Shown here: piece after piece, positions 1 through 64,000 of the stretch
How positions within the stretch are numbered: the first letter of the stretch is position 1
Layout: the number at the start of each line of letters is the position of its first letter
Origin: Cytobacillus kochii
GTDB taxonomy: Bacteria; Bacillota; Bacilli; Bacillales; Cytobacillaceae
Direction: 5' to 3'
Assembly (NCBI RefSeq): GCF_020171845.1
Contig: NZ_JAIVAM010000004.1
Location: 1 to 64,000, forward strand
Length of the DNA: 64,000 bases
Program-made: the position numbers and the translations under genes
The notes under the pieces: generated by a model
Seen by the model: only the letters and a program-made list of their open reading frames with translations
Databases searched by the model: none
Told to the model about the DNA's origin: nothing

Positions 1-437
1 ATGTATTTATTACTTCTATCCTAACTTCGAGTGGATGAGCTCTTTTAGACATAAATATACTCCCCTTTTAGTAGCCAGATTTTATTTTTTTATCTGTCTA
101 CCTAGAGGGGAGCATATCAGATTAACGTTGTTCGGATTTCTCACTTCTAAAGAAGCAATAGATGCTTGTTATGATCGCCCAGGGGGCAAATTTAGCTAAA
201 GGAATAGTCGGAGATTAAAAGAAATTTGAAGGTTATACTGAGGAAGAGGTTTGATTATTGGATTTCTATCTGGCAAAACGATCATTTTTCCAAAAAAACC
301 AACCGATAAAAAAAACGAATGGATGTTCGATTTTTTCCTCGACAAAGTCATAAAAAAAAGCTATAGTATAAATATGAAATCGCAAGACCTAATGATAAAT
401 TTATCATAGATAATCGAAATTTAAAGGAGGAAATAGC
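1..437. other. Intergenic region upstream of recA
   Basis: No coding region is recognisable here. An imperfect inverted repeat (CTCCCCT near 60-67 pairing with AGGGGAG near 105-112) could be the end of an upstream transcription unit, but it lacks a clear T-run. The last 120 bases carry the recA promoter and LexA operator, listed separately. Confidence 0.6.
316..367 (+). promoter_or_regulatory. recA promoter with LexA (SOS) box
   Basis: A LexA/DinR-type operator CGAATGGATGTTCG lies at 316-329, one mismatch from the Bacillus consensus CGAACRNRYGTTYG. Ten bases on is a -35 hexamer TCGACA (339-344), a 17-bp spacer and a -10 TATAGT (362-367). The arrangement means RecA should be induced by DNA damage through the LexA encoded at 29.5 kb in this window. 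Confidence 0.75.
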
Positions 438-1478
438 ATGAGTGATCGTCAAGCAGCCTTAGATATGGCGTTGAAACAAATAGAAAAGCAGTTTGGTAAA
501 GGCTCGATTATGAAGTTAGGAGAACAAGCAGAGCGTAAAATATCCACTATTCCAAGTGGTTCATTAGCTTTAGATACCGCTTTAGGAGTAGGTGGATATC
601 CGAGAGGACGTATCATCGAAATTTACGGGCCTGAAAGTTCGGGTAAAACAACTGTTGCTCTGCACGCTATTGCTGAAGTACAAGCAGCAGGTGGACAAGC
701 AGCATTTATCGATGCAGAGCATGCACTTGACCCTGTATATGCTCAGAACCTAGGGGTAAATATTGATGAGCTTCTTTTATCACAACCAGATACAGGGGAA
801 CAAGCCCTTGAAATAGCTGAAGCTTTAGTTCGAAGTGGTGCCGTTGATATTTTAGTTATTGACTCTGTAGCTGCTTTAGTACCAAAGGCAGAAATTGAAG
901 GGGAAATGGGAGATTCTCACGTCGGCCTTCAAGCAAGATTAATGTCGCAGGCACTAAGGAAACTATCTGGTGCGATTAATAAATCCAAAACGATTGCGAT
1001 CTTCATTAACCAAATTCGTGAAAAAGTAGGCGTTATGTTCGGTAACCCTGAAACAACACCAGGTGGTCGTGCATTAAAATTCTATTCAACGGTACGTTTA
1101 GAAGTGCGTAGAGCAGAAGCTTTAAAGCAAGGCAATGAGATTGTCGGTAATAAAACCAAAATTAAAATTGTAAAAAATAAAGTAGCTCCGCCTTTTAGAG
1201 TAGCGGAAGTTGATATCATGTATGGTGAAGGTGTATCAAAAGAAGGGGAAATTATTGATCTCGGATCAGAGATTGATATTGTACAAAAAAGTGGTTCTTG
1301 GTACTCCTATAATGATGAACGTTTAGGTCAAGGAAGAGAAAATGCAAAGCAATTCCTTAAAGAGAATACGGAAATTCGTTTGCAAATTCAAGAGAAAATC
1401 CGCGAGTACTATGGTTTAGACGTAGATAAATCTTCTAACAGCGATGATGAACAAGAGGAATTCGAACTCATCGATTAA
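438..1478 (+). CDS. recA: Recombinase RecA
   Basis: RecA forms ATP-dependent filaments on single-stranded DNA, drives strand exchange and stimulates LexA self-cleavage. The 346-residue product is normal length. The Walker A motif GPESSGKT is at residues 64-71, the Walker B strand LVIDSVAAL near 140-148, and the protein ends in the usual acidic tail ([12 protein letters not shown]). The ATG is preceded by AAGGAGG with 7-nt spacing. It is a single-gene unit with its own SOS promoter and a hairpin terminator at 1524-1569. The first link of the recA-rny-ymdB-spoVS order is as in other Bacillaceae, but pbpX, which sits between recA and rny in B. subtilis, is absent. Confidence 0.98.
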
Positions 1479-1523
1479 TTGAGAGAAAGCAGAGTACAGA
1501 CTACTGTTGCTCTTGTTACTTCG

Positions 1524-1569
1524 AAAAGAGATATTCACAACTTATAAATATAGTTGAATATCTCTTTTT
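1524..1569 (+). terminator. recA terminator
   Basis: AAAAGAGATATTCA pairs with TGAATATCTCTTTTT around a 17-nt loop and runs into T residues. It lies 46 bases after the recA stop. Confidence 0.8.
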
Positions 1570-1936
1570 GTATAGAAAAATCATGCAGTGAAAATCGTCA
1601 TCTTCTTGGGCTCGTGATTATACATAATAACAGGCATTGTGGACTTATACTCTACCTTCAAGTACTTGACAATGAAATTCTGCGGCTTTACAATTAAAAC
1701 TGTATAATTTACATTTTTTATATGTTAATTTGCATATTTGTTAAGGGAAGGTAGAAATTACCTTTTCAGAAGATATCTCTGTTGCAAATGGAGAATGCTT
1801 CCAAATAACTGTATTATTTGCAAACAATAAGAAGAATGAAAGCGTTGAAAAGCTTAAGTGCAGTATATTGTTAAAACGGTATACATGCCAACACTTTAAA
1901 AACGTAACAAAAAAGTTTATAGCAAGAGGAGGTGAA
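1570..1936 (+). promoter_or_regulatory. rny promoter and long leader
   Basis: A sigma-A promoter has -35 TTGACA at 1666-1671, a 17-bp spacer and -10 TACAAT at 1689-1694. The predicted leader to the rny start is about 235 nt and contains a small hairpin (AAGGTA...TACCTT, near 1745-1763). No other gene is visible in the gap between recA and rny. Confidence 0.6.
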
Positions 1937-3499
1937 ATGATGGAACTAGGTTATATCATCTCCATTTTGCTTGGCCTAATCGTTGCTGCTTTTGTTGGCT
2001 ATTTCTTTCGAAAATCCGTTACGGAAGCAAAAATCGCTGGTGCCCGAGGAGCTGCTGATCAAATATTAGAAGATGCAAAACGTGAAGCAGAAGCTCTAAA
2101 GAAAGAGGCATTACTTGAAGCGAAGGATGAGAATCATAAGCTTCGCACAGAGGCGGAACGTGAAATTCGTGAACGTAGGAATGAACTGCAAAAACAAGAA
2201 AATCGTTTATTGCAAAAAGAAGAGAATCTAGACCGAAAAGATGAAACGCTAGATAAGCGTGAAGCGGTTTTGGAAAAAAGAGACGACTCTCTTGGCAAAA
2301 GACAACAGCATATTGAAGAGATGGAAAGCAAAGTGGACAAAATGGTACAGTCTCAGCAAACTGAACTGGAAAGAATCTCCGGGTTAACTCGTGAGGAAGC
2401 TAAATCCATCATTTTAGATCGTACTGAACAAGAGGTTGCACATGATATTGCCATCATGGTAAAAGAGAGTGAATCAAGGGCGAAGGAAGAAGCGGATAAG
2501 CGTGCGAAAGAAATCTTATCATTAGCGATTCAAAGATGTGCTGCGGACCATGTAGCTGAAACAACGGTGTCAGTTGTTAACTTGCCAAACGACGAAATGA
2601 AAGGTCGTATTATCGGTCGTGAAGGGCGTAATATCCGTACACTTGAAACGTTGACAGGTATTGATTTGATTATCGATGATACACCAGAAGCCGTTATTCT
2701 TTCAGGATTTGATCCTATCCGACGAGAAACTGCTCGTCTTGCACTTGATAAACTTGTACAGGATGGAAGAATTCATCCAGCTCGAATCGAGGAAATGGTG
2801 GACAAGGCCCGACGAGAAGTGGATGAGCATATTCGAGAGATTGGAGAGCAAACGACATTCGAAGTTGGTGTCCATGGTTTACATCCTGACTTGATCAAAA
2901 TATTAGGTCGCCTAAAATTCCGTACAAGCTACGGTCAAAATGTATTGAAACACTCGATGGAAGTAGCGCAGTTGTCCGGTATGCTTGCTGCGGAATTAGG
3001 TCAAGATGAGACATTAGCTCGCCGAGCAGGATTATTACATGATGTTGGGAAAGCGATTGACCATGAAGTAGAAGGAAGCCATGTTGAAATTGGGGTTGAA
3101 CTAGCGACGAAATATAAAGAACACCCAGTTGTCATTAATAGTATCGCTTCCCATCATGGTGACACGGAACCAACATCCATTATCGCTGTTTTAGTAGCTG
3201 CAGCTGATGCACTTTCTGCTGCAAGACCGGGGGCAAGAAGAGAAACGCTTGAGAATTATATTCGACGTTTAGAAAAGCTCGAAGAAATCTCAGAGTCATA
3301 TGATGGTGTTGAAAAATCATTTGCTATTCAAGCGGGTCGTGAAATTCGCATTATGGTTAAACCGGAGCAAATTGATGATTTGGAAGCACACCGTCTTGCA
3401 AGAGATATAAGGAAGAAAATCGAAGAAGAACTCGATTATCCAGGTCATATAAAAGTAACGGTTATTAGGGAAACAAGAGCCGTAGAATATGCGAAATAA
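1937..3499 (+). CDS. rny: Ribonuclease Y (endoribonuclease)
   Basis: RNase Y is the membrane-bound endonuclease that starts mRNA decay in Bacillus. With the start at 1937 (ATG ATG after AGGAGGTGA) it is 520 residues, the B. subtilis length; an upstream in-frame TTG at 1868 has no ribosome site and is rejected. In order: an N-terminal membrane helix (about 5-25), a long charged coiled coil (about 30-190), a KH RNA-binding domain ([15 protein letters not shown]) and an HD metal domain ([23 protein letters not shown]). The last seven codons and the stop lie in the first unit of a 23-bp tandem duplication. It is followed by ymdB, its usual neighbour. Confidence 0.97.
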
Positions 3500-3526
3500 G
3501 AGCCGTAGAATATGCGAAATAAGAGC
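3475..3526 (+). repeat. 23-bp tandem duplication at the 3' end of rny
   Basis: Two complete adjacent copies of a 23-bp unit (3475-3497 and 3498-3520) plus six bases of a third. The unit covers the last codons and stop of rny, so copy 2 is a non-translated echo of the C-terminus between the stop codon and the terminator. Confidence 0.9.
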
Positions 3527-3555
3527 GATGCCTTTTAGGCATCGCTTCCTTTTTT
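3524..3555 (+). terminator. rny terminator
   Basis: AGCGATGCC pairs with GGCATCGCT (3524-3546) around TTTTA, followed by a T-rich run. The 5' arm overlaps the third, partial copy of the 23-bp repeat. Confidence 0.85.
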
Positions 3556-3645
3556 GAAGGGTAAAAAATCTTAAAGAGCTAACAATCTAGCTTAGAGCTT
3601 GATTGGCGTATGTATGAATACAAGTATTTTTAGAAGGGGAATTTT

Positions 3646-4443
3646 ATGAGAATTTTATTTGTAGGGGACGTTGTTGGATCATTAGGCCGTGAAATGGTAG
3701 AAGAGTATTTACCGAAGTTAAAGGAAAAGTATCGACCGCAAATAACCATTATTAATGGGGAGAACGCTGCTGGTGGTAGAGGAATTACCGAAAAAATATA
3801 CAGGGAATTTTTATCTGCTGGGGCACAAGCGGTGACATTAGGTAATCACACATGGGATAATAAGGAAATATTTGATTTTATTGAGGAAGCAAAGTATTTA
3901 GTTAGGCCTGCTAATTTCCCTGATAATAATCCAGGGAAGGGTTTAGTTTATTTAAAATATAATAGTGAAGAAATAGCTGTTATCAATCTACAAGGTCGAA
4001 CATTTATGCAACCAAGTGATTGCCCTTTTGAGAAGGCAGAGCAACTTATTGAAGAGGCAAAGCAAAGAACTCCGGTTATTTTCGTCGATTTTCATGGTGA
4101 AACAACAAGTGAGAAACAAGCGATGGGCTGGTATTTAGATGGTAAAGTGTCAGCAGTCATTGGCACTCATACACATGTGCAAACAGCAGATCAACGCATT
4201 CTGCCAAATGGGACAGCATTCATGAGTGACGTAGGTATGACTGGACCATACGATGGTATTCTTGGGATGGAAAGAGAAGCTGTATTAAAGCGGTTTATTA
4301 CGAATATGCCGGTTCGTTTTGAAGTACCGAAAAGTGGCAGAGGAATATTGAGTGCCGTAACCATTGACATTGATATGAAAACAGGAAAAGCGAAGAAGAT
4401 AGAAAGCGTTTTAATTAATGATGATCACCCATTTTATAGCTAA
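3646..4443 (+). CDS. ymdB: Metallophosphodiesterase YmdB
   Basis: YmdB is a phosphodiesterase (2',3'-cyclic mononucleotides in vitro) that affects biofilm and motility decisions in B. subtilis. The 265-residue product has all the expected metal ligands: D8 (FVGDVVG), E39/N40 (NGEN), N67/H68 (GNHTWD), H150 (DFHGE) and H175/H177 (GTHTHVQ). Start ATG follows AGAAGGGGA. It lies 146 bases after rny, beyond the rny terminator, so it probably has its own promoter or depends on read-through. Ends just before a hairpin-rich spacer leading to spoVS. Confidence 0.95.
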   Translation: MRILFVGDVVGSLGREMVEEYLPKLKEKYRPQITIINGENAAGGRGITEKIYREFLSAGAQAVTLGNHTWDNKEIFDFIEEAKYLVRPANFPDNNPGKGLVYLKYNSEEIAVINLQGRTFMQPSDCPFEKAEQLIEEAKQRTPVIFVDFHGETTSEKQAMGWYLDGKVSAVIGTHTHVQTADQRILPNGTAFMSDVGMTGPYDGILGMEREAVLKRFITNMPVRFEVPKSGRGILSAVTIDIDMKTGKAKKIESVLINDDHPFYS

Positions 4444-4478
4444 AAAAAACCTCCTCATTTTCTAATTTTTCTGGTCAA

Positions 4479-4567
4479 GCTGGAATATGTCTTTTTCATT
4501 ATGAATATAGTAGCAGTGGAAACATTTATTGAAACCTGATGAACTCTTTAAAAAAAGAGCATTCAGG
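4479..4567 (+). promoter_or_regulatory. Candidate sigma-H promoter and leader hairpin of spoVS
   Basis: A sigma-H-like pair is seen: GCTGGAATA (4479-4487, compare RNAGGAWWW) and GAAT at 4503-4506 with the right spacing. spoVS is a sigma-H gene in B. subtilis, which supports the guess. A two-part hairpin follows at 4535-4567 (CCTGA...TCAGG outer arms, CTCTTT...AAAGAG inner arms), ending directly before the first purine-rich tract ahead of spoVS. Confidence 0.4.
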
Positions 4568-4594
4568 AGGGGGAAAAATGAGGAGGAGCTAGGA

Positions 4595-4855
4595 ATGGAA
4601 ATATTAAAAGTTTCAGCAAAATCTAATCCTAATTCTGTAGCTGGTGCGCTTGCTGGTGTTCTACGTGAAAGAGGAGCAGCAGAAATCCAGGCAATTGGTG
4701 CGGGTGCATTGAATCAAGCGGTTAAAGCAGTAGCAATCGCAAGAGGATTTGTAGCGCCTAGCGGTGTAGACTTAGTATGTATTCCTGCGTTTACAGATAT
4801 TTTGATAGATGGGGAAGAGAGAACAGCTATAAAGCTGATCGTAGAACCTAGATAA
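4595..4855 (+). CDS. spoVS: Stage V sporulation protein S
   Basis: SpoVS is a small Alba-like protein needed for late sporulation and septation control. The chosen ATG at 4595 gives 86 residues (MEILKVSAKSNPNSVAG...), the family length, and sits 8 nt after AGGAGG; a longer in-frame reading from 4529 has no ribosome site. The sequence keeps the invariant family core (GALAGVLRERG, QAIGAGALNQAVKAVAIARG, CIPAFTDI). It is followed by a hairpin terminator, so it is probably monocistronic. Confidence 0.97.
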   Translation: MEILKVSAKSNPNSVAGALAGVLRERGAAEIQAIGAGALNQAVKAVAIARGFVAPSGVDLVCIPAFTDILIDGEERTAIKLIVEPR

Positions 4856-4888
4856 TGGCTGTCATTGTCCCATCAGAAAAAGTAAAAG

Positions 4889-4916
4889 CTCATTTGATTA
4901 TCAAATGGGTTTTTTC
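4889..4916 (+). terminator. spoVS terminator
   Basis: Stem CATTTGA/TCAAATG with a short loop, then six T residues. Confidence 0.8.
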
Positions 4917-4989
4917 TCTTTGTAGGACGAAAAAACAATAGAGAATGAATGAAATATTTTGTATATTTAAAGAATAAGGGAGTGAGAAA

Positions 4990-5916
4990 GTGAAGATAGT
5001 TGATGGTCATTGTGATGTATTAGCAAAAATGTTTTTGGACCCTTCCATTGAGTTTCAGTATTCGCAGCAGCTTCAGGCTAATCTTAATCGATTATTAGCC
5101 GGCGATGTGAAAGTCCAATTGTTTGCTATTTATGTACCAGAGAAAATTCATCCAGAATTAAAGTTTAACGCAGCACTACAAATGGTTGATATTTTTTATG
5201 AGAAAATAGTTAAACCTCATCCTCAAGTGAAGGTAATCCAGTCGAGTGAAGATCTTCAAGGATTACAGGAAAATGAAATAGGGGCGGTTTTAACTCTAGA
5301 AGGCTGTGATGCAATCTACAATGATGAAGTGAAATTAAAAACGCTGTTAAGGTTAGGTGTAAAATCGGTCGGCTTAACTTGGAATTACGGAAACTTTGTT
5401 GCCGATGGTGTATTAGAGGAGAATGCAGGAGGACTATCACGATTTGGCAAAAAGGTTATAGATATATTAAATGAACGCAATATATTATGTGACGTGTCTC
5501 ATATAGCAGAAAAAGGGTTCTGGGATGTAATGGATATAGCAAAGAGACCGTTTGCTTCACATTCTAATTGTCTTCATTATTGTTCACATCCAAGGAATTT
5601 AACCGATGATCAAATTCGAGCTCTTATTAAGAAAGATGGTTTGATTGGATTGACTTTTGTTAGAGAATTCTTAAATGAGCCACATAAAGCGTCAATCAAT
5701 GATGTATTAAAACATATTGATCATATCTGCTCCCTTGGTGGAGAAAACCATATTGGCCTTGGTTCAGACTTTGATGGCACTGAACCACCACTAAGAGGAC
5801 TTGAGCATGCGGGAGAATATCAATATTTGATTGACGCATTATTACAGCATTTTCCACACGATGTCGTAGAAAAGATTACCTATTATAATTTTAAAAATGT
5901 GTTATGTAGTAGATAA
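4990..5916 (+). CDS. Membrane-dipeptidase family (M19) peptidase
   Basis: A 308-residue zinc dipeptidase of the renal/membrane dipeptidase family M19. Metal-site motifs are visible: DGHCD (H7, D9), LTLEGCDAI with the bridging Glu, DVSHIAE, and SHSNCLHYCSHPRN; GLGSDFDGTEPP closes the site. The GTG start follows AGGGAGTGAG. Bacterial members hydrolyse dipeptides, often with D-residues at the second position; the substrate here is unknown. No signal peptide is seen, so it is likely cytoplasmic despite the family name. It often sits beside spoVS and korAB in Bacillus. Confidence 0.9.
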   Translation: MKIVDGHCDVLAKMFLDPSIEFQYSQQLQANLNRLLAGDVKVQLFAIYVPEKIHPELKFNAALQMVDIFYEKIVKPHPQVKVIQSSEDLQGLQENEIGAVLTLEGCDAIYNDEVKLKTLLRLGVKSVGLTWNYGNFVADGVLEENAGGLSRFGKKVIDILNERNILCDVSHIAEKGFWDVMDIAKRPFASHSNCLHYCSHPRNLTDDQIRALIKKDGLIGLTFVREFLNEPHKASINDVLKHIDHICSLGGENHIGLGSDFDGTEPPLRGLEHAGEYQYLIDALLQHFPHDVVEKITYYNFKNVLCSR

Positions 5917-5982
5917 ATAGATGAATTTTTCTAAACTATCTAAAAAAATAAACAAATCTATCAATTATTTAATCTTAAAGGC

Positions 5983-6011
5983 TTGCATTTTTACATTGTT
6001 AGGTCTAGAAT
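5983..6011 (+). promoter_or_regulatory. Candidate sigma-A promoter for korAB
   Basis: TTGCAT at 5983-5988, 17-bp spacer, TAGAAT at 6006-6011, about 100 bases upstream of korA. Confidence 0.5.
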
Positions 6012-6108
6012 TGAAAGCGTTTAGTACGTTAAATGGTGAAATGGATGTATAAAAAGAGATTATACAAGTTATTTACATATTTCTCATGTAATAAAAGGGG
6101 TGTAGGAC

Positions 6109-7842
6109 ATGGTGAAACAACTTTCGTGGAAGGTTGGCGGACAACAAGGCGAAGGAATTGAAAGTACTGGTGAAATATTTTCTATTGCATTGAATCGCCT
6201 TGGCTATTATTTATACGGATACCGTCATTTTTCTTCTCGTATCAAAGGGGGGCATACGAATAATAAAATTCGTGTGAGTACCTCTCAAACTCGGTCTGTT
6301 GCGGATGATTTAGACGTTCTTGTGGCGTTTGACCAAGAAACGATAGATGTCAATTATAAAGAGTTACATGATGGTGGGATCATCTTAGCAGATGCAAAAT
6401 TTAATCCAGTGAAACCAGAAGATACAAACGCGATACTTCTATCTGTTCCATTTACACAAATGGCGACTGATTTGGGTACATCGCTGATGAAAAATATGGT
6501 CGCTGTAGGCTCAACTTGCGCCGTTTTAAATTTGGATGTGGAAGTTTTCAAAGAAGTAGTAGAAGAGATTTTTGCTCGCAAAGGACAAGCCGTTGTAGAT
6601 AAAAATATGGAAGCGATAAAAGCTGGCTATGATACAACAGTTGAACAATTAGGTAAAACAGAAGGCTTGATGCAGTTGGATGAAGCGGATGGTAAGAAAA
6701 GAATGTTCATGATCGGAAATGATGCCATTGCTCTGGGCGCATTAGCTGCAGGAAGTCGATTTATGGCTGCTTATCCAATTACACCAGCCTCGGAAATTAT
6801 GGAGTATTTAATAAAAAAATTACCTGAACTTGGTGGTACTGTTATTCAGACGGAGGATGAAATTGCTGCTGCAACTATGGCGATTGGTGCCAACTATGCA
6901 GGAGTACGTGCTTTCACAGCCTCAGCCGGTCCAGGATTATCTTTGAAAATGGAATCGATTGGTCTAGCGGGTATTACAGAGACACCATTAGTTATTGTTG
7001 ATACTCAGCGTGGTGGTCCGTCAACAGGTCTACCAACAAAACAAGAACAGTCAGATTTAATGGCTATGATTTATGGAACACATGGAGAAATTCCAAAAAT
7101 TGTTCTTGCACCAAGTACAGTACAGGAAGCGTTTTATGATACTGCTGAAGCATTTAATCTAGCTGAAGAATATCAATGTCCTGTTATTGTTTTATCAGAT
7201 CTACAATTATCATTAGGTAAACAAACAGTGGAACCATTGAATTTTAATGAAGTAGAAATTCGCCGTGGGAAGCTACAAGGCGATCTACCTGAAATAGATA
7301 GCAAAGAATATTTTAAACGTTATGAAGTGACAGAGGATGGCGTATCGCCAAGGGTAATCCCAGGAATGAAATATGGGATCCACCATGTTACAGGTGTAGA
7401 GCATGATCAATCTGGAAAACCATCGGAATCAGCAGCAAATCGTATTCAACAAATGGATAAACGGTTCCGTAAAATTGAAAATGTGAAATTTAATACACCA
7501 GTATATAAAAATGCCCCTCATGAAGAAGCAGACTTGTTATTAGTTGGTTTCATTTCAACAAGAGGTGCAATTGAAGAAGCGATTACTAGATTAGAAGCAG
7601 ACGGTTTGAAGGTCAATCACGCACATATTCGTTTGATTCATCCATTCCCAACTGATGAGTTAATGCCGTTAGTCGCATCTGCTAAAAAGGTTGTGGTAGT
7701 TGAGAATAATGCCACTGGACAGTTAGCAAATATTATCAAAATGAATGTTGGACATGCGAATAAAATCATTAAATATAATAAGTACGACGGGAATCCTTTC
7801 TTGCCGCACGAAATCCATACAAAGTGCAAGGAGTTGTTCTAA
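6109..7842 (+). CDS. korA: 2-oxoacid:ferredoxin oxidoreductase, alpha subunit
   Basis: A gamma-alpha fused subunit of 577 residues. Residues 1 to about 185 form the gamma domain (GGQQGEGIESTGEI near the start); the alpha part begins around 200 (GNDAIALGALAAG, AYPITPASEIMEYL, QTEDEIAAATMAIGAN) and ends in a transketolase-C-like domain. With KorB it should convert 2-oxoglutarate (or a related 2-oxoacid) and CoA to acyl-CoA and CO2, reducing ferredoxin. Stop and the korB ATG are adjacent, so the two are co-translated. No ferredoxin gene is next to it. Confidence 0.93.
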   Translation: MVKQLSWKVGGQQGEGIESTGEIFSIALNRLGYYLYGYRHFSSRIKGGHTNNKIRVSTSQTRSVADDLDVLVAFDQETIDVNYKELHDGGIILADAKFNPVKPEDTNAILLSVPFTQMATDLGTSLMKNMVAVGSTCAVLNLDVEVFKEVVEEIFARKGQAVVDKNMEAIKAGYDTTVEQLGKTEGLMQLDEADGKKRMFMIGNDAIALGALAAGSRFMAAYPITPASEIMEYLIKKLPELGGTVIQTEDEIAAATMAIGANYAGVRAFTASAGPGLSLKMESIGLAGITETPLVIVDTQRGGPSTGLPTKQEQSDLMAMIYGTHGEIPKIVLAPSTVQEAFYDTAEAFNLAEEYQCPVIVLSDLQLSLGKQTVEPLNFNEVEIRRGKLQGDLPEIDSKEYFKRYEVTEDGVSPRVIPGMKYGIHHVTGVEHDQSGKPSESAANRIQQMDKRFRKIENVKFNTPVYKNAPHEEADLLLVGFISTRGAIEEAITRLEADGLKVNHAHIRLIHPFPTDELMPLVASAKKVVVVENNATGQLANIIKMNVGHANKIIKYNKYDGNPFLPHEIHTKCKELF

Positions 7843-8709
7843 ATGGCTACGTTTAAAGACTTTCGAAATAATGTAAAACCGAATTGGTGCCCAGGCTGTG
7901 GTGACTTCTCTGTTCAAGCTGCTATTCAACGCGCATCAGCTAATGTTGGTTTAGAACCTGAAGAGTTAGCTGTAGTATCTGGAATTGGCTGTTCTGGACG
8001 AATTTCTGGCTATATTAATTCATATGGATTTCACGGAATCCATGGACGTTCATTACCGATTGCTCAAGGTGTTAAAATGGCGAATAAGGACTTAACTGTT
8101 ATTGCTTCTGGTGGTGACGGGGATGGCTTTGCTATCGGTATGGGGCATACGATTCATGCTATTCGCCGTAATATAAATGTTACGTATATCGTAATGGATA
8201 ACCAAATTTATGGCTTAACAAAGGGGCAAACATCTCCGCGTTCATCTACCGGCTTTAAAACAAAATCAACACCTGAAGGTTCCATTGAACAAGCGATTTC
8301 ACCAATGGAAATGGCTTTAACGGCAGGAGCTACTTTTGTTGCACAAAGTTTTTCAACCGACTTGAAAGATTTAACTGCTCTCATTGAACAAGGAATTCAA
8401 CATGATGGATTTTCACTTATTAATGTGTTTAGTCCATGTGTCACTTATAACAAAATCAATACGTATGATTGGTTTAAAGCGAATTTAACTAAATTAAAAG
8501 ATATTGAAGGATACGATTCTTCTAATAGAGAACAAGCAATGCAAACCTTAATGAAACACGAAGGATTAGTAACTGGACTTATTTATCAAGACACTGAGCG
8601 TAAGTCTTATCAGGAAATGCTACATGGTTATTCAGAGACACCGTTAGCAAAGGCTGATTTAAACTTAGATCAAGCCTACTTTGATAAATTAGTAGAAGAA
8701 TTTATGTAA
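7843..8709 (+). CDS. korB: 2-oxoacid:ferredoxin oxidoreductase, beta subunit
   Basis: The 288-residue beta subunit binds thiamine diphosphate and the [4Fe-4S] cluster that passes electrons to ferredoxin. Seen here: C16 and C19 in NWCPGCGD, a third Cys in GIGCSGR, the ThDP/Mg motif GGDGDGFAIG...MDNQIYGLTKGQ, and a late Cys in FSPCVTYN. It starts immediately at the korA stop. A hairpin terminator follows at 8721-8761, ending the korAB unit. Confidence 0.94.
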   Translation: MATFKDFRNNVKPNWCPGCGDFSVQAAIQRASANVGLEPEELAVVSGIGCSGRISGYINSYGFHGIHGRSLPIAQGVKMANKDLTVIASGGDGDGFAIGMGHTIHAIRRNINVTYIVMDNQIYGLTKGQTSPRSSTGFKTKSTPEGSIEQAISPMEMALTAGATFVAQSFSTDLKDLTALIEQGIQHDGFSLINVFSPCVTYNKINTYDWFKANLTKLKDIEGYDSSNREQAMQTLMKHEGLVTGLIYQDTERKSYQEMLHGYSETPLAKADLNLDQAYFDKLVEEFM

Positions 8710-8720
8710 ATTAAATAAAA

Positions 8721-8761
8721 GACTTAAGAGAATCCATTGTTGATTTTCTTAGGTCTTTTTT
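8721..8761 (+). terminator. korAB terminator
   Basis: AAGACTTAAGAGAATC pairs with GATTTTCTTAGGTCTT, followed by T residues. Confidence 0.75.
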
Positions 8762-8830
8762 ATTCTTCATAGAATGTAAGCCTATTTTTAATACTTGCCT
8801 ACGAAAAAGAATAGATCAGGTGCATTGCTA

Positions 8831-8859
8831 TTGTGTTCAATAGAAATACGCTTTATACT
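8831..8859 (+). promoter_or_regulatory. Candidate sigma-A promoter for miaB-ymcA
   Basis: TTGTGT at 8831-8836, 17-bp spacer, TATACT at 8854-8859, about 70 bases before miaB. Confidence 0.5.
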
Positions 8860-8926
8860 ATAGTAATGTGTATAGAAATAATGGATAGAAATCGCCTACA
8901 GTATCATAGAAAGGGGCATGTCGTAA

Positions 8927-10471
8927 ATGAATGAAAAACAAAGATTAGAAAGTCAACAAGTAAAGGTCGCAAATCCTGCGGACAAAAAATCCGAAAAGGA
9001 TTACAGTAAGTATTTTGAACATGTGTATACAGCTCCATCTTTAAAGGATGCGAAGAAACGTGGAAAAGAAGATGTCGAATACCATAAGGATTTTGAAATA
9101 CCAAGTGAATTTGCCGGCTTAGGGGAAGGTCGTAAGTTCTATATCCGTACATATGGATGTCAAATGAATGAGCATGACACGGAAGTAATGGCAGGGATTT
9201 TTATGAATTTAGGCTATGAACCAACTGAATCCGTAGATGATGCCAATGTGATTCTTCTAAACACTTGTGCAATCCGTGAAAATGCGGAAAATAAGGTGTT
9301 TGGGGAACTCGGACATTTGAAACATTTAAAACAACAAAATCCTGATTTACTTATCGGTGTTTGTGGGTGTATGTCACAAGAAGAATCTGTTGTTAATAAA
9401 ATTCTTAAAACATATAACCAAGTAGATATGGTGTTTGGAACACATAATATTCACCGCTTGCCAAATATTTTACAAGAAGCTTATATGTCTAAGGAAATGG
9501 TACTTGAAGTTTGGTCTAAAGAAGGCGATGTGATTGAAAATTTACCTAAAGTGAGAAGAGGTAATATCAAGGCTTGGGTAAATATTATGTATGGCTGTGA
9601 TAAATTCTGTACGTATTGCATCGTTCCTTATACAAGAGGAAAAGAGAGAAGTCGCAGACCAGAAGATATCATTCAAGAAGTTCGTCAACTAGCGGCAAAA
9701 GGCTATCAAGAAATTACTTTATTAGGACAAAATGTGAATGCTTACGGTAAAGACTTTAAAGACATGAAGTATGGTCTTGGGGATTTAATGGATGAAATTC
9801 ATAAAATTGATATTCCTAGGGTCCGTTTTACCACTAGTCATCCACGTGACTTTGATGACCATCTCATTGAAGTGCTGGCAAAAGGCGGCAATCTTGTAGA
9901 ACATATTCATTTACCTGTGCAATCAGGTTCTAATGATGTATTGAAAATTATGGCTAGAAAGTACACGAGAGAACAGTTCCTAGAGTTAGTACGCAAAATA
10001 AAAGAAAACATACCAGGAGCAACTTTTACTACGGATATTATTGTTGGTTATCCGAATGAAACTGAAGAACAGTTCGAGGAAACGATGTCGCTCTATCGTG
10101 AAGTAGGTTTTGAAGCGGCGTATACTTTTATCTATTCTCCTCGTGAAGGTACACCTGCTGCGAAAATGAAGGATAATGTACCAATGGAAGTGAAGAAGGA
10201 ACGCTTACAAAGATTAAACGCGCTAGTAAATGAAATATCTGCTGAATCTATGAAGAAATACAAAGATGAAATAGTTGAAGTGTTAGTAGAAGGGGAAAGC
10301 AAAAATAACCCTGATACATTGGCAGGCTATACAAGAAAGAACAAGTTGGTAAACTTTAAAGGACCGAAGACAGCAATAGGAAAAATCGTCAAGGTGAAAG
10401 TGACGGATGCTAAAACTTGGTCACTTAATGGTGAGATGATTGAAGAAAAAGAAAATCTTGAGGTGAGCTAA
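8927..10471 (+). CDS. miaB: tRNA-2-methylthio-N6-isopentenyladenosine synthase MiaB
   Basis: A radical-SAM methylthiotransferase acting on i6A37 of tRNAs, the product of MiaA (18.6 kb in this window). 514 residues. The N-terminal MTTase domain carries its cluster cysteines C78 ([11 protein letters not shown]), C114 (NTCAIRENA) and C148 (GVCGCMSQ). The radical-SAM site is C224/C228/C231 ([10 protein letters not shown]). A TRAM domain closes the protein. The roughly 70-residue N-terminal extension is usual for Bacillus MiaB. One base separates the stop from ymcA, so they form an operon. Confidence 0.97.
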
Positions 10472-10472
10472 G

Positions 10473-10898
10473 ATGGCGAAGTATTCTAAAGATGATATTG
10501 TAAAACGTGCAAGGGAACTAGCTGTAATGATTGCTGAAACGGAAGAAGTAGATTTCTTTAAACGTGCGGAAGCACAAATTAATGAGAATGAAAAAGTTTC
10601 AAAGATTATTACGCAAATTAAAGGTCTACAAAAACAAGCGGTTAATTTACAACATTATGGGAAAGAGGAAGCTTTAAGAAAAACAGAAGCAAAAATTGAT
10701 TCTCTTGAAGAAGAGCTAGATGCAATTCCTGTTGTTCAAGAGTTTAAACAATCTCAAGTGGATGTAAATGATTTATTACAAATTGTCTCTTCAGCCATTT
10801 CTAACAGAGTAACGGATGAGATTATTTCGTCAACTGGTGGCGATTTACTATCTGGTCAAACCGGTTCACAATTGAAAAATTCAGGCTGTCAACATTAA
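10473..10898 (+). CDS. ymcA: YlbF/YmcA-family protein YmcA (RicA)
   Basis: A 141-residue alpha-helical protein of the YlbF/YmcA family. In B. subtilis it joins YlbF and YaaT (the Ric/Y complex), which aids RNase Y maturation of operon mRNAs and promotes competence, biofilm and sporulation. The helical core (VDFFKRAEAQINENEKV, IKGLQKQAVNLQHYGK) and the conserved tail SSTGGDLLSGQTGSQLKNSGC are recognisable. It is translationally coupled to miaB, and rny is in the same window. A strong hairpin terminator follows. Confidence 0.94.
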   Translation: MAKYSKDDIVKRARELAVMIAETEEVDFFKRAEAQINENEKVSKIITQIKGLQKQAVNLQHYGKEEALRKTEAKIDSLEEELDAIPVVQEFKQSQVDVNDLLQIVSSAISNRVTDEIISSTGGDLLSGQTGSQLKNSGCQH

Positions 10899-10908
10899 GA
10901 ATGAAATG

Positions 10909-10945
10909 GAAGGGTGATCACAAGTCGATGTGATCACCCTTTTGA
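10909..10945 (+). terminator. miaB-ymcA terminator
   Basis: AAGGGTGATCACA pairs with TGTGATCACCCTT across a 6-nt loop, followed by T-rich sequence. Confidence 0.85.
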
Positions 10946-11800
10946 TTTTTTACTATTGATATCAGCAGCTTTTAGAAACTCGTTTTTATAAGTTTAATGT
11001 TCTTTTAAGGAAGGAAATGTTTCTTATTGATTACTTAGGTTTCAAACTTCTTATTATTGAATAGATATGGATAGACAAATTGTAGTGTGGAATGATTAAC
11101 AAAATAGGTTAAAAATATGGATTTACCATCTTTTCCTTCGTTGTGTGAGATGAAAATATGGTCTTTTTTTGCTTGTTAAAATAAATCCATCACATTCAAT
11201 GCAACTGTATTTACACCAATTTCCTCCAATCCATAATCGTCCTTTCTAAAAACAATACTTTTACTATTAATTTGAATATACATCTGCATCGTTGTCGTTT
11301 TGGGCAATGATTGAATCGATTGCAGCTGCAGCACCTTTGTTGATGAAAAACTGAAAAGTGATAAAGATATAGTTAAAAAATAGCCTAAAGACCAGCAATA
11401 ATACCCAGCGCTGCCGTTCTGTGTGTATTTAAACGGCTAATCTCACTTATATATGAAACTTATTTGGAGTAAATTTATATCACTAATTATACGCCGTTTT
11501 GTGAGAAATGAAAAAGTGGACTATAAGAAAACAATATAATTGAGAACAAACCATACAGTAAGGTGAAATTTGAGAATTCAAATTTTCAACAAGTAAAGAT
11601 GTGTTTTCAACGTTCTATTTAACTGACCAATAAATCCTTTGTTAGACAACTCTCCCAATAACACCACTTCCATCCTCTTATAATTAATTTAATAGCTACG
11701 TGACAATCAATACAGGCAGTTGCACCAAAAGTGAGAGAAAATGTTATAAGAAGTTGATGAAAAATCTTTCCTAGATTGGGCCCTTGCCCACCTCAGTCCG
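10946..11800. other. Long non-coding gap between ymcA and cotE
   Basis: Close to 1 kb with no convincing gene. On the minus strand, 11176-11289 can be read as 37 codons beginning MQMYIQINSKSIVFRKDDYG, and an overlapping minus-strand frame just upstream reads as NKGAAAAIDSIIAQNDNDAD. Both have protein-like composition but no shared frame, so they may be remnants of a decayed gene. In B. subtilis cotE directly follows ymcA. The rest is AT-rich with scattered stops. Confidence 0.5.
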
Positions 11801-11802
11801 TA

Positions 11803-11829
11803 ACACTCGCCCGTATGCGGCATATGATA
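11803..11829 (+). promoter_or_regulatory. Candidate sigma-E/sigma-K promoter of cotE
   Basis: CATATGATA at 11821-11829 fits the mother-cell -10 pattern CATANNNTA. An AC dinucleotide at 11803-11804 is 16 bases upstream, as sigma-K promoters show. cotE in B. subtilis has both sigma-E and sigma-K promoters. Confidence 0.5.
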
Positions 11830-11936
11830 AAGCATGCTAATGGATTTGGCTAATTGCCCACAAGAAAATATGTCGCACACTAGTCTAATATCCCGCATAG
11901 GATGAATTGAAAATGAATGAGGAGGGTTCGCTCGCA

Positions 11937-12479
11937 ATGGGAGACTATAGAGAGATAATAACGAAGGCAGTCGTTGCGAAAGGACGTAAGTTTATCCAGT
12001 CCAATCACACGGTTTGTCCTCAACACCACCCATCTAGTATTCTTGGTGCTTGGATCATTAACCATAAGTACAAAGCGAAAAAGGTGGGAAATACTGTAGA
12101 GGTTAGCGGAAGCTTTGATATCAATATCTGGTATTCTTATAAAGATAACACGCAAACTGAAGTAGTTACAGAGTGCGTGGAATACAAAGATGTAATCAAA
12201 GTGAAGTATCGTGATGAAGAAATCCTTGACGATATTGAAGTTGTTGCACGGGTCGTTCAACAACCAAACTGTATTGAAGCAACAATCTCTAAAAATGGCA
12301 ATAAAATTATTGTACATGTAGAGAGAGAGTTTATTGTTGAAGTCATTGGAGAAACAAAGATTTGTGTAGCAGTTGCTGATGCTGGTGACTGCGAAGATGA
12401 AGATTGGGGATTAGAAGCAGAAGATGAGGAATTTGAAGACTTAAACCCAGACTTCATCATTGGAACTGAAGAGGAATAA
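11937..12479 (+). CDS. cotE: Outer spore coat morphogenetic protein CotE
   Basis: CotE organises assembly of the outer spore coat. From the ATG at 11937 (AGGAGGG 10 nt upstream) it is 180 residues, beginning [19 protein letters not shown], matching B. subtilis CotE (181 residues); an earlier in-frame ATG at 11907 lacks a ribosome site. The family core is present: [45 protein letters not shown]. The C-terminus is the usual acidic tail ending in [13 protein letters not shown]. It sits just upstream of mutSL as in B. subtilis, separated by a terminator. Confidence 0.97.
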
Positions 12480-12484
12480 AAACT

Positions 12485-12515
12485 AACTAGGAGGTTTTAC
12501 TTCCTAGTTTTTTTC
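12485..12515 (+). terminator. cotE terminator
   Basis: AACTAGGA pairs with TTCCTAGTT, followed by seven T residues. Confidence 0.8.
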
Positions 12516-12589
12516 TTTTTTCAAAGTGTTGAAGAGTTAAGGCGGGTAAGAGTATGAAGCATTTCTAATCGTTTGTTGACTTTCAAGTA

Positions 12590-12598
12590 TGATATAAT
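12590..12598 (+). promoter_or_regulatory. Extended -10 promoter for mutSL
   Basis: TGATATAAT (12590-12598) is a TGN-TATAAT extended -10. A TTGACT at 12576-12581 is too close (11 bp) to serve as its -35, so this is read as an extended -10 promoter about 43 bases before mutS. Confidence 0.5.
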
Positions 12599-12640
12599 GA
12601 GATAAGAAAATAATAGATTATGAATTATGTGGAGGAAATT

Positions 12641-15241
12641 ATGGCAGCAACATATACGCCGATGATACAACAATATTTAAGGGTAAAGGCAGATTATCAA
12701 GATGCCTTTTTATTTTTTCGTTTAGGCGATTTTTATGAGATGTTTTTTGAAGATGCGATTTCAGCATCAAGAGAGTTAGAAATTACATTAACAAGTAGAG
12801 ACGGAGGAGCTGAAGACCGCATACCGATGTGCGGGGTACCTTATCATTCAGCCCCGAATTATATCGAACGCTTAATTGAAAAAGGCTACAAAGTAGCCAT
12901 ATGTGAACAAACCGAAGATCCGAAACAGGCTAAAGGTGTGGTCAAAAGGGAAGTTGTTCAATTAATTACACCTGGGACTCGGATGGAAGGTAAGGGGTTA
13001 AATGAAAAGGAAAATAACTATATTGCTACAGTAAGCGCATTTGAAGATGATACTTATGGTTTTGCATATAGTGATTTATCAACAGGAGAAACAAAAGCGA
13101 CCATTATAACTGATGGTTTTACTTCCATTTTGAATGAGCTTTCAGTTTCTAATGCGAAAGAAATTGTCGTCTCTTCGCAGTTCTCAGATAAATGGCTCAA
13201 AAAGATGAAAGAGAGAATGGTACTGACCATTTCTATTGAAGACGATATCCAAACTCGGGAAGTGTTTCAGGAAAGTGTAGCAAAGTTAGTAAATGATCGT
13301 CTGCGTGAAACAGTAATGAGATTATATAATTATTTATACAAAACACAAAAACGTAGCCTTGACCATTTGCAACTAGCTGAAGTGTATGAAGTGAACCAAT
13401 TTATGAAAATTGATTATTTCTCGAAGAAAAACCTAGAACTAACTGAAACGATGCGTTCAAATGGAAAGAAAGGTTCACTTCTTTGGCTGCTGGATGAAAC
13501 GAAAACAGCGATGGGTTCGAGAATGTTAAAACAATGGATAGATCGTCCGTTAATTAATAAGGATGCCATTATAGAACGACAATCAATGGTGGAAACTTTC
13601 ATGAATCATTATTTCGAACGAGAAGAGCTAAGAGATACTTTAAAAGAGGTATATGACTTAGAGCGACTTGCAGGTAGAGTCGCATTCGGTAATGTCAATG
13701 CTCGTGACTTATATCAATTGCAAAAATCATTACAGCAAGTACCCAAAATAGGTCATGTAGTGAATCAGTTAACGAATAACGTAGCTAAACAGTTGGCAAA
13801 TGAACTTGATCCTTGTGAGGATGTAACCGACTTGTTAGAAAGAGCCATTACCGATAATCCCCCGTTAACCATCAAGGAAGGGAATATTATTGCTGATGGT
13901 TTTAATGAAGAACTCGATCAATATCGTGACGCAACGAAAAACGGTAAAAATTGGATCGCTCAGCTTGAGAAGAAAGAGAGAGAGAAGACAGGGATTAAGT
14001 CATTAAAAATTGGATACAATCGTGTCTTCGGATATTATATTGAAGTGACAAAGTCTAATCTTCATCTGTTAGAAGAAGGTTTATATGATCGAAAGCAAAC
14101 CTTAACAAATGCTGAAAGGTTTATTACTCCAGAGCTAAAAGAAAAAGAGGCATTAATTCTACAAGCGGAAGAAAAATCGGTTGAACTAGAATACACATTA
14201 TTCTTAGAGGTAAGAGAACAGGTAAAAGAGCATATTCCACGCATCCAGAATCTTGCCAAGCTTATAAGTGAATTGGATGTATTGCAATGTTTCTCTGTGG
14301 TTAGCGAACAGCGACAATACCATAAACCGACCTTTTCTAGTGAACGGAAAATCGTCATTGAGGATGGGAGACATCCGGTTGTTGAAAAAGTGATGAATGC
14401 GCAAGAATATGTAGCAAATGATTGTTATATGGATGAGGAAAGAGAGTTGTTACTTATTACTGGACCTAATATGTCAGGTAAAAGTACATATATGCGACAA
14501 ATTGCTTTAACCTCAATTTTGGCACAAGTTGGTTGTTTTGTTCCTGCTAAACAAGCGGTGTTACCTATTTTTGACCAAGTGTTTACTAGAATAGGTGCGG
14601 CAGATGATTTAATCTCTGGACAAAGCACATTTATGGTCGAGATGTTAGAAGCAAGGAATGCCATTGTTCATGCCACAGAAAATAGTCTTATCCTATTTGA
14701 CGAAATTGGTAGGGGAACGTCAACCTATGATGGAATGGCCCTTGCTCAGGCGATTATTGAATATATTCACCACCATATTGGGGCGAAAACATTGTTCTCA
14801 ACGCATTATCATGAGCTTACTGTTTTGGCAGAGGAGTTACCCCATCTAGAAAATGTGCATGTAAGTGCAGTTGAACAAAACGGGAAGGTCGTATTTCTCC
14901 ATAAGATTAAAGAAGGCTCAGCAGATAAAAGTTATGGTATACATGTTGCCCAACTTGCAGAGCTACCGGAGACATTGATTCAAAGAGCAAACGAAATCCT
15001 TACGCGACTAGAAGCAAAGGATTCAACAAAAATAAATGCAACAGCAACAAAAATAGACGTACAAGAAGAAGCGGTTGGCCAATTGTCATTCTTTGAAGAA
15101 GAAACGCAAGCGAAAAGAGGAACAAATATTGCAACAAAGGAAAGAAAGTTGCTTGATCAGCTAAAGAAACTAGACATTCTAGAAATGACACCGATGACGG
15201 CATTAAATACCTTATATGAGATACAAAAAAAATTAAAATAA
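12641..15241 (+). CDS. mutS: DNA mismatch repair protein MutS
   Basis: Recognises mismatches and small loops and recruits MutL. The start at 12641 ([13 protein letters not shown]) follows GGAGG by 5 nt and gives 866 residues; an in-frame ATG at 12620 precedes the ribosome site and is rejected. Mismatch-recognition domain I has the FxE-like [10 protein letters not shown]. The ATPase has Walker [10 protein letters not shown] near residues 607-615 and [16 protein letters not shown]. The QLSFFEEE motif near the C-terminus matches the beta-clamp-binding box of Bacillus MutS. mutL starts 21 bases downstream. Confidence 0.98.
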
Positions 15242-15262
15242 AGATTGAAAGGGTGAATCCTA

Positions 15263-17122
15263 ATGGGTAAAATCAAGCTCTTAGATGATTATCTATCAAA
15301 TAAAATCGCAGCAGGAGAAGTCGTTGAGCGTCCAGCATCTGTTGTAAAAGAATTAGTAGAAAATGCAATTGATGCTGGCAGTTCTGTCATTGAAGTGGAA
15401 GTAGAAGAAGCTGGCCTTTCAAGTATCCGCATCATCGATAATGGAGAAGGAATAGCAGAAGATGACGTTCTCCATGCGTTCCATCGACATGCGACAAGTA
15501 AAATCCAAGACGAGAGCGACCTATTTAGGATTCGCACATTAGGATTTAGAGGGGAAGCGCTGCCCTCTATTGCTTCCGTTTCCAAAGTCGAATTGAAGAC
15601 TTGCCATAGTGATATAGGTACGAGAGTGGTGCTTGAAGGCGGCAAAGTTATAACGATGGAAAAGGCAGCTAGTCGTAAAGGTACAGATATTACCGTGTCA
15701 GATTTGTTTTACAATACGCCGGCTAGACTTAAATATATGAAAACGATTCATACCGAATTAGGTAATATTACAGATGTCATGAATCGCTTATCTTTATCAC
15801 ACCCGGAGATCTCATTCAGGTTACTCCATAATGATAAGCAATTGTTAAAAACAACAGGTAATGGTGATGTTCGTCAAGTTTTAGCGGCGATCTATGGTTT
15901 AAATATTGTCAAAAAAATGATTCCCATTCAAACTCAGTCCCTTGACTTCAAGGTTTCTGGTTATGTAGCGTTACCAGAAATAACGAGAGCTTCGAGAAAT
16001 TATATTTCAACGATGATCAATGGTCGGTTTATTAAAAACTACCCTTTAGTGAAAGCGATTCAGGAAGGTTATCATACATTATTGCCGATAGGACGGTATC
16101 CCATTGTTTTATTAAACATTGAAATGGACCCATTATTAGTAGATGTAAACGTTCATCCTTCTAAAATGGAAGTTCGGTTAAGTAAAGAGCATGAATTAAA
16201 CGAATTAGTAACGGCCACCATTAAACAAGTCTTTAAAAAAGAAGAATTAATTCCAAGTGGCTTTACCGAAAAGAAAATAATTAAGCCAAAAGATGAACAA
16301 ACATTCCTTCACCTCGATCATTTACCTGAAAGAAAACCATTTAAAGAGATCGAGCGAGAAAGGAAAGCAACAGAAGTACAATTCATCCAAGAAGATTCAG
16401 TAACACCAAACGAACAGGTAAAAAATACGATCTTTGAAACGGCTCCTGCAATAGAAGTTTATGCTCCACCTAAAGAAGTGGACTCACAAGAAGAAGAAAA
16501 TATAACGCTTGCAGAAGAAGAGGAATTCGTGCTTCCTTCAAGAGTCCCAGCGATGTATCCGATAGGTCAAATGCATGGTACGTATATTTTTGCACAAAAT
16601 GATAATGGTTTGTATATCATTGATCAGCATGCGGCTCAGGAAAGAATCAAATATGAGTTTTTTAAGGAAAAGGTTGGGAAAGTAGAAAGTGAATTACAGG
16701 AGCTTTTGATACCAATGACCTTTGAATATGCGAATGACGATGTGATAAAGATTGAAGAATATAAAGACGAACTTGAAAAAGTGGGGGTTTTCTTAGAGGA
16801 GTTTGGCCACAACAGTTATATCGTTCGTGCGCATCCACAATGGTTTCCTAAAGGAGAAGAACAAGAAACGATCGTGGATATGATAGAACAATTGCTGAAT
16901 ATGAAGCGAGTGGATATAAAAAAACTGAGAGAAGAAGCGGCTATCATGATGAGTTGTAAAGGTTCCATAAAAGCAAATCGCCATTTACGTAACGATGAAA
17001 TTCAAGCATTACTTGATGAGTTACGACAAACGAATGATCCTTTTACTTGTCCTCATGGTCGCCCAATTATCATTCATTATTCTATATATGAAATGGAAAA
17101 AATGTTTAAGCGTATTATGTAA
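15263..17122 (+). CDS. mutL: DNA mismatch repair endonuclease MutL
   Basis: The MutL partner of MutS; in Gram-positives without MutH it nicks the new strand. 619 residues. The N-terminal GHKL ATPase has [16 protein letters not shown] and [16 protein letters not shown] variable acidic linker spans about 340-430. The C-terminal endonuclease motif [12 protein letters not shown] is at about 453-464, with [12 protein letters not shown] and the metal-site CPHGRPIII, so it should be an active nuclease. It is co-transcribed with mutS and ends at a bidirectional terminator shared with mreBH. Confidence 0.97.
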
Positions 17123-17193
17123 GACCAGCTTTAAAGAGACCTTTGTTTTAAGTAGGATATAGGAAATCAACTCTAAAACGCTTATGGTCACAT

Positions 17194-17240
17194 AAAAAGA
17201 GAGAACCGCAAAATTAGTGATACGCGGTTCTCTCTTTTTT
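17194..17240. terminator. Bidirectional terminator between mutL and mreBH
   Basis: AAAAAGAGAGAACCGC pairs with GCGGTTCTCTCTTTTT. A on one side and T on the other let it serve both convergent units. Confidence 0.9.
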
Positions 17241-17242
17241 AA

Positions 17243-18253
17243 TTATTTCGCATTGGCTGTTTGTAATTTGTCCATGTATTTTAATGATTTTCCTGTTCCA
17301 ATTGCGACGGATTCTAACGGATTTGGAGCAAGGTGAACAGGCACATCAATCTCTTGACTGATCCATTCTTGCATACCGTTAAGTAAAGCTCCACCGCCAG
17401 TTAAAATGACTCCACGGTCAACGATATCACCGCTTAATTCAGCAGGGCTATCTTCTAAAGTTGCTCTTAGTGCTTCTAAAATACTGAGTAACGCTTCTTT
17501 CATCGCATCCCTAATTTCAAATGAAGAAAGCTCAATGGTTTTTGGTAAACCAGTAACTAAATCTCTCCCACGTATCTCCATTTTTAATTCATCATGATTA
17601 ATCAGCGCATGGCCAATTTCAATTTTAATATTCTCTGCTGTTCTTTCACCAATAAGTACGTTATATTCTTTACGCACATACTGAATAATATCATCGTCTA
17701 AACGGTCTCCGCCAATACGGACGGAGTGGCAAGCAACTACACCACCGAAGGAAATAATCGCCACTTCAGTTGAACCGCCACCTATGTCAACTACTACATT
17801 TGCGACTGGCTCATCGACTGGCATACCCGCGCCAATTGCTGCTGCAACAGGTTCCTCAATAACGAAAACTTTTTTTGCACCGGCGTTTCGTACGGCGTCT
17901 TGAATCGCTCTTCTTTCAACACTTGTCGACCCGGAAGGTGTACAAACAACGACACTCGGCTTTCTAATTGAGAAGCCACCAGCTTTTGCAGCTTTTTTCA
18001 TAATATGACGTAACATTTCTGTTGTTGTATCGAAATCGGCAATTACCCCATCTTTTAGTGGGCGTATGGCGACAATTCGTCCCGGTGTTTTACCAATCAT
18101 TTCTTTTGCTTCAGAGCCAACTGCAAGCACTTTTTTTGTTTCTGTATCAATCGCAACAACAGAAGGCTCATTGAGAGCGATTCCTTTTGCCTTACTATAA
18201 ACAAGTATATTAGCTGTTCCTAAATCGATTCCAATTTCAGCATTTCCTATCAT
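17243..18253 (-). CDS. mreBH: Rod shape-determining actin homologue MreBH
   Basis: An MreB-family actin ATPase that guides lateral cell-wall synthesis. 336 residues from the ATG at 18253, six bases after AGGTGA; an in-frame TTG two codons earlier is less well placed. Phosphate loops are clear: [31 protein letters not shown], and adenosine motif [22 protein letters not shown] and the short C-terminus resemble B. subtilis MreBH more than MreB or Mbl. B. subtilis MreBH localises the LytE autolysin and depends on sigma-I; I found no convincing sigma-I promoter here. It lies between mutL and miaA. Confidence 0.88.
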
Positions 18254-18561
18254 TATCAATCACCTAATTTCCTATAATTCTGCTTCGTCTCAATCCATTT
18301 TCATAAGACCATATTCATAAGACATCTTATCTTAAACTCCGCTTTTTATAAGGTAACATGAAACGACTATAGAAGCCTGAATGTAAATAAAACGTTATAA
18401 AAATGTAATCTCTACTGTAAAAAAGAATCGAATCCGCAATAAAAAAGGTTTAATTTGTAGAAAAAGGGTGAATAATGTTTGAGTATTGATTGTCTTTTTT
18501 CCTTCCTATGCTTATGGTACGATAAGGTAGAAATTGAAAGACTAAAAGGCAGTGTGAGTGA
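18254..18561. other. Divergent intergenic region mreBH / miaA
   Basis: 308 bases holding the promoters of mreBH (leftward) and miaA (rightward). No clean sigma-A promoter pair or hairpin could be assigned on either strand. Confidence 0.5.
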
Positions 18562-19527
18562 ATGACAAATCAAAAAGAAAAAATCATTATTCTTATAGGA
18601 CCTACTGCTGTAGGGAAAACAAAAACAAGTATTGAACTGGCAAAAAAATATAATGGTGAAATTATTAGTGGTGATTCCATGCAAGTTTACAAAGGTATGG
18701 ACATTGGTACAGCTAAAATAACGAAAGAAGAGACAGAAGGTATCAGCCATCATTTAATTGATATTAAAGAGCCAGATGAAAGTTTTTCGACAGCTGAATT
18801 TCAAACAATTGTCAGAGAAAAGATAACTGAAATCAGTAGTAAAGGGAAGTTACCCATTATTGTAGGGGGGACGGGACTATATATACAATCCGTTCTATTT
18901 GACTATCAATTTTCAAATGCCCCCTCAGATGATGATTTTCGATATCGCTTAGAGGAAAGGGCGAAAGTTGAAGGGAATGTTTGTATACATAAGGAATTAC
19001 AGGTGGTCGATCCGGTATCTGCGGGAAAAATACATCCTAATAATATTCGAAGAGTGATTCGGGCTCTCGAAGTATACCATTGTACGGGAAAAACGATGAC
19101 AGAGTGGCAAAGTAAACAAGAACTTGAATCGGTATATAATGCCGCTGTAATCGGTTTAACAATGGATAGAGATCTTTTGTATAAACGGATTAATCAGAGA
19201 ATAGATATGATGATGGATAATGGCCTATTGGAAGAAGTGAGAGGGTTTTGTGATAAAGGATTGCAAAACTGTCAGTCCATGCAAGCGATAGGATATAAGG
19301 AATTCTACCCTTATTTTGATGGTTTGATTACTTTAGACGAGGCTGTTGATCAGCTAAAGCAAAACTCACGAAGATATGCCAAAAGACAGCTAACCTGGTT
19401 TCGTAATAAACTGGATGTTAGTTGGATAGATATGAGTGAAGCTCTCGATTCAAAGGGTTTTCATAAAAAAATAAATGAAATTTATGTAACGATTGAAGGA
19501 AAGCTGAAAATTAAATCGAATACATAA
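18562..19527 (+). CDS. miaA: tRNA dimethylallyltransferase MiaA
   Basis: Transfers a dimethylallyl group to A37 of tRNAs reading codons that start with U, making i6A, the substrate of MiaB. 321 residues. The P-loop GPTAVGKT is at residues 13-20, followed by [24 protein letters not shown] and the [13 protein letters not shown] motif. It starts after GTGAGTGA, a weak ribosome site. hfq follows 28 bases downstream, the usual miaA-hfq pair. Confidence 0.97.
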
Positions 19528-19555
19528 TATTAGAGATAAAAGAGGAGGATTTGTA

Positions 19556-19786
19556 ATGAAAACATCAATCAATATCCAAGATCAATTTCTAAATCAATTG
19601 CGAAAAGATAATGCCAATGTGACAGTTTTCTTATTAAACGGTTTCCAAATTAGGGGGCAAGTAAAGGGATTTGATAATTTTACTGTCCTATTTGAATCAG
19701 AAGGAAAACAACAACTTGTTTATAAGCACGCGATTTCAACATTTGCTCCTCAACGAAATGTATCGCTAGATATGGAACAAAAATAA
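19556..19786 (+). CDS. hfq: RNA chaperone Hfq
   Basis: A 76-residue Sm-like hexameric RNA-binding protein. Sm1 ([26 protein letters not shown]) and Sm2 ([11 protein letters not shown]) are intact; the short C-terminus is typical of Gram-positive Hfq. An AGAGGAGG ribosome site precedes the ATG. It ends the miaA-hfq operon at a hairpin terminator. Confidence 0.98.
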
Positions 19787-19802
19787 TAAAGTTGCTTCGT
19801 CG

Positions 19803-19830
19803 AGTCCGCAAATGATGCGGGCTTTTTCTT
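19803..19830 (+). terminator. miaA-hfq terminator
   Basis: AGTCCGC pairs with GCGGGCT around AAATGAT, then five T residues. Confidence 0.8.
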
Positions 19831-20017
19831 ATACTTTGACAATCTTGTTGGAAGAAATTCGGTTGATCTATAATTTATATTTAATTATTAACAATTTTGT
19901 TTTCACTAAAAAAACTTTAATGATTTTCCTCCAAATTGAATATATATGAACAAGAAGACTCTAACTTCTAATAATAGAATAGGCTAAATAACGACTTGAG
20001 ATAACGACTAGGCTTTT

Positions 20018-20048
20018 GTCACAATTAAGGCAATCTTAGCGTATACTG
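20018..20048 (+). promoter_or_regulatory. Possible sigma-E promoter of spoVK
   Basis: GTCACAATT (near 20018-20026) followed at sigma-E spacing by CGTATACTG (20040-20048), loosely resembling KMATATT and CATACANT. Expected because spoVK belongs to the mother-cell regulon, but the match is weak. Confidence 0.3.
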
Positions 20049-20075
20049 GTGCAAGAGAATGTGAGGTGAAAGCTA

Positions 20076-21026
20076 TTGGATCAGCCGATTCGTTTGAAAA
20101 ATAATGGACAAATCAGTATTGTACTAAATTCTCAAAAAAGAAAAGCCTTAACAAAGGAAATACCCGAACCGAATGTTGTACAAAAAACCTTACAATCAGA
20201 GCATCTTGCTCTTAGAGAAATTGAAGAAGAATTAGCTGCCTTAGTTGGCATGGAAGAAATGAAGAGAATGATTAAAGAAATCTATGCTTGGATCTATGTG
20301 AGCAAGAAGCGAGAAGAAGCAGGACTGAAAGCGGGAAAGCAGTCCCTTCATATGATGTTCAAGGGAAATCCTGGTACAGGGAAAACAACGGTAGCAAGGT
20401 TAATAAGTAAGCTATTTCAAAAAATGGATGTTTTGACAAAGGGGCATTTGATTGAAGCTGAAAGGGCTGACTTAGTAGGAGAATATATTGGCCATACAGC
20501 TCAAAAAACGAGAGATTTAATTAAGAAAGCAATCGGAGGCATACTTTTTATCGATGAAGCTTATTCCCTCGGTAGAGGAGGGGAAAAGGATTTTGGTAAA
20601 GAGGCAATCGATACATTAGTGAAACATATGGAAGATAAACAGCATGATTTTATACTGATTTTAGCCGGATATTCAAAAGAAATGGACTATTTTTTATCTT
20701 TGAATCCGGGTTTACATTCTAGATTTCCGCTTGTTATTGATTTTCCAGATTATTCAATTGAACAACTAATGGAAATCGGGCAAAGAATGCTGAAACAAAA
20801 AGAGTACGTACTTAGTAGAGAAAGTGAAAGGAAATTAAAAGATCACTTACTTTGGGTGAAAACAGTCTTAAATCCACAAACATTTTCTAATGGAAGATAT
20901 ATAAGAAATATTATCGAAAAGGCAATACGTGCACAATCCATGAGGCTTTTAATGCAAAGTCATTATGACCGCCATGAATTAATGACCATTAGAAGCAACG
21001 ACTTAGTTTTTGAAGAAGATGATTGA
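20076..21026 (+). CDS. spoVK: Stage V sporulation protein K (AAA+ ATPase)
   Basis: A 316-residue CbxX/CfqX-type AAA+ ATPase needed in late sporulation. Walker A GNPGTGKT is at about 97-104 and Walker B ILFIDEAYSL near 157-166; the region YIGHTAQKTRDLIKKA precedes it and the sensor/arginine finger stretch LNPGLHSRFP follows. The TTG start follows GAGGTGAAAG. The first 60 residues align with the divergent N-terminus of B. subtilis SpoVK (KNNGQISIVLNSQK). Downstream lies a hairpin and the convergent TRIC-family gene. Confidence 0.95.
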   Translation: MDQPIRLKNNGQISIVLNSQKRKALTKEIPEPNVVQKTLQSEHLALREIEEELAALVGMEEMKRMIKEIYAWIYVSKKREEAGLKAGKQSLHMMFKGNPGTGKTTVARLISKLFQKMDVLTKGHLIEAERADLVGEYIGHTAQKTRDLIKKAIGGILFIDEAYSLGRGGEKDFGKEAIDTLVKHMEDKQHDFILILAGYSKEMDYFLSLNPGLHSRFPLVIDFPDYSIEQLMEIGQRMLKQKEYVLSRESERKLKDHLLWVKTVLNPQTFSNGRYIRNIIEKAIRAQSMRLLMQSHYDRHELMTIRSNDLVFEEDD

Positions 21027-21095
21027 CTTTGTTTTAGCTCCGATTAATTTAGGAGTTTGTTTTTTGTTATTAGTAGAGATGCAAATTGAAAAAAA

Positions 21096-21152
21096 GCAGA
21101 GCACGTCTCCTACCTCTTATCGTGGGCTGAAACGTGGCTCTGTTTTTTTACT
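21096..21152. terminator. Hairpin between spoVK and the TRIC-family gene
   Basis: GCAGAGCACG and CGTGGCTCTG form a bulged stem, flanked by an A-run on the left and T-run on the right, so it may stop transcription from both sides. Confidence 0.6.
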
Positions 21153-21161
21153 ATTTTATCT

Positions 21162-21770
21162 TTAATTTAACTTGAATTGTTTTGTAGGAAGTTTCCATTT
21201 ATAAGTGTAAGATAATACTCTAAGGGCGGTAATTGTTATGAATAATATAATGAGTTCTACTGCAGATGTGAAAATGTTTAATCCGATTAATAGCCCAGTA
21301 ATAATCGCCCAAACCGCATAGATTTCTGATCGTAATACCAAAGGTTTTCTTTGTGCTAATAAATCACGAATCATTCCACCACCACTACCGGTTAATACTG
21401 CGGCAACGATAATTGCGCTTAATGGATGATTCATATCAGCAGCATAAAGTGCACCTTGTATAGCAAATGCTGATAATCCGATGGCATCAGTGAAGTTCCC
21501 CCATTTATGCCAATGCTTCAATAAGTGATGGGGAAAAATAATAATCAATGTAATAGACAAGAGGGCGATTTGAAAAAAAGTTCCCTGTTCCCACAATGTT
21601 GAAACGGGTACCCCAATTAATAAATTACGGATGGCTCCCCCACCAAAGGCCGTGACAATACCTAAAATATAAATGCCTAATATATCATAATCTTCTTCCA
21701 TTGCTACGATAGCACCGCTAATGGCAAAAGCAATTGTACCAATCATACTTAAAAAATCCCAAGTTAACAT
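21162..21770 (-). CDS. TRIC-family (UPF0126) membrane channel
   Basis: A 202-residue protein with about seven transmembrane helices in two repeated halves, each with the glycine-rich motif of the family: TAFGGGAIRNLLIG and TGSGGGMIRDLLAQ. Prokaryotic TRIC proteins form trimeric monovalent-cation channels. The likely start is the ATG at 21770, one codon after a GTG. It is on the minus strand, convergent with spoVK, and is not a conserved neighbour of hflX. Its physiological role in this organism cannot be deduced. Confidence 0.88.
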   Translation of the reverse strand: MLTWDFLSMIGTIAFAISGAIVAMEEDYDILGIYILGIVTAFGGGAIRNLLIGVPVSTLWEQGTFFQIALLSITLIIIFPHHLLKHWHKWGNFTDAIGLSAFAIQGALYAADMNHPLSAIIVAAVLTGSGGGMIRDLLAQRKPLVLRSEIYAVWAIITGLLIGLNIFTSAVELIILFITITALRVLSYTYKWKLPTKQFKLN

Positions 21771-22011
21771 CACATATCACCACACGTTCTTAAAATCCTG
21801 CAAAAACACAAACATATAGATTTTAACATGAAAAAGCATGAAATCAATGATTTTCAATAAATAAATTTTTGTGGTAAACAATATTTATTGATAACTTAGC
21901 AGGGACATTTTGGATAACCGGAAATTTTCTCCCTTTAACGTAAAGAATAATTAGTGAATTACAAAAGAATTTGATATGATAATGATATGTTAAAAAGAAA
22001 GTAGGGCTTTA

Positions 22012-23268
22012 ATGGAACAACAGTCTTTTAAAGAAAAAGCGATACTTGTCGGCTGTCAAACGACTGAAGACGATTTGCAATATAGTTATTCAATGGATGA
22101 GCTTGTGTCACTAACAAAAACAGCTAAAGGTGAAGTGATTACAAGTGTTGTACAAAAAAGAGAGAGAATTCATCCATCTACATATATAGGAAGAGGGAAA
22201 GTTGAAGAAATATCACGCCTACAAGAAGAGACCGAAGCAGATGTGATTATTTTTAATGATGAACTATCTCCTAGTCAAGTTCGTAACTTATCCGAAGTCA
22301 TCTCGGCAAGAATTATTGATCGAACCCAGTTGATTCTTGATATTTTTGCGGGCAGAGCTCGTTCAAAAGAAGGGAAACTGCAAGTTGAACTAGCTCAATT
22401 AAAATATTTACTACCGAGATTATTGGGACAAGGAACAGCACTTTCACGACTAGGCGGGGGAATTGGGACAAGAGGTCCAGGTGAGACAAAGCTTGAATCA
22501 GATCGCCGTCACATACGAAGGAAAATTGATGATATTGATAAGCAATTGAGGGCAGTTGTTCATCATAGGAAGCGTTATCGCGAAAGAAGAAAGAAGAATC
22601 AAGCACTGCAAATCGCCTTAGTAGGTTATACGAATGCGGGTAAATCGACACTGTTTAACCGCCTAACCGAAGCTGATTCCTATGAAGAAAATCAATTATT
22701 TGCCACACTTGATCCAATGACAAGAAAAATGTCTTTACCAAGTGGATATACAGCCCTTTTAACCGATACAGTTGGATTTATACAAGACTTACCGACTACG
22801 TTAATTGCAGCTTTTAGATCTACTTTAGAAGAAGTAAACGAAGCGGATCTCATTTTACATGTAGTTGATATGTCTAATCCGGACTACACCCAACATGAAC
22901 AAACCGTACAACAATTAATTGATGACTTAGAGCAGGAAGAGATTCCACAATTGATTGTTTATAATAAAAAAGATGAAGCACATGAAAGGTTCATTCCAAC
23001 AAAAGGTAGGGACACGTTACAAATGAGTGCATTAAATGATCGTGATCTCTATTTGCTAAAAGAAGCAATTGAACGAGCGATCACCCAATTAATGGACTCG
23101 TATACTGTTGCAATCCCTGCTTCAGAAGGAAAGTTATTATCGCTCCTAAATACGGTGACTATTGTGCGGAGTAGTGAGTTTATAGAAGAAAAACAAATGT
23201 ATTTGGCTAAAGGTTTTTACTTCAAAGATCATCCAATCACACAAATGCTAAATCATTATAGAGTATAG
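22012..23268 (+). CDS. hflX: GTPase HflX
   Basis: A ribosome-associated GTPase that splits stalled ribosomes under stress. 418 residues: an N-terminal glycine-rich/helical HflX domain (about 1-195, with [19 protein letters not shown]), then a GTPase domain with G1 GYTNAGKS (205-212), G3 DTVGF and G4 NKKD. Start ATG after GTAGGG. It is followed 18 bases later by ynbB, as in B. subtilis (ynbA-ynbB). Confidence 0.96.
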
Positions 23269-23286
23269 AAAGTAAAGGTGTAGATC

Positions 23287-24561
23287 ATGTTCCAAAGCTT
23301 AATAAATGGAGAATCTCTTTCTGAGATTGTTCAAGAAGTAGAAAAAAAAATTTCTTGTGTGACACATAAAATAGAGGAAAGAATAGATGAGAATCAATTT
23401 CGGGTTCTGCAGAGTTTTCAAAAACACCGTGTAAGTGATAGCCACTTTATACCCTCGACGGGATATGGTTATGACGATGCGGGTAGAGATACTTTAGAAT
23501 TAATCTATGCAGATGTCTTTGGTGGCGAAGCCGCATTGGTTAGACCACAAATCATTTCTGGTACTCATGCTATATCCACTGCGCTATTTGGTATTTTACG
23601 ACCGGGGGATGACCTTTTATATATTACGGGTAAACCTTACGATACGTTAGAAGAAATCGTCGGTATAAGAGGTAAAGGGGTAGGGTCTCTAAAAGAATTT
23701 CGTATTGGGTATGATGCGGTTGAATTGCAAGCGAATGGTACTGTTGATTTTGAGGTAATCAAAGAAAGAATGACATCTTCAACAAAGATGGTTGGTATAC
23801 AACGTTCAAAAGGTTATGCGGAAAGACCATCATTTACAATAAATGAAATAAAAGAAATGATTCATTTTGTTAAGTCCATCAACCCTGAAGTCGTTATCTT
23901 CGTAGATAATTGTTACGGTGAATTTGTTGAAGAGATGGAACCTTGTCATGTTGGTGCCGATTTAATGGCCGGTTCCCTTATTAAGAACCCTGGCGGTGGA
24001 TTGGCGAAAACGGGTGGTTACATTGTTGGAAAAAAAGCCCTTGTAGAAGCCTGCTCTTATCGATTAACTTCCCCTGGCATTGGAGCGGAAGCTGGAGCAT
24101 CACTATATAGTTTACAGGAGATGTATCAGGGATTGTTCTTAGCCCCTCATGTAGTGGGACAGGCTTTGAAGGGAGCGGTTTTTACAGCAGCAATTCTCGA
24201 ATACTTTGGGATGAAAACTAATCCAAGATGGGATGCAGAGAGAACAGACCTAATACAATCAGTACAATTTGGTGAAGCTAAAATGATGGTTGCCTTTTGT
24301 CAAGCGATTCAATATGCATCCCCAATCAACTCTCACGTTACTGCTTATCCAGCATATATGCCAGGATATGAGGATGATGTCATTATGGCTGCGGGTACTT
24401 TTATACAAGGAGCAAGTATTGAGCTAACAGCAGACGGTCCTATTCGGCCCCCGTATGAAGCATATGTTCAAGGTGGATTAACCTATTCACATGTAAAAAT
24501 CGCCATTTGTACGGCCTTAGACCAATTATTAGAGAAAGACCTCATTCAAAAGTATCAATAA
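23287..24561 (+). CDS. ynbB: PLP-dependent methionine gamma-lyase-like protein YnbB
   Basis: A 424-residue aminotransferase fold-type I protein of the 'aluminium resistance'/YnbB family. The PLP Schiff-base lysine is probably in AGSLIKNPGGGLAKTGGYI; the phosphate-binding GTHAIST and the Asp strand FVDNCYGEFVE are visible. The family is similar to Cys/Met gamma-lyases but the reaction is not established. It lies between hflX and glnR in a conserved order. A GAAAGGAG...CTCCTTTC hairpin follows the stop without a T-run. Confidence 0.9.
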   Translation: MFQSLINGESLSEIVQEVEKKISCVTHKIEERIDENQFRVLQSFQKHRVSDSHFIPSTGYGYDDAGRDTLELIYADVFGGEAALVRPQIISGTHAISTALFGILRPGDDLLYITGKPYDTLEEIVGIRGKGVGSLKEFRIGYDAVELQANGTVDFEVIKERMTSSTKMVGIQRSKGYAERPSFTINEIKEMIHFVKSINPEVVIFVDNCYGEFVEEMEPCHVGADLMAGSLIKNPGGGLAKTGGYIVGKKALVEACSYRLTSPGIGAEAGASLYSLQEMYQGLFLAPHVVGQALKGAVFTAAILEYFGMKTNPRWDAERTDLIQSVQFGEAKMMVAFCQAIQYASPINSHVTAYPAYMPGYEDDVIMAAGTFIQGASIELTADGPIRPPYEAYVQGGLTYSHVKIAICTALDQLLEKDLIQKYQ

Positions 24562-24637
24562 ATATAGAGAAAGGAGACGGATATACGCTGCCTCCTTTCA
24601 GTATTAGGAAAAAAGTTTGAAAATTTCATGATTTCCA

Positions 24638-24688
24638 TGTGATAAAACATAACATTTTGTTGACAGATTATCTAACACGACATATAAT
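24638..24688 (+). promoter_or_regulatory. glnRA promoter with two GlnR/TnrA operators
   Basis: A perfect GlnR/TnrA site (TGTNA-N7-TNACA) is at 24638-24654. A second with one mismatch is at 24661-24677, covering the -35 region and spacer. The sigma-A promoter is TTGACA (24660-24665), 17-bp spacer, TATAAT (24683-24688). Two tandem operators match the autoregulated glnRA operon of B. subtilis, repressed when glutamine is plentiful. Confidence 0.85.
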
Positions 24689-24741
24689 AGGATATAAGAT
24701 ACAAAGAAATTAAAAGTAAAAGAATGAAGGAGGAGAGATGG

Positions 24742-25152
24742 TTGACTGGAAGTGAAATACGTCGTTCCATGCCGCTCTTTCCAATTGGCATTGTGATGCA
24801 GCTGACTGAGCTAACAGCAAGACAGATTCGCTATTATGAAGAACACCAATTGATTACTCCAGCTAGAACGGATACGAATAGAAGGCTATATTCATTGAAT
24901 GATATTGATAAATTGCTAGAGATCAAAGATTTAATTGATCAAGGTGTCAATATGGCGGGAATAAAGCAACTATTCACAGTGAAACAACAACAAGAGATGG
25001 ATGAACAAGCATTTAAGAAGCAAGAAGAAAAAGTGAGACACGATTTGTCAGATGACGAATTGAGAAAGCTTTTGCGTAAAGAATTTATGCAAGCAGGTAG
25101 GTTTACTCGATCGTCTTTAAGGCAAGGTGATTTATCACGCTTTTTCCATTAA
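24742..25152 (+). CDS. glnR: Glutamine synthetase repressor GlnR
   Basis: A MerR-family repressor of glnRA and other nitrogen genes. I place the start at the TTG 24742, 8 nt after AAGGAGG, giving 136 residues; the in-frame ATG at 24724 overlaps the ribosome site. The winged HTH is [32 protein letters not shown]. The C-terminal tail [21 protein letters not shown] is the conserved segment that contacts feedback-inhibited glutamine synthetase. glnA starts 41 bases downstream. Confidence 0.95.
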
Positions 25153-25193
25153 AATAAAAAATCTTTTCTTGACTTTAAAGGAGGAAACACAAG

Positions 25194-26528
25194 GTGGCAA
25201 AATTCACTAAAGAAGATATCAGACGTATTGCTGAAGAAGAAAATGTTAAATTTATTAGATTGCAATTTACTGACATTCTAGGAACAATTAAAAACGTAGA
25301 AATTCCAATTAGTCAGCTTGAAAAAGCTTTGGACAATAAAATGATGTTTGATGGTTCCTCAATTGAAGGTTTCGTTCGCATTGAAGAATCAGATATGTAT
25401 TTATTCCCAGACCTAGACACATGGGTTGTATTCCCTTGGACAGCGGAAAAAGGAAAAGTAGCTCGTTTAATCTGCGATATTTATAATGCAGATGGTACGC
25501 CATTCGCAGGAGACCCTCGTAATAACTTAAAAAGAATCCTTAAAGAAATGGAAGACCTTGGTTTTACAGACTTCAATCTTGGACCTGAACCGGAATTCTT
25601 CTTATTTAAGTTAGATCAACAAGGTGAACCAACTTTAGAACTTAATGATAATGGTGGTTATTTTGATTTAGCTCCGACTGACTTAGGTGAAAATTGCCGT
25701 CGTGATATCGTTCTTGAGCTTGAAGAAATGGGCTTTGAAATTGAAGCTTCTCACCATGAAGTGGCTCCAGGGCAACATGAAATCGATTTTAAATATGCTG
25801 ATGCACTTACAGCATGTGATAATATCCAAACATTTAAATTAGTGGTTAAAACAATTGCACGTAAACACGGTTTACACGCAACATTTATGCCAAAACCATT
25901 ATTCGGTGTGAACGGATCAGGTATGCACTGTAACGTTTCATTATTTAAAAATGGTGTAAATGCATTCTATGATACAAAAGGTGATTTAGAACTTAGTGAT
26001 ACAGCACGTAATTTTATTGCAGGTATCATTAACCATGCACCAAGTTTCACAGCTGTAACAAATCCAACCGTAAACTCTTTCAAACGTTTAGTGCCTGGAT
26101 ATGAAGCTCCTTGTTATGTTGCTTGGTCTGCAAGAAACCGTTCACCACTAATTCGTATCCCTGCATCACGTGGTGTCAGTACACGTGTAGAAGTACGTAG
26201 TGTTGACCCAGCTGCCAATCCATACCTTGCAATGGCTGTTCTTCTTAAAGCTGGATTAGATGGTGTGAAAAACAACCTAACACCACCAGCTCCAGTAGAT
26301 CGTAATATCTATGTTATGAGCAAAGAGGAACGTGAAGCTGAAGGTATTAAAGATCTTCCAGCAACACTTTATAGCGCGCTAGAACTTCTCAAACAAGATG
26401 AAGTAATGGTTGCTGCACTTGGTGAGCATATTCTTGAACACTTTATTGAAGCAAAAGAAATTGAGTGGGATATGTTCCGTACGCAAGTTCACCCATGGGA
26501 ACGCGAGCAATATTTACAAATGTATTAA
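25194..26528 (+). CDS. glnA: Type I glutamine synthetase
   Basis: Makes glutamine from glutamate, ammonia and ATP. 444 residues, the Gram-positive GSI-alpha length without an adenylylation tail. Motifs: [41 protein letters not shown], and [27 protein letters not shown]; the Glu-flap region is [10 protein letters not shown]-like ([11 protein letters not shown]). The GTG start follows AAAGGAGG. It is the second gene of the GlnR-controlled operon. Confidence 0.98.
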
Positions 26529-26553
26529 TAGATAATACCAAAGTTTTTTTTTC

Positions 26554-26599
26554 AGACTGTAGGTAAACTCGGTGTAATCGAGGTACCTACAGTCTTTTT
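26554..26599 (+). terminator. glnRA terminator
   Basis: AGACTGTAGGTA pairs with TACCTACAGTCT, followed by T residues. Confidence 0.9.
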
Positions 26600-26770
26600 G
26601 TATTTAAAAATAGAAGAAAGTAAAGCGGTGAGGATCATCCTTGAGGCGTTTATTATGAACCTCTTTACATTTAATTTATAGAAGTAGCCTTAACATCTGA
26701 TTTTTTATAAAACTTAAGAAGATGTCATATCAAATATAAAATGGTCTTTTAACAAGGTAATATAGCCCGT

Positions 26771-26797
26771 ACAACTCTTCATCTTCCACATATAGTA
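26771..26797 (+). promoter_or_regulatory. Sigma-K-like promoter, paralogue 1
   Basis: AC at 26771-26772, 16 bases, then CATATAGTA (26789-26797), fitting the sigma-K form AC-N16/17-CATANNNTA. The same element recurs before the next two paralogues within a longer conserved upstream block (ATATAGCCCGTACA). Confidence 0.6.
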
Positions 26798-26828
26798 TTA
26801 ACATAATCAGAGAAAGGAGGATGAGAAT

Positions 26829-27131
26829 ATGGGATATAATAATCAAAACTATTCAGACTCATACGGATATGATCATAACGATTGTGGATGTGATGAGTTC
26901 TTTAGGAACATTTCCCGTGGTGAGGATGTGAAAGTATTCCTTAAAGGTGGCGGCCATGTGTTCGGAGAGTTTATCGATGTTCGTGGAAATTTAGTTTTCC
27001 TAGCAAAAGCTAACTGTAATCGTCACGATGATCGTCATGATGATCGTCACAAAGATTGTTGCGACAAAAAAGATCGTGTAAGAATTACTACGATCTGTTG
27101 TGATGATATCATTGCAGTTGAAACTCGATAG
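26829..27131 (+). CDS. Cysteine-rich Sm-like probable spore protein, paralogue 1
   Basis: 100 residues; no named family recognised with certainty. It has a short Asn/Tyr/Asp N-terminus, a CGCDEFFRNISRGEDV motif, then a beta-rich stretch (VFLKGGGHVFGEFIDVRGNLVFLAK) with the G-x-V-x-G pattern of Sm-like barrels. A His/Asp/Arg-rich insert (HDDRHDDRH) and a Cys-rich end (CCDKK, TTICCDDIIAVE) follow. AAAGGAGG lies before the ATG. This is the shortest of three tandem copies, lacking the GCGNYSK segment. The sigma-K-like promoter and Cys/His content suggest a coat or crust component; that is inference. Confidence 0.75.
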   Translation: MGYNNQNYSDSYGYDHNDCGCDEFFRNISRGEDVKVFLKGGGHVFGEFIDVRGNLVFLAKANCNRHDDRHDDRHKDCCDKKDRVRITTICCDDIIAVETR

Positions 27132-27232
27132 TAAGAGTCCTTTTTATGAGTCTAAAAGAAGTTAATGCAAGGGTTATAACTGCTTTGTATCATCATTCAA
27201 CTAATTAATAGAAACTAAAAAGGGTCTCAGTT

Positions 27233-27260
27233 AAAAGCAGCCATAATGGCTGCTTTTTTA
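27233..27260 (+). terminator. Terminator after paralogue 1
   Basis: AAAGCAGCC pairs with GGCTGCTTT around ATAAT, then T residues. A near-identical hairpin follows paralogue 2. Confidence 0.85.
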
Positions 27261-27301
27261 TAGGTTTGAAAAACAAAAAGATGGTCCACAGAGAAAATAA
27301 A

Positions 27302-27359
27302 ATGGTCTTTCAACAGGGGGATATAGCCCGTACAACTCTAAGACCATCCACATATAGTA
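27302..27359 (+). promoter_or_regulatory. Sigma-K-like promoter with inverted repeat, paralogue 2
   Basis: AC at 27332-27333 and CATATAGTA at 27351-27359 form the promoter. ATGGTCTT (27302-27309) and AAGACCAT (27340-27347) make a perfect 8-bp inverted repeat bracketing the -35 AC. Confidence 0.6.
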
Positions 27360-27389
27360 TTAACATAATCATAGAAAGGAGGAAGAAAA

Positions 27390-27731
27390 ATGGGATGTAA
27401 TAATAATTTCTATGGAAGAGGCTCAAGATATTCAGACTCATATGACAACAACAATCACGGTTGTGGTAATTACAGTAAAAACGACAACAAGGATTGTGGT
27501 TGTGATGAGTTCTTTAAGAATATCTCCCGTGGTGAGGATGTGAGAGTATTTCTTAAAGGTGGCGACCATGTGACAGGAGAATTCGTTGATGTTCGCGGTA
27601 ATTTAGTTTTCTTAGCAAAAGCTAACTGTGATCGTCACGATGATCGTCACGACGATTGTTGCGACAAGAAAAATCGTGTAAGAATCACTACGATCTGTTG
27701 CGATAATATCGTTGCAGTTGAAACACGATAG
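27390..27731 (+). CDS. Cysteine-rich Sm-like probable spore protein, paralogue 2
   Basis: 113 residues with the same architecture as its neighbours: N-terminus MGCNNNFYGRGSRYSDSYD, a GCGNYSKNDNKDCGCDEFFKNISRGEDVRVFLKGGDHVTGEF core, one HDDRHDD insert and the VRITTICCDNIVAVE end. Identity to paralogue 3 is very high across the core, implying recent tandem duplication or ongoing exchange. It has its own promoter, ribosome site (GAAAGGAGG) and terminator, so the three genes are separate units rather than an operon. Confidence 0.75.
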   Translation: MGCNNNFYGRGSRYSDSYDNNNHGCGNYSKNDNKDCGCDEFFKNISRGEDVRVFLKGGDHVTGEFVDVRGNLVFLAKANCDRHDDRHDDCCDKKNRVRITTICCDNIVAVETR

Positions 27732-27797
27732 TTAGGAGTTTCTTTATTGTGTCTTAGCGGATGCAAGGGCTATAACTGTTTAGTATTAACATTCAAC

Positions 27798-27859
27798 TTG
27801 GTATCTATTTAATAGATACCAAAAATCGAGTCCAAAGCAGCCATAACGGCTGCTTCTTT
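27798..27859 (+). terminator. Palindrome and terminator after paralogue 2
   Basis: A palindrome TTGGTATCTATT/AATAGATACCAA (27798-27823) precedes a terminator AAGCAGCC/GGCTGCTT (27835-27859) with a T-rich end. Confidence 0.75.
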
Positions 27860-27910
27860 ATTTTATAGTTAGGTTTGACAAACAAAAAGAAGGTTCACAG
27901 AGAAAATAAA

Positions 27911-27968
27911 ATGGTCTTTTAACAGGGGGATATAGCCCGTACATCTCCAAGACCCTCGACATATAGTA
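27911..27968 (+). promoter_or_regulatory. Sigma-K-like promoter, paralogue 3
   Basis: AC at 27941-27942, 17 bases, CATATAGTA at 27960-27968. The inverted repeat is partly kept: ATGGTCTT (27911-27918) and AAGACC (27949-27954). Confidence 0.6.
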
Positions 27969-27998
27969 TTAACATAATGATAGAAAGGAGGAAGAGAT

Positions 27999-28346
27999 AT
28001 GGGATATAATAATTGTTTTTTTGGAAGAAGACCAAGATATTCAGACTCATATGGATATGACAACAACAATCATGGTTGTGGTAATTACAGCAAAGATGAC
28101 AATAAGGATTGTGGCTGTGATGAGTTCTTTAAGAACATTTCCCGTGGTGAGGATGTGAGAGTATTTCTTAAAGGTGGCGGCCATGTGTTCGGGGAGTTTA
28201 TCGATATTCGCGGTAATTTAGTCTTCCTAGCTAAAGCAGACTGTGATCGTCACGATGATCGTCACGATCATTGTTGTTGTGACAAGAAAGCTCGTGTACG
28301 AATTACTACGATCTGTTGTGATGATATCGTTGCAGTTGAAGTATAA
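27999..28346 (+). CDS. Cysteine-rich Sm-like probable spore protein, paralogue 3
   Basis: 115 residues; MGYNNCFFGRRPRYSDSYGYDNNNHGCGNYSK..., then the shared CGCDEFFKNISRGEDVRVFLKGGGHVFGEFIDIRGNLVFLAK core, HDDRHDHCCCDKK and TTICCDDIVAVEV. It has the highest cysteine content of the three, with a CCC run near the C-terminus. The ribosome site and promoter match its siblings. Function unknown; the expression signals point to the late mother cell. Confidence 0.75.
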   Translation: MGYNNCFFGRRPRYSDSYGYDNNNHGCGNYSKDDNKDCGCDEFFKNISRGEDVRVFLKGGGHVFGEFIDIRGNLVFLAKADCDRHDDRHDHCCCDKKARVRITTICCDDIVAVEV

Positions 28347-29016
28347 GGAACTTAGGAAACCCGTAAGTTGAAAGTGCTTTTACTTTGTTTTAATGGAAGC
28401 TAATATATGGGAAAATAACTATTGCTGATACTAAAAGGCATATTAAATGCAGTTTTAGCGGCAGCTTCAGACTGTAGACAAACTCCTTATATGAGTTTGT
28501 CTACAGATTTATTAATATTAGGAAGAAAATTTATAAGTATTGATGCGGATAATCGAAATCAATAAGAAATAGTATTTTAAGCGATTCTATACTTGTGGAT
28601 TATGGGGTATGTAAAATCAAGGGTGCAAATGATTCATTTATGAACCGAATTTAAGGTGTAAGTATTAAGAAGTAAGTGGTTCTAGTTACCAATCAATTGA
28701 ATAATTAGCATTTAATCCATTTAGCCATCTGTTTTTCATGAAAAATGCTTTATTTTTTATTTACCCATAAAACATCATGTTTAAAAACATTATTTCGTAT
28801 CGAATTGATGAACCGTACTTCAGAAGAGTGGTTCTATGTGCTGTGTAAGACATACATATGACAATTTAAGAAGCTACTCAAAGTTAAACGAAACGGTAAT
28901 GTGTTATATCCCTTTCATTAAGGTGAAACAGACTGTTTAAGCGGGTATTTCTAGCGCTTGAATAAAAGGTAAAAAGTAGAAGTTGGCTAGATATAATTTG
29001 TTCTTGTTATAAACAA
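28347..29016. other. Intergenic region after the coat-like cluster
   Basis: About 670 bases without a recognised gene. A perfect 14-bp stem (CTGTAGACAAACTC with GAGTTTGTCTACAG, 28472-28506), followed by a short T-rich stretch, resembles the glnRA terminator sequence and may end transcription of paralogue 3. The remaining sequence shows many stops in all frames. Confidence 0.6.
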
Positions 29017-29040
29017 CAAAAAACCGTTCATAAGAACGGA
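29017..29040 (-). terminator. Terminator of the 29.0-kb membrane protein gene
   Basis: Read on the minus strand, CCGTTC and GAACGG form a stem around TTAT, followed by a T-run. Confidence 0.8.
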
Positions 29041-29048
29041 ATAAAATT

Positions 29049-29333
29049 TTATTCTTGATCTTTTACTTTTAGGGTATCTAATAATTTTAAGATACCCTCA
29101 CCTCCCATACCAGATACGAGAGAGATGATGAAAACAGCAGTGGGGGAATCCGGTGTTGTTGTCACAATGACAAATACGGCCGCCAGTCCTCCTAGTAAGA
29201 TGTCTTCTAAGAACCCTAAATAAATGAATTTTTTTGTCATCCGTGGCTTGACTAGTTTGCCTAATCTCTGCAAATGTCCTGCAACACCGACAATTCCACC
29301 AATCAACGCAGCGAAGAGAATGTTCATTAACAT
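29049..29333 (-). CDS. Small membrane protein (DUF4257-like)
   Basis: 94 residues with three likely membrane helices (NILFAALIGGIVGVAGHL, FLEDILLGGLAAVFVIV, AVFIISLVSGMGGEGIL) and a basic loop between the first two. It resembles the DUF4257 small membrane proteins of Bacillus, an assignment I make from memory with modest confidence. The ATG follows GAAGG by 5 nt. It is monocistronic, on the minus strand between the coat-like cluster and lexA. No function is known. Confidence 0.65.
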   Translation of the reverse strand: MLMNILFAALIGGIVGVAGHLQRLGKLVKPRMTKKFIYLGFLEDILLGGLAAVFVIVTTTPDSPTAVFIISLVSGMGGEGILKLLDTLKVKDQE

Positions 29334-29498
29334 TTTTCCTTCACACTCCTAAAGCCGAGATTTTTTTGCGACCTTAGGTTGATTCTTGGTGTAAATTTCA
29401 TTATAATATATTTTTGTCTCCATGTAATGATTCTATTTTACTGAATTTTTCAAATTTTATAATTGTATGAGTAACATATAAAGATAATTGCAACTATT

Positions 29499-29530
29499 AA
29501 AAAGGAGTGTCAATAATGACACTCTTTTTT
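29499..29530. terminator. Terminator at the 3' end of lexA
   Basis: GGAGTGTCA pairs with TGACACTC, with an A-run on the left and T-run on the right. It touches the lexA stop codon and can act on both strands. Confidence 0.8.
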
Positions 29531-30149
29531 AATGTATTTGGCGATAAACACCAATTACTTTGCCTAAAATAGATACATTGTGCAGGATAATCGGCTCCAT
29601 GGTAGGGTTTTCTGGTTGCAAGCGGATAAAGTTCTTCTCTTTAAAGAATCGCTTAACGGTGGCCTCATCATCTTCTGTCATAGCAACCACGATTTCTCCA
29701 TTATTTGCTGTTTGTTGCTGCTTGACTATGACATAATCACCATCTAATATGCCAGCTTCAATCATGCTTTCTCCCATAATTTCAAGCATGAAGATATTTT
29801 CATCACTCGGAGCCATTCTTTCAGGTAAAGGAAAATATTCCTCAACATTCTCAATCGCAGTAATGGGGTGACCAGCAGTAACCTTACCGATAATAGGAAC
29901 ATTCACCGTTTGCATTTTAGGAATTGGGTTGCTTTCTTCTAAATTTAATACTTCAATGGCACGGGGTTTTGTCGGATCTCGACGAATAAGTCCTTTACTC
30001 TCTAGTCTGGCTAGATGGCCATGTACGGTTGAACTTGAAGCAAGTCCAACAGCTTCACCTATTTCCCTAACGGAAGGTGGATAACCTTTTTGTTTTACTT
30101 CATCTTTTATAAAATTCAATATATCTTGCTGCCTCTTAGATAATTTCAC
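29529..30149 (-). CDS. lexA: SOS repressor LexA
   Basis: Represses SOS genes until RecA filaments trigger its self-cleavage. I place the start at the GTG 30149 ([13 protein letters not shown]), preceded by GAAGGTG, giving 206 residues, close to the 205 of B. subtilis. An in-frame ATG at 30176 falls against the -10 element and cannot have a ribosome site. N-terminal winged [26 protein letters not shown]. Cleavage site Ala-Gly in GKVTAGHPI; catalytic Ser in [13 protein letters not shown] and Lys in [15 protein letters not shown]. Divergent from yneA. Confidence 0.97.
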
Positions 30150-30183
30150 GCTATCACGCACCTTCGTCAATTTCATTAAGATT

Positions 30184-30289
30184 ATTATACCATCAGTAGT
30201 AAATAGATACAAACATAAGTTCGAATTTTCTTATTGACAGAAACAAACGTTCGCATTATACTAAAATTATCAAATCGAACATATATTCT
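30184..30289. promoter_or_regulatory. Divergent lexA / yneA promoters with three LexA boxes
   Basis: For lexA (minus): -35 TTGTAT (30207-30212), 17 bp, -10 TATAAT (30184-30189). For yneA (plus): -35 TTGACA (30234-30239), 17 bp, -10 TATACT (30257-30262). LexA-like boxes are at 30210-30223 (over the lexA -35), 30240-30253 (filling the yneA spacer) and 30276-30289 (after the yneA start point); each has two mismatches to CGAACRNRYGTTYG. Confidence 0.8.
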
Positions 30290-30307
30290 ATTCAGGGGTG
30301 GCAATTA

Positions 30308-30640
30308 ATGATAAAACAATTGTGGAATTCTTATAGTTATGCTATTATTCTTATCGCTTTTAGTTTCGGTATGGCTTTCTTATTATTTTTGAACACTGGT
30401 AATGCAAATCAGGTGGAATATGTAAAAGTTGAAGTAAAACAAGGAGATTCTTTATGGAAAATGGCGGAGGAATTTAAAGATGCCCATAATATGTCTTCTA
30501 AAGACTTTGTTGCTTGGGTAGAAGAATTTAATCATATACATTTAGGTAAAATACATCCTGGTGATAAGGTGTATCTTCCCATTACAGATGGTGAAATAAT
30601 ATCTGAAACAAATTTAGCTAGTGTGATATTAGAAGACTAA
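30308..30640 (+). CDS. yneA: SOS cell-division suppressor YneA
   Basis: YneA delays septum completion during the SOS response. 110 residues: an N-terminal transmembrane segment (about 11-29, YAIILIAFSFGMAFLLFL) and an extracellular LysM domain (VKQGDSLWKMAEEF...HLGKIHPGDKVYLP). The ATG follows AGGGGTGGC. It is directly controlled by LexA boxes and is followed 14 bases later by yneB. Confidence 0.94.
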   Translation: MIKQLWNSYSYAIILIAFSFGMAFLLFLNTGNANQVEYVKVEVKQGDSLWKMAEEFKDAHNMSSKDFVAWVEEFNHIHLGKIHPGDKVYLPITDGEIISETNLASVILED

Positions 30641-30648
30641 AGGAATGA

Positions 30649-31320
<672 letters not shown>

Positions 31321-31768
31321 TATAGGCCTAATAAGTTAAGTTGATTAGTTGTAATTTAACTTAAAGACTAAGAAATTCTGGTACTGATTCCAAGATAAAA
31401 GCATACTGAAAGATCCTTCAATCGTTCATGAGTTCAGACATGTAAATTGTGAATGGTTATTTGTTTGCCGAGGATTCATCCATGTTTTTTCATTTAACGT
31501 TAGTGAAAGTATTATTCCCTTATTCCCCTTATTTACATACGCTCCCTACATTAAATAAGTCTCACATTTTTAAGTTGAGAACACTGCTACATTGCTATAC
31601 CTAATAATAAAGCAATACGATACCAACTTATTGTCCTCTGAAATGATAGTGAAAAGCATGAGTGTAAAGCTGCTTTCTTGTAAAATCCATTCATATTTAG
31701 TATTATGGCTATTAAGTATCTTCTCCATATGGAATGAAGACTTTTTGGATGGGAAGGAGTGTAACACA
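31321..31768. other. Gap between yneB and ynzC
   Basis: About 450 bases with no recognisable gene. In B. subtilis the three SOS-operon genes are close together, so this insertion of non-coding sequence is unusual; no hairpin or clear promoter was assigned. Confidence 0.5.
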
Positions 31769-31999
31769 ATGATTTCAAAAGAAAAATTGGCGAGAATTAA
31801 TTCCCTTGCTAAGAAAGCGAAAACAGAAGGTTTATCAGAATCAGAGGCAAAGGAACAATCTAAATTAAGAAAAGAATATTTAGAGAAGTTTAGAGCTTCT
31901 ATGTTAAATACATTAAAAGGTGTTACTGTTATTGACCCTGAAGGTAATGATGTTACACCAGATAAGTTAAAACGTGAACAAAATAAACCACTTCACTAA
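31769..31999 (+). CDS. ynzC: DUF896 protein YnzC
   Basis: 76 residues from the ATG at 31769, which follows GGAAGGAG; a longer upstream reading frame is non-coding. The sequence MISKEKLARINSLAKKAKTEGLSESEAKEQSKLRKEYL is the helical hairpin of the DUF896 family, with the conserved DPEGNDVTP near the end. It is an SOS-operon member in B. subtilis with no established function. Here it is separated from yneAB by 450 bases, so SOS control may be lost or depend on read-through. Confidence 0.92.
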   Translation: MISKEKLARINSLAKKAKTEGLSESEAKEQSKLRKEYLEKFRASMLNTLKGVTVIDPEGNDVTPDKLKREQNKPLH

Positions 32000-32020
32000 G
32001 ATTGTGTTTATAAATTTTTA

Positions 32021-32049
32021 AAAGGAAACTGTCACGAACAGTTTCCTTT
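32021..32049 (+). terminator. ynzC terminator
   Basis: AAAGGAAACTGT pairs with ACAGTTTCCTTT around five bases. Confidence 0.8.
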
Positions 32050-32077
32050 GTTATTGTTTATATGACAATTATATAAT
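32048..32077 (+). promoter_or_regulatory. Candidate sigma-A promoter of tkt
   Basis: TTGTTA at 32048-32053, 18-bp spacer, TATAAT at 32072-32077, 80 bases before the tkt start. Confidence 0.4.
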
Positions 32078-32157
32078 TTTTTACCTTTCTGGTTGTAACT
32101 GAAGGTGAAAGTCTATTATATTTAATTTGTAGGATATATATTGAAAGGATGTCGTTC

Positions 32158-34155
32158 ATGTTCAACAAAACAGATGCTTTATCAATTAGTGCCATAAGAA
32201 CATTGTCTATCGATGCAGTCGAGAAGGCAAACTCTGGTCATCCAGGAATGCCAATGGGAGCTGCGCCAATGGCGTATACCTTATGGACAAAGTTTATGAA
32301 TCATAATCCCAAAAATCCTGATTGGTTTAATCGTGATCGCTTTGTGTTATCTGCAGGTCATGGGTCTATGCTTTTGTATAGTCTCCTTCATTTATCGGGA
32401 TATGGTCTTTCTTTAGATGATATTAAAGAATTTCGTCAGTGGGGTAGTAAAACACCAGGACATCCTGAATATGGCCATACACCAGGTGTAGATGCGACAA
32501 CAGGTCCATTAGGACAAGGAATTGCCATGGCAGTAGGGATGGCAATGGCAGAAAGCCACCTATCAGCTGAATATAATAAAGATGGCTACAATGTAGTAGA
32601 CCACTATACATATAGTATTTGCGGAGATGGAGACTTAATGGAGGGAGTGTCTGCAGAAGCAGCTTCTCTTGCTGGTCACCTTCAATTAGGAAAGCTGATC
32701 GTAATGTATGATTCTAATGACATCTCATTAGACGGAGATTTAGATCAATCATTTTCTGAAAGTGTAGCCGATCGTTTTAAAAGTTATGGCTGGCATTATC
32801 TTCGAGTAGAAGATGGAAATAATCTCGATGAAATTGCCCAGGCAATTGACAGCGCTCGTCAAAATACTACACAACCGACGTTAATAGAAGTTAAAACTGT
32901 AATTGGTTACGGATCCCCGAATAAGGCAGGCTCATCTGCTTCTCATGGATCACCACTAGGCTCAGCTGAATTAAAATTAACAAAAGATGCTTATGAGTGG
33001 ACATTTGAAGAAGATTTTCATGTACCTGAAGAAGTATATGCACACTTCAAACAAAATGTAGCTATTAACGGTGAAAAAGCAGATAGTGAATGGAAAGATC
33101 TTTTTGCTGCTTACAAAAAAAATCATCCGGAATTAGCAGAACAGTTAGAAGGTGCAATCAAAGGTGAATTACCAAATGGTTGGGATAAAGATATTCCTGT
33201 ATATGAAGAAGGCAAAAGCTTAGCCACTAGAGCGTCTTCAGGGGAAGCTCTCAATAGTATTGCGAAGAACTTACCATCTTTCTTTGGTGGTTCAGCTGAC
33301 TTAGCAGGTTCGAATAAGACGATGATTAAAGATGCAGAAGACTTCTCAGCAACTAATTATGCTGGTAAAAATATTTGGTTTGGCGTACGAGAATTTGCTA
33401 TGGGTGCCGCTTTAAATGGTATGGCATTACACGGTGGCCTAAATGTTTTTGGAGGGACATTCTTTGTATTCTCTGACTACTTAAGACCAGCTATTCGACT
33501 TGCCGCATTAATGAAGCTACCTGTTACTTATGTTCTTACACATGATAGTATTGCTGTAGGTGAAGATGGGCCTACACATGAACCAGTTGAACAATTGGCA
33601 GCACTTCGTGCCATGCCAAATTTAGCAGTAATTCGCCCTGCTGATGGAAATGAGACTTCAGCTGCTTGGAAGCTAGCGATTGAGTCAAAAGATCAACCAA
33701 CAGCACTTGTGTTAACTAGGCAAAATATTGCTACCCTACCAAACTCAGCAGAGTTAGCCCCTGAAGGAGTTCAAAAAGGTGCTTATGTGATTGCAAAAGC
33801 AGAAAAAGAGCAACCAGATGCGCTTCTTTTAGCGACAGGGTCAGAGGTAGAATTAGCGGTAAAGGCTAAAGCTGCTTTAAAAGAAGAGGGCTTTGATGTG
33901 GCAGTAATCAGTATGCCGGATTGGAAACGATTTGATGCTCAATCAAATGAATATAAAGAATCTGTATTACCTAAAAATGTAACCAAACGTTTAGCCATTG
34001 AAATGGCAGCATCATTTGGCTGGCATAAATACGTCGGTCTAGAAGGCGACGTTTTAGGAATTGATCAATTCGGTGCTTCTGCACCAGGAGATATTCTAAT
34101 AAAAGAGTATGGGTTTACTGTAGAGAATATCGTAAGCAAATTAAAAAGTTTATAA
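32158..34155 (+). CDS. tkt: Transketolase
   Basis: Thiamine-diphosphate transketolase of the pentose phosphate pathway, moving two-carbon units between sugar phosphates. The start at 32158 (MFNKTDALS) is 8 nt after GAAAGGA and gives 665 residues; the ATG three codons earlier overlaps that site. ThDP motif [32 protein letters not shown]; pyrimidine-domain [16 protein letters not shown]; substrate residues in [19 protein letters not shown]. Monocistronic with its own terminator. Confidence 0.97.
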
Positions 34156-34162
34156 GCATGAG

Positions 34163-34193
34163 CGAAGAGGGAATTTCCCTCTTCGTTTTTTTT
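34163..34193 (+). terminator. tkt terminator
   Basis: CGAAGAGGGA pairs with TCCCTCTTCG, followed by an uninterrupted T-run. Confidence 0.92.
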
Positions 34194-34277
34194 CGACAAA
34201 AAAAGTAGAAATTTATAACAAAAAGAGACAGAAAATACTGAAATAAAATTTTATAATAAGAAAAAGACTTGTCTAAA
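34191..34277. promoter_or_regulatory. Spo0A boxes upstream of sirA
   Basis: Read on the minus strand, TTTTGTCGAA at 34191-34200 is a perfect Spo0A box; TTGTCTAAA at 34269-34277 is a one-mismatch box next to the ribosome site. sirA is a Spo0A-activated gene in B. subtilis. Confidence 0.6.
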
Positions 34278-34291
34278 AAAGGAGTAATTCT

Positions 34292-34726
34292 ATGAGAACG
34301 TATCAGCTATATTTAATAGATGAACCTTTTGCGTCTCATTATTTTGGTAGAGAGCAAATGTTTTATCAGCTGTTCAAGGAATATGAACAAGCGACTGGAA
34401 CGATCCAATTTATTTTGGGAAAACAAATTGCCTTTATCACCAAGAATATTCCAAAAGATAAAGTAAATAATGATCTATATAGAGAATTATATGCAGAGAA
34501 AAAAGTTTCTTATAAGAGCAATGCGTTTTATATTAAAGAGAAAAATAGTCAAGCTAAGTTGATGATCTATGATCGTTTTCTTAGTTTAGAGGCTCAAGGA
34601 AACTATGATGCAGAGACGGTGTTCTTTGAAGTCCTACGAAAAGAAGAAAGTTCTTATTTAGCAATCGACCTTTTTCATAATCGATTTGGCTGGTTAAAGC
34701 CAATAAAAGAAAGAAAGTTTGTCTAA
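34292..34726 (+). CDS. sirA: Sporulation inhibitor of replication SirA
   Basis: SirA binds domain I of DnaA and blocks new replication rounds when a cell commits to sporulation. 144 residues, recognisable by MRTYQLYLIDEPFASHYFGREQMFYQLFKEY and the end AIDLFHNRFGWLKPIKERKFV. The ATG follows AAAAGGAG. Spo0A boxes lie upstream. yneF follows 84 bases later with no terminator between them, so the two are probably co-transcribed. Confidence 0.92.
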   Translation: MRTYQLYLIDEPFASHYFGREQMFYQLFKEYEQATGTIQFILGKQIAFITKNIPKDKVNNDLYRELYAEKKVSYKSNAFYIKEKNSQAKLMIYDRFLSLEAQGNYDAETVFFEVLRKEESSYLAIDLFHNRFGWLKPIKERKFV

Positions 34727-34810
34727 ATTAGAGAAAATCATCAGCAAATATTGTATAATAACCTTTGGTCTAGTACACTGTATGATAGACAACATGAAGG
34801 AGGAAGTAGT

Positions 34811-35029
34811 ATGTGGACATATATTCTAGTTGGTATATTAGCATTACTTGCTGGTGTAGCACTAGGATTTTTCATCGCTCGTAAATATATGATGAGCTAC
34901 CTAAAGAAAAATCCACCAATTAATGAACAAATGCTTAAAATGATGATGATGCAAATGGGAATGAAGCCGTCTCAAAAGAAAATTAACCAAATGATGAATG
35001 CGATGAATAAGCAACAACCTGGAAAATAA
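34811..35029 (+). CDS. yneF: UPF0154 membrane protein YneF, 3' end rebuilt by prophage att site
   Basis: 72 residues: one N-terminal membrane helix ([19 protein letters not shown]) and a Met/Lys-rich cytoplasmic tail ([26 protein letters not shown]). The ATG at 34811 follows AAGGAGG. Function unknown; nearly universal in Bacillales. The last 42 codons lie in the left copy (34904-35038) of the 135-bp repeat that bounds the prophage, so the insertion leaves the protein intact. Its native terminator is now at 59.8 kb. Confidence 0.95.
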
Positions 35030-35038
35030 CTTACGAAC
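34904..35038 (+). repeat. Prophage attL: left copy of a 135-bp direct repeat
   Basis: Identical over 135 bases to 59581-59715. It spans the 3' part of yneF, its stop codon and nine bases beyond. Flanking bases differ on both sides at both copies, so these are the exact repeat limits. The crossover point lies somewhere inside. Confidence 0.95.
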
Positions 35039-35173
35039 GTCAGCATATCAAGGGATTGAGCCATTTTTGGAAGACAAATTTTAGTGAAAAAATCATTAAA
35101 AAAACAGCTTAGACTGAAACCTTCTCCCTAAAAAGCGCTCAAAAATGCTTAATCCTTCTCATCTATTTTGCCA

Positions 35174-35216
35174 TTTTTAACCAAAAAGTCATTTTTCTGT
35201 GAGAGTTTAACCACAA
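35174..35216 (+). other. Integrase arm-type sites, left side
   Basis: TTTTTAACCA at 35174-35183 and TTTAACCACAA at 35206-35216. The same words occur on the right side next to the other att copy, as expected for arm-type sites of a tyrosine integrase. Confidence 0.55.
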
Positions 35217-35239
35217 ATTCACAGAAAGGTGGCTTTTTT

Positions 35240-36166
35240 ATGTTGTTTGAAGAGGCATTAGATGAGTATATAGTCCATTGTCTTGCTAGAGGATATACTC
35301 CTAAAACAATGAAAAACAAGAAACAGGAGTACAAACATTTGAAGATTTTCCTAGTAGAAAAGAGGGGTATCAGAGATCTAAAAAACATTACTGACCATGA
35401 TTTGAAATCCTACTTTAGAAAGAAACAGAAGGATGGCTTACAGCCACAAAGTATTGTTTCAATGTATAAGATGATAAATGCCTTCTTCAACTGGTGCGTA
35501 AAAGAAGAGTACATAGAGAAGAATCCGATGGTGAAGGTTGAAAGACCTAAAGAGCCTAAGAAGGTGCTAAATGGGTTCACTGATGATGAAGTCATTGCCA
35601 TGATTAACGCATTCACTACTAAGACCTTCTTAGAGGCTCGGAATAAGGCAATAATCATGATGTTAGCTGATTGTGGACTTAGAGCCATTGAGATAAGAAC
35701 ATTCAAATTGAAGACCCTTCTAGACAAAGACAATATTGTTGTCAACGGCAAAGGTAATAAGGAACGGTATGTGCCTATTACTCCTGCGTTAAAGAAGGTT
35801 TTAATCAAATATGAGCGTATGAAAGAGAAGTATTTCAACGATTGGGTATCTACAGCAGATAACTACTTCCTAAACTACCAAGGGGGAGAAATCTCACACA
35901 CAGCCTTGTACAATGTCATTGTGAAAGCAGGCAAGAGGGCAAAGATAGAAGATGCTAGATGTTCACCACACACATTTAGGCACTACTACGCTGTAAAAGC
36001 CTTATCCAGTGATAAGACTGACCTATATTCTTTATCAAGGCTATTGGGGCATTCGGACGTGTCCACAACACAGAGGTATTTACGGACACTAGATGACAAG
36101 ACATTGACAGAGAAGGCAATAGATATCAGTCCATTAATGAACATGGGCAAGAAGCTTAAAATCTAA
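35240..36166 (+). CDS. int: Phage tyrosine integrase
   Basis: Site-specific recombinase that would insert and excise the element at yneF. The ATG at 35240 follows GAAAGGTGG and gives 308 residues; an upstream in-frame start at 35168 lies in the arm sites. N-terminal SAM-like core-binding domain about 1-100; catalytic domain with R148 (DCGLRAIEIRT), K173 (NGKGNKERYVP), H244 and R247 (SPHTFRHYYAV), H271 (LLGHSDVSTTQ) and nucleophile Y280. All catalytic residues are present. It is in the same direction as yneF, 210 bases on, with no evident terminator between. Confidence 0.95.
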   Translation: MLFEEALDEYIVHCLARGYTPKTMKNKKQEYKHLKIFLVEKRGIRDLKNITDHDLKSYFRKKQKDGLQPQSIVSMYKMINAFFNWCVKEEYIEKNPMVKVERPKEPKKVLNGFTDDEVIAMINAFTTKTFLEARNKAIIMMLADCGLRAIEIRTFKLKTLLDKDNIVVNGKGNKERYVPITPALKKVLIKYERMKEKYFNDWVSTADNYFLNYQGGEISHTALYNVIVKAGKRAKIEDARCSPHTFRHYYAVKALSSDKTDLYSLSRLLGHSDVSTTQRYLRTLDDKTLTEKAIDISPLMNMGKKLKI

Positions 36167-36177
36167 TACAAATAGAA

Positions 36178-36224
36178 AACGCCCTAACCTTTTCAACTTT
36201 GGCGAGATGGAAGGTTAAGGCGTT
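36178..36224. terminator. Hairpin after int
   Basis: AACGCCCTAACCTT pairs with AAGGTTAAGGCGTT around an 18-nt loop. It lacks a T-run, so it may be a factor-assisted terminator or a protein site rather than an intrinsic terminator. Confidence 0.5.
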
Positions 36225-36332
36225 CGGACAAGCCCCAAGTGAACCTTGAGAGCATATGAGTATTATAACATATCCTCTCATTGGCGTTAAGCGCTTGTGT
36301 GCTTTCTGTTCTAATATAGGGGGATATTATTC

Positions 36333-37193
36333 ATGGCATTGGTCAAACGTATACAATTAGATGGCAACTTTTTAATCGTACCAAATGAAACTGCTAGAGC
36401 ATCAGAGGACAGGATTTCTAATGGTGCTTTAGGATTACTTGTCAATATCATGTCCTATTCTGAGGACTGGGAACTACATAAGACTGAATTGTATAAGCGC
36501 TATGCTAAAGATGGCAGAACATCAGTTAAGAATGACTGGAAAGAGTTGACTGAATCAAATTACATTGTTGAATATAGATACCGTTCGGGAAAAAAGTGGG
36601 AGTATGTTTATTATGTTCGGTTACTACCATTTTCCGAAGCAGAAAAGTCTGAGATACTTGATACAGCACGTTCGGAGCATTCGGAAATTTGGGATGTTGA
36701 TTTTGTACATCACAATATGGACAGCCCAAAATCAACAGCTACTAAAGAAGAATTAAAGAAAGAAGAACTAACTAAAGAAAATAATAATAATACATATATA
36801 AATAATATTGATGATGATAAACGAACTCCCCCTTCGGAGGGTTCAGCCGTACATAACGAAGAAAATATTAATATGGTCATTAGTCTATTCCGAGAGCAAA
36901 CCAAAGACGAAATCACAGACAGAAGCTTCAAGTCAGTTGTACGTAAAGTGATAGACAAATATAATCAAGGCAAGGTTGTTAATTTCAGAGATTACTTAGC
37001 TACGTCTCTAGCAAACAAAATTGAGGCTCTGGAGTTGAGGAGAATTAAGGAAGGTGCTAAGTCGGCTTTGGCAGAATCTAAGCGCATTAGGGCATCTGAG
37101 AAGTCTGAGGCATATATCAAGAAAGTTGAGAGACTAGAATCTGATTCAGATTATGTCCGCAGAGTACCATTTTATAATTGGTTGGAAGAATAA
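36333..37193 (+). CDS. Winged-helix replication initiator-like protein
   Basis: 286 residues. N-terminal winged helix about 25-105 (ISNGALGLLVNIMSYSEDWELHKTELYKRYAKDGRTSVKNDW...), as in plasmid and phage initiators of the DnaD/RepA type. An acidic, Asn-rich linker (about 130-180, ENNNNTYINNIDDDKR) follows, then a helical C-terminal domain (FREQTKDEITDRSFKSVVRKVIDKY). The ribosome site is GGGGGA. No helicase or loader is nearby. The stretch coding for the linker is very AT-rich, and three palindromic iterons lie downstream. I infer a replication initiator; a regulatory role is possible. Confidence 0.65.
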   Translation: MALVKRIQLDGNFLIVPNETARASEDRISNGALGLLVNIMSYSEDWELHKTELYKRYAKDGRTSVKNDWKELTESNYIVEYRYRSGKKWEYVYYVRLLPFSEAEKSEILDTARSEHSEIWDVDFVHHNMDSPKSTATKEELKKEELTKENNNNTYINNIDDDKRTPPSEGSAVHNEENINMVISLFREQTKDEITDRSFKSVVRKVIDKYNQGKVVNFRDYLATSLANKIEALELRRIKEGAKSALAESKRIRASEKSEAYIKKVERLESDSDYVRRVPFYNWLEE

Positions 37194-37217
37194 AATTTTT
37201 CTAGGAGGTATTTTAAG

Positions 37218-37364
37218 ATGAAGAATGTTCGCAAGATTACAGGTGACCAAATGGATGATCTCATGGATTATTTATCCCATGAAGAAGAACGTACTGGATT
37301 ATCCTTAGAAGAAACTGGTCTTTATGCAGTAATTAAATTCAAAGGTGGTACAATTTTTCTGTAA
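37218..37364 (+). CDS. Small acidic protein, probably frameshifted
   Basis: 48 codons (MKNVRKITGDQMDDLMDYLSHEEERTGL...) with a good ribosome site (GGAGGT, 8 nt). The frame ends at TAA 37362-37364, straight after a run of five T. In the -1 frame the sequence continues as VTEDIITLAKELDIPIFK to 37417. One lost T in the homopolymer would explain this. It may be a broken gene, a base-call error or a slippage product. Unknown family; follows the replication gene by 24 bases. Confidence 0.55.
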   Translation: MKNVRKITGDQMDDLMDYLSHEEERTGLSLEETGLYAVIKFKGGTIFL

Positions 37365-37509
37365 CAGAGGATATTATCACACTTGCAAAAGAATTAGATA
37401 TACCTATCTTCAAATAAGCCTCTAGAAGCCGTTTTAAGCCATGCTAGGTTGAAAGGGAAATGTTCTAGGAGTTTCGTAGAAGCGATCTGAGAGCGATTCT
37501 AGAAGTATG

Positions 37510-37704
37510 AGAGGTATTTAACGAGCCTTATAAACACAAATAACGAGTATTTGTAAATCAATTTATGAAATTATCGTGTAAAGTAGGTGTCGTGGGAAAG
37601 AGTGTCTGAAATGAGACACTTCTTCCCACGCCTCAAGAAAAAGTGTCTGAAATGAGACACTTCTTCCCACAGGTTATGGGAAAGAGTGTCTGAAATGAGA
37701 CACC
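37510..37704. repeat. Three palindromic iterons: candidate plasmid-type origin
   Basis: AGTGTCT-N6-AGACACT occurs at 37601-37620, 37642-37661 and 37685-37704 (last base differs), with the same N6 (GAAATG), at steps of 41 and 43 bases, close to four helical turns. The first copy is the centre of a 40-bp near-palindrome (37591-37630). AT-rich sequence lies immediately to the left (37510-37590). The position between a replication-type gene and a resolvase gene suggests an origin or an operator array. Confidence 0.6.
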
Positions 37705-37708
37705 ATTG

Positions 37709-37801
37709 TAGACTATTAGGAAATGATTAAATTAACGTCTATAAATTGTGTGTAAATGTATTTTACGAACGTCTACTTAATAATTGACTTTTATAGACGT
37801 T
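37709..37801 (+). promoter_or_regulatory. Candidate res site and promoter of the resolvase gene
   Basis: Two inverted repeats of resolvase subsite size: TAGAC...GTCTA spans 37709-37741 (33 bp) and AACGTCTA...TAGACGTT spans 37768-37801 (34 bp), sharing the half-site AACGTCTA. The second overlaps a sigma-A promoter: TTGACT (37784-37789), 18 bp, TATAAT (37808-37813). Binding there should repress the resolvase gene. Confidence 0.6.
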
Positions 37802-37845
37802 TTTTATTATAATCTTCTCAGATAGTAAATGAGAGGATGATTCAA

Positions 37846-38457
37846 ATGACAGGAATTAATTTTGGATATGTTCGTGTAAGTTCTACAGGTCAACACTTAG
37901 ACAGGCAGTATGAAGCACTCACGCAATACGTTACAGAAGATAGGTACATATACAGTGATAAGGCAAGTGGTAAGGATATGGAGCGTGAAGGATTTCAGCA
38001 AATGCTTAAGGCTATGAGAAAAGGTGATACATTATATATTAAGTCCATAGATCGCCTAGGTCGTAACAAAGAACTGATTAAGCAGTACCTAGAGTACTTT
38101 AAGCAGGAAGGTATAAGGGTTAAGATACTGGACTTACCAACTACAATGCAGGATGTGGCAGAGGGTCAAGAGTGGGTCATTGACATGATTAACAACATTA
38201 TCATTGAAGTATATACATCTATTGCACAGCAGGAACGTGAGACATTATTGCAGAGACAATCAGAAGGCATTGCATCAGCGCACAAAAGAGGCGTTAAGTT
38301 TGGTCGTCCAGTTCTTGAGTTACCTAATGATTGGGCAAAGTATTATAAGCAATGGAAAGCTAAAGAGATTAAAGCTGTGGACTTTATGAAGCTTGTTGAT
38401 ATGAAGAAAGCAACGTTCTATAAGAAGGTAAAAGAATATGAAGATAGTTTGAAATGA
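37846..38457 (+). CDS. Serine resolvase/invertase
   Basis: A 203-residue small serine recombinase. The start at 37846 (MTGINFGYVRVSS) is 9 nt after GAGAGG; the ATG at 37837 directly abuts it. Catalytic Ser12 and Arg10 lie in YVRVSS, with IDRLGRN and the long E-helix EVYTSIAQQERETLLQRQSEGIASAHKRG; the C-terminal HTH is VDFMKLVDMKKATFYKKV. Its upstream region has res-like subsites. In a circular replicon it would resolve multimers; inversion or a res-linked function cannot be excluded. A terminator follows at once. Confidence 0.88.
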   Translation: MTGINFGYVRVSSTGQHLDRQYEALTQYVTEDRYIYSDKASGKDMEREGFQQMLKAMRKGDTLYIKSIDRLGRNKELIKQYLEYFKQEGIRVKILDLPTTMQDVAEGQEWVIDMINNIIIEVYTSIAQQERETLLQRQSEGIASAHKRGVKFGRPVLELPNDWAKYYKQWKAKEIKAVDFMKLVDMKKATFYKKVKEYEDSLK

Positions 38458-38459
38458 TT

Positions 38460-38488
38460 GTTGGAGAAAATTTTTCTTCAACTTTTTT
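38460..38488 (+). terminator. Terminator after the resolvase gene
   Basis: GTTGGAGAAA pairs with TTTCTTCAAC, followed by six T residues. Confidence 0.85.
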
Positions 38489-39300
38489 ATTTTGTTCTGG
38501 AAAAAATCTGGGGGTATATTTCAAAATTTCAAAAAAATCCAATGGGGAGTACAACAATTATTTTTATCCCATATTCCCTTGTAACAATTTACGCAAACTT
38601 ACTGGAGGGACACGATGTCTCTATAGTAACAGATCAGTATAGATGCTATATTTTATTTAATAATAACCCTCCGAAACATTCGCAACTGACTTCTGAAACT
38701 TACTACCAAAACCAATTTTAATCCGAGTTTCTTCTATTATATATACCACCAAATACTACACAAATCATTAGCCCATCACCCACAGCCAATTAACATTCTT
38801 TAGTGGGTCAACCACTCTTTAAAATATGACGATCTTCATAATATAAATATGTCTAAGACACAATTAGAAAAACAACATAAAACACCTGCTGAAATTTGCA
38901 ATGAATAATAAATCACCCATAAAATCAAATCTAATTTCGCCACAGAGCCAATCTCAAGCATGAGGTTTGTTCTTTTTGCCTTCCGAATCATTCGCAACCT
39001 CTAAATGTAGACCATCTATATTAAAAACGCACATCTTACGCCTCGCATTCGCTCACATATCGTACAACCTTTTACAGACACTATTGTCCAAAACTTTGTC
39101 CAAAACATAGCCATCTCTCCCCCCTTCCGAATCACTCAGGACTACTTTTGTCCAAAGTATCGTTCAATAGTGGGGTAAAAACTCAAGCCAAAAAGTGTTT
39201 CTCTATGTCTTCAACCTCATTCCGTTTCTCAATCAGTATTAAGTAATAGCGAATTACAAGTTACTGAATTATTGAGACGGAAAGAAGGTGGTTTGTTGCC
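38489..39300. other. Non-coding gap before terminase: candidate packaging region
   Basis: About 800 bases without a convincing gene where a small terminase would be expected. It contains dispersed repeats: TTGTCCAAAAC at 39084-39094 and 39096-39106, with TTGTCCAAAG at 39148-39157; and CCGAAxCATTCGCAAC near 38671 and 38983, with a partial copy at 39123-39137. These could be binding sites for packaging or replication proteins. Confidence 0.5.
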
Positions 39301-40539
39301 ATGAAGATCAACATTGGAAAAGAGTTCTTTAACAATGTCTATATTCCTTATCTGAAAACCAAAACAACAATGAATGTTTTTATGGGCGGTGCAGGTAGTG
39401 GAAAATCTAAGTTCTTGGCTCAGAAACTCACCATTGACCTATTAAAAGAGAAGAGAAAGCTTCTATGTGTTCGTGGAACTTTAAATACTATGAAGGATTC
39501 AGTTCATGCTGAATTTCTAGCAGTTTTAGAGCAATTTGGAATAAGAAATCAATGCAAAATCACTAAGATGCCATTGGAAATCATCTTTCCTAATGGTTCG
39601 CAGATTATCTATCGTGGAGCAGATGATCCAGAGAAGCTTAAATCTATTCAAGGCGTTACTGATATCTGGATTGAGGAAGCTACAGAAGTTTCTAAAGAGA
39701 TTTATGACCAATTAAAGCTACGTTTACGTACTCCTAATGTGAAAATAAGATTCTTCATCTCTTACAACCCAGTGTCAAAAGAAAACTGGGTTTACTCAGA
39801 GTTTCACGTTAATCCTCCTACAGACTGCACTGTACTTAAAACAACATACAAAGATAATCGTTTCTTGCCTCAAGAGTACATTGATAACTTGATGGAAATG
39901 AAAGAGCGCAATCCACTGTATTTCAAAATATATGCGGATGGAGAGTTTGGAAGCCTTGGAGATAGGATTTATGAGAACTGGCGAGTGGAAGAGTTTGATG
40001 CTAATGAATTAATTAAAGTGAACTTGAATTTACAGCATAGAATTGGCTTGGACTTTGGCTTTAAGGCAGATCCAACAGGAATCATTGAGGTCATTGCAGA
40101 TATGCAAGAGAAGAAGTTATGGATCGTTGATGAAGTTTATGAAAGAGGCTTACTTAACTCTGAAATAGCCGAGAGAATCAAAAACAAGAGATGGCATAAA
40201 AGCCTCATTACTGCAGACTCAGCAGAGCAAAAGTCAATTGCAGAACTCAGAACACATCACGGTATATCAAGAATTATTCCTGCAAAGAAGGGCAAAGGTT
40301 CAATCATGGCAGGGATTCAATTTATTCAACAGTTTGAAGTGATTGTTCATCCTCGCTGTGTAAATACCAAGATTGAACTAGAAAACTACTCGTATAAAAA
40401 GGACAAGTCCACAGGGCGAACAATTAACGTGCCACAGGATAACTTTAACCATATCTTAGATGCTCTACGTTATTGCCTTGAGGAATGGCAACGAATTAAT
40501 AGAGTTAAAGGCGTTAGTAAATCGCTTTTTGGATTATAA
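39301..40539 (+). CDS. terL: Phage terminase large subunit (PBSX/SPP1 type)
   Basis: The DNA-packaging motor ATPase and nuclease. 412 residues. Walker A GGAGSGKS is at 29-36 and Walker B DIWIEEATE at 121-129. The nuclease domain starts around 240 (RIGLDFGFKADPTG) with a second acidic site (ITADSAEQKS) and a third near HILDALRYCLEEW. No small terminase gene is adjacent. The ATG follows AGAAGGTGG. An intrinsic hairpin separates it from the portal gene. Confidence 0.95.
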   Translation: MKINIGKEFFNNVYIPYLKTKTTMNVFMGGAGSGKSKFLAQKLTIDLLKEKRKLLCVRGTLNTMKDSVHAEFLAVLEQFGIRNQCKITKMPLEIIFPNGSQIIYRGADDPEKLKSIQGVTDIWIEEATEVSKEIYDQLKLRLRTPNVKIRFFISYNPVSKENWVYSEFHVNPPTDCTVLKTTYKDNRFLPQEYIDNLMEMKERNPLYFKIYADGEFGSLGDRIYENWRVEEFDANELIKVNLNLQHRIGLDFGFKADPTGIIEVIADMQEKKLWIVDEVYERGLLNSEIAERIKNKRWHKSLITADSAEQKSIAELRTHHGISRIIPAKKGKGSIMAGIQFIQQFEVIVHPRCVNTKIELENYSYKKDKSTGRTINVPQDNFNHILDALRYCLEEWQRINRVKGVSKSLFGL

Positions 40540-40541
40540 GC

Positions 40542-40572
40542 AATCCACCTTCAATTAGAGGGTGGGTTTATT
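40542..40572 (+). terminator. Intercistronic hairpin after terL
   Basis: AATCCACC pairs with GGTGGGTT (one G-U), followed by TTTATTTG. Confidence 0.6.
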
Positions 40573-40598
40573 TGTATTTATAAGGAGATGAAACAATA

Positions 40599-41984
40599 GT
40601 GAACTATAAAAAAGATGAAGTTCTTTTTAAAGCAGGCAAGAGATATCGTTTGCCAATGGATAGTATTGAAAGTCCTAATATGGATATCGTTGAGAAACTA
40701 ATTGAAAAGCATAAAATAGATGATGTTCCACATCATAAGAATCTGCAAAAATACTATGTTGGTAAACATGACATTCTTAATCGTAGATTCCGAGATCCAT
40801 CAAAGCCTAACCAGAAGCTAGTAAATCCTTTTGGTAAATTGATTACGGATCAGTTAACAAGCTATTTTGTAGGTAAGCCAGTGAGATACACTGCTGAGAA
40901 GGAAACTAAAGACTATCTTGAACGACTACAGTTTATTTTTGATATCAATAATGAATCAGCACACAATTCAGAGATGGCTAAGACAGCTTCCATTAATGGT
41001 GTAGCTTATGAATTACTTTGGGTTGACGAAAAAGGTATTCCTAGGTTTAATCAAGTACCAATAAATGAAATGCTTGTTGTATACGACAATAAGCTTGATC
41101 CACAACCTTTAATGGCTGTTCGTCACTATACAGTGTATAACTATTTAACTGAAAAAGAAGAAATTATGGTTGAGATTTACACCAAAAATGCTGTATTCAA
41201 ATATGTCAAAGGTGAAAAAGACTTTGTAGAACAAAGTGTTGAGCCTCATTACTTTGGTAACGTACCAGTCATTCCATACTTTAATAACCAAGATGGATTA
41301 GGCGACTGGCAAGTTGTTACACCATTAATTGATGCCTATGACACTATGCAATCAGACACAGCAAATGATTTTGAATACTTTGCAGATGCTTACTTGGCGT
41401 TGAAGGGTGTAATTGACACTCAGCCAGAAGATATCAGCGAGATGAAAGAAAATCGTGTAATGCTCTTAGGTGAGCAAGGGGATGCTCAATGGTTAGTCAA
41501 ACAAACTGATTTTACTAGTATTGATGGATTCAAGAAGCGTATTACTGACGACATCTTTAGGTTCAGTGGAACTGTTGATATGGCTGAGATCGCTAATGTG
41601 AGCAATATTTCTGGTGTAGCCATCCAGTACAAGCTATTGTCTACAGAAGCCTTGACGGCTAATAAAGAGCGACAATTCCGTAAATCGTTAATGAAGAGAA
41701 TTGAATTGATTACTGCTATTTTGAACCTTCAAGGTCATAACTTCATTCATACTGACGTTGAGATCCAATTTATCCGTAACATTCCTCAGAATATCCAAGA
41801 AAATATTCAATTGGTATCTCAATTATTTGGTACTGTATCTCATAAAACCTTATTGTCACAACTTCCGTTTATCGCAGACCCCGAAATGGAATTACAAATG
41901 CTCAATGAAGAGAAGCAGAATCAAGTAGCAGAAGACTATGAGTTTCCTTTAGAAGTGAATACAGAAGGTGAGAGTGCTGAATAA
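40599..41984 (+). CDS. Phage portal protein (SPP1 gp6 family)
   Basis: The dodecameric portal at the packaging vertex. 461 residues with the GTG start after AAGGAG. Typical features: KNLQKYYVGKHDILNR near the N-terminus, NPFGKLITDQLTSYFVGKPVRY, NDFEYFADAYLALKG, and FRFSGTVDMAEIANVSNISGVAIQYKLLSTEALTANKERQFRKS in the stem/crown region. It lies in the classical order terminase-portal-minor head-scaffold-capsid. Confidence 0.94.
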   Translation: MNYKKDEVLFKAGKRYRLPMDSIESPNMDIVEKLIEKHKIDDVPHHKNLQKYYVGKHDILNRRFRDPSKPNQKLVNPFGKLITDQLTSYFVGKPVRYTAEKETKDYLERLQFIFDINNESAHNSEMAKTASINGVAYELLWVDEKGIPRFNQVPINEMLVVYDNKLDPQPLMAVRHYTVYNYLTEKEEIMVEIYTKNAVFKYVKGEKDFVEQSVEPHYFGNVPVIPYFNNQDGLGDWQVVTPLIDAYDTMQSDTANDFEYFADAYLALKGVIDTQPEDISEMKENRVMLLGEQGDAQWLVKQTDFTSIDGFKKRITDDIFRFSGTVDMAEIANVSNISGVAIQYKLLSTEALTANKERQFRKSLMKRIELITAILNLQGHNFIHTDVEIQFIRNIPQNIQENIQLVSQLFGTVSHKTLLSQLPFIADPEMELQMLNEEKQNQVAEDYEFPLEVNTEGESAE

Positions 41985-42000
41985 AGCACTCTTCTTTTTA
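41972..42000 (+). terminator. Intercistronic hairpin at the portal stop codon
   Basis: GAGTGCT pairs with AGCACTC; the loop contains the portal stop codon, and a T-rich run follows. Confidence 0.65.
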
Positions 42001-42016
42001 TTGGAGGTGAAATGGA

Positions 42017-43060
42017 TTGCCAGAAGACATTAGAAGCTTGCCTACTCGGGAATATTGGGAAAAGAGAGCCATGCTCTTAGACAAAAAGGTATATAAGAAT
42101 GAAGCACAGTACGAGAAGAAGCTTGCCAGAGTATATCAGTCTCAAATATCTGAAATGAGCAAGAGTGTTGAAGCGTTTATTTTTAAATATGCCAAAGACA
42201 ACAAGCTTTCCTATAAAGGTGCAGAACAGGCTCTTACTGGCGTTGATCTAGACGATTACAACGAAAGAATCAAAGGGTTATCAATGAAGTATAAGCAAAC
42301 TGGTGATGAAAAGGCTCTAGAAGACCTTGAATTAATTGGAAAACAGCGTTCTATTACAAGATTAGGTGGCTTAATCAATGAACTTACAGTAATGCTCGGA
42401 TTACTTTCTGTTGATACTCAAATGTCAATGGATGAACTGCTTGGTGAGACATACCAAGAAGCCTACTATCAGACTGCATTTAACATTGTTCAAGGAGTTG
42501 GCATGGCGCTTCCAGTAGCAAGGGTGAATAAAGATGCTCTAGACACAATTCTCAAGTACCCTTTCTCTGGTAAACACTATTCTGATCGTATCTGGACAAA
42601 TAAATCTAAGATGATTGAGGCTTTGAGAGAAGAATTAATTCGTGGTGCTGTACAAGGTACTGAGGTTAGAAAACTAGCTAAGAACATAAGATCCAAACTT
42701 GATGTATCCAAATTTAACGCAATGAGACTAATGAGAACTGAGACGGCATTTGTTGTTGGTGAAGGCACTGCTAAAGGGTATGAACAAATGGGAGTTCAGA
42801 AGTATCAAATTCTAGCAACACTAGATTCCAAGACTTCAAAGGTGTGTCAACATCAAGATGGTAAGGTTTATTTGCTTTCAGAACGTGTACAGGGGCGCAA
42901 TGCTTCGCCATTTCATCCAATGTGTCGCTCCACAGAAGTTCCGTATATTGAAGCTAATAAAGATGGTGGCTCTAGGTTGGCTAGAGGTAGCGATGGCAAG
43001 AACTATAAAGTTCCTCGCAATATTACTTATAAGGAATGGGAGAAAAAATACGTCAAATAA
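42017..43060 (+). CDS. Minor head protein (SPP1 gp7 / Mu F family)
   Basis: 347 residues. N-terminal helices (REYWEKRAMLLDKKVYKNEAQYEKKL) and the characteristic C-terminal Mu-F-like domain: RLMRTETAFVVGEGTAKGYEQMG, ILATLDSKTSKVCQHQDGKVY and FHPMCRSTEVPY. These proteins sit in small numbers inside the head near the portal and help DNA ejection. The TTG start follows TTGGAGGTGA. No ADP-ribosyltransferase or other fused toxin domain is seen. Confidence 0.9.
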   Translation: MPEDIRSLPTREYWEKRAMLLDKKVYKNEAQYEKKLARVYQSQISEMSKSVEAFIFKYAKDNKLSYKGAEQALTGVDLDDYNERIKGLSMKYKQTGDEKALEDLELIGKQRSITRLGGLINELTVMLGLLSVDTQMSMDELLGETYQEAYYQTAFNIVQGVGMALPVARVNKDALDTILKYPFSGKHYSDRIWTNKSKMIEALREELIRGAVQGTEVRKLAKNIRSKLDVSKFNAMRLMRTETAFVVGEGTAKGYEQMGVQKYQILATLDSKTSKVCQHQDGKVYLLSERVQGRNASPFHPMCRSTEVPYIEANKDGGSRLARGSDGKNYKVPRNITYKEWEKKYVK

Positions 43061-43187
43061 ACTTTTGTGCGTAACAATCGGTATGTAGTAAATGAGGGAC
43101 ATTAAAATTTTCCCAAAATATCATATCACACCAAATAATGAACTGGAAGGGTCTTTAGGAAACTTACAGGGCATGGAGGTTAAGAAG

Positions 43188-43781
43188 ATGGAAAATCAAG
43201 AACACAATCAACAAGAACAAAATTCTCAAGAGGCAGTTAAGACATACTCCCAAGAGGATTTAGATAAATTACTTCAAGCTGAGACGGATCGCAAGGTGTC
43301 CAAAGCACTTGAAACTGCAAAGGCAAAATGGCAATCAGAATTTGAAGCTAAATTAGAGCAAGAAAAAACAGAAGCTGAGAAGCTTGCAAAGATGTCTGAA
43401 TCAGAACGATTACAGGCTCAATTTGAATCAGAAAAAGAGAAATTTGAGCAAGAGAGACAACAGTTCATGCGTGAGCGCTTAGAACTTGAAACTGTAAAAG
43501 AATTGTCTACACGAAACTTGCCGACTGAATTCAGTCGTTTTGTACTTGGCAATGATGCCGAGGCGACTAAAAACAATCTAGATTTGTTCCAAACACAATT
43601 TCAGCAAGCTGTTGAAAAAGCAGTTAATGAAAAACTAAAAGGTCAAGTACCTAAGAGTTCAACTGGAACAGGACTTGAAGGCACTATGACAAAAGAACAA
43701 TTTAACAAATTAGGCTACAAGGACAGATTGGCTTTATATCAATCAAATCCAGACCTATACAACCAATTACAAAACGGTTAA
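43188..43781 (+). CDS. Phage scaffold protein (DUF4355)
   Basis: 197 residues from the ATG at 43188, 7 nt after GGAGGT. Strongly charged: a Gln/Glu-rich start (MENQEHNQQEQNSQEAVKTYSQEDLDKLLQAE), a long coiled coil (about 30-110), then a more globular C-terminal part (TRNLPTEFSRFVLGNDAEATKNNLDLF) ending LGYKDRLALYQSNPDLYNQLQ. This is the DUF4355 scaffold pattern, guiding capsid assembly and leaving the mature head. It directly precedes the capsid gene. Confidence 0.9.
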   Translation: MENQEHNQQEQNSQEAVKTYSQEDLDKLLQAETDRKVSKALETAKAKWQSEFEAKLEQEKTEAEKLAKMSESERLQAQFESEKEKFEQERQQFMRERLELETVKELSTRNLPTEFSRFVLGNDAEATKNNLDLFQTQFQQAVEKAVNEKLKGQVPKSSTGTGLEGTMTKEQFNKLGYKDRLALYQSNPDLYNQLQNG

Positions 43782-43783
43782 CT

Positions 43784-43814
43784 GAGCAAGGAGCATATGC
43801 TTCTTGCTTCTTTA
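43784..43814 (+). terminator. Intercistronic hairpin between scaffold and capsid genes
   Basis: GAGCAAGGAGCAT pairs with ATGCTTCTTGCTT, followed by TTTAT. Confidence 0.6.
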
Positions 43815-43847
43815 TATTTCATTTAAGAAAAGGAGATTCAACCTATT

Positions 43848-44609
43848 ATGGCTCAAACGAAACTTACGAATTTAATCAATCCAGAGTTATTTGCTCAAGC
43901 TATTCAAGCAAAACTTGGAGATGCCATCAAATTCACTCCAGTTGCATTCCAACAAGACCTTGAAGGACAAGCAGGAGGCACTATTTTAGTACCTAAGTAT
44001 GAATACATTGGTGATGCTGAAATTATCGGGGAAGGCGTAGCAATTGATCCTGCATTACTTTCTCAAACATCTGTTGATGTACCAGTAGTTAAAGCAGGTA
44101 AAGCTGTAGAACTTACTGACGAAGCTTTAGGTAACTCTTATGGAGATGCTATGGGCGAAGCAGAAGCACAAATTACTCGTGCAGTTGCTAACGGTGTAGA
44201 AAAAGAAGTTGTTAAATCACTAGCTAATACTACATTGGTGCATGATGCTTCTACAGTTGGAAAAGTAAATGGTGATGTTTACTTAGAAGCTATGAATCTA
44301 TTTGGTGAAGACCAAGAAGGAGAAAAATTCTTGTTCGTTAACCCTAAAGAACTGGCTTCTATCCGTAAAGACCCAGGCTATGAAGATGGGAAACTATTTG
44401 AAGCTACTGTAGTAGTTTCAAACCGTGTAGGTGTTAAAGAAGCATTTGTTATGAAAGCAGGCGCTATCGGTCTTTACTTGAAGAAAGAACTTGAAGTAGA
44501 AGCTGATCGTAACATCTTGACTAAGTCAAATGTTATCTCTGCAGATCAACACTTCGCTACTCACCTTCGTGATGCTTCTAAAGTCATCAAAGTTACTGTA
44601 ACTGCTTAA
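43848..44609 (+). CDS. Major capsid protein
   Basis: 253 residues; begins MAQTKLTNLINPELFAQAIQAKLGDAIKFTPVAF, with PKYEYIGDAEIIGEGVAIDP in the N-arm/E-loop region and FLFVNPKELASIRKDPGYE in the core. It resembles the short HK97-fold capsid proteins found after DUF4355 scaffolds in Firmicutes phages. A strong AAGGAG ribosome site and codon-rich Lys/Ala/Glu composition fit high expression. An intercistronic hairpin follows. Confidence 0.9.
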   Translation: MAQTKLTNLINPELFAQAIQAKLGDAIKFTPVAFQQDLEGQAGGTILVPKYEYIGDAEIIGEGVAIDPALLSQTSVDVPVVKAGKAVELTDEALGNSYGDAMGEAEAQITRAVANGVEKEVVKSLANTTLVHDASTVGKVNGDVYLEAMNLFGEDQEGEKFLFVNPKELASIRKDPGYEDGKLFEATVVVSNRVGVKEAFVMKAGAIGLYLKKELEVEADRNILTKSNVISADQHFATHLRDASKVIKVTVTA

Positions 44610-44620
44610 TTTTAAATAAC

Positions 44621-44659
44621 TAAGAGGGTGGGTGCTTTGTAAGCGCTTGCCCTCTTTTT
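44621..44659 (+). terminator. Intercistronic hairpin after the capsid gene
   Basis: AGAGGG and CCCTCT pair across an inner GC-rich segment, followed by five T residues. Confidence 0.6.
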
Positions 44660-44678
44660 ACTATAAGGAGTGTTGCTT

Positions 44679-44798
44679 GTGTTAATGCACATGACAATGA
44701 TGAAGCTTCGTGAGGAAAAAGAGGCAGAAGCTACAAAATCTGCAAAGAAGAATGTAGTCAAGGTAGAAAATCCAAAGAAGCCAAAAAAAGCTAAATAG
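44679..44798 (+). CDS. Small lysine-rich phage protein
   Basis: A 39-codon frame starting at GTG 44679, 8 nt after AAGGAG. The product MLMHMTMMKLREEKEAEATKSAKKNVVKVENPKKPKKAK is highly basic and probably disordered. Small Lys/Ala-rich proteins are common directly after capsid genes, but no specific function is known. The next gene starts 16 bases after its stop, with its own AAGGAGG. Confidence 0.6.
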   Translation: MLMHMTMMKLREEKEAEATKSAKKNVVKVENPKKPKKAK

Positions 44799-44814
44799 TA
44801 AGGAGGGTTACTAG

Positions 44815-46368
44815 TTGGCGCTCTATATAAAACGTAATGATACACATGATGTTATTCAATACAAAATTGAAGGCATGGATTTAACAGGTGCTACTACACG
44901 CTTCTTCATGGAGCATATCAAGAGTGGCAAGGTAGTATCAAATGCAAATGCAGAAATTGTAGATGCGAAAAATGGCTTGATACAGTATACCTTAACTGAA
45001 ACTGACACAGTTTTAGCAGGAACTCATCGTGCTGAGTTTGAGGTTGTTTTTGATGATGGTAAATTCAAGACATATCCAAGCAAAGGATACATTCGTTTAG
45101 AACTAGAAGCGAATATCAACAAAGACAAGTCAACTCACATAGAAGAAAAAGTAGCCTTACATGTCTCTGAAATTAGTGTTTTTAAACAAGAGGTAAATAA
45201 AGTCTTAGATGAGAAATTAAAAGTTGTTTTAGAGGCTAAGCGAGGATATTCCAAAGGATACTTGATAGAGAACTTCTCAAATTTTACTGAATGGAATCTG
45301 CAAGGTGGCACAGCCAAGGAGATTGATTCTGTAAATGTTAAATCAAGCAAGTCTTCTATTAAATTAATAGCTGATGGAGTACCTACATTTATCAGAACAA
45401 CCAGAGCATTTGACTTTAAGGGAACTAAGATGTTCAAACTTTCTATTTACGTTGATAATCCTAGCGCAGTTAATAAGATCTCTCTGTATCTTGCAAATGA
45501 CACAACATATGAAAACTTCTTTATGAAGGTTATAAAAGGAACAGGTTTAAACAAGGGTTGGAATGAGATTCTGATTGATACTGCTCATATGTCTGCAACT
45601 GGTGCGCCTTCTCTTGACAATAAGGTTCAATCCATTCAGGTAAGGATTGACCCAACAACAGGTATGAATGCATCTTTGACCTTTGATGCATTGATTAGAG
45701 ATGAGAAGCAACGTCCTAAAATCATCTTTACAATGGATGATAACTGGATTAGCCAGTATACAGAAGCATATCGCATTATGAGAGAAAAGGGTTTCAGAGG
45801 AACGATTGCAGTTATTCCTACAAAAGTAGGAGAAGCAAACTACATGAACCTTTCTCAACTTCAAGATATATACAACAGTGATTGGGATTTAGTAAACCAT
45901 ACGAATACACACATCAGACTCGGTGATTCAACACGAAAAGTGCAGGAATCAGAATTATCTATTACTACTCAATGGTTAGATAACAATGGTTTCACAAAAG
46001 CATCTGATATCGTTGTTTATCCATATGGTTCATTTAATGATGACACTATAGATATTATCAAAAATATATATCGTGCAGGTCGCTCAATAGTAGATCAAAT
46101 AGAAACTACGCCACCACTTGATATAACCAAGGCGAAAGTCAGAAATTTAACGCAATCTATCACTGCCCAACAGGCTAAAGATTGGATTGATGAGGCTATA
46201 GCTACAGGAGGCACTGTAATCTTCTTGAATCATAGATTTGGAGATGAAGTTGACTCTATGTTCTTTGGCGTAAGTAAGTTTCAAGAATTAGTTGATTATG
46301 CTTTTGAACGAAAGTCTGATATTGACGTAGTTACCTATTCTGAATGGCTTGATAGCTTTGGTGGATGA
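44815..46368 (+). CDS. BppU-like N-terminus fused to a polysaccharide deacetylase domain
   Basis: 517 residues. Residues 1-100 (ALYIKRNDTHDVIQYKIEGMDLTGATTRFFMEH...RLELEANI) match the BppU N-terminal domain of baseplates. A short helix (about 110-140) and a beta-sandwich module (about 150-295) follow. From about 300 there is a NodB/CE4 deacetylase domain: FTMDDNW carries the Asp pair (family form TFDDG) and LVNHTNTH the H-T-x-x-H metal motif (about 361-367); VVYPYGSFNDDT and VIFLNHRFG complete it. Such enzymes deacetylate wall or capsule glycans. The position between capsid and connectors is unusual for a baseplate-type protein. Confidence 0.85.
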   Translation: MALYIKRNDTHDVIQYKIEGMDLTGATTRFFMEHIKSGKVVSNANAEIVDAKNGLIQYTLTETDTVLAGTHRAEFEVVFDDGKFKTYPSKGYIRLELEANINKDKSTHIEEKVALHVSEISVFKQEVNKVLDEKLKVVLEAKRGYSKGYLIENFSNFTEWNLQGGTAKEIDSVNVKSSKSSIKLIADGVPTFIRTTRAFDFKGTKMFKLSIYVDNPSAVNKISLYLANDTTYENFFMKVIKGTGLNKGWNEILIDTAHMSATGAPSLDNKVQSIQVRIDPTTGMNASLTFDALIRDEKQRPKIIFTMDDNWISQYTEAYRIMREKGFRGTIAVIPTKVGEANYMNLSQLQDIYNSDWDLVNHTNTHIRLGDSTRKVQESELSITTQWLDNNGFTKASDIVVYPYGSFNDDTIDIIKNIYRAGRSIVDQIETTPPLDITKAKVRNLTQSITAQQAKDWIDEAIATGGTVIFLNHRFGDEVDSMFFGVSKFQELVDYAFERKSDIDVVTYSEWLDSFGG

Positions 46369-46415
46369 GACAAAGGACTAATAACACTAAGAAAGATATA
46401 AGGTGATGCGAAGTT

Positions 46416-46751
46416 ATGAATCTAGAATATATCAAACTTGCACTAGGTTTAAATGACGATAGCAAGGATATTTTACTATCTCGTATCCATGCCAATGTAG
46501 AGAGAGCCGTTTGTCTATATTTGAACATTTCCACTAATGTAACGCCTCAAGAACTTGAATGGATTGTAGAGGAATGTACGATTATTCGCTACAACAGAGT
46601 TGGTAGTGAGGGTATTGTACAAGAATCTATTGATTCTCTGTCTATGACCTATCAAGCTGATTTCCTTAAAGAATACTATCCATACCTAGATGCTTATAAG
46701 TCTAGAAACATGCCTGCTGAACAAAATAAAAATCGTTTAAGAATGATTTAG
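46416..46751 (+). CDS. Head-tail connector / DNA-packaging adaptor
   Basis: 111 residues, mostly helical (MNLEYIKLALGLNDDSKDILLSRIHANVERAVCLYLN...), in the place and size of the gp6/gp15-type adaptor that docks under the portal. The sequence resembles the phage_connect_1 group (VEECTIIRYNRVGSEGIVQESIDSLSMTYQ). The ATG follows AAGGTGATGCG, a modest ribosome site. Confidence 0.8.
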   Translation: MNLEYIKLALGLNDDSKDILLSRIHANVERAVCLYLNISTNVTPQELEWIVEECTIIRYNRVGSEGIVQESIDSLSMTYQADFLKEYYPYLDAYKSRNMPAEQNKNRLRMI

Positions 46752-46759
46752 GTGATTAC

Positions 46760-47059
46760 ATGAGATTTGATAAAACAATGACTCTCATTGGAGAAGTACA
46801 AATTGATGATGGTATGGGTGGATATGAAGTTCAAGATAAGGCAATTAGAACTGTAAATGTGTTTACAACTCCTATTAATGCCGAGGTTGCTAGAAGAGAG
46901 TATGGTATTGTCACTAAACAATCTTTGAAAGCGTTTACAAAAGAAGATATCCCATCAGAAGTTGGGAGTGTTGAGTTAAATGGCGCTGTTTACAGTGTTG
47001 TTTTATTCAATGACTTCGGAAGAAAAATGAAAATGCTTGTCATAGCTAGAGAGAGCTAA
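46760..47059 (+). CDS. Head-tail joining / stopper protein
   Basis: 99 residues of beta-rich sequence (RFDKTMTLIGEVQIDDGMGGYEVQDKAIRTVNVFTTPINAEVARREYG), typical of SPP1 gp16-like head-closure proteins. It starts 8 bases after the adaptor stop (GGTGATTAC before ATG), and its stop overlaps the next start (TAATG). Confidence 0.75.
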   Translation: MRFDKTMTLIGEVQIDDGMGGYEVQDKAIRTVNVFTTPINAEVARREYGIVTKQSLKAFTKEDIPSEVGSVELNGAVYSVVLFNDFGRKMKMLVIARES

Positions 47060-47403
47060 TGAAAGCAAGATTAGATGGTGTTGGGGCATTTAGAAACCTT
47101 GTAAACAGTATGACCGTAGAGGTTCAAGAACAGACAAAGGAATTGGTGAGAGAAACTACTCTTGCAATTGAGGCTGATGCGAAGAATCTTGCACCAATTG
47201 ATACTGGATACTTGAGAAGAAATATCAAGAGCAAGATTGAAAATGGTGGACATATTGGGGTTGTAACCAGTAATGCAGAGTATGGAGACAAGGTTGAGTA
47301 TGGGACTAGTAAAACTCCTGCACAGCCTTATTTTAACCCTGCATATGAGAGAAATATAGTGGAATTCAAATCTAGATTAAAAGACATAGTAGAGGGCAGG
47401 TGA
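47059..47403 (+). CDS. HK97 gp10-like tail-completion protein
   Basis: 114 residues: LVRETTLAIEADAKNLAPIDTGYLRRNIKSKIE...EYGDKVEYGTSKTPAQPYFNPAYE is the signature of the HK97-gp10 family, which joins tail to head. Overlaps the preceding stop by one base. Fourth in the connector cassette. Confidence 0.88.
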   Translation: MKARLDGVGAFRNLVNSMTVEVQEQTKELVRETTLAIEADAKNLAPIDTGYLRRNIKSKIENGGHIGVVTSNAEYGDKVEYGTSKTPAQPYFNPAYERNIVEFKSRLKDIVEGR

Positions 47404-47408
47404 TTATC

Positions 47409-47801
47409 TTGGCTATAGCAAGTATTGAACTTCAAAAGGCTGTATTTGCAAATCTATCAAGGCTTTCTTATCCAGTATATGATGCTTTGCCAAAGAATCA
47501 ACCTATGCCTTATATACTCATTGGCGAAGAAAATTTACTCAGAAATGATACTAAATCAAGTGTCATGACTGAGCATGTATTAACCATTCATGCCTTTTCT
47601 AAGGCAAATGGAACTAAACAAGTTAAAGAAATGACTGCTTACATCATTAATAGTCTTGTAGATACAGACTTGATTGTAAGTGGCTTTGACACTGTGGTAC
47701 AGAAACTTCAAAATGTCGTCAATATGAAAGAATTAGACGATCTTGGAGTTATTCAACACGCAGTAATTCAAATTAAATATACTCTTACGGAGGTAAAATG
47801 A
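47409..47801 (+). CDS. Tail terminator / DUF3168-type protein
   Basis: 130 residues from a TTG at 47409, placed 6 nt after AGGTG; an in-frame GTG at 47400 is too close to the purine tract. The sequence IELQKAVFANLSRLSYPVYDALPKNQPMPYILIGEENLLRNDTKSSVMTEHVLTIHAFSK fits the DUF3168 tail-completion family. Its stop overlaps the major tail gene start (ATGA). Confidence 0.8.
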   Translation: MAIASIELQKAVFANLSRLSYPVYDALPKNQPMPYILIGEENLLRNDTKSSVMTEHVLTIHAFSKANGTKQVKEMTAYIINSLVDTDLIVSGFDTVVQKLQNVVNMKELDDLGVIQHAVIQIKYTLTEVK

Positions 47802-48202
47802 TGGCAGAAAACGGTATTAATTTTACTATTTCCATTGATGGAACAAAAGTAGCAGGGCAACGTGGCGGTTCACTTTCACGTTCTGCAGATACAATTGAGA
47901 CTACTAGCAAAGATGGAGCAGGATGGAAATCATTCATTCCTTCTTTCAAAGAATGGTCTGTTGAGGGCGATGGTGTAGTGGTTTTCTCTGATGAGGGCTT
48001 TGCACTAATTGAGCAAGCATATGTAAGCGGTGATGCAGTTGAGGTTGACGTTCAAATGAACGGTACTAAATCAATCTACAATGGTGAAGCAATCATCAAT
48101 GATTTCAGCGTTGAGATGCCCTATGACGATCTAATGTCATATAGTATTTCACTGCAAGGTACAGGTGCTTTAACGTTCGTCAATCCTTCAACGCTTTTAT
48201 AA
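47798..48202 (+). CDS. Major tail (tube) protein, TP901-1 type
   Basis: 134 residues, or 133 if the second ATG at 47801 is used; ACGGAGG precedes both. INFTISIDGTKVAGQRGGSLSRSADTIETTSKDGAGWKSFIPSFKEWSVEGDG is the classical tube-protein pattern. It precedes the tail chaperone and tape measure genes. A long-loop hairpin (GGGGTGA/TTCACCC, 48247-48274) lies in the following 130-base gap. Confidence 0.92.
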   Translation: MMAENGINFTISIDGTKVAGQRGGSLSRSADTIETTSKDGAGWKSFIPSFKEWSVEGDGVVVFSDEGFALIEQAYVSGDAVEVDVQMNGTKSIYNGEAIINDFSVEMPYDDLMSYSISLQGTGALTFVNPSTLL

Positions 48203-48333
48203 GTATTAAGTAATACTGAAACGTACTTATAATCGGTATTAAACAATGTAGGGGTGATGTATTTCACCCATACATATTATTAAAAACTAAAACTATTAAA
48301 ATAAATTGAATCTTATCATGGAGGGTTTACTTG

Positions 48334-48636
48334 ATGTCAACAAAAATCGTAGCTGTAGAAGCTGATAAAAATAGACACTTAAAATATGGTGTCAACCAAT
48401 TAATTGAGATTGAAGAAATGCTAGGTCGTTCTGTAACAGAACTTGGAACATCAACAGGCATTAAAGATTTACGTACTATCATGTACGTTGGGTTACGTTG
48501 GGAAGACAAAGAACTTAACGAAGAAAAAACAGGGGACATTATGGATTCCATGATTGAAAAACATGGTATGGATTATGTTTCTGAGAAGCTTGCGAAAGCT
48601 ATGGAGAAGGCATCAAGTAAATCCTTTCCCAGTTAA
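48334..48636 (+). CDS. Tail assembly chaperone, short form (gpG-like)
   Basis: 100 residues from ATG 48334, 8 nt after GGAGGG (a TTG one codon earlier is less well placed). The protein binds tape measure protein during tail assembly. The gene ends TCC TTT CCC AGT TAA; just before the stop, ribosomes can shift +1 on the CCC-A proline codon to give the long form, listed next. Confidence 0.85.
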   Translation: MSTKIVAVEADKNRHLKYGVNQLIEIEEMLGRSVTELGTSTGIKDLRTIMYVGLRWEDKELNEEKTGDIMDSMIEKHGMDYVSEKLAKAMEKASSKSFPS

Positions 48637-48958
48637 GAATGGGAAGCTAGATGTAGATGAAGTTATTAAGACAGGAGCAAGCGTTGGTATCCCTATTTCT
48701 GATATAGGAGAACTAACCTTGGCAGAAATTCTAGCTTACTCAGAAGGTTACCAAGCAAGGCAACGTGACCATTATGAAACGATGGAGTATGTCATTGCCA
48801 TGGGATATGTTTCTGCGAGAAAAGGTAAAATACTCCCTCTATTCAAAAAGGACGAGGGCGATAAACAAGGCAACTCTGGTAAATCTAAAACAAATAGAAT
48901 TACAAAAGAGCAAAGAGAAGCTGAGATTAATGCCTTAACTCAAACATTTGGAGGGTGA
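48632..48958 (+). CDS. Tail assembly chaperone, +1 frameshift extension (gpT-like)
   Basis: Reading continues in the +1 frame from the CCC at 48628-48630: ...SKSFP then VKNGKLDVDEVIKTGASVGIPISDIGELTLAEILAYSEGYQARQRDH.... It has no ribosome site or sensible start of its own. The composite gpGT-like protein would be about 208 residues. Position before the tape measure gene and the overlapping frames match programmed frameshifting in siphophages. Confidence 0.75.
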   Translation, partial: VKNGKLDVDEVIKTGASVGIPISDIGELTLAEILAYSEGYQARQRDHYETMEYVIAMGYVSARKGKILPLFKKDEGDKQGNSGKSKTNRITKEQREAEINALTQTFGG

Positions 48959-48987
48959 CTACAGTAATTGTAGTTGCCCTTTTTTTA
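48953..48987 (+). terminator. Intercistronic hairpin at the chaperone stop
   Basis: GGGTGACTACA pairs with TGTAGTTGCCC, then seven T residues. It overlaps the stop codon. Confidence 0.75.
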
Positions 48988-49022
48988 TTGCTCAAATTTT
49001 TCCCAAAGGGGTGAACTAATTA

Positions 49023-51401
49023 GTGGCTGAACAAAGATTAACCGCAGTCATTGGGGCTAATATACGACAATTTGAAAGAGCCATGAAAGATGTACAGTCC
49101 AGAATGGAAGATGTACAAGGTTCATTTCAGTCAATCTCTGATGGACTAGCGCCTGTATCAGCAGGGTTAGGTGCATTCGGTGGCGCAGGGATTCTAGCTT
49201 CTGAGAATGTCACCAACGCCTTTAAGCAATTCCAAACAAAGCTAGGTGCTACTGGTTCTGATCTAGGTGTTTATAAAGGTGAATTAGAACAGCTAGCTTC
49301 AACTGGTGTAGGTTCATTTGAGGAAATGGCAGGCTCTATGGTTTCTGTTAAACAGAACATGAAAGGCTTGAATAACGGTGAACTAGATGGAATGACAGAA
49401 CAAGCTATGCATTTAGCGAATGTTATGGGTTCTGATGTTGGAGAGGTATCTAAGACAGCAGGTATCATGATGAAAAACTTTGGTATTTCTGGTCAAGAAG
49501 CAATGGACTTGATTTCTAAAGGTTATCAAAATGGTATGGATTATGCAGGCGACTACCAAGATACTTTATCAGAATACAGTGTCTACTTTGACAGCATGGG
49601 ATTCTCTGCAAATGATATGTTCAATATTTTAGCAGAAGGTGCTGAAAATGGTGCATTCAACTTGGACAAAGTTGGGGATGCCATGAAAGAATTCGGTATT
49701 CGTGCTAAAGATGGCTCTGATACAACTAAACAAGCATTTACTGACCTAGGTTTTGATGCTCAAAAGATGACAGATACATTTGCCAAAGGTGGCGAGGGTG
49801 CTAAGAAAGCATACGCAGACGTAGTTACTGAATTGTCTAAAGTTAAAGATGAAACCAAGAGAAATGAAATTGGTGTAGCACTTTTTGGTACTCAATATGA
49901 GGACATGGAAAAGGATGTTATTGCTTCCACAGGAACTATTGTTGACCACATGGGAGATGTTGGTGGAACAGCAAAACAAATGGCTAAAGACAATCAAACA
50001 TTTGGACAACAAATGCAGGGTGCTTGGAATGATATCCAAGTGGCAATAAAGCCAGTAGGGGAAGCTTTAAAAGGCGCTATTCTTGCTGTAATGCCAATGG
50101 TTGTTAGTGCAGTTCAAGGACTGGCTACAGCATTCGGCAATCTAAGTCCTGCAGGGCAGAAAGTTGTCTTTGCAATAGGTGGAATTGTAGCTATTGTTCC
50201 TATATTACTAGCAGGATTAGCAGGATTCATGGGTATGATTAGCACACTTAGTGGTGGATTCGCACTACTAACTAGTGGCTTTTTGAAAGTTGGCGCAGGA
50301 GTAATGAAGCTAGTTTCTGTCTTCAAGACTGTAGGACAGGCTTTCATGTGGCTAGGCAGATTATTCATGGCGAACCCATGGATGATTATTGTCACAGCGT
50401 TAATTGCAGTAGGTGTCTTGATTTATCAGAACTGGGATGCTATCCAAGCATGGTTAACTAATGCTTGGAATGTTTTGAAGCAAACAGTAGCAAAAGTGTT
50501 TAACTGGATCGTTGAATTCTTCAAGAAATGGGGATTAACGATTCTAGCAGTAATTCTCGGACCGATTGGAATATTGGCTCTAGCAATTCACAAGAACTGG
50601 GATTCCATTAAACAAGGTGCTGTTAATATCTGGGGTAAAATCAAGTCTTTCTTGGCAAATCTCTGGAATAACATTGTTTCTATTGCCAAAACAGTCTTTA
50701 ACACATTGAAAAATGCTATCTCTAATGCGTTTAACACAATTAAATCAACAGCAATTGGAATTTGGAATGGTATCAAATCATCCATAGTTGGCGTGTGGAA
50801 TGGTTTGAAATCTACAGCAACATCAGTCTTTAACGGTATCAAGAATGGTATTTCCAACGCCTTTAATAGTATCAAATCCACTGCATCAAATACTTGGAAT
50901 GCTATTAAAAATGCAATGACGAAGCCAGTTGAAAGTGCCAAAAACGCTATCAAGAGAGCGATTGATTCAATCAAGGGATTCTTTAGTGGATTGAAATTAA
51001 AATTCCCTAAAATCTCAATGCCAAAACTTCCTAAATTCACAATGAGTGGGAAGTTTAGCTTAAAGCCTCCAAGTGTACCTAAATTGGGTATTTCATGGCA
51101 TGAAAGTGGTGGTGTTTTCAGTGGCTCTAAGGACGGTAGAGTAGTAGGTTTAGCCGAAAACCACGGTGACGAGGCTATCTTGCCATTATCTAAACGTTCT
51201 AAGTTCAAACCATTCGCAACTGCATTAGCAGGAATGATTGGCAAGGATGAAGAGTCCTCTAATGGTACTACTGTTAACAATAACTTTAACATTTCAAGCT
51301 TAGTTGTTCGTGAAGAAGCTGATATCAAGCGAATCGCACAAGAATTACAAAAGCTTTCAATGCAAAAAAATAGAGCAGGAGGTGTAGTGCTTCGTGGCTA
51401 A
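49023..51401 (+). CDS. Tail tape measure protein
   Basis: 792 residues, implying a tail of roughly 120 nm by the usual length rule. N-terminal helical part with PhageMin tail domain (about 60-330, GSFEEMAGSMVSVKQNMKGL...), hydrophobic segments at about 365-460 (VVFAIGGIVAIVPILLAGLAGFMGMI), then Trp/Phe-rich repeats about 11-18 residues apart (WNGIKSSIVGVWNGLKSTATSVFNGIKNG). The GTG start follows AAAGGGGTG. It overlaps the next gene by eight bases. No muramidase or peptidase domain is apparent. Confidence 0.93.
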   Translation: MAEQRLTAVIGANIRQFERAMKDVQSRMEDVQGSFQSISDGLAPVSAGLGAFGGAGILASENVTNAFKQFQTKLGATGSDLGVYKGELEQLASTGVGSFEEMAGSMVSVKQNMKGLNNGELDGMTEQAMHLANVMGSDVGEVSKTAGIMMKNFGISGQEAMDLISKGYQNGMDYAGDYQDTLSEYSVYFDSMGFSANDMFNILAEGAENGAFNLDKVGDAMKEFGIRAKDGSDTTKQAFTDLGFDAQKMTDTFAKGGEGAKKAYADVVTELSKVKDETKRNEIGVALFGTQYEDMEKDVIASTGTIVDHMGDVGGTAKQMAKDNQTFGQQMQGAWNDIQVAIKPVGEALKGAILAVMPMVVSAVQGLATAFGNLSPAGQKVVFAIGGIVAIVPILLAGLAGFMGMISTLSGGFALLTSGFLKVGAGVMKLVSVFKTVGQAFMWLGRLFMANPWMIIVTALIAVGVLIYQNWDAIQAWLTNAWNVLKQTVAKVFNWIVEFFKKWGLTILAVILGPIGILALAIHKNWDSIKQGAVNIWGKIKSFLANLWNNIVSIAKTVFNTLKNAISNAFNTIKSTAIGIWNGIKSSIVGVWNGLKSTATSVFNGIKNGISNAFNSIKSTASNTWNAIKNAMTKPVESAKNAIKRAIDSIKGFFSGLKLKFPKISMPKLPKFTMSGKFSLKPPSVPKLGISWHESGGVFSGSKDGRVVGLAENHGDEAILPLSKRSKFKPFATALAGMIGKDEESSNGTTVNNNFNISSLVVREEADIKRIAQELQKLSMQKNRAGGVVLRG

Positions 51402-52842
51402 CATCAAATTCAATGGGATTGAAAATCCTTCATATATGCTAATTCACAGTATTACAGATTCATTATTACCAAAAATAGAAACAAGAACACTTAAAATTAG
51501 TGGTCGTAAGGGACTATACAATATTGGCAGTGAGATTGGAGAGAGACTAATTAAAGTCTCTCTTTCTATTTTAGGTCAAGATGAAGCTGATTTAAGAACT
51601 AAGATTAGAGCCGTTGCAAATTGGCTGTGTACCGAAAAACCTGCCAAATTTGTAAACCTTGATGAACCAGACAAGTATTATATGGCTCAATTAACAGGTG
51701 ATTCAGAATTAGAAGAGATCCTTCGTAAAGGCAGTGTGGAATTAGAGTTCATTTGCACAAATCCATTTGCATACGAAGATCCTTATATTGATTCACTCCC
51801 TAAACTACCATCTGATAACACTCTTAAATTGTTAAATGATGGTGGGCTAGAAACACATCCAACACTTAAGATGGAATTTACAAGTAATACTCCCGAATTC
51901 TCCATTGTCTCAAGTGATGAATTCCTTCTATTTGGCACTTCTCCAAGTGGCGATCAGCTTCCAATGGATAGAGAACAGCTTGTATTTCAAGATGAGATGC
52001 ACTCTATTACAGGATGGACAAATGCGAGTTCTATTGATGGGGGTATCATTACAGGTACTTTAAGTGCTGATGAAAATGGTATGTTACAAGCAGACTCTGA
52101 TTATGGGACTGGATCAAGTTGGCATGGCGCTTCTATGGTAAAAGATCTGGGTGTTCAGCTTCAAGATTTTAAAGTAGTCGCAAGGATCGGACTTCGTGGA
52201 ACAAAAGCTTTGCAAAAAGGTAGAGTAGAAGTTTACCTAAGAGATATTAACGGTGCTGTACTTGGTAAAATGGCATTTGTAGATAATGCTGTAACAGGAT
52301 TTCATCCTAAAGCAGAAGCAAGGGCAGGCACACTCAATGATGGTCATTACTTTGTAAATTCCTATGGTTCTTACCCTGGGGTTTGGAAAGATTTGACCAA
52401 TGGACACATGGAGATTGAACGCCATGGCAATGAATGGAGAGCATATTTTGCTATTTATGAGAATGGTAAATATCATACAAGACTAACCAAAACATGGATA
52501 GATGCTAGAGATGAGTGGACAACAGGGAAATTAGCACAGGTTCAAGTTCATGTTGGTGCTTCTGGTAGTGCAACGCCTGCTAGTCTGATGAGAATTAATG
52601 ACTTAAAAGTTTACGGCTCTCAATCAGTATCTGAAATAGAGATAGCTAATGTATTTACAGAAGGAGATATTTTAGAGATTAATAATGCAACTGGTGAAAT
52701 CCTTAAGAATGGTAAGCCTTATTACAGTACTCTAAATCCTGCAAGTAATTTCATTAAGCTTAAGAAGGGTGTTAATGGCATTGCTATTAATCCACCAATC
52801 GTGAAAGAGATTTCGTATACTATTCCGAAAAAATGGTACTAG
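51394..52842 (+). CDS. Distal tail protein (Dit) with inserted carbohydrate-binding-like module
   Basis: 482 residues, about twice a minimal Dit. The N-terminal Dit/tail domain is about 1-130 (NIKFNGIENPSYMLIHSI...SVELEFICTNPFAYED). The galectin-like half resumes at the end (FTEGDILEINNATGEILKNGKPYYSTLNPASNFIKLKKG). Between them, about 200-410, is a separate beta-sandwich module (LVFQDEMHSITGWTNASSIDGG...HVGASGSATPASLMRINDLKVYG), suggesting a sugar-binding insertion ('evolved' Dit). GTG start inside the tape measure gene end. Confidence 0.85.
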   Translation: MANIKFNGIENPSYMLIHSITDSLLPKIETRTLKISGRKGLYNIGSEIGERLIKVSLSILGQDEADLRTKIRAVANWLCTEKPAKFVNLDEPDKYYMAQLTGDSELEEILRKGSVELEFICTNPFAYEDPYIDSLPKLPSDNTLKLLNDGGLETHPTLKMEFTSNTPEFSIVSSDEFLLFGTSPSGDQLPMDREQLVFQDEMHSITGWTNASSIDGGIITGTLSADENGMLQADSDYGTGSSWHGASMVKDLGVQLQDFKVVARIGLRGTKALQKGRVEVYLRDINGAVLGKMAFVDNAVTGFHPKAEARAGTLNDGHYFVNSYGSYPGVWKDLTNGHMEIERHGNEWRAYFAIYENGKYHTRLTKTWIDARDEWTTGKLAQVQVHVGASGSATPASLMRINDLKVYGSQSVSEIEIANVFTEGDILEINNATGEILKNGKPYYSTLNPASNFIKLKKGVNGIAINPPIVKEISYTIPKKWY

Positions 52843-52860
52843 AAAGGGGATGTCCTAGGC

Positions 52861-54363
52861 GTGTTATTTATATTAGATAAAAGATATCAGACGGTTGGAA
52901 CTATGTCTAATGACATCCCCCGTGGATGTCCATATTTCACAGATATCCACCATGAAAGTCTAGATAACTACATGCTTTTATTTGACTTTGAAACATTTGC
53001 TGACCATCCTACAGCCTCCCTCATAGAAGTTGAGGGAGGTATTTTATATCAGAATGATGATGGAAAACATCAACTTTTCAAGGTTAAAGAAATTCAAGAT
53101 ACGCACTCTGATGGTCAGTTGGTTCGTAGAGTATACTGTGAAAATGTTGCTATATCAGAACTAATTGGGGCAATTGTTAGACCTGTTACATTTACTTCTC
53201 AGAACATGGAGCAGATAGGCACATACATACTCGCTCATACAGGGTGGGAGATTGGAGAATGTGAGTATTATGGTGTTAGAGATATTGAGTTCAAGGATCA
53301 CATAACTGCTCTTCAAGCATTGCATCAAGCTGTTTCAGAGTTTGGAATGGAGATTGAATACGAAGTTATATTCAATGGAACAAGAGTGTCTAAGCGCCTT
53401 ATCCATATTAGAAATCAGCGTGGAGAAGTAACAAAGAAAATATTCTCTTATGGCAAGGATCTAATTCAAGTTGAGAGAACTGAGGATTCAAGAGAGGTTG
53501 TCACTGCCTTAATTGGTGTTGGGAAAGGCGATAACCAAGGTAATCTGTTAACAATAGTGAATTATGATGGATCTGCATATTTGGACAAAGGGTATTTTCA
53601 AGTAGATGATTACATTTACTCTGATGAAGCGTTTCAGAGATACAATATGAATGGTCGTCACATTTTCGGCATCTTCAAGGATGATAAAGCTACAAATAAA
53701 CGCGAGTTACTGGATAATACTCTTGCAAGATTAAAAGAGATATCAAAACCTAGATTTACCTATAAATTATCAGTCACTCTTCTAGAGAAGTTAACTGGAT
53801 ATGAACATGAAAAAGTTCGCCTAGGTGATACAGTCATTGTCAAAGATGAGACTTTTAAACCTGTGCTTATTTTAGAAGCTAGGGTAATAGAGTTAAAGAG
53901 AAGTAAAACTGATCCTACCACTGATGAAGTTACTCTTGGCGATTTTATTCCAATTGTATTCACTGAAAATGATTACATCAATAAAGTACAGCAAACTCTC
54001 TTTGAAAAAGAGAAGCAATGGGATTCAGCTTATAAGCTTGCAGAAGGCACAAAGGAAGAGTTGGATCAAGTTAAAAATGATATCGTTTACAAGGTAGAAT
54101 TACATTCTTCCAATGGCATAGTGTTTAGAAATGGAATTATAGATTCAACACTTACTGCAAGGGTGTATAAAGGAAAGTCTGAAATTACTAATTCATTGGC
54201 ATTTGATGCTTTTATATGGAAGAAGTTTGACAAGAATGGGATTTTAGATGTTGATTGGACTAATTCTCATAAAGGCTTTGGCAAGCAAATAAAAGTAACA
54301 GAATCAGATATTGTTACAAAAGCTACGTTCACTTGTGATGTGGAGGCAAGCAAAATTTTATAA
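52861..54363 (+). CDS. Tail-associated baseplate protein (Tal / prophage endopeptidase tail family)
   Basis: 500 residues. The N-terminal 380 residues have the gp27-like hub pattern of the prophage-tail family (MLFILDKRYQTVGTMSNDI...EIQDTHSDGQLVRRVYCENVAISELIG...SYGKDLIQVERTEDSREVVTALIGVGKG). The C-terminal 110 residues form a beta-rich extension (YKVELHSSNGIVFRNGIIDSTLTARVYKGKSEIT). No clear peptidase active site was recognised, so lytic activity is not claimed. Confidence 0.85.
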   Translation: MLFILDKRYQTVGTMSNDIPRGCPYFTDIHHESLDNYMLLFDFETFADHPTASLIEVEGGILYQNDDGKHQLFKVKEIQDTHSDGQLVRRVYCENVAISELIGAIVRPVTFTSQNMEQIGTYILAHTGWEIGECEYYGVRDIEFKDHITALQALHQAVSEFGMEIEYEVIFNGTRVSKRLIHIRNQRGEVTKKIFSYGKDLIQVERTEDSREVVTALIGVGKGDNQGNLLTIVNYDGSAYLDKGYFQVDDYIYSDEAFQRYNMNGRHIFGIFKDDKATNKRELLDNTLARLKEISKPRFTYKLSVTLLEKLTGYEHEKVRLGDTVIVKDETFKPVLILEARVIELKRSKTDPTTDEVTLGDFIPIVFTENDYINKVQQTLFEKEKQWDSAYKLAEGTKEELDQVKNDIVYKVELHSSNGIVFRNGIIDSTLTARVYKGKSEITNSLAFDAFIWKKFDKNGILDVDWTNSHKGFGKQIKVTESDIVTKATFTCDVEASKIL

Positions 54364-54383
54364 GCAGAAAGGAATGATATTTT

Positions 54384-55691
54384 GTGGCGATAGTTGCTAG
54401 TGGACAATTAACTCTAGTGGATCTTAATGATGCTATTATAGCAGGCATAGCACCAGCTAATCCTACAGTGGGAACTCTGTGGATCAAAGAGATTACAGAT
54501 GCTCCTGACGAATTATATAAATGGGATGGCAATGCATGGATTCCGCAATCTTTGTCATTGGCATCACTTGATCCAGATCAAAGCGACAAATTAGACAATG
54601 CATCCGATACTGTTGATGACCTAAATATTAATATTGTTCCTGCGCTAGATGTAAGATTGAGCAATGCAGAGATAGAAATTGATCCAGATAAAATCATATC
54701 TACGGTAACTAATCACGATACTTTCAAAGGCGTATTAGATCAGAAGGCTGATTCTGAATCACTAGGCGACTACGCCACTCTTGAACAATTAGGCACTGCA
54801 GAAGGTAATCTTAGAGATGAAATAGCCGACAAGATTGGACAAATTGATTTATCGCATTATATAACACAGGCAGATCTAACTCAAACATCTGATAGTTTTA
54901 CAGCAATGTTTAAGGCAGGCGGTGGGGTTAACCTCCTTAAAAACTCTATTGGATTTGGAGGGTTTGAATCTTGGCAAGGTGTTATTGGAGGCAGGATATC
55001 AACGACTACCAATAATACACTAAATTCACTAGGGTTTGGCAGTGCTTTCTTTTTCAAGTCTACTCCAACACTTTCCAAATATATATATCAACTCATAGAC
55101 GTTGTTGCAGGACAACCATACACGTTTTCATGGAATGTGAATAAGATAGGCTCAACAGGAACAGGGGACTCACTACATTTCCAGTTTAAAACAGAAGATA
55201 ATGCAACTACCTTACTTCAAAAAGTTTACCCAAATAGCAGTTCTACGAATGGATACGAACAGGATTCAATAACTTATACACCAGACTTTACAGGAAGGGT
55301 TTCTGTAAGGATATATGCTTTTGGAGATGTAGAAGCAACTATTACAGGTCTTATGGTTAACCTAGGAAGCGTTCCATTGCAATGGACTATGGCTACTGGT
55401 GAAATCTATAATACTAACGTTCGTATGGACATAAATGGGATCAAAGTATTTCAGCTTGAGAACGGTGTGGAAAAAGGTTTTACTCAAATCAGTTCGGAAG
55501 AGTTCGCAGGGTTCTATGATTCTGATAACAATGGGACTTATGAAAAGGTATTCTATCTAAAAGAAGATGAGACAGTGTCTAAGAAGTTCCGAGCAAATAA
55601 TGAGTTTACTATGGGTAATATAAAGATCATTAAAATAGATAAAAGTTCAAACAGTGGTAAAGGATGGGCATTTGTTCCAACAACAGAATAA
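54384..55691 (+). CDS. Phage tail fibre/baseplate protein
   Basis: 435 residues; GTG start after AGAAAGGAATG. A short N-terminal segment has the pattern PANPTVGTLWIKEITDAPDELYKWDGNAWIP, seen at the ends of phage fibres. A coiled-coil-like stretch (about 60-170) is followed by a beta-sandwich (NLLKNSIGFGGFESW...FKSTPTLSKYIYQLIDVVAGQPYTFSWNV) that resembles carbohydrate-binding modules. Probably a receptor-contacting protein; no enzyme motif seen. Confidence 0.75.
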   Translation: MAIVASGQLTLVDLNDAIIAGIAPANPTVGTLWIKEITDAPDELYKWDGNAWIPQSLSLASLDPDQSDKLDNASDTVDDLNINIVPALDVRLSNAEIEIDPDKIISTVTNHDTFKGVLDQKADSESLGDYATLEQLGTAEGNLRDEIADKIGQIDLSHYITQADLTQTSDSFTAMFKAGGGVNLLKNSIGFGGFESWQGVIGGRISTTTNNTLNSLGFGSAFFFKSTPTLSKYIYQLIDVVAGQPYTFSWNVNKIGSTGTGDSLHFQFKTEDNATTLLQKVYPNSSSTNGYEQDSITYTPDFTGRVSVRIYAFGDVEATITGLMVNLGSVPLQWTMATGEIYNTNVRMDINGIKVFQLENGVEKGFTQISSEEFAGFYDSDNNGTYEKVFYLKEDETVSKKFRANNEFTMGNIKIIKIDKSSNSGKGWAFVPTTE

Positions 55692-55706
55692 TAATTGAAG
55701 CATAGG

Positions 55707-55736
55707 CGAGGTCAGTTGAATCTGATCTCGCTTTTA
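55707..55736 (+). terminator. Intercistronic hairpin between fibre genes
   Basis: GCGAGGTCAG pairs with CTGATCTCGC around a 6-nt loop, then TTTTATT. Confidence 0.75.
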
Positions 55737-55768
55737 TTGGATAAATTTATTGTAAGGAGTAGATTATT

Positions 55769-58315
55769 TTGGCTCTTAGTGGCACTTTTTATAAAAATGT
55801 AAATTCACACTGGAGGTTACAAGGCGAGTGGTCAGCTTCACAGTCTATAAGTGGTAACTATTCCAATGTTACTCTTAAAGTATATTGGATGTGTCTAGAT
55901 AAATATGGTACAACCTACACCAGTGTAACTAAAAGTGGATCATCAACTATCAATGGTTCTAGTGATGCTTTTTCTGCATCAGCAAAATTAACAGGTTCAG
56001 AGAAAAAGCTAGTGCAAACACATACTGTCAAAGTTAATCACAATTCAGATGGTACTAAGTCATTTTCAATGTCTGCTTATTTTGATATTAAGTTAGACCT
56101 TTCTCCATATGTAAGCAGAGTGTCTATAAGCGATACTGTTACTCTTAATACAATTCCTCGTAAATCTAGTCTAACAGATTCTACGCCAAACTTTACTGCA
56201 GGTAGTGATATCGCACTAGGTATATCAAGAGCATCTTCATCATTTACTCACTATGTACACATTGATGTCAAAAATAGCAGTGGTACTTATGTTAATGTGA
56301 AAATGCTTGACTTTGGATCGTCAACATCAAAATCAACATCCTTTACAACTGCTGAAAAGACAAAAATATTTGATCTATTGGCAGGTAGATCTTCAACAGA
56401 TGTTAGATGGAACTTTCATACGGAAAGTGGAGGAAGCAGTATTGGATATAACACCTATTACAGTACGGTTACTGCTCCAAGCGCTTCTACTATTTCAAGT
56501 GGTACAGATAGAGATGTGTATATTGACCAAGCGATTAGTATTGGCATTACAAGGCGTGATAGTGAATTTACTCATACATTGAAGATCTATTCGGGTGGCA
56601 ATGATCCTGCAACTGCCACGCTCGTAAAAACAATTACAGGAGTTACAACAAGTGTATCTTGGACACCTACACAGGCTGAAATGGACAAGATGTACGCTAC
56701 AACTCCTAATTCAAAGGTTGTAGATGGGAATATTGAAGTTTATACCTATTATGGCTCTGAATTAGTAAGAAGCCATACAGATAATGATATCAATTTCCAT
56801 GTAAGGAATAGTAATCCTACGTTCGCTGACAGTAATGTTACCTATGAGGATACTAATGCTACGACATTGGCGCTTACTGGGAATAAATCTTACATTATTC
56901 AGAATAAATCAGATCTCAAAGTAACTGTTACTGCTCCTGCCACAGCAAAAAATGGTGCGACAATCTCTAAATATGTAATTTCAGTCAATGGCGTGGAAAA
57001 GACAATCAATACAACTGGGTACGCTACAATCGGTGCTGTAAATGCTACTACGAATCTAACGCTAACCGTTGAGGCTATTGATAGTCGTGGTAATTCGGCT
57101 AAGCTTAATAAGCCAATAACAATTGTACCTTATGGAAATCCTGTAGTGTCAACCTCTGCAACAAGATTAAATAACTTTGAGAATACTACTACATTAACTT
57201 TGAATGGTAAAATTTCTCCTTTAACAATCGGTGGAGTAGATAAAAACTCCATAAAGACAATTCAGTACAGGTTGAAAGAAAGTACATCATCAACATACCA
57301 AACACCAGTATCTTTCACCTACACTATGAGTGGCTCTTCTTATACAGCTACCAATAAAAGTCTTAACCTAGATAATGGCTTAGCTTGGGATATTGAAGTT
57401 ACTGTTAAAGATGCTCTTAATACAACAACTGTTGTAAAAAGAGTGGCAGTTGGTCAGCCAATATTCTTTATTGATGGCGACAATAAGGCTATTGGAATTA
57501 ATGCATTCCCTAAAAGTGGGTATGCGTTACATGTTGAGGGTAGCGTTCTTATTGATGGAAAGTCTGAATTGCATTTTGATAGAGATAGGACTAACACATC
57601 TCAGATATATTGGAATGCCTCATCTTCAGTAGATTATGGGTTAACATTCAAGGTTGATGGCAATACATCAATGATATTAGATACAAGAAGTGGAGTATCT
57701 TCTAAGATATATGGTGATTTAGAATTAACAGGTGGATTAAAACTGCCTGCTAATAAATACGCATCAACAGGTGGAGGAATAGACCTCAACAATTCAGACA
57801 TGATTGGTCTTAATCAATTGTTCTTCTCAGATACTATGACATCAGACACAGAAGCTTTGCAATTCCCTAAGTCAAGCAGACCAACTGGAAGCCTTGACCC
57901 TGCACACCATGACAGCTTTAGGATTTATAATGGTGTTGGCTATCTGAATGGCACTCCTATATTCTTGGATGGAAGAGATGTGCTGTGGGATGGGGCATCT
58001 TTTATGTATGATGGGCAATATTGTGTTCCTTCTAGAAACCTTATAGACTGCCCTAATGGATGGATTCTTCATTGGTCTGATTATGATGATAGCACTAATA
58101 CAGAAAATCCATTCAATAGTGTGTATTCAGTAGTACCTAAACATCATTTTGATGGTTTTAATGGACAGGGGATATACATACTTGTGCCTGCAAATGATAC
58201 TGAAACTGTAACTAAGTATGTATATGTTAATAATGAAAGGGTTATAGGATATGCAGGAAACAACTCTAATGCCACCCATAGAGATATTGTATTAAGCAGG
58301 GTGTTAGCATGGTAG
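55769..58315 (+). CDS. Large receptor-binding fibre protein (DUF859-like)
   Basis: 848 residues. The N-terminal 590 residues are Ser/Thr-rich beta repeats (LSGTFYKNVNSHWRLQGEWSASQSISGNYSNVTLKVYW...) characteristic of DUF859 phage structural proteins of streptococcal and related phages. A hinge (AVGQPIFFIDGDNKAIGINAFPKSGYALHVEGSVLIDGKSEL) precedes a C-terminal tip domain (about 660-848). It probably determines host-cell attachment. TTG start after AAGGAG. Confidence 0.82.
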   Translation: MALSGTFYKNVNSHWRLQGEWSASQSISGNYSNVTLKVYWMCLDKYGTTYTSVTKSGSSTINGSSDAFSASAKLTGSEKKLVQTHTVKVNHNSDGTKSFSMSAYFDIKLDLSPYVSRVSISDTVTLNTIPRKSSLTDSTPNFTAGSDIALGISRASSSFTHYVHIDVKNSSGTYVNVKMLDFGSSTSKSTSFTTAEKTKIFDLLAGRSSTDVRWNFHTESGGSSIGYNTYYSTVTAPSASTISSGTDRDVYIDQAISIGITRRDSEFTHTLKIYSGGNDPATATLVKTITGVTTSVSWTPTQAEMDKMYATTPNSKVVDGNIEVYTYYGSELVRSHTDNDINFHVRNSNPTFADSNVTYEDTNATTLALTGNKSYIIQNKSDLKVTVTAPATAKNGATISKYVISVNGVEKTINTTGYATIGAVNATTNLTLTVEAIDSRGNSAKLNKPITIVPYGNPVVSTSATRLNNFENTTTLTLNGKISPLTIGGVDKNSIKTIQYRLKESTSSTYQTPVSFTYTMSGSSYTATNKSLNLDNGLAWDIEVTVKDALNTTTVVKRVAVGQPIFFIDGDNKAIGINAFPKSGYALHVEGSVLIDGKSELHFDRDRTNTSQIYWNASSSVDYGLTFKVDGNTSMILDTRSGVSSKIYGDLELTGGLKLPANKYASTGGGIDLNNSDMIGLNQLFFSDTMTSDTEALQFPKSSRPTGSLDPAHHDSFRIYNGVGYLNGTPIFLDGRDVLWDGASFMYDGQYCVPSRNLIDCPNGWILHWSDYDDSTNTENPFNSVYSVVPKHHFDGFNGQGIYILVPANDTETVTKYVYVNNERVIGYAGNNSNATHRDIVLSRVLAW

Positions 58316-58326
58316 GAGATGTGATT

Positions 58327-58854
58327 ATGAAAGTAATTTATATATTAGTAGATGAAAATGGTGTATTGCAAAGTTTTGGCTATACAAGAAGTATGGATTC
58401 TGAGATTGAATTAGAGGTTGAAGAAACTCATCCTTTGCTGAGCAAGGAATTCACTCCGAGAGTATTCTTGTATCAAGATGGGCAGATTGTCAAGAGCGAT
58501 GTCCTTGAGTTAGAGAGGGCAAAGAGTGGTAAAAATAGCAAACTGAAAAAGGCTTGTGAGGAATCTATCCTTGCAGGCTTTTCTTCTGCAAATGGTCACT
58601 TCTATAGAACAAACAGAGACGACCAAACTAACATGATAGGACAAAAGGACATTCTAAACTCAGATGAATCCATTTCAACAGTACAATGGAAAACTGAAGA
58701 TGCAGGCTATATTGCTCACACTAGAGAAGAATGGCTCAAGGTTTATAATGAAGCGTTTATGCACAAGCAAAAGCAATTGTTCAAATATGACAGCTTAAAA
58801 AGTCAAGTCCTGTCAGCTACGACACAGGAAGAACTGGATTCAATCAATTGGTAA
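58327..58854 (+). CDS. Phage tail protein with DUF4376-like domain
   Basis: 175 residues from ATG 58327, after AGGAG. N-terminal part is a small beta domain (MKVIYILVDENGVLQSFGYTRSMDSEIELEVEETHPLL), and from about residue 70 the sequence KKACEESILAGFSSANGHFYRTNRDDQTNMIGQ...WKTEDAGYIAHTREEWLKVYNEAF fits the DUF4376 domain found in fibre-accessory proteins just downstream of fibres. May act as fibre chaperone or tail accessory. Confidence 0.75.
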   Translation: MKVIYILVDENGVLQSFGYTRSMDSEIELEVEETHPLLSKEFTPRVFLYQDGQIVKSDVLELERAKSGKNSKLKKACEESILAGFSSANGHFYRTNRDDQTNMIGQKDILNSDESISTVQWKTEDAGYIAHTREEWLKVYNEAFMHKQKQLFKYDSLKSQVLSATTQEELDSINW

Positions 58855-58877
58855 CTATATAAAATAGAAGGACTAGG

Positions 58878-58905
58878 GAAGATGGCTAAGAGGCTGTCTT
58901 CTTTT
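58878..58905 (+). terminator. Weak hairpin before holin
   Basis: GAAGAT and GTCTTC can pair (one G-U) around a 12-nt loop, followed by TTTT. Weaker than the other intercistronic hairpins. Confidence 0.35.
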
Positions 58906-58926
58906 CTGTTCCAAAAGGAGAATAAA

Positions 58927-59358
58927 ATGTTTAAATTAGGAATCGCATCAACGGCTATTGGAGTACCATTATCATTTATATTTGGAGATTGGACACCTTT
59001 AATGGGTGTTTTAATGGTATTGACTGCACTAGACATAATTACAGGAATCGCAAAAGGATTCTACGACAAAGGATTAAGAAGTAGAAAAATGTCGCAGGGC
59101 ATGGTTAGAAAAGGGATGATTTTTGTTGTCATTATCCTTGCCAATATGATTGACGTTGCAATGGCTAGCACATTCAATGAACTGCCAATCGCTAAAATGA
59201 GTGCAATAACATTTTATCTCGGAATGGAGGGACTCTCAATTGTTGAGAACCTCGCACAGATGAATATGCCAATGCCTGCATTCGTGAAGAATTATTTGCT
59301 TGTGTTAAAGGAAAATGGTGAGAATGTGGCAGATAAGAAAACCTTTGGCAAAAAATAA
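58927..59358 (+). CDS. Phage holin (holin 4 / toxin-secretion type)
   Basis: 143 residues from ATG 58927, 6 nt after AAAGGAG. Transmembrane helices near 5-25 (ASTAIGVPLSFIFGDWTPLMGVLMVLTALDIITG) and 60-80 (GMIFVVIILANMIDVAM); the DIITGIAKGFYDKGLRSRKMSQGMVRKG segment is diagnostic of this holin family. It normally permeabilises the membrane for an endolysin, but no endolysin gene follows: only 220 non-coding bases separate it from attR. Confidence 0.9.
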   Translation: MFKLGIASTAIGVPLSFIFGDWTPLMGVLMVLTALDIITGIAKGFYDKGLRSRKMSQGMVRKGMIFVVIILANMIDVAMASTFNELPIAKMSAITFYLGMEGLSIVENLAQMNMPMPAFVKNYLLVLKENGENVADKKTFGKK

Positions 59359-59420
59359 CTCTTGACAAAAGTAAATAAGAAAAATTCAACCTCATTTTCA
59401 AGCAAAAATCTAGGGAAGGA

Positions 59421-59532
59421 TTAACCACAACTCTACTAATCTGGTTAAAAATCATTGACAGATATGGTGAAAATATGATTAACTTTTCTCATAGATTTCT
59501 TACAGAAAATATGACTTGAAAACGGTTAAAAA
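59421..59532. other. Integrase arm-type sites, right side
   Basis: TTAACCACAA at 59421-59430 (same 10-mer as 35207-35216); TGGTTAAAAA at 59442-59451 (reverse complement of the left TTTTTAACCA); CGGTTAAAAA at 59523-59532. They lie within 160 bases of the right repeat. Confidence 0.55.
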
Positions 59533-59580
59533 TAATGGTTGGATTTTTCTTTTACATAACACTCAAACCCTTGGGAGAGT

Positions 59581-59706
59581 AAGAAAAATCCACCAATTAA
59601 TGAACAAATGCTTAAAATGATGATGATGCAAATGGGAATGAAGCCGTCTCAAAAGAAAATTAACCAAATGATGAATGCGATGAATAAGCAACAACCTGGA
59701 AAATAA
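59581..59706 (+). pseudogene. Orphan 3' fragment of yneF
   Basis: Encodes the last 41 residues of YneF in frame with its stop (59704-59706) but with no start or promoter. It is a by-product of att-site duplication, not a second gene. Confidence 0.95.
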
Positions 59707-59715
59707 CTTACGAAC
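59581..59715 (+). repeat. Prophage attR: right copy of the 135-bp direct repeat
   Basis: Perfect copy of 34904-35038. It marks the right end of the element and joins it to chromosomal sequence that originally followed yneF. Confidence 0.95.
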
Positions 59716-59797
59716 TATAGTTAGATAAAGTTACTAGGTTCAATTGCATATAGATAGAAACAGAGCAAACTTTATTTTTCGGTTCTTCATTGCAACT

Positions 59798-59840
59798 AAG
59801 AAATAGACCAAAGCTAAACTTTAGCTTTGGTCTATTTCTT
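59798..59840. terminator. Displaced sirA-yneF terminator
   Basis: A perfect 21-bp stem with a single central base (59798-59818 with 59820-59840), AT-rich at both outer ends, so it can act on both strands. It lies 92 bases past the yneF fragment's stop. Before the insertion it would have ended the sirA-yneF unit; now it also faces the Spo0E-like gene on the minus strand. Confidence 0.85.
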
Positions 59841-59905
59841 TAGTCGGTATCATATTGTTGAATTCTTTGATATCAAGTTACTTGATAAATCCAAGTGTTA
59901 GCCTT

Positions 59906-60085
59906 TTATGCTTGTCTATTTAATGTGAGTCTGCTCTCGTAAAGACGATTATATTCATTTAATAGAGAATCTAACTCCTGACTATATTTTATGGCAGAAG
60001 TAGAGTTGAGGCCGTTTCTCATAGCAGTTTGAATCAGTTCTCGTCTTTTTTGTTCAATTAATAATAGTAAGTCTTGTTTGTTCAC
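59906..60085 (-). CDS. Spo0E-like aspartyl-phosphate phosphatase
   Basis: A 59-residue frame from a GTG at 60085, with GAGGAG about 10 nt upstream. The product (MNKQDLLLLIEQKRRELIQT...GLNSTSAIKYSQELDSLLNEYNRLY) is a two-helix protein with the family motif SQELD. Spo0E, YisI and YnzD of this family dephosphorylate Spo0A~P and hold back sporulation. It lies next to the prophage and on the opposite strand to sirA-yneF. Classification is from the motif and size only. Confidence 0.8.
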   Translation of the reverse strand: MNKQDLLLLIEQKRRELIQTAMRNGLNSTSAIKYSQELDSLLNEYNRLYESRLTLNRQA

Positions 60086-60388
60086 GCACCTAAAACTCCT
60101 CTGCGATTTTGTCTAACCATGAAGTAGTTTCTATTTTGTCCCAAATATACTTTTATTAATTATAGCGAATTATGGTAATTAATTCAAAAGAAACTTATGT
60201 AAAACTTTTTACATTCATTATACATATCACTAAATGATTCAACGAAATTGATACAATGTCGAAATAAAACTGGTGTTTACCATGTGTGTTAAATGTTAGA
60301 CACAAATTATTCAAAAAGATTAATTTCTTTTCTCATAATGTTTTGATAGAATGGGGAAGGAAAAAGGGGAAGGTATGGAGGTGTTGGT
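60086..60388. other. Divergent intergenic region before ccdA
   Basis: About 300 bases between the Spo0E-like gene and ccdA; it must hold both promoters. ATGTCGAAA near 60256 resembles a Spo0A box. No strong promoter pair was assigned. Confidence 0.4.
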
Positions 60389-61096
60389 ATGACTGATGTG
60401 AATTTTATTATTGCTCTTGGTGCAGGTTTTTTGAGTTTCATCTCGCCATGCTGCTTACCATTATATCCGGCATTTTTATCGTATATCACTGGAATGAGCG
60501 TAGGTGAATTAAAAACGGAGAATGCACTGCTACAAAAACGTAGTTTGATACATACGCTATGCTTTTTATTAGGATTTTCAATAGTGTTTATTGCCATCGG
60601 CTTTGGTTCTTCTTATATAGGTAACTTTTTTTATGAATATGCTGATCTCATCCGTCAAATTGGAGCCATTTTTATCGTTATATTTGGTCTAGTGATCTTA
60701 GGTTTACTTAAGCCAGCATTCTTAATGAAAGAAAGGAGATTTGATTTTAAAAATCGACCGACTGGTTACTTCGGTTCAGTTTTAATAGGTTTAGCCTTTG
60801 CTGCTGGTTGGACACCTTGCTCTGGACCTATTTTAGCTTCAGTTATTTTACTTTCAGCGACAAATCCCGGATCTGGTTTATTTTATATGATTGCCTATAT
60901 TATTGGCTTTGCTGTGCCATTTTTAATATTGTCTTTCTTTATCGGTAAAATGAAATGGATTAAAAAACATAATGTAAAGATTATGAGAATTGGTGGGATT
61001 TTAATGATAGTAATGGGTGTCGTCTTGTTTTTTGATTGGATGACTGATATAATCTCCCTCCTCACTATGTTGACAGGTGGTTTTACTGGTTTTTAA
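60389..61096 (+). CDS. ccdA: Cytochrome c biogenesis thiol-disulfide membrane protein CcdA
   Basis: 235 residues, six membrane helices. Carries reducing equivalents from cytoplasmic thioredoxin across the membrane for cytochrome c maturation and for sporulation (via StoA). The redox cysteines are in helix 1 ([17 protein letters not shown]) and helix 4 ([17 protein letters not shown]). ATG after ATGGAGG. It lies upstream of yneI and yneJ, as in B. subtilis. Confidence 0.96.
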
Positions 61097-61279
61097 CAGT
61101 GATAATTGGATTAAAAAGTGAGGATAACTCGCTTTTTGATCCTTGCGAAAATTGTCGTTGGGTTTAAATTGAAATTATTAGAAAAATTAGATATATTGTA
61201 ATGAGGATATTACTTTGAAATCAAAGTAGTTCTGTAATATGAGATGTTGTAGCGGATGTGTTTGGAGGAGGAATAATAG

Positions 61280-61639
61280 GTGGCAAAGATACTAGTAGTA
61301 GATGATGCGAAATTTATGAGGCTGACTTTAACAAATATATTAAAAAAAGCCAATCATGATATTGTGGGCGAAGCGGAGAATGGTAAACAAGCCATTGCTT
61401 TATATGAGGAGTTAACACCAGATCTTGTGACAATGGATATTACAATGCCAGAGATGAGTGGATTAGAAGCAATGAGAAAAATTAGAGCTGAATACCCAAC
61501 AGCTAGAATTGTTATGTGTTCAGCCATGGGTCAACAAAAAATGGTAGTAGAAGCAATCGAAGCTGGGGCAAAAGATTTTATCATCAAACCATTTGATGAA
61601 GTTAGAGTAATAGATGCAGTATCACGAGTGTTATCTTAA
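61280..61639 (+). CDS. yneI: CheY-like single-domain response regulator YneI
   Basis: 119 residues: a stand-alone receiver domain. Acidic pocket near residues 7-8 (VVDDAKFMR), phospho-acceptor Asp at about 53 (LVTMDITMPEMSG), Thr/Ser at MCSAMG and Lys in FIIKPFD. No output domain and no partner kinase nearby. GTG start after GGAGGAGGAA. Sometimes called CcdB by position between ccdA and ccdC, though its role in cytochrome biogenesis is not established. Confidence 0.93.
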   Translation: MAKILVVDDAKFMRLTLTNILKKANHDIVGEAENGKQAIALYEELTPDLVTMDITMPEMSGLEAMRKIRAEYPTARIVMCSAMGQQKMVVEAIEAGAKDFIIKPFDEVRVIDAVSRVLS

Positions 61640-61653
61640 TATCATACATATAA

Positions 61654-61682
61654 TTTACTATTGAATAGGAATTAGCTATAAT
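61654..61682 (+). promoter_or_regulatory. Candidate sigma-A promoter of yneJ
   Basis: TTTACT at 61654-61659, 17-bp spacer, TATAAT at 61677-61682, 40 bases before yneJ. Confidence 0.5.
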
Positions 61683-61721
61683 AATAAGTGTCATTGATTT
61701 TATTGTAAAAGGATGTTTTTT

Positions 61722-62216
61722 ATGGACATGGTGTTGTTGACATCAATTGGAGCTGTTTCTATGGCAGTATTAGCTATGTTCATCCGAATGAAGGCAGCTA
61801 ATCATCCAGTCACGATCAAGAAGATAATTTTACCTCCCGTGTTTATGAGTACGGGGGCATTAATGTTTATTTTTCCCTATTTTCGCGTTACGCCAATTGA
61901 ATTATTGGAAGCTGCTATAGTAGGGGCGTTGTTTTCCTTAATATTAATCAAAACGACTAAATTTGAGAAGAAGGAAGACGAAATCTATTTAAAGAAATCG
62001 AAAGCGTTTATATTTATCTTAATAGGTTTACTCATTATTCGCCTCGTTGCCAAACTGATGCTAAGTTCGACTATAGATGTAGGTGCACTTGCAGGAATGT
62101 TTTACTTATTAGCATTTGCGATGATTGTTCCATGGCGTATGGCGATGTTCGTTCAATTTCGCAAAATGGACAAAGCGGTAAATGTTAAACAAGTAAGATC
62201 GAGGCCAACTACTTAA
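61722..62216 (+). CDS. yneJ: CcdC family membrane protein YneJ
   Basis: 164 residues from ATG 61722, 9 nt after AAAAGG; an in-frame ATG at 61713 overlaps the ribosome site. Five or so membrane helices (MVLLTSIGAVSMAVLAMFIRM, IILPPVFMSTGALMFIFPYF, AFIFILIGLLIIRLVAKLM, ...). The CcdC/DUF1453 family is associated with cytochrome c biogenesis by gene neighbourhood. It ends at a strong terminator. Confidence 0.92.
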   Translation: MDMVLLTSIGAVSMAVLAMFIRMKAANHPVTIKKIILPPVFMSTGALMFIFPYFRVTPIELLEAAIVGALFSLILIKTTKFEKKEDEIYLKKSKAFIFILIGLLIIRLVAKLMLSSTIDVGALAGMFYLLAFAMIVPWRMAMFVQFRKMDKAVNVKQVRSRPTT

Positions 62217-62224
62217 TAATGAAA

Positions 62225-62270
62225 AGAAGCACCTTTAAGAGTGTCCAACTTTTAAAGGTGCTTCTTTATT
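62225..62270. terminator. Bidirectional terminator yneJ / yneK
   Basis: AGAAGCACCTTTAA pairs with TTTAAAGGTGCTTCT around about 12 bases, with A and T flanks serving both convergent genes. Confidence 0.88.
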
Positions 62271-62293
62271 ATTGTGCAATTTTTTGCTTCGTT

Positions 62294-62719
62294 TTAAAAA
62301 AGATGTTCATATGGTGTCATGTTGATTTCTTTTTGTACCAATTTTTTTCTTAGAAATTTATGATCTTTTTTTGGAGTAGCAATTATGTAGCCGCGGATGA
62401 GAATTTCTTCTGTTATCTTTGTTGCTTTTTCCTTTACAGCTAATTCCCCAATTTTTCCAGCTATCTTTTGTCGAGCGACATCACGAAAGAGTTCTGGTAC
62501 TGGACTAACGAGATCATTCAATAACTCTTTTTCTTGTTGTCCCCATAAATGCTGTGTTTGTCTTACATAATATTCTTCCCAATCCATATCAGATTTACCG
62601 TCAGCTTTAGGCAGCCGTTTTAAAAACTTTCGGAACATAAAGAAACCACCAATGGACATAAGGATTACTAATATGACAACCCAAAAAAGTATAAACCACA
62701 TAAACCAACCATCGAGCAT
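62294..62719 (-). CDS. yneK: DUF2621 membrane protein YneK
   Basis: 141 residues: one N-terminal membrane helix (WFMWFILFWVVILVILMSIGGFFMF) and a cytoplasmic helical domain (DMDWEEYYVRQTQHLWGQQEKELLNDLVSPVPELFRDVARQKIAGKIGELA). Conserved in Bacillus; no function known. It is convergent with yneJ. ATG after AAGGGTG. Confidence 0.88.
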   Translation of the reverse strand: MLDGWFMWFILFWVVILVILMSIGGFFMFRKFLKRLPKADGKSDMDWEEYYVRQTQHLWGQQEKELLNDLVSPVPELFRDVARQKIAGKIGELAVKEKATKITEEILIRGYIIATPKKDHKFLRKKLVQKEINMTPYEHLF

Positions 62720-62790
62720 GTTCTTTTCACCCTTACCGTTCTTATTCTCTCATTATTATAAGGCTTCTTATTCAATCAGACAAGCAAGCG

Positions 62791-62988
62791 TCACAGAAGA
62801 GGTTCGTTTTTCCCAATTTGTGAAAACAGTGTGGCGTATTCCTTGTCGGTGATGAGTAATCGATGATGTAAATCATATGTTCTCAATACATATTCTTTTA
62901 CACCAATAAATTCAGATTCAGTAATGACGAGAAAAGGAGTACCTTTTTGAAAATTTTGATAGTCTTTTAATAGACGTACTTTCTTCAT
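62791..62988 (-). CDS. Small protein of unknown function
   Basis: 65 residues (MKKVRLLKDYQNFQKGTPFLVITESEFIGVKEYVLRTYDLHHRLLITDKEYATLF...). GAGGGAAATC before the ATG is a good ribosome site. It looks like a compact alpha-beta protein; no family recognised. It sits upstream of yneK on the same strand, so they may be co-transcribed, and divergent from the DUF485 gene. Confidence 0.75.
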   Translation of the reverse strand: MKKVRLLKDYQNFQKGTPFLVITESEFIGVKEYVLRTYDLHHRLLITDKEYATLFSQIGKNEPLL

Positions 62989-63048
62989 GATTTCCCTCGC
63001 AAACTATAGTAAATAATTTACTTTCTATTATATTAAAATTTCTTGTTA

Positions 63049-63067
63049 TTGTCGAAACTTGTCTAAA
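63049..63067 (+). promoter_or_regulatory. Possible Spo0A boxes between the 62.9-kb gene and the symporter operon
   Basis: TTGTCGAA at 63049-63056 is a good Spo0A box and CTTGTCTAA follows at 63059-63067. The same pair of words occurs upstream of sirA. Short motif; could be chance. Confidence 0.35.
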
Positions 63068-63159
63068 AATAAATCTTTTCTTTTAGTACAAATACTATTG
63101 CATATATTTATTATATTTTTTAGAATATACATATATTTCAGAAAATGGGAGGGGATCCA

Positions 63160-63504
63160 TTGGATAACTTAGCGAAAGCACATGACCAAAAGGAAGAGAA
63201 TGTAGATTATGAGGTTGTGGCAAGTAGTTCAGCTTTTAAAAGATTATTAAGTGCTAAGAAAGCCTTTTTAGTACCAATGATTATTTTTTTCATGCTCTTT
63301 TATTTTATGCTACCGATACTGACTTCATTTACGAATGTGCTTAATCAACCGGCAATTGGTTCTATTACTTGGACTTGGATGTATGCGTTTGCACAATTTG
63401 TGATGACTTGGGTTTTATGCATGATTTACGTTAAAAAAGCTGCAAAATTTGATAAAGATGCAGAACAAATCATTGAAAGTCATAAAACACAAGGAGAACG
63501 TTAA
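63160..63504 (+). CDS. DUF485 membrane protein (symporter partner)
   Basis: 114 residues from a TTG at 63160, 5 nt after GGGAGGGG; the in-frame ATG at 63145 lies before that tract. Two membrane helices ([40 protein letters not shown]) and charged ends. DUF485 (YjcH) proteins are nearly always encoded before SLC5 acetate-type symporters, here 2 bases downstream of the stop. Confidence 0.9.
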
Positions 63505-63506
63505 TT

Positions 63507-64000
63507 ATGAGTGGGATTGGCTTAACTTTATTCGTATTAATCGTAGCGATGACATTGGTGGTCACTTATTGGGCAGCAAAACGCACGAATACAGCAAGTG
63601 AGTTTTATACAGCTGGAGGGGGATTAACCGGTTGGCAGAATGGCTTAGCGATTGCTGGTGATTATTTATCAGCCGCTTCCTTTTTAGGTATTGCGGGCGC
63701 GATTGCATTATTCGGGTTTGATGGTTTCTTCTATTCTATTGGATACTTAGTAGCCTATTTAGTCGTATTATATATTGTTGCTGAACCACTAAGAAATTTG
63801 GGTAAATATACAATTGCTGATATGATTAGTGCCAGGTTTAGTGAAAAGAAAGTTCGAGGAGTAGCGGCAATTAGTACGATAACGATTGTAATTTTCTATA
63901 TGATTGCTCAATTAGTTGGAGCTGGTGCACTTATACAATTATTGTTGGGTATTGATTACTGGATTGCTGTTGTAATCGTAGGTGTAATGATGACAACTTA
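63507..64000 (+). CDS. SLC5-family acetate/cation symporter, N-terminal part
   Basis: 165 codons are present before the window ends; a full protein is about 510-550. The sequence [64 protein letters not shown] is the typical start of ActP-like sodium:solute symporters, with the first TM helices and a conserved [14 protein letters not shown] after AAGGAG. Paired with DUF485 upstream. Substrate by homology: acetate or another short monocarboxylate. Confidence 0.9.

Follow-up and report, generated by a model that had tools for sequence, protein, structure and literature searches.

Theta replicons of the pPR9/pSK41 type, described from staphylococci, encode a Rep of two modules, which in pPR9 are a phage-like N-terminal and a plasmid C-terminal domain, and control it through an antisense RNA of ~83 nt with two stem-loops (RNAI), located ~100 nt upstream of the start region, and a leader helix able to hide the ribosome site (PMC5703833). 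Autonomous replication is reported for the chimeric Rep of pPR9, whose C-terminal domain is that of pSK41 and whose upstream control region is 99 % identical (PMC5703833). In the account of a 2017 review such RNA control is apparently absent from RepA_N plasmids of other genera (PMC5703833), and a 2021 paper presents it as possibly universal for the family (PMC8129170). Among the bacilli, the siphophage-like pLUSID3 of B. thuringiensis HER1410 is reported to exist as a circle and also in integrated form at a single place in the chromosome (PMC7466992), and the phage-plasmid p9912D of B. velezensis is deposited as a 35.4-kb circular record (NZ_CP017776). Here we compare with these systems an element of 24,677 bp (34904–59580) in a Bacillus-type chromosome, that of Cytobacillus kochii, found within the 64,000 nt that were analysed (the window; Table 1). 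Judged from sequence, it is an integrated phage element enclosing a cassette of plasmid descent, as the initial annotation had proposed: relatives of its Rep reside on circular plasmids, and both its res and the control region of its rep share homology with those of plasmids. We consider it probable that the element is a phage-plasmid of the integrative kind, perhaps decayed, whose replicon resembles that of pPR9/pSK41.

Table 1. Features of the element, with positions in the window
Feature	Position	Strand	Description
attL	34904–35038	+	copy of the yneF 3′ end; 135-bp repeat, empty site in G035
Tyrosine integrase	35240–36166	+	PF00589, E 6.5e-25
Predicted antisense RNA, ~84 nt	36172–36255	−	two stem-loops, opposite the rep leader; hairpin 36225–36177, TTTTC at 3′ foot
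Predicted antisense promoter	36262–36290	−	TTAACG-17-TATAAT, TG before −10; 10/12
rep	36333–37193	+	286 aa; chimeric initiator; N-terminal winged helix ~30–121, RepA_N-type C-terminal domain ~160–286
Rep linker	36693–36752	+	close relatives have 14-bp iterons GACCTCAAAATGRA; here degenerate resemblance only (by eye)
Small ORF, 48 aa	37218–37364	+	has a ribosome site; a frameshift seems to have shortened it
Palindromes 1 and 2	37602–37619, 37643–37660	+	protein-binding-like; not found in relatives
Palindrome 3	37686–37703	+	overlaps res subsite III
res	37686–37801	+	subsites III 37688–37713, II ~37733–37770, I ~37768–37801
Resolvase promoter	37784–37813	+	TTGACT-18-TATAAT; 11/12, best promoter match of the region; overlapped by res I
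Serine resolvase	37837–38457	+	PF00239, E 4.8e-30; 81.5 % identity to plasmid pJ45TS6 resolvase
Gap without recognised gene, 843 bp	38458–39300		separates resolvase from terL; possible late promoter or packaging region
Siphophage late module	39301–59358	+	terL, portal, MuF-like minor head, scaffold, capsid, connectors, tail tube, tape measure, Dit, Tal, fibres, holin
attR	59581–59715	+	displaced chromosomal yneF 3′ end; same 135-bp repeat, empty site

Integration at yneF and the late module

The 3′ end of yneF is duplicated at the two ends of the element as a perfect direct repeat, and the gene itself (about 34811–35029) is left intact by the insertion; the exact ends had been overlooked in the initial annotation. 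An empty site, in which both flanks are joined at the yneF 3′ end, was found in a congener, and 29 of the 36 genus genomes gave a single match to this stretch. The integrase noted ahead of the cassette was identified as a tyrosine recombinase, whose subfamily occurs at E ≤ 1e-80 in 15 of 193 family genomes, source genome counted in, and adjoins yneF in all six other genomes checked (G018, G064, G128, G148, G019 and G020, the last two judged from coordinates). With an integrase beside yneF, direct repeats and an empty site in relatives, the element belongs with those integrated at this site; no dif-like target was found within the window. rep occurs once in the 4.97-Mb assembly, within a 520-kb contig, as a single integrated copy.

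The siphophage late region expected after the cassette is indeed there, from terL to holin, and provides the virion and packaging genes (terL, portal, capsid, tail, holin) that mark a phage-plasmid. Among the 23 proteins scanned, none was recognised as a partition protein, repressor, small terminase or endolysin; the protein at 48554–48955 matched nothing, and downstream of rep the 48-aa ORF is the one other candidate that has a ribosome site. The lack of a recognised partition gene lowers the claim of a phage-plasmid without closing it. A different history would be that a small integrative plasmid or yneF island, bringing integrase, rep and resolvase, merged with the late region of a defective prophage, the halves never having been one working unit. 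Such a merger would account for the stretch left unexplained between resolvase and terL and for the failure to recognise any early phage genes in the element, and the same integrase subfamily does bring to yneF islands in which, by eye, phage structural genes are not evident (L066, L072, L073 and L074). In disagreement with this, the recognised genes all share one orientation between a single pair of att sites, 222 bp separate the end of the holin gene from attR, and this kind of rep is found together with phage genes both in p9912D and in the L098 record, so that we regard a composite as unlikely.

The initiator, the palindromes and res

The initiator-like winged-helix gene of the initial annotation was confirmed as an ORF whose sequence relatives are annotated as replication initiators. 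The C-terminal part of the protein is 63.7 % identical over 123 aa to 'replication initiator protein A' (RepA_N) of plasmid pC, with conserved columns across nine sequences, and the N-terminal part is 43 % identical to the Rep of p9912D, which gave no match to the C-terminal domain. The closest relative found (53–54 % identity) is encoded on a 7,707-bp Peribacillus contig, which, given its exact end repeat of 100 bp, is a probable circle of 7,607 bp; by eye, no phage structural genes were seen on it. PF06970, matched by L001 and L003, gave no match in Rep at E ≤ 1, and PF13730 none in its N-terminal domain. This domain resembles phage replication proteins (TP901-1, 36 % over 27 %; PHROG_1456), and the C-terminal domain occurs also in phages (PcaP2EGY, L095, L106) and in integrated satellite-like elements; Rep alone is thus no proof of plasmid life. 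A search of viral_contigs found none with the single Rep sequence and 22 loci with the Rep alignment. A large terminase is present in 10 of the 18 IMG/VR records with Rep relatives that were examined, a fraction to be read with some bias as the collection is one of viruses, and the L098 record holds an actin-like gene (PF17989) and a GH25 lysin. None of six IMG/VR relatives compared (G197, G199, G200, G203, G206, G209) has an exact end repeat of more than 11 bases, G197 having 25 20-mers common to its first 300 and last 600 bases, and no end repeat was found in the 18-kb contig of G030. Circular relatives do exist among plasmid records, p9912D being a phage-plasmid among them, and the relatives are therefore not all strictly integrated phages. 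Being homologous to plasmid Reps, with a leader homologous to that of a plasmid rep, the protein classifies as a plasmid-type replication initiator.

The structure model of Rep was poor overall (mean pLDDT 63.9, pTM 0.37), and Foldseek returned nothing at E ≤ 0.001; ribosomal-protein rows over the helical C-terminal half were taken as chance. Winged-helix regulators do appear among the weak matches, as they would if the 286-aa protein were a transcription factor and the palindromes its operators. This reading, already disfavoured, is highly improbable in view of the annotation of the sequence relatives, of the best rows for the N-terminal domain, which are the primosomal DnaB (Z 8.1) and RepA (Z 6.9) (VIA; modest values), and of the match to the DnaD C-tail obtained with a profile including the protein (E 0.0019; E 0.36 for the single sequence).

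Three phased palindromic iterons had been reported downstream of rep. The three copies of GTGTCTGAAATGAGACAC, identical over 18 bp with inverted arms of 6 bp, start at 37602, 37643 and 37686, and the steps of 41 and 43 stand. GTGTCT-N6-AGACAC (≤ 1 mismatch) has three matches in the window against a shuffle mean of 0.08, none of 100 shuffles reaching three, and at ≤ 1 mismatch these are the only copies in the assembly. The reading of the palindromes as iterons of Rep, however, is weakened and finds no support. Sixteen of the 18 bases of palindrome 3 coincide with the left part of res subsite III, which is 26 bp long, so that 'three iterons plus res' counts one place twice. No counterparts of palindromes 1 and 2 were found elsewhere: there was no exact occurrence in viral_contigs, no blastn match of 37560–37730 to plasmids and no similar palindrome 3′ of 14 rep relatives, where L086, L007, L003 and L004 carry others. 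Furthermore, relatives keep their iterons inside rep, visible by eye as GACCTCAAAATGRA in L005, L086 and, less clearly, L091; the rep of L014 has three 23-bp copies. In a test for iterons inside the gene L003 beat 60 of 60 codon shuffles, and the score of the window was reached by 6 of 60; GACCTCAAAATGRA found no match here within 3 mismatches. As the iterons that close relatives have inside the gene are present in this rep only in degenerate form, the origin may no longer work or may have altered its specificity. No exact DnaA box was found near rep, and of the 75 boxes with one mismatch in the 64 kb, 3 lie in 34.9–39.4 kb.

The serine resolvase with its res-like region held up, the catalytic domain and a three-subsite res upstream of the gene placing it among resolvase/res systems. 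The three subsites align in eight elements, three of them on named plasmids, and res half-sites number eight in the window (three inside the palindromes) against a shuffle mean of 1.57, a count reached in 0 of 500 shuffles and less clear in L078, L079 and L152 (30, 37 and 79 of 500). Dimers would be resolved by the enzyme at this site.

The rep leader and its predicted antisense RNA

The probable control region in the rep leader (36172–36290), which the initial annotation had passed over, is the strongest evidence for plasmid descent. In a blastn search of 7.3 Gb of plasmids the only significant match of the leader was the rep leader of pC (84 % over 69 nt, E 3e-10), and there was no significant match among phages. 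The stretch 36170–36256 folds at −31.8 kcal/mol (z −4.3); its antisense strand forms one unbroken 15-bp stem, whilst the sense strand has mismatches, both here (−22.2 vs −19.7 kcal/mol) and in pC (−21.5 vs −15.0 kcal/mol). The leader fold also includes a helix able to hide the ribosome site. Promoter-like sites around rep are not above chance in number (9 vs a shuffle mean of 12.3), the antisense promoter scoring second among them after that of the resolvase; a predicted promoter of 10/12 occupies the matching place in the pC leader (L001, 2736–2707), and none was found by scan in L098. The homologous leader, the strand-specific stem and the promoter point to a probable antisense RNA that limits plasmid copies by acting on the rep leader.

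Matches of the region to the Rfam families PK-repBA and CopA are weak and below gathering scores; with no complementary downstream loop seen either, a pseudoknot via PK-repBA is not claimed. The terminator scan, whose rule admits loops of 3–8 only, did not list the antisense hairpin. Across 397 genomes of the order (≤ 3 mismatches) the hairpin was exact in its own window and present at 3 mismatches in three genomes, as one common sequence with no rep among the ORFs listed, and a reversed control pattern matched two genomes once; viral_contigs held no exact copy.

The element could also be an ordinary or defective temperate prophage, with Rep as a DnaD-like lytic initiator, resolvase and leader as relics, and replication only with the chromosome or in lytic growth. 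The idea that phage relatives lack the leader hairpin was not borne out, as a generic test detected a terminator-like minus-strand hairpin in 15 of 15 rep leaders, including all three from phages; the plus-strand hairpin was missing only in these three and L015. Both strands gave a hairpin at −11 kcal/mol in 18 of the 152 leaders of a control set, which included some rep leaders. Being non-specific, this test slightly lowers the phage-plasmid reading and slightly raises that of a prophage, which is also favoured by the phage affinities of both Rep domains, the missing lysis, lysogeny and packaging genes, the single integrated copy and the degenerate internal iterons. Speaking against a prophage are the homology of the leader to a plasmid rep leader with no significant phage match, the stem retained on the antisense strand, the nearest Rep on a probable 7.6-kb circle on which no phage structural gene was seen by eye, and a retained res that aligns to plasmid res sites. 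We judge the prophage explanation to be possible, if doubtful.

Proposed mechanism and relation to known systems

As an integrative phage-plasmid, the element would lead a dual life in the chromosome and as a free circle. The tyrosine integrase would insert the circle into the yneF 3′ end, as suggested by the repeats and the empty site. In the circle, the N-terminal winged helix of Rep would bind the origin and the C-terminal domain recruit the host primosome, by analogy with homologues, and the antisense RNA, if transcribed, would pair with the homologous rep leader and reduce the amount of Rep made when copy number increases, in the manner of RNAI in pSK41. The resolvase would act on the III-II-I res that precedes its own gene, and the terL-to-holin module would build siphovirions. 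As no partition gene was recognised, stable inheritance is probably by integration, the plasmid state being perhaps transient; with small terminase, endolysin and repressor missing, the phage cycle may be partly decayed or completed with the help of another phage.

A bolder version, to which we give little credence, is that of a compact phage-plasmid shuttling between yneF and the free circle, in which the antisense RNA also silences the integrated origin and Rep is released after excision; lysogeny would then be governed by plasmid copy control and not by a phage repressor. More generally, should the phage-plasmid reading be true, the position of the repressor and recombination genes of a siphophage is taken by a plasmid replicon equipped for antisense control of its copies and for the resolution of dimers, yet integrated at a fixed att site, which gives a testable question: how an integrated plasmid origin stays silent. 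If the element is inert, it would be a phage-plasmid caught en route to a resident prophage.

Compared with pPR9/pSK41, the two-module Rep, the predicted RNA of similar length and the leader helix are alike; the host is one of the Bacillaceae and not Staphylococcus, the N-terminal domain matches neither PF06970 nor PF13730, the internal iterons are degenerate and the replicon is integrated with a phage late module. If the antisense RNA is real, pSK41-like control of a RepA_N-related replicon reaches the Bacillaceae, where the 2017 review, as far as its account goes, saw none (PMC5703833). Plasmid pC (Peribacillus sp. R9-11, NZ_CP133766, 41.8 kb) shares the homologous rep-leader hairpin and the Rep C-terminal domain (64 % identity), and differs in its RepA_N N-terminal domain, ParA and conjugation-like genes; the 23.7 kb viewed include no gene annotated as phage structural. 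The resolvases of pJ45TS6 and Priestia plasmids are 68–82 % identical, and their three res subsites are ordered alike; in the present element the palindrome array takes in the left part of subsite III. p9912D resembles the element in the N-terminal domain of Rep and in a siphophage-type late module (PBSX-type terminase, Dit and holin, as well as tail genes), and differs in possessing ParA and an amidase, in an unmatched Rep C-terminal domain and in a leader that is not among the matches of the one described here. pLUSID3 is, as reported, larger (38 kb), integrates at flgK and carries cro/cI-type regulators (PMC7466992). Integrative plasmid prophages are thus already known from pLUSID3, and the present element adds a variant to them, not a new kind.

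A plasmid-type cassette within an integrated phage element

The cassette between the integrase gene and terL is a plasmid-derived replicon with a dimer-resolution system, carried inside an integrated siphophage-like element. The initial annotation had proposed such a plasmid-type maintenance cassette within a phage, and this stands, as Rep, the rep leader and the resolvase with its res site all have plasmid homologues. Coordinates are collected in the table.

Features of the element (window coordinates; forward strand unless indicated)
Feature	Position	Remark
attL	34904-35038	yneF 3' end
Integrase	35240-36166	adjoins attL
Predicted antisense RNA	36172-36255 (-)	in rep leader
Hairpin	36225-36177 (-)	TTTTC at foot
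Antisense promoter match	36290-36262 (-)	TTAACG-17-TATAAT with TG
rep	36333-37193	initiator
Small gene	37218-37420	3' of rep
Palindromes 1-3	37602, 37643, 37686
res subsites III-II-I	within 37686-37801
Resolvase	37837-38457
20-base repeat	38667, 38979, 39123	CCTTCCGAATCATTCGCAAC-like
Recurrent sequence	38718-38746	GAGTTTCTTCTATTATATATA core
GTCCAAAA units	39080-39172	5' of terL
terL	from 39301
Deacetylase gene	44815-46365
Protein	48554-48955	matched nothing
attR	59581-59715	yneF 3' end

The flanks resemble the Bacillaceae chromosome around lexA, tkt, sirA, yneF and ccdA (named by eye, SirA by Pfam), and the 3' end of yneF forms a perfect 135-bp direct repeat at the two boundaries. In a congener with an empty site (G035), both flanks are contiguous in one 3.1-kb stretch (95.7 % to window 33403-35043, 92.3 % to 59580-61201) with the repeat as overlap, giving an element size of 24,677 bp. 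Integrase matches at E ≤ 1e-80 were found in 15 of 193 family genomes, its own included, and yneF adjoined the integrase gene in all six others checked (G018, G064, G128 and G148 from ORF maps; G019 and G020 from coordinates); further along, G018, G019 and G020 each contain an incomplete second copy of yneF. By eye, the associated cargo was a phage in one case (L067) and in four others an island with no obvious phage structural gene.

The late module extends from terL to the holin gene. Among 23 proteins scanned (ORFs above ∼60 aa), no small terminase, endolysin, repressor, excisionase or partition protein was recognised. One gene between the capsid and connector genes encodes a BppU-like N-terminal domain joined to a polysaccharide deacetylase. 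Between the resolvase gene and terL, a sequence of ∼28 bases is also found, at ∼88-100 % identity, across numerous Bacillus plasmids and genomes, and some records place it inside tyrosine recombinase genes; a 20-base repeat occurs three times in the gene-free stretch, and repeated units inside an imperfect inverted repeat occupy the expected position of a small terminase gene or packaging site.

Rep and its relatives

Searches of Rep against Pfam and NCBIfam gave nothing useful, whilst PHROGs returned unnamed families and one phage DNA-binding family. Matches were present in 22 plasmid and 14 phage records, and relatives in 16 of 193 family genomes (its own included). In its C-terminal part, Rep shares 63.7 % identity over 123 aa with the RepA_N initiator encoded by Peribacillus plasmid pC, and in its N-terminal part 43 % identity with Rep of p9912D, a 35-kb Bacillus velezensis circle carrying ParA and phage genes, which bears out the earlier suspicion of an initiator. 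Across nine aligned Rep sequences, a strongly conserved C-terminal domain is joined to differing N-terminal domains. The predicted structure, a weak model, comprises a winged helix and a helical domain, the N-terminal domain aligning best with primosomal DnaB (Z 8.1) and next with pSK41-kind RepA (Z 6.9).

Circular relatives, sought on the initial suggestion that the element might also live as a circle, were found: besides p9912D, a 7,707-bp rep-bearing contig of Peribacillus simplex that has an exact 100-bp end repeat is probably a 7,607-bp circle. Its Rep is 54 % identical to ours in the best segment (residues 1-239) and 53 % overall; it encodes a phage-integrase-family recombinase, and no phage structural genes were recognised on it by eye. 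Five Rep loci, the P. simplex one included, lie in named genomes and 22 in IMG/VR, where 10 of the 18 records examined carry a large terminase (phrog_2). As rep, an actin-like gene (PF17989) and a GH25 lysin occur together in record L098, this is probably another phage-plasmid. In the present assembly rep was found once, inside a 520-kb contig, and thus nothing points to a free copy.

Several further loci were observed. Two loci (L080, L081) look satellite-like: each has an integrase, a Rep that shares this C-terminal domain, and genes resembling those for capsid and tail tube. A Heyndrickxia plasmid (NZ_CP079723) apparently holds two diverged tandem copies of a single unit comprising integrase, rep and resolvase. 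Reps of this otherwise Bacillota family also occur in a 'Pectobacterium' phage (OR599646) and an 'Aeromonas' plasmid (NZ_KP738729), the host labels of which may be wrong. The small gene 3' of rep is apparently split by a frameshift within a T run, and its first part has no relative among the compared loci except the window's own copies.

Resolvase, res and the palindromes

The resolvase shares 81.5 % identity with its pJ45TS6 counterpart, and three res subsites align 5' of eight such resolvases, including this one. Half-site counts were clear in five of the eight elements (at most 1 in 500 shuffles) and not clear, over 500 shuffles, in L078, L079 and L152. At the centre of subsite III, the other seven elements have GTACAC and this one GAGACAC.

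The three palindromes have identical 18-bp cores, whilst over 41 nt copies 2 and 3 are only 85 and 68 % alike to copy 1, which suggests selection on the core. The initial annotation took them for the initiator's iterons. This reading was not upheld: no counterpart was found in the assembly, viral contigs, plasmids or downstream of rep relatives; the left part of subsite III is palindrome 3; and the iterons of relatives sit inside rep (by eye, 14-bp units in close N-terminal-domain relatives, three in p9912D and two in L086; 23-bp units in those with other N-terminal domains). The corresponding 14-bp sites in our rep are degenerate, with no match within three mismatches, and so the replication origin was not located.

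Predicted antisense control and known systems

In relaxed Rfam searches the rep leader matched PK-repBA (E 0.0022; 28 bits, below the gathering score of 45) and its opposite strand was CopA-like (E 0.17). Against 7.3 Gb of plasmids, the sole significant match, at E 3e-10, was the pC rep leader, 84 % identical across 69 nt, and the remaining four rows had E 7; phages gave no significant match (best E 2). The predicted minus-strand promoter ranks second of nine matches in the 3.2 kb around rep, a number not above chance, and is followed by a hairpin; the fold of 36170-36256 reaches -31.8 kcal/mol (z -4.3). A promoter match occupies the corresponding place in pC. In both leaders the antisense strand folds, with G-U pairs included, into a continuous 15-bp stem, and the sense-strand stem is mismatched, at different places in each; judged by this, it is apparently the fold of the antisense strand that is conserved. 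Leaders of other rep relatives contain hairpins and A-runs (by eye). Since a generic hairpin score did not separate such leaders from controls, and minus-strand hairpins precede rep in three of three phage relatives tested, the case for an antisense RNA rests on pC homology and the strand-specific stem. From these sequence features, rep is probably under the control of a predicted antisense RNA.

In pSK41, an RNAI of ∼83 nt with two stem-loops leads to occlusion of the rep ribosome site, as described in PMC5703833; similarly, the leader studied here can, by its predicted fold, pair its own ribosome site. The same paper describes pPR9, in which a phage-like N-terminal domain is joined to the pSK41 C-terminal domain with the same control region and replication is retained. 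Elements that live both ways are already known: pLUSID3 occurs integrated as well as free (PMC7466992), and the P1-like phage-plasmids have relatives that are integrated (PMC10879196). Among the matches listed from the open-access literature, judged by titles and the openings of abstracts, no element carrying this replicon was found.
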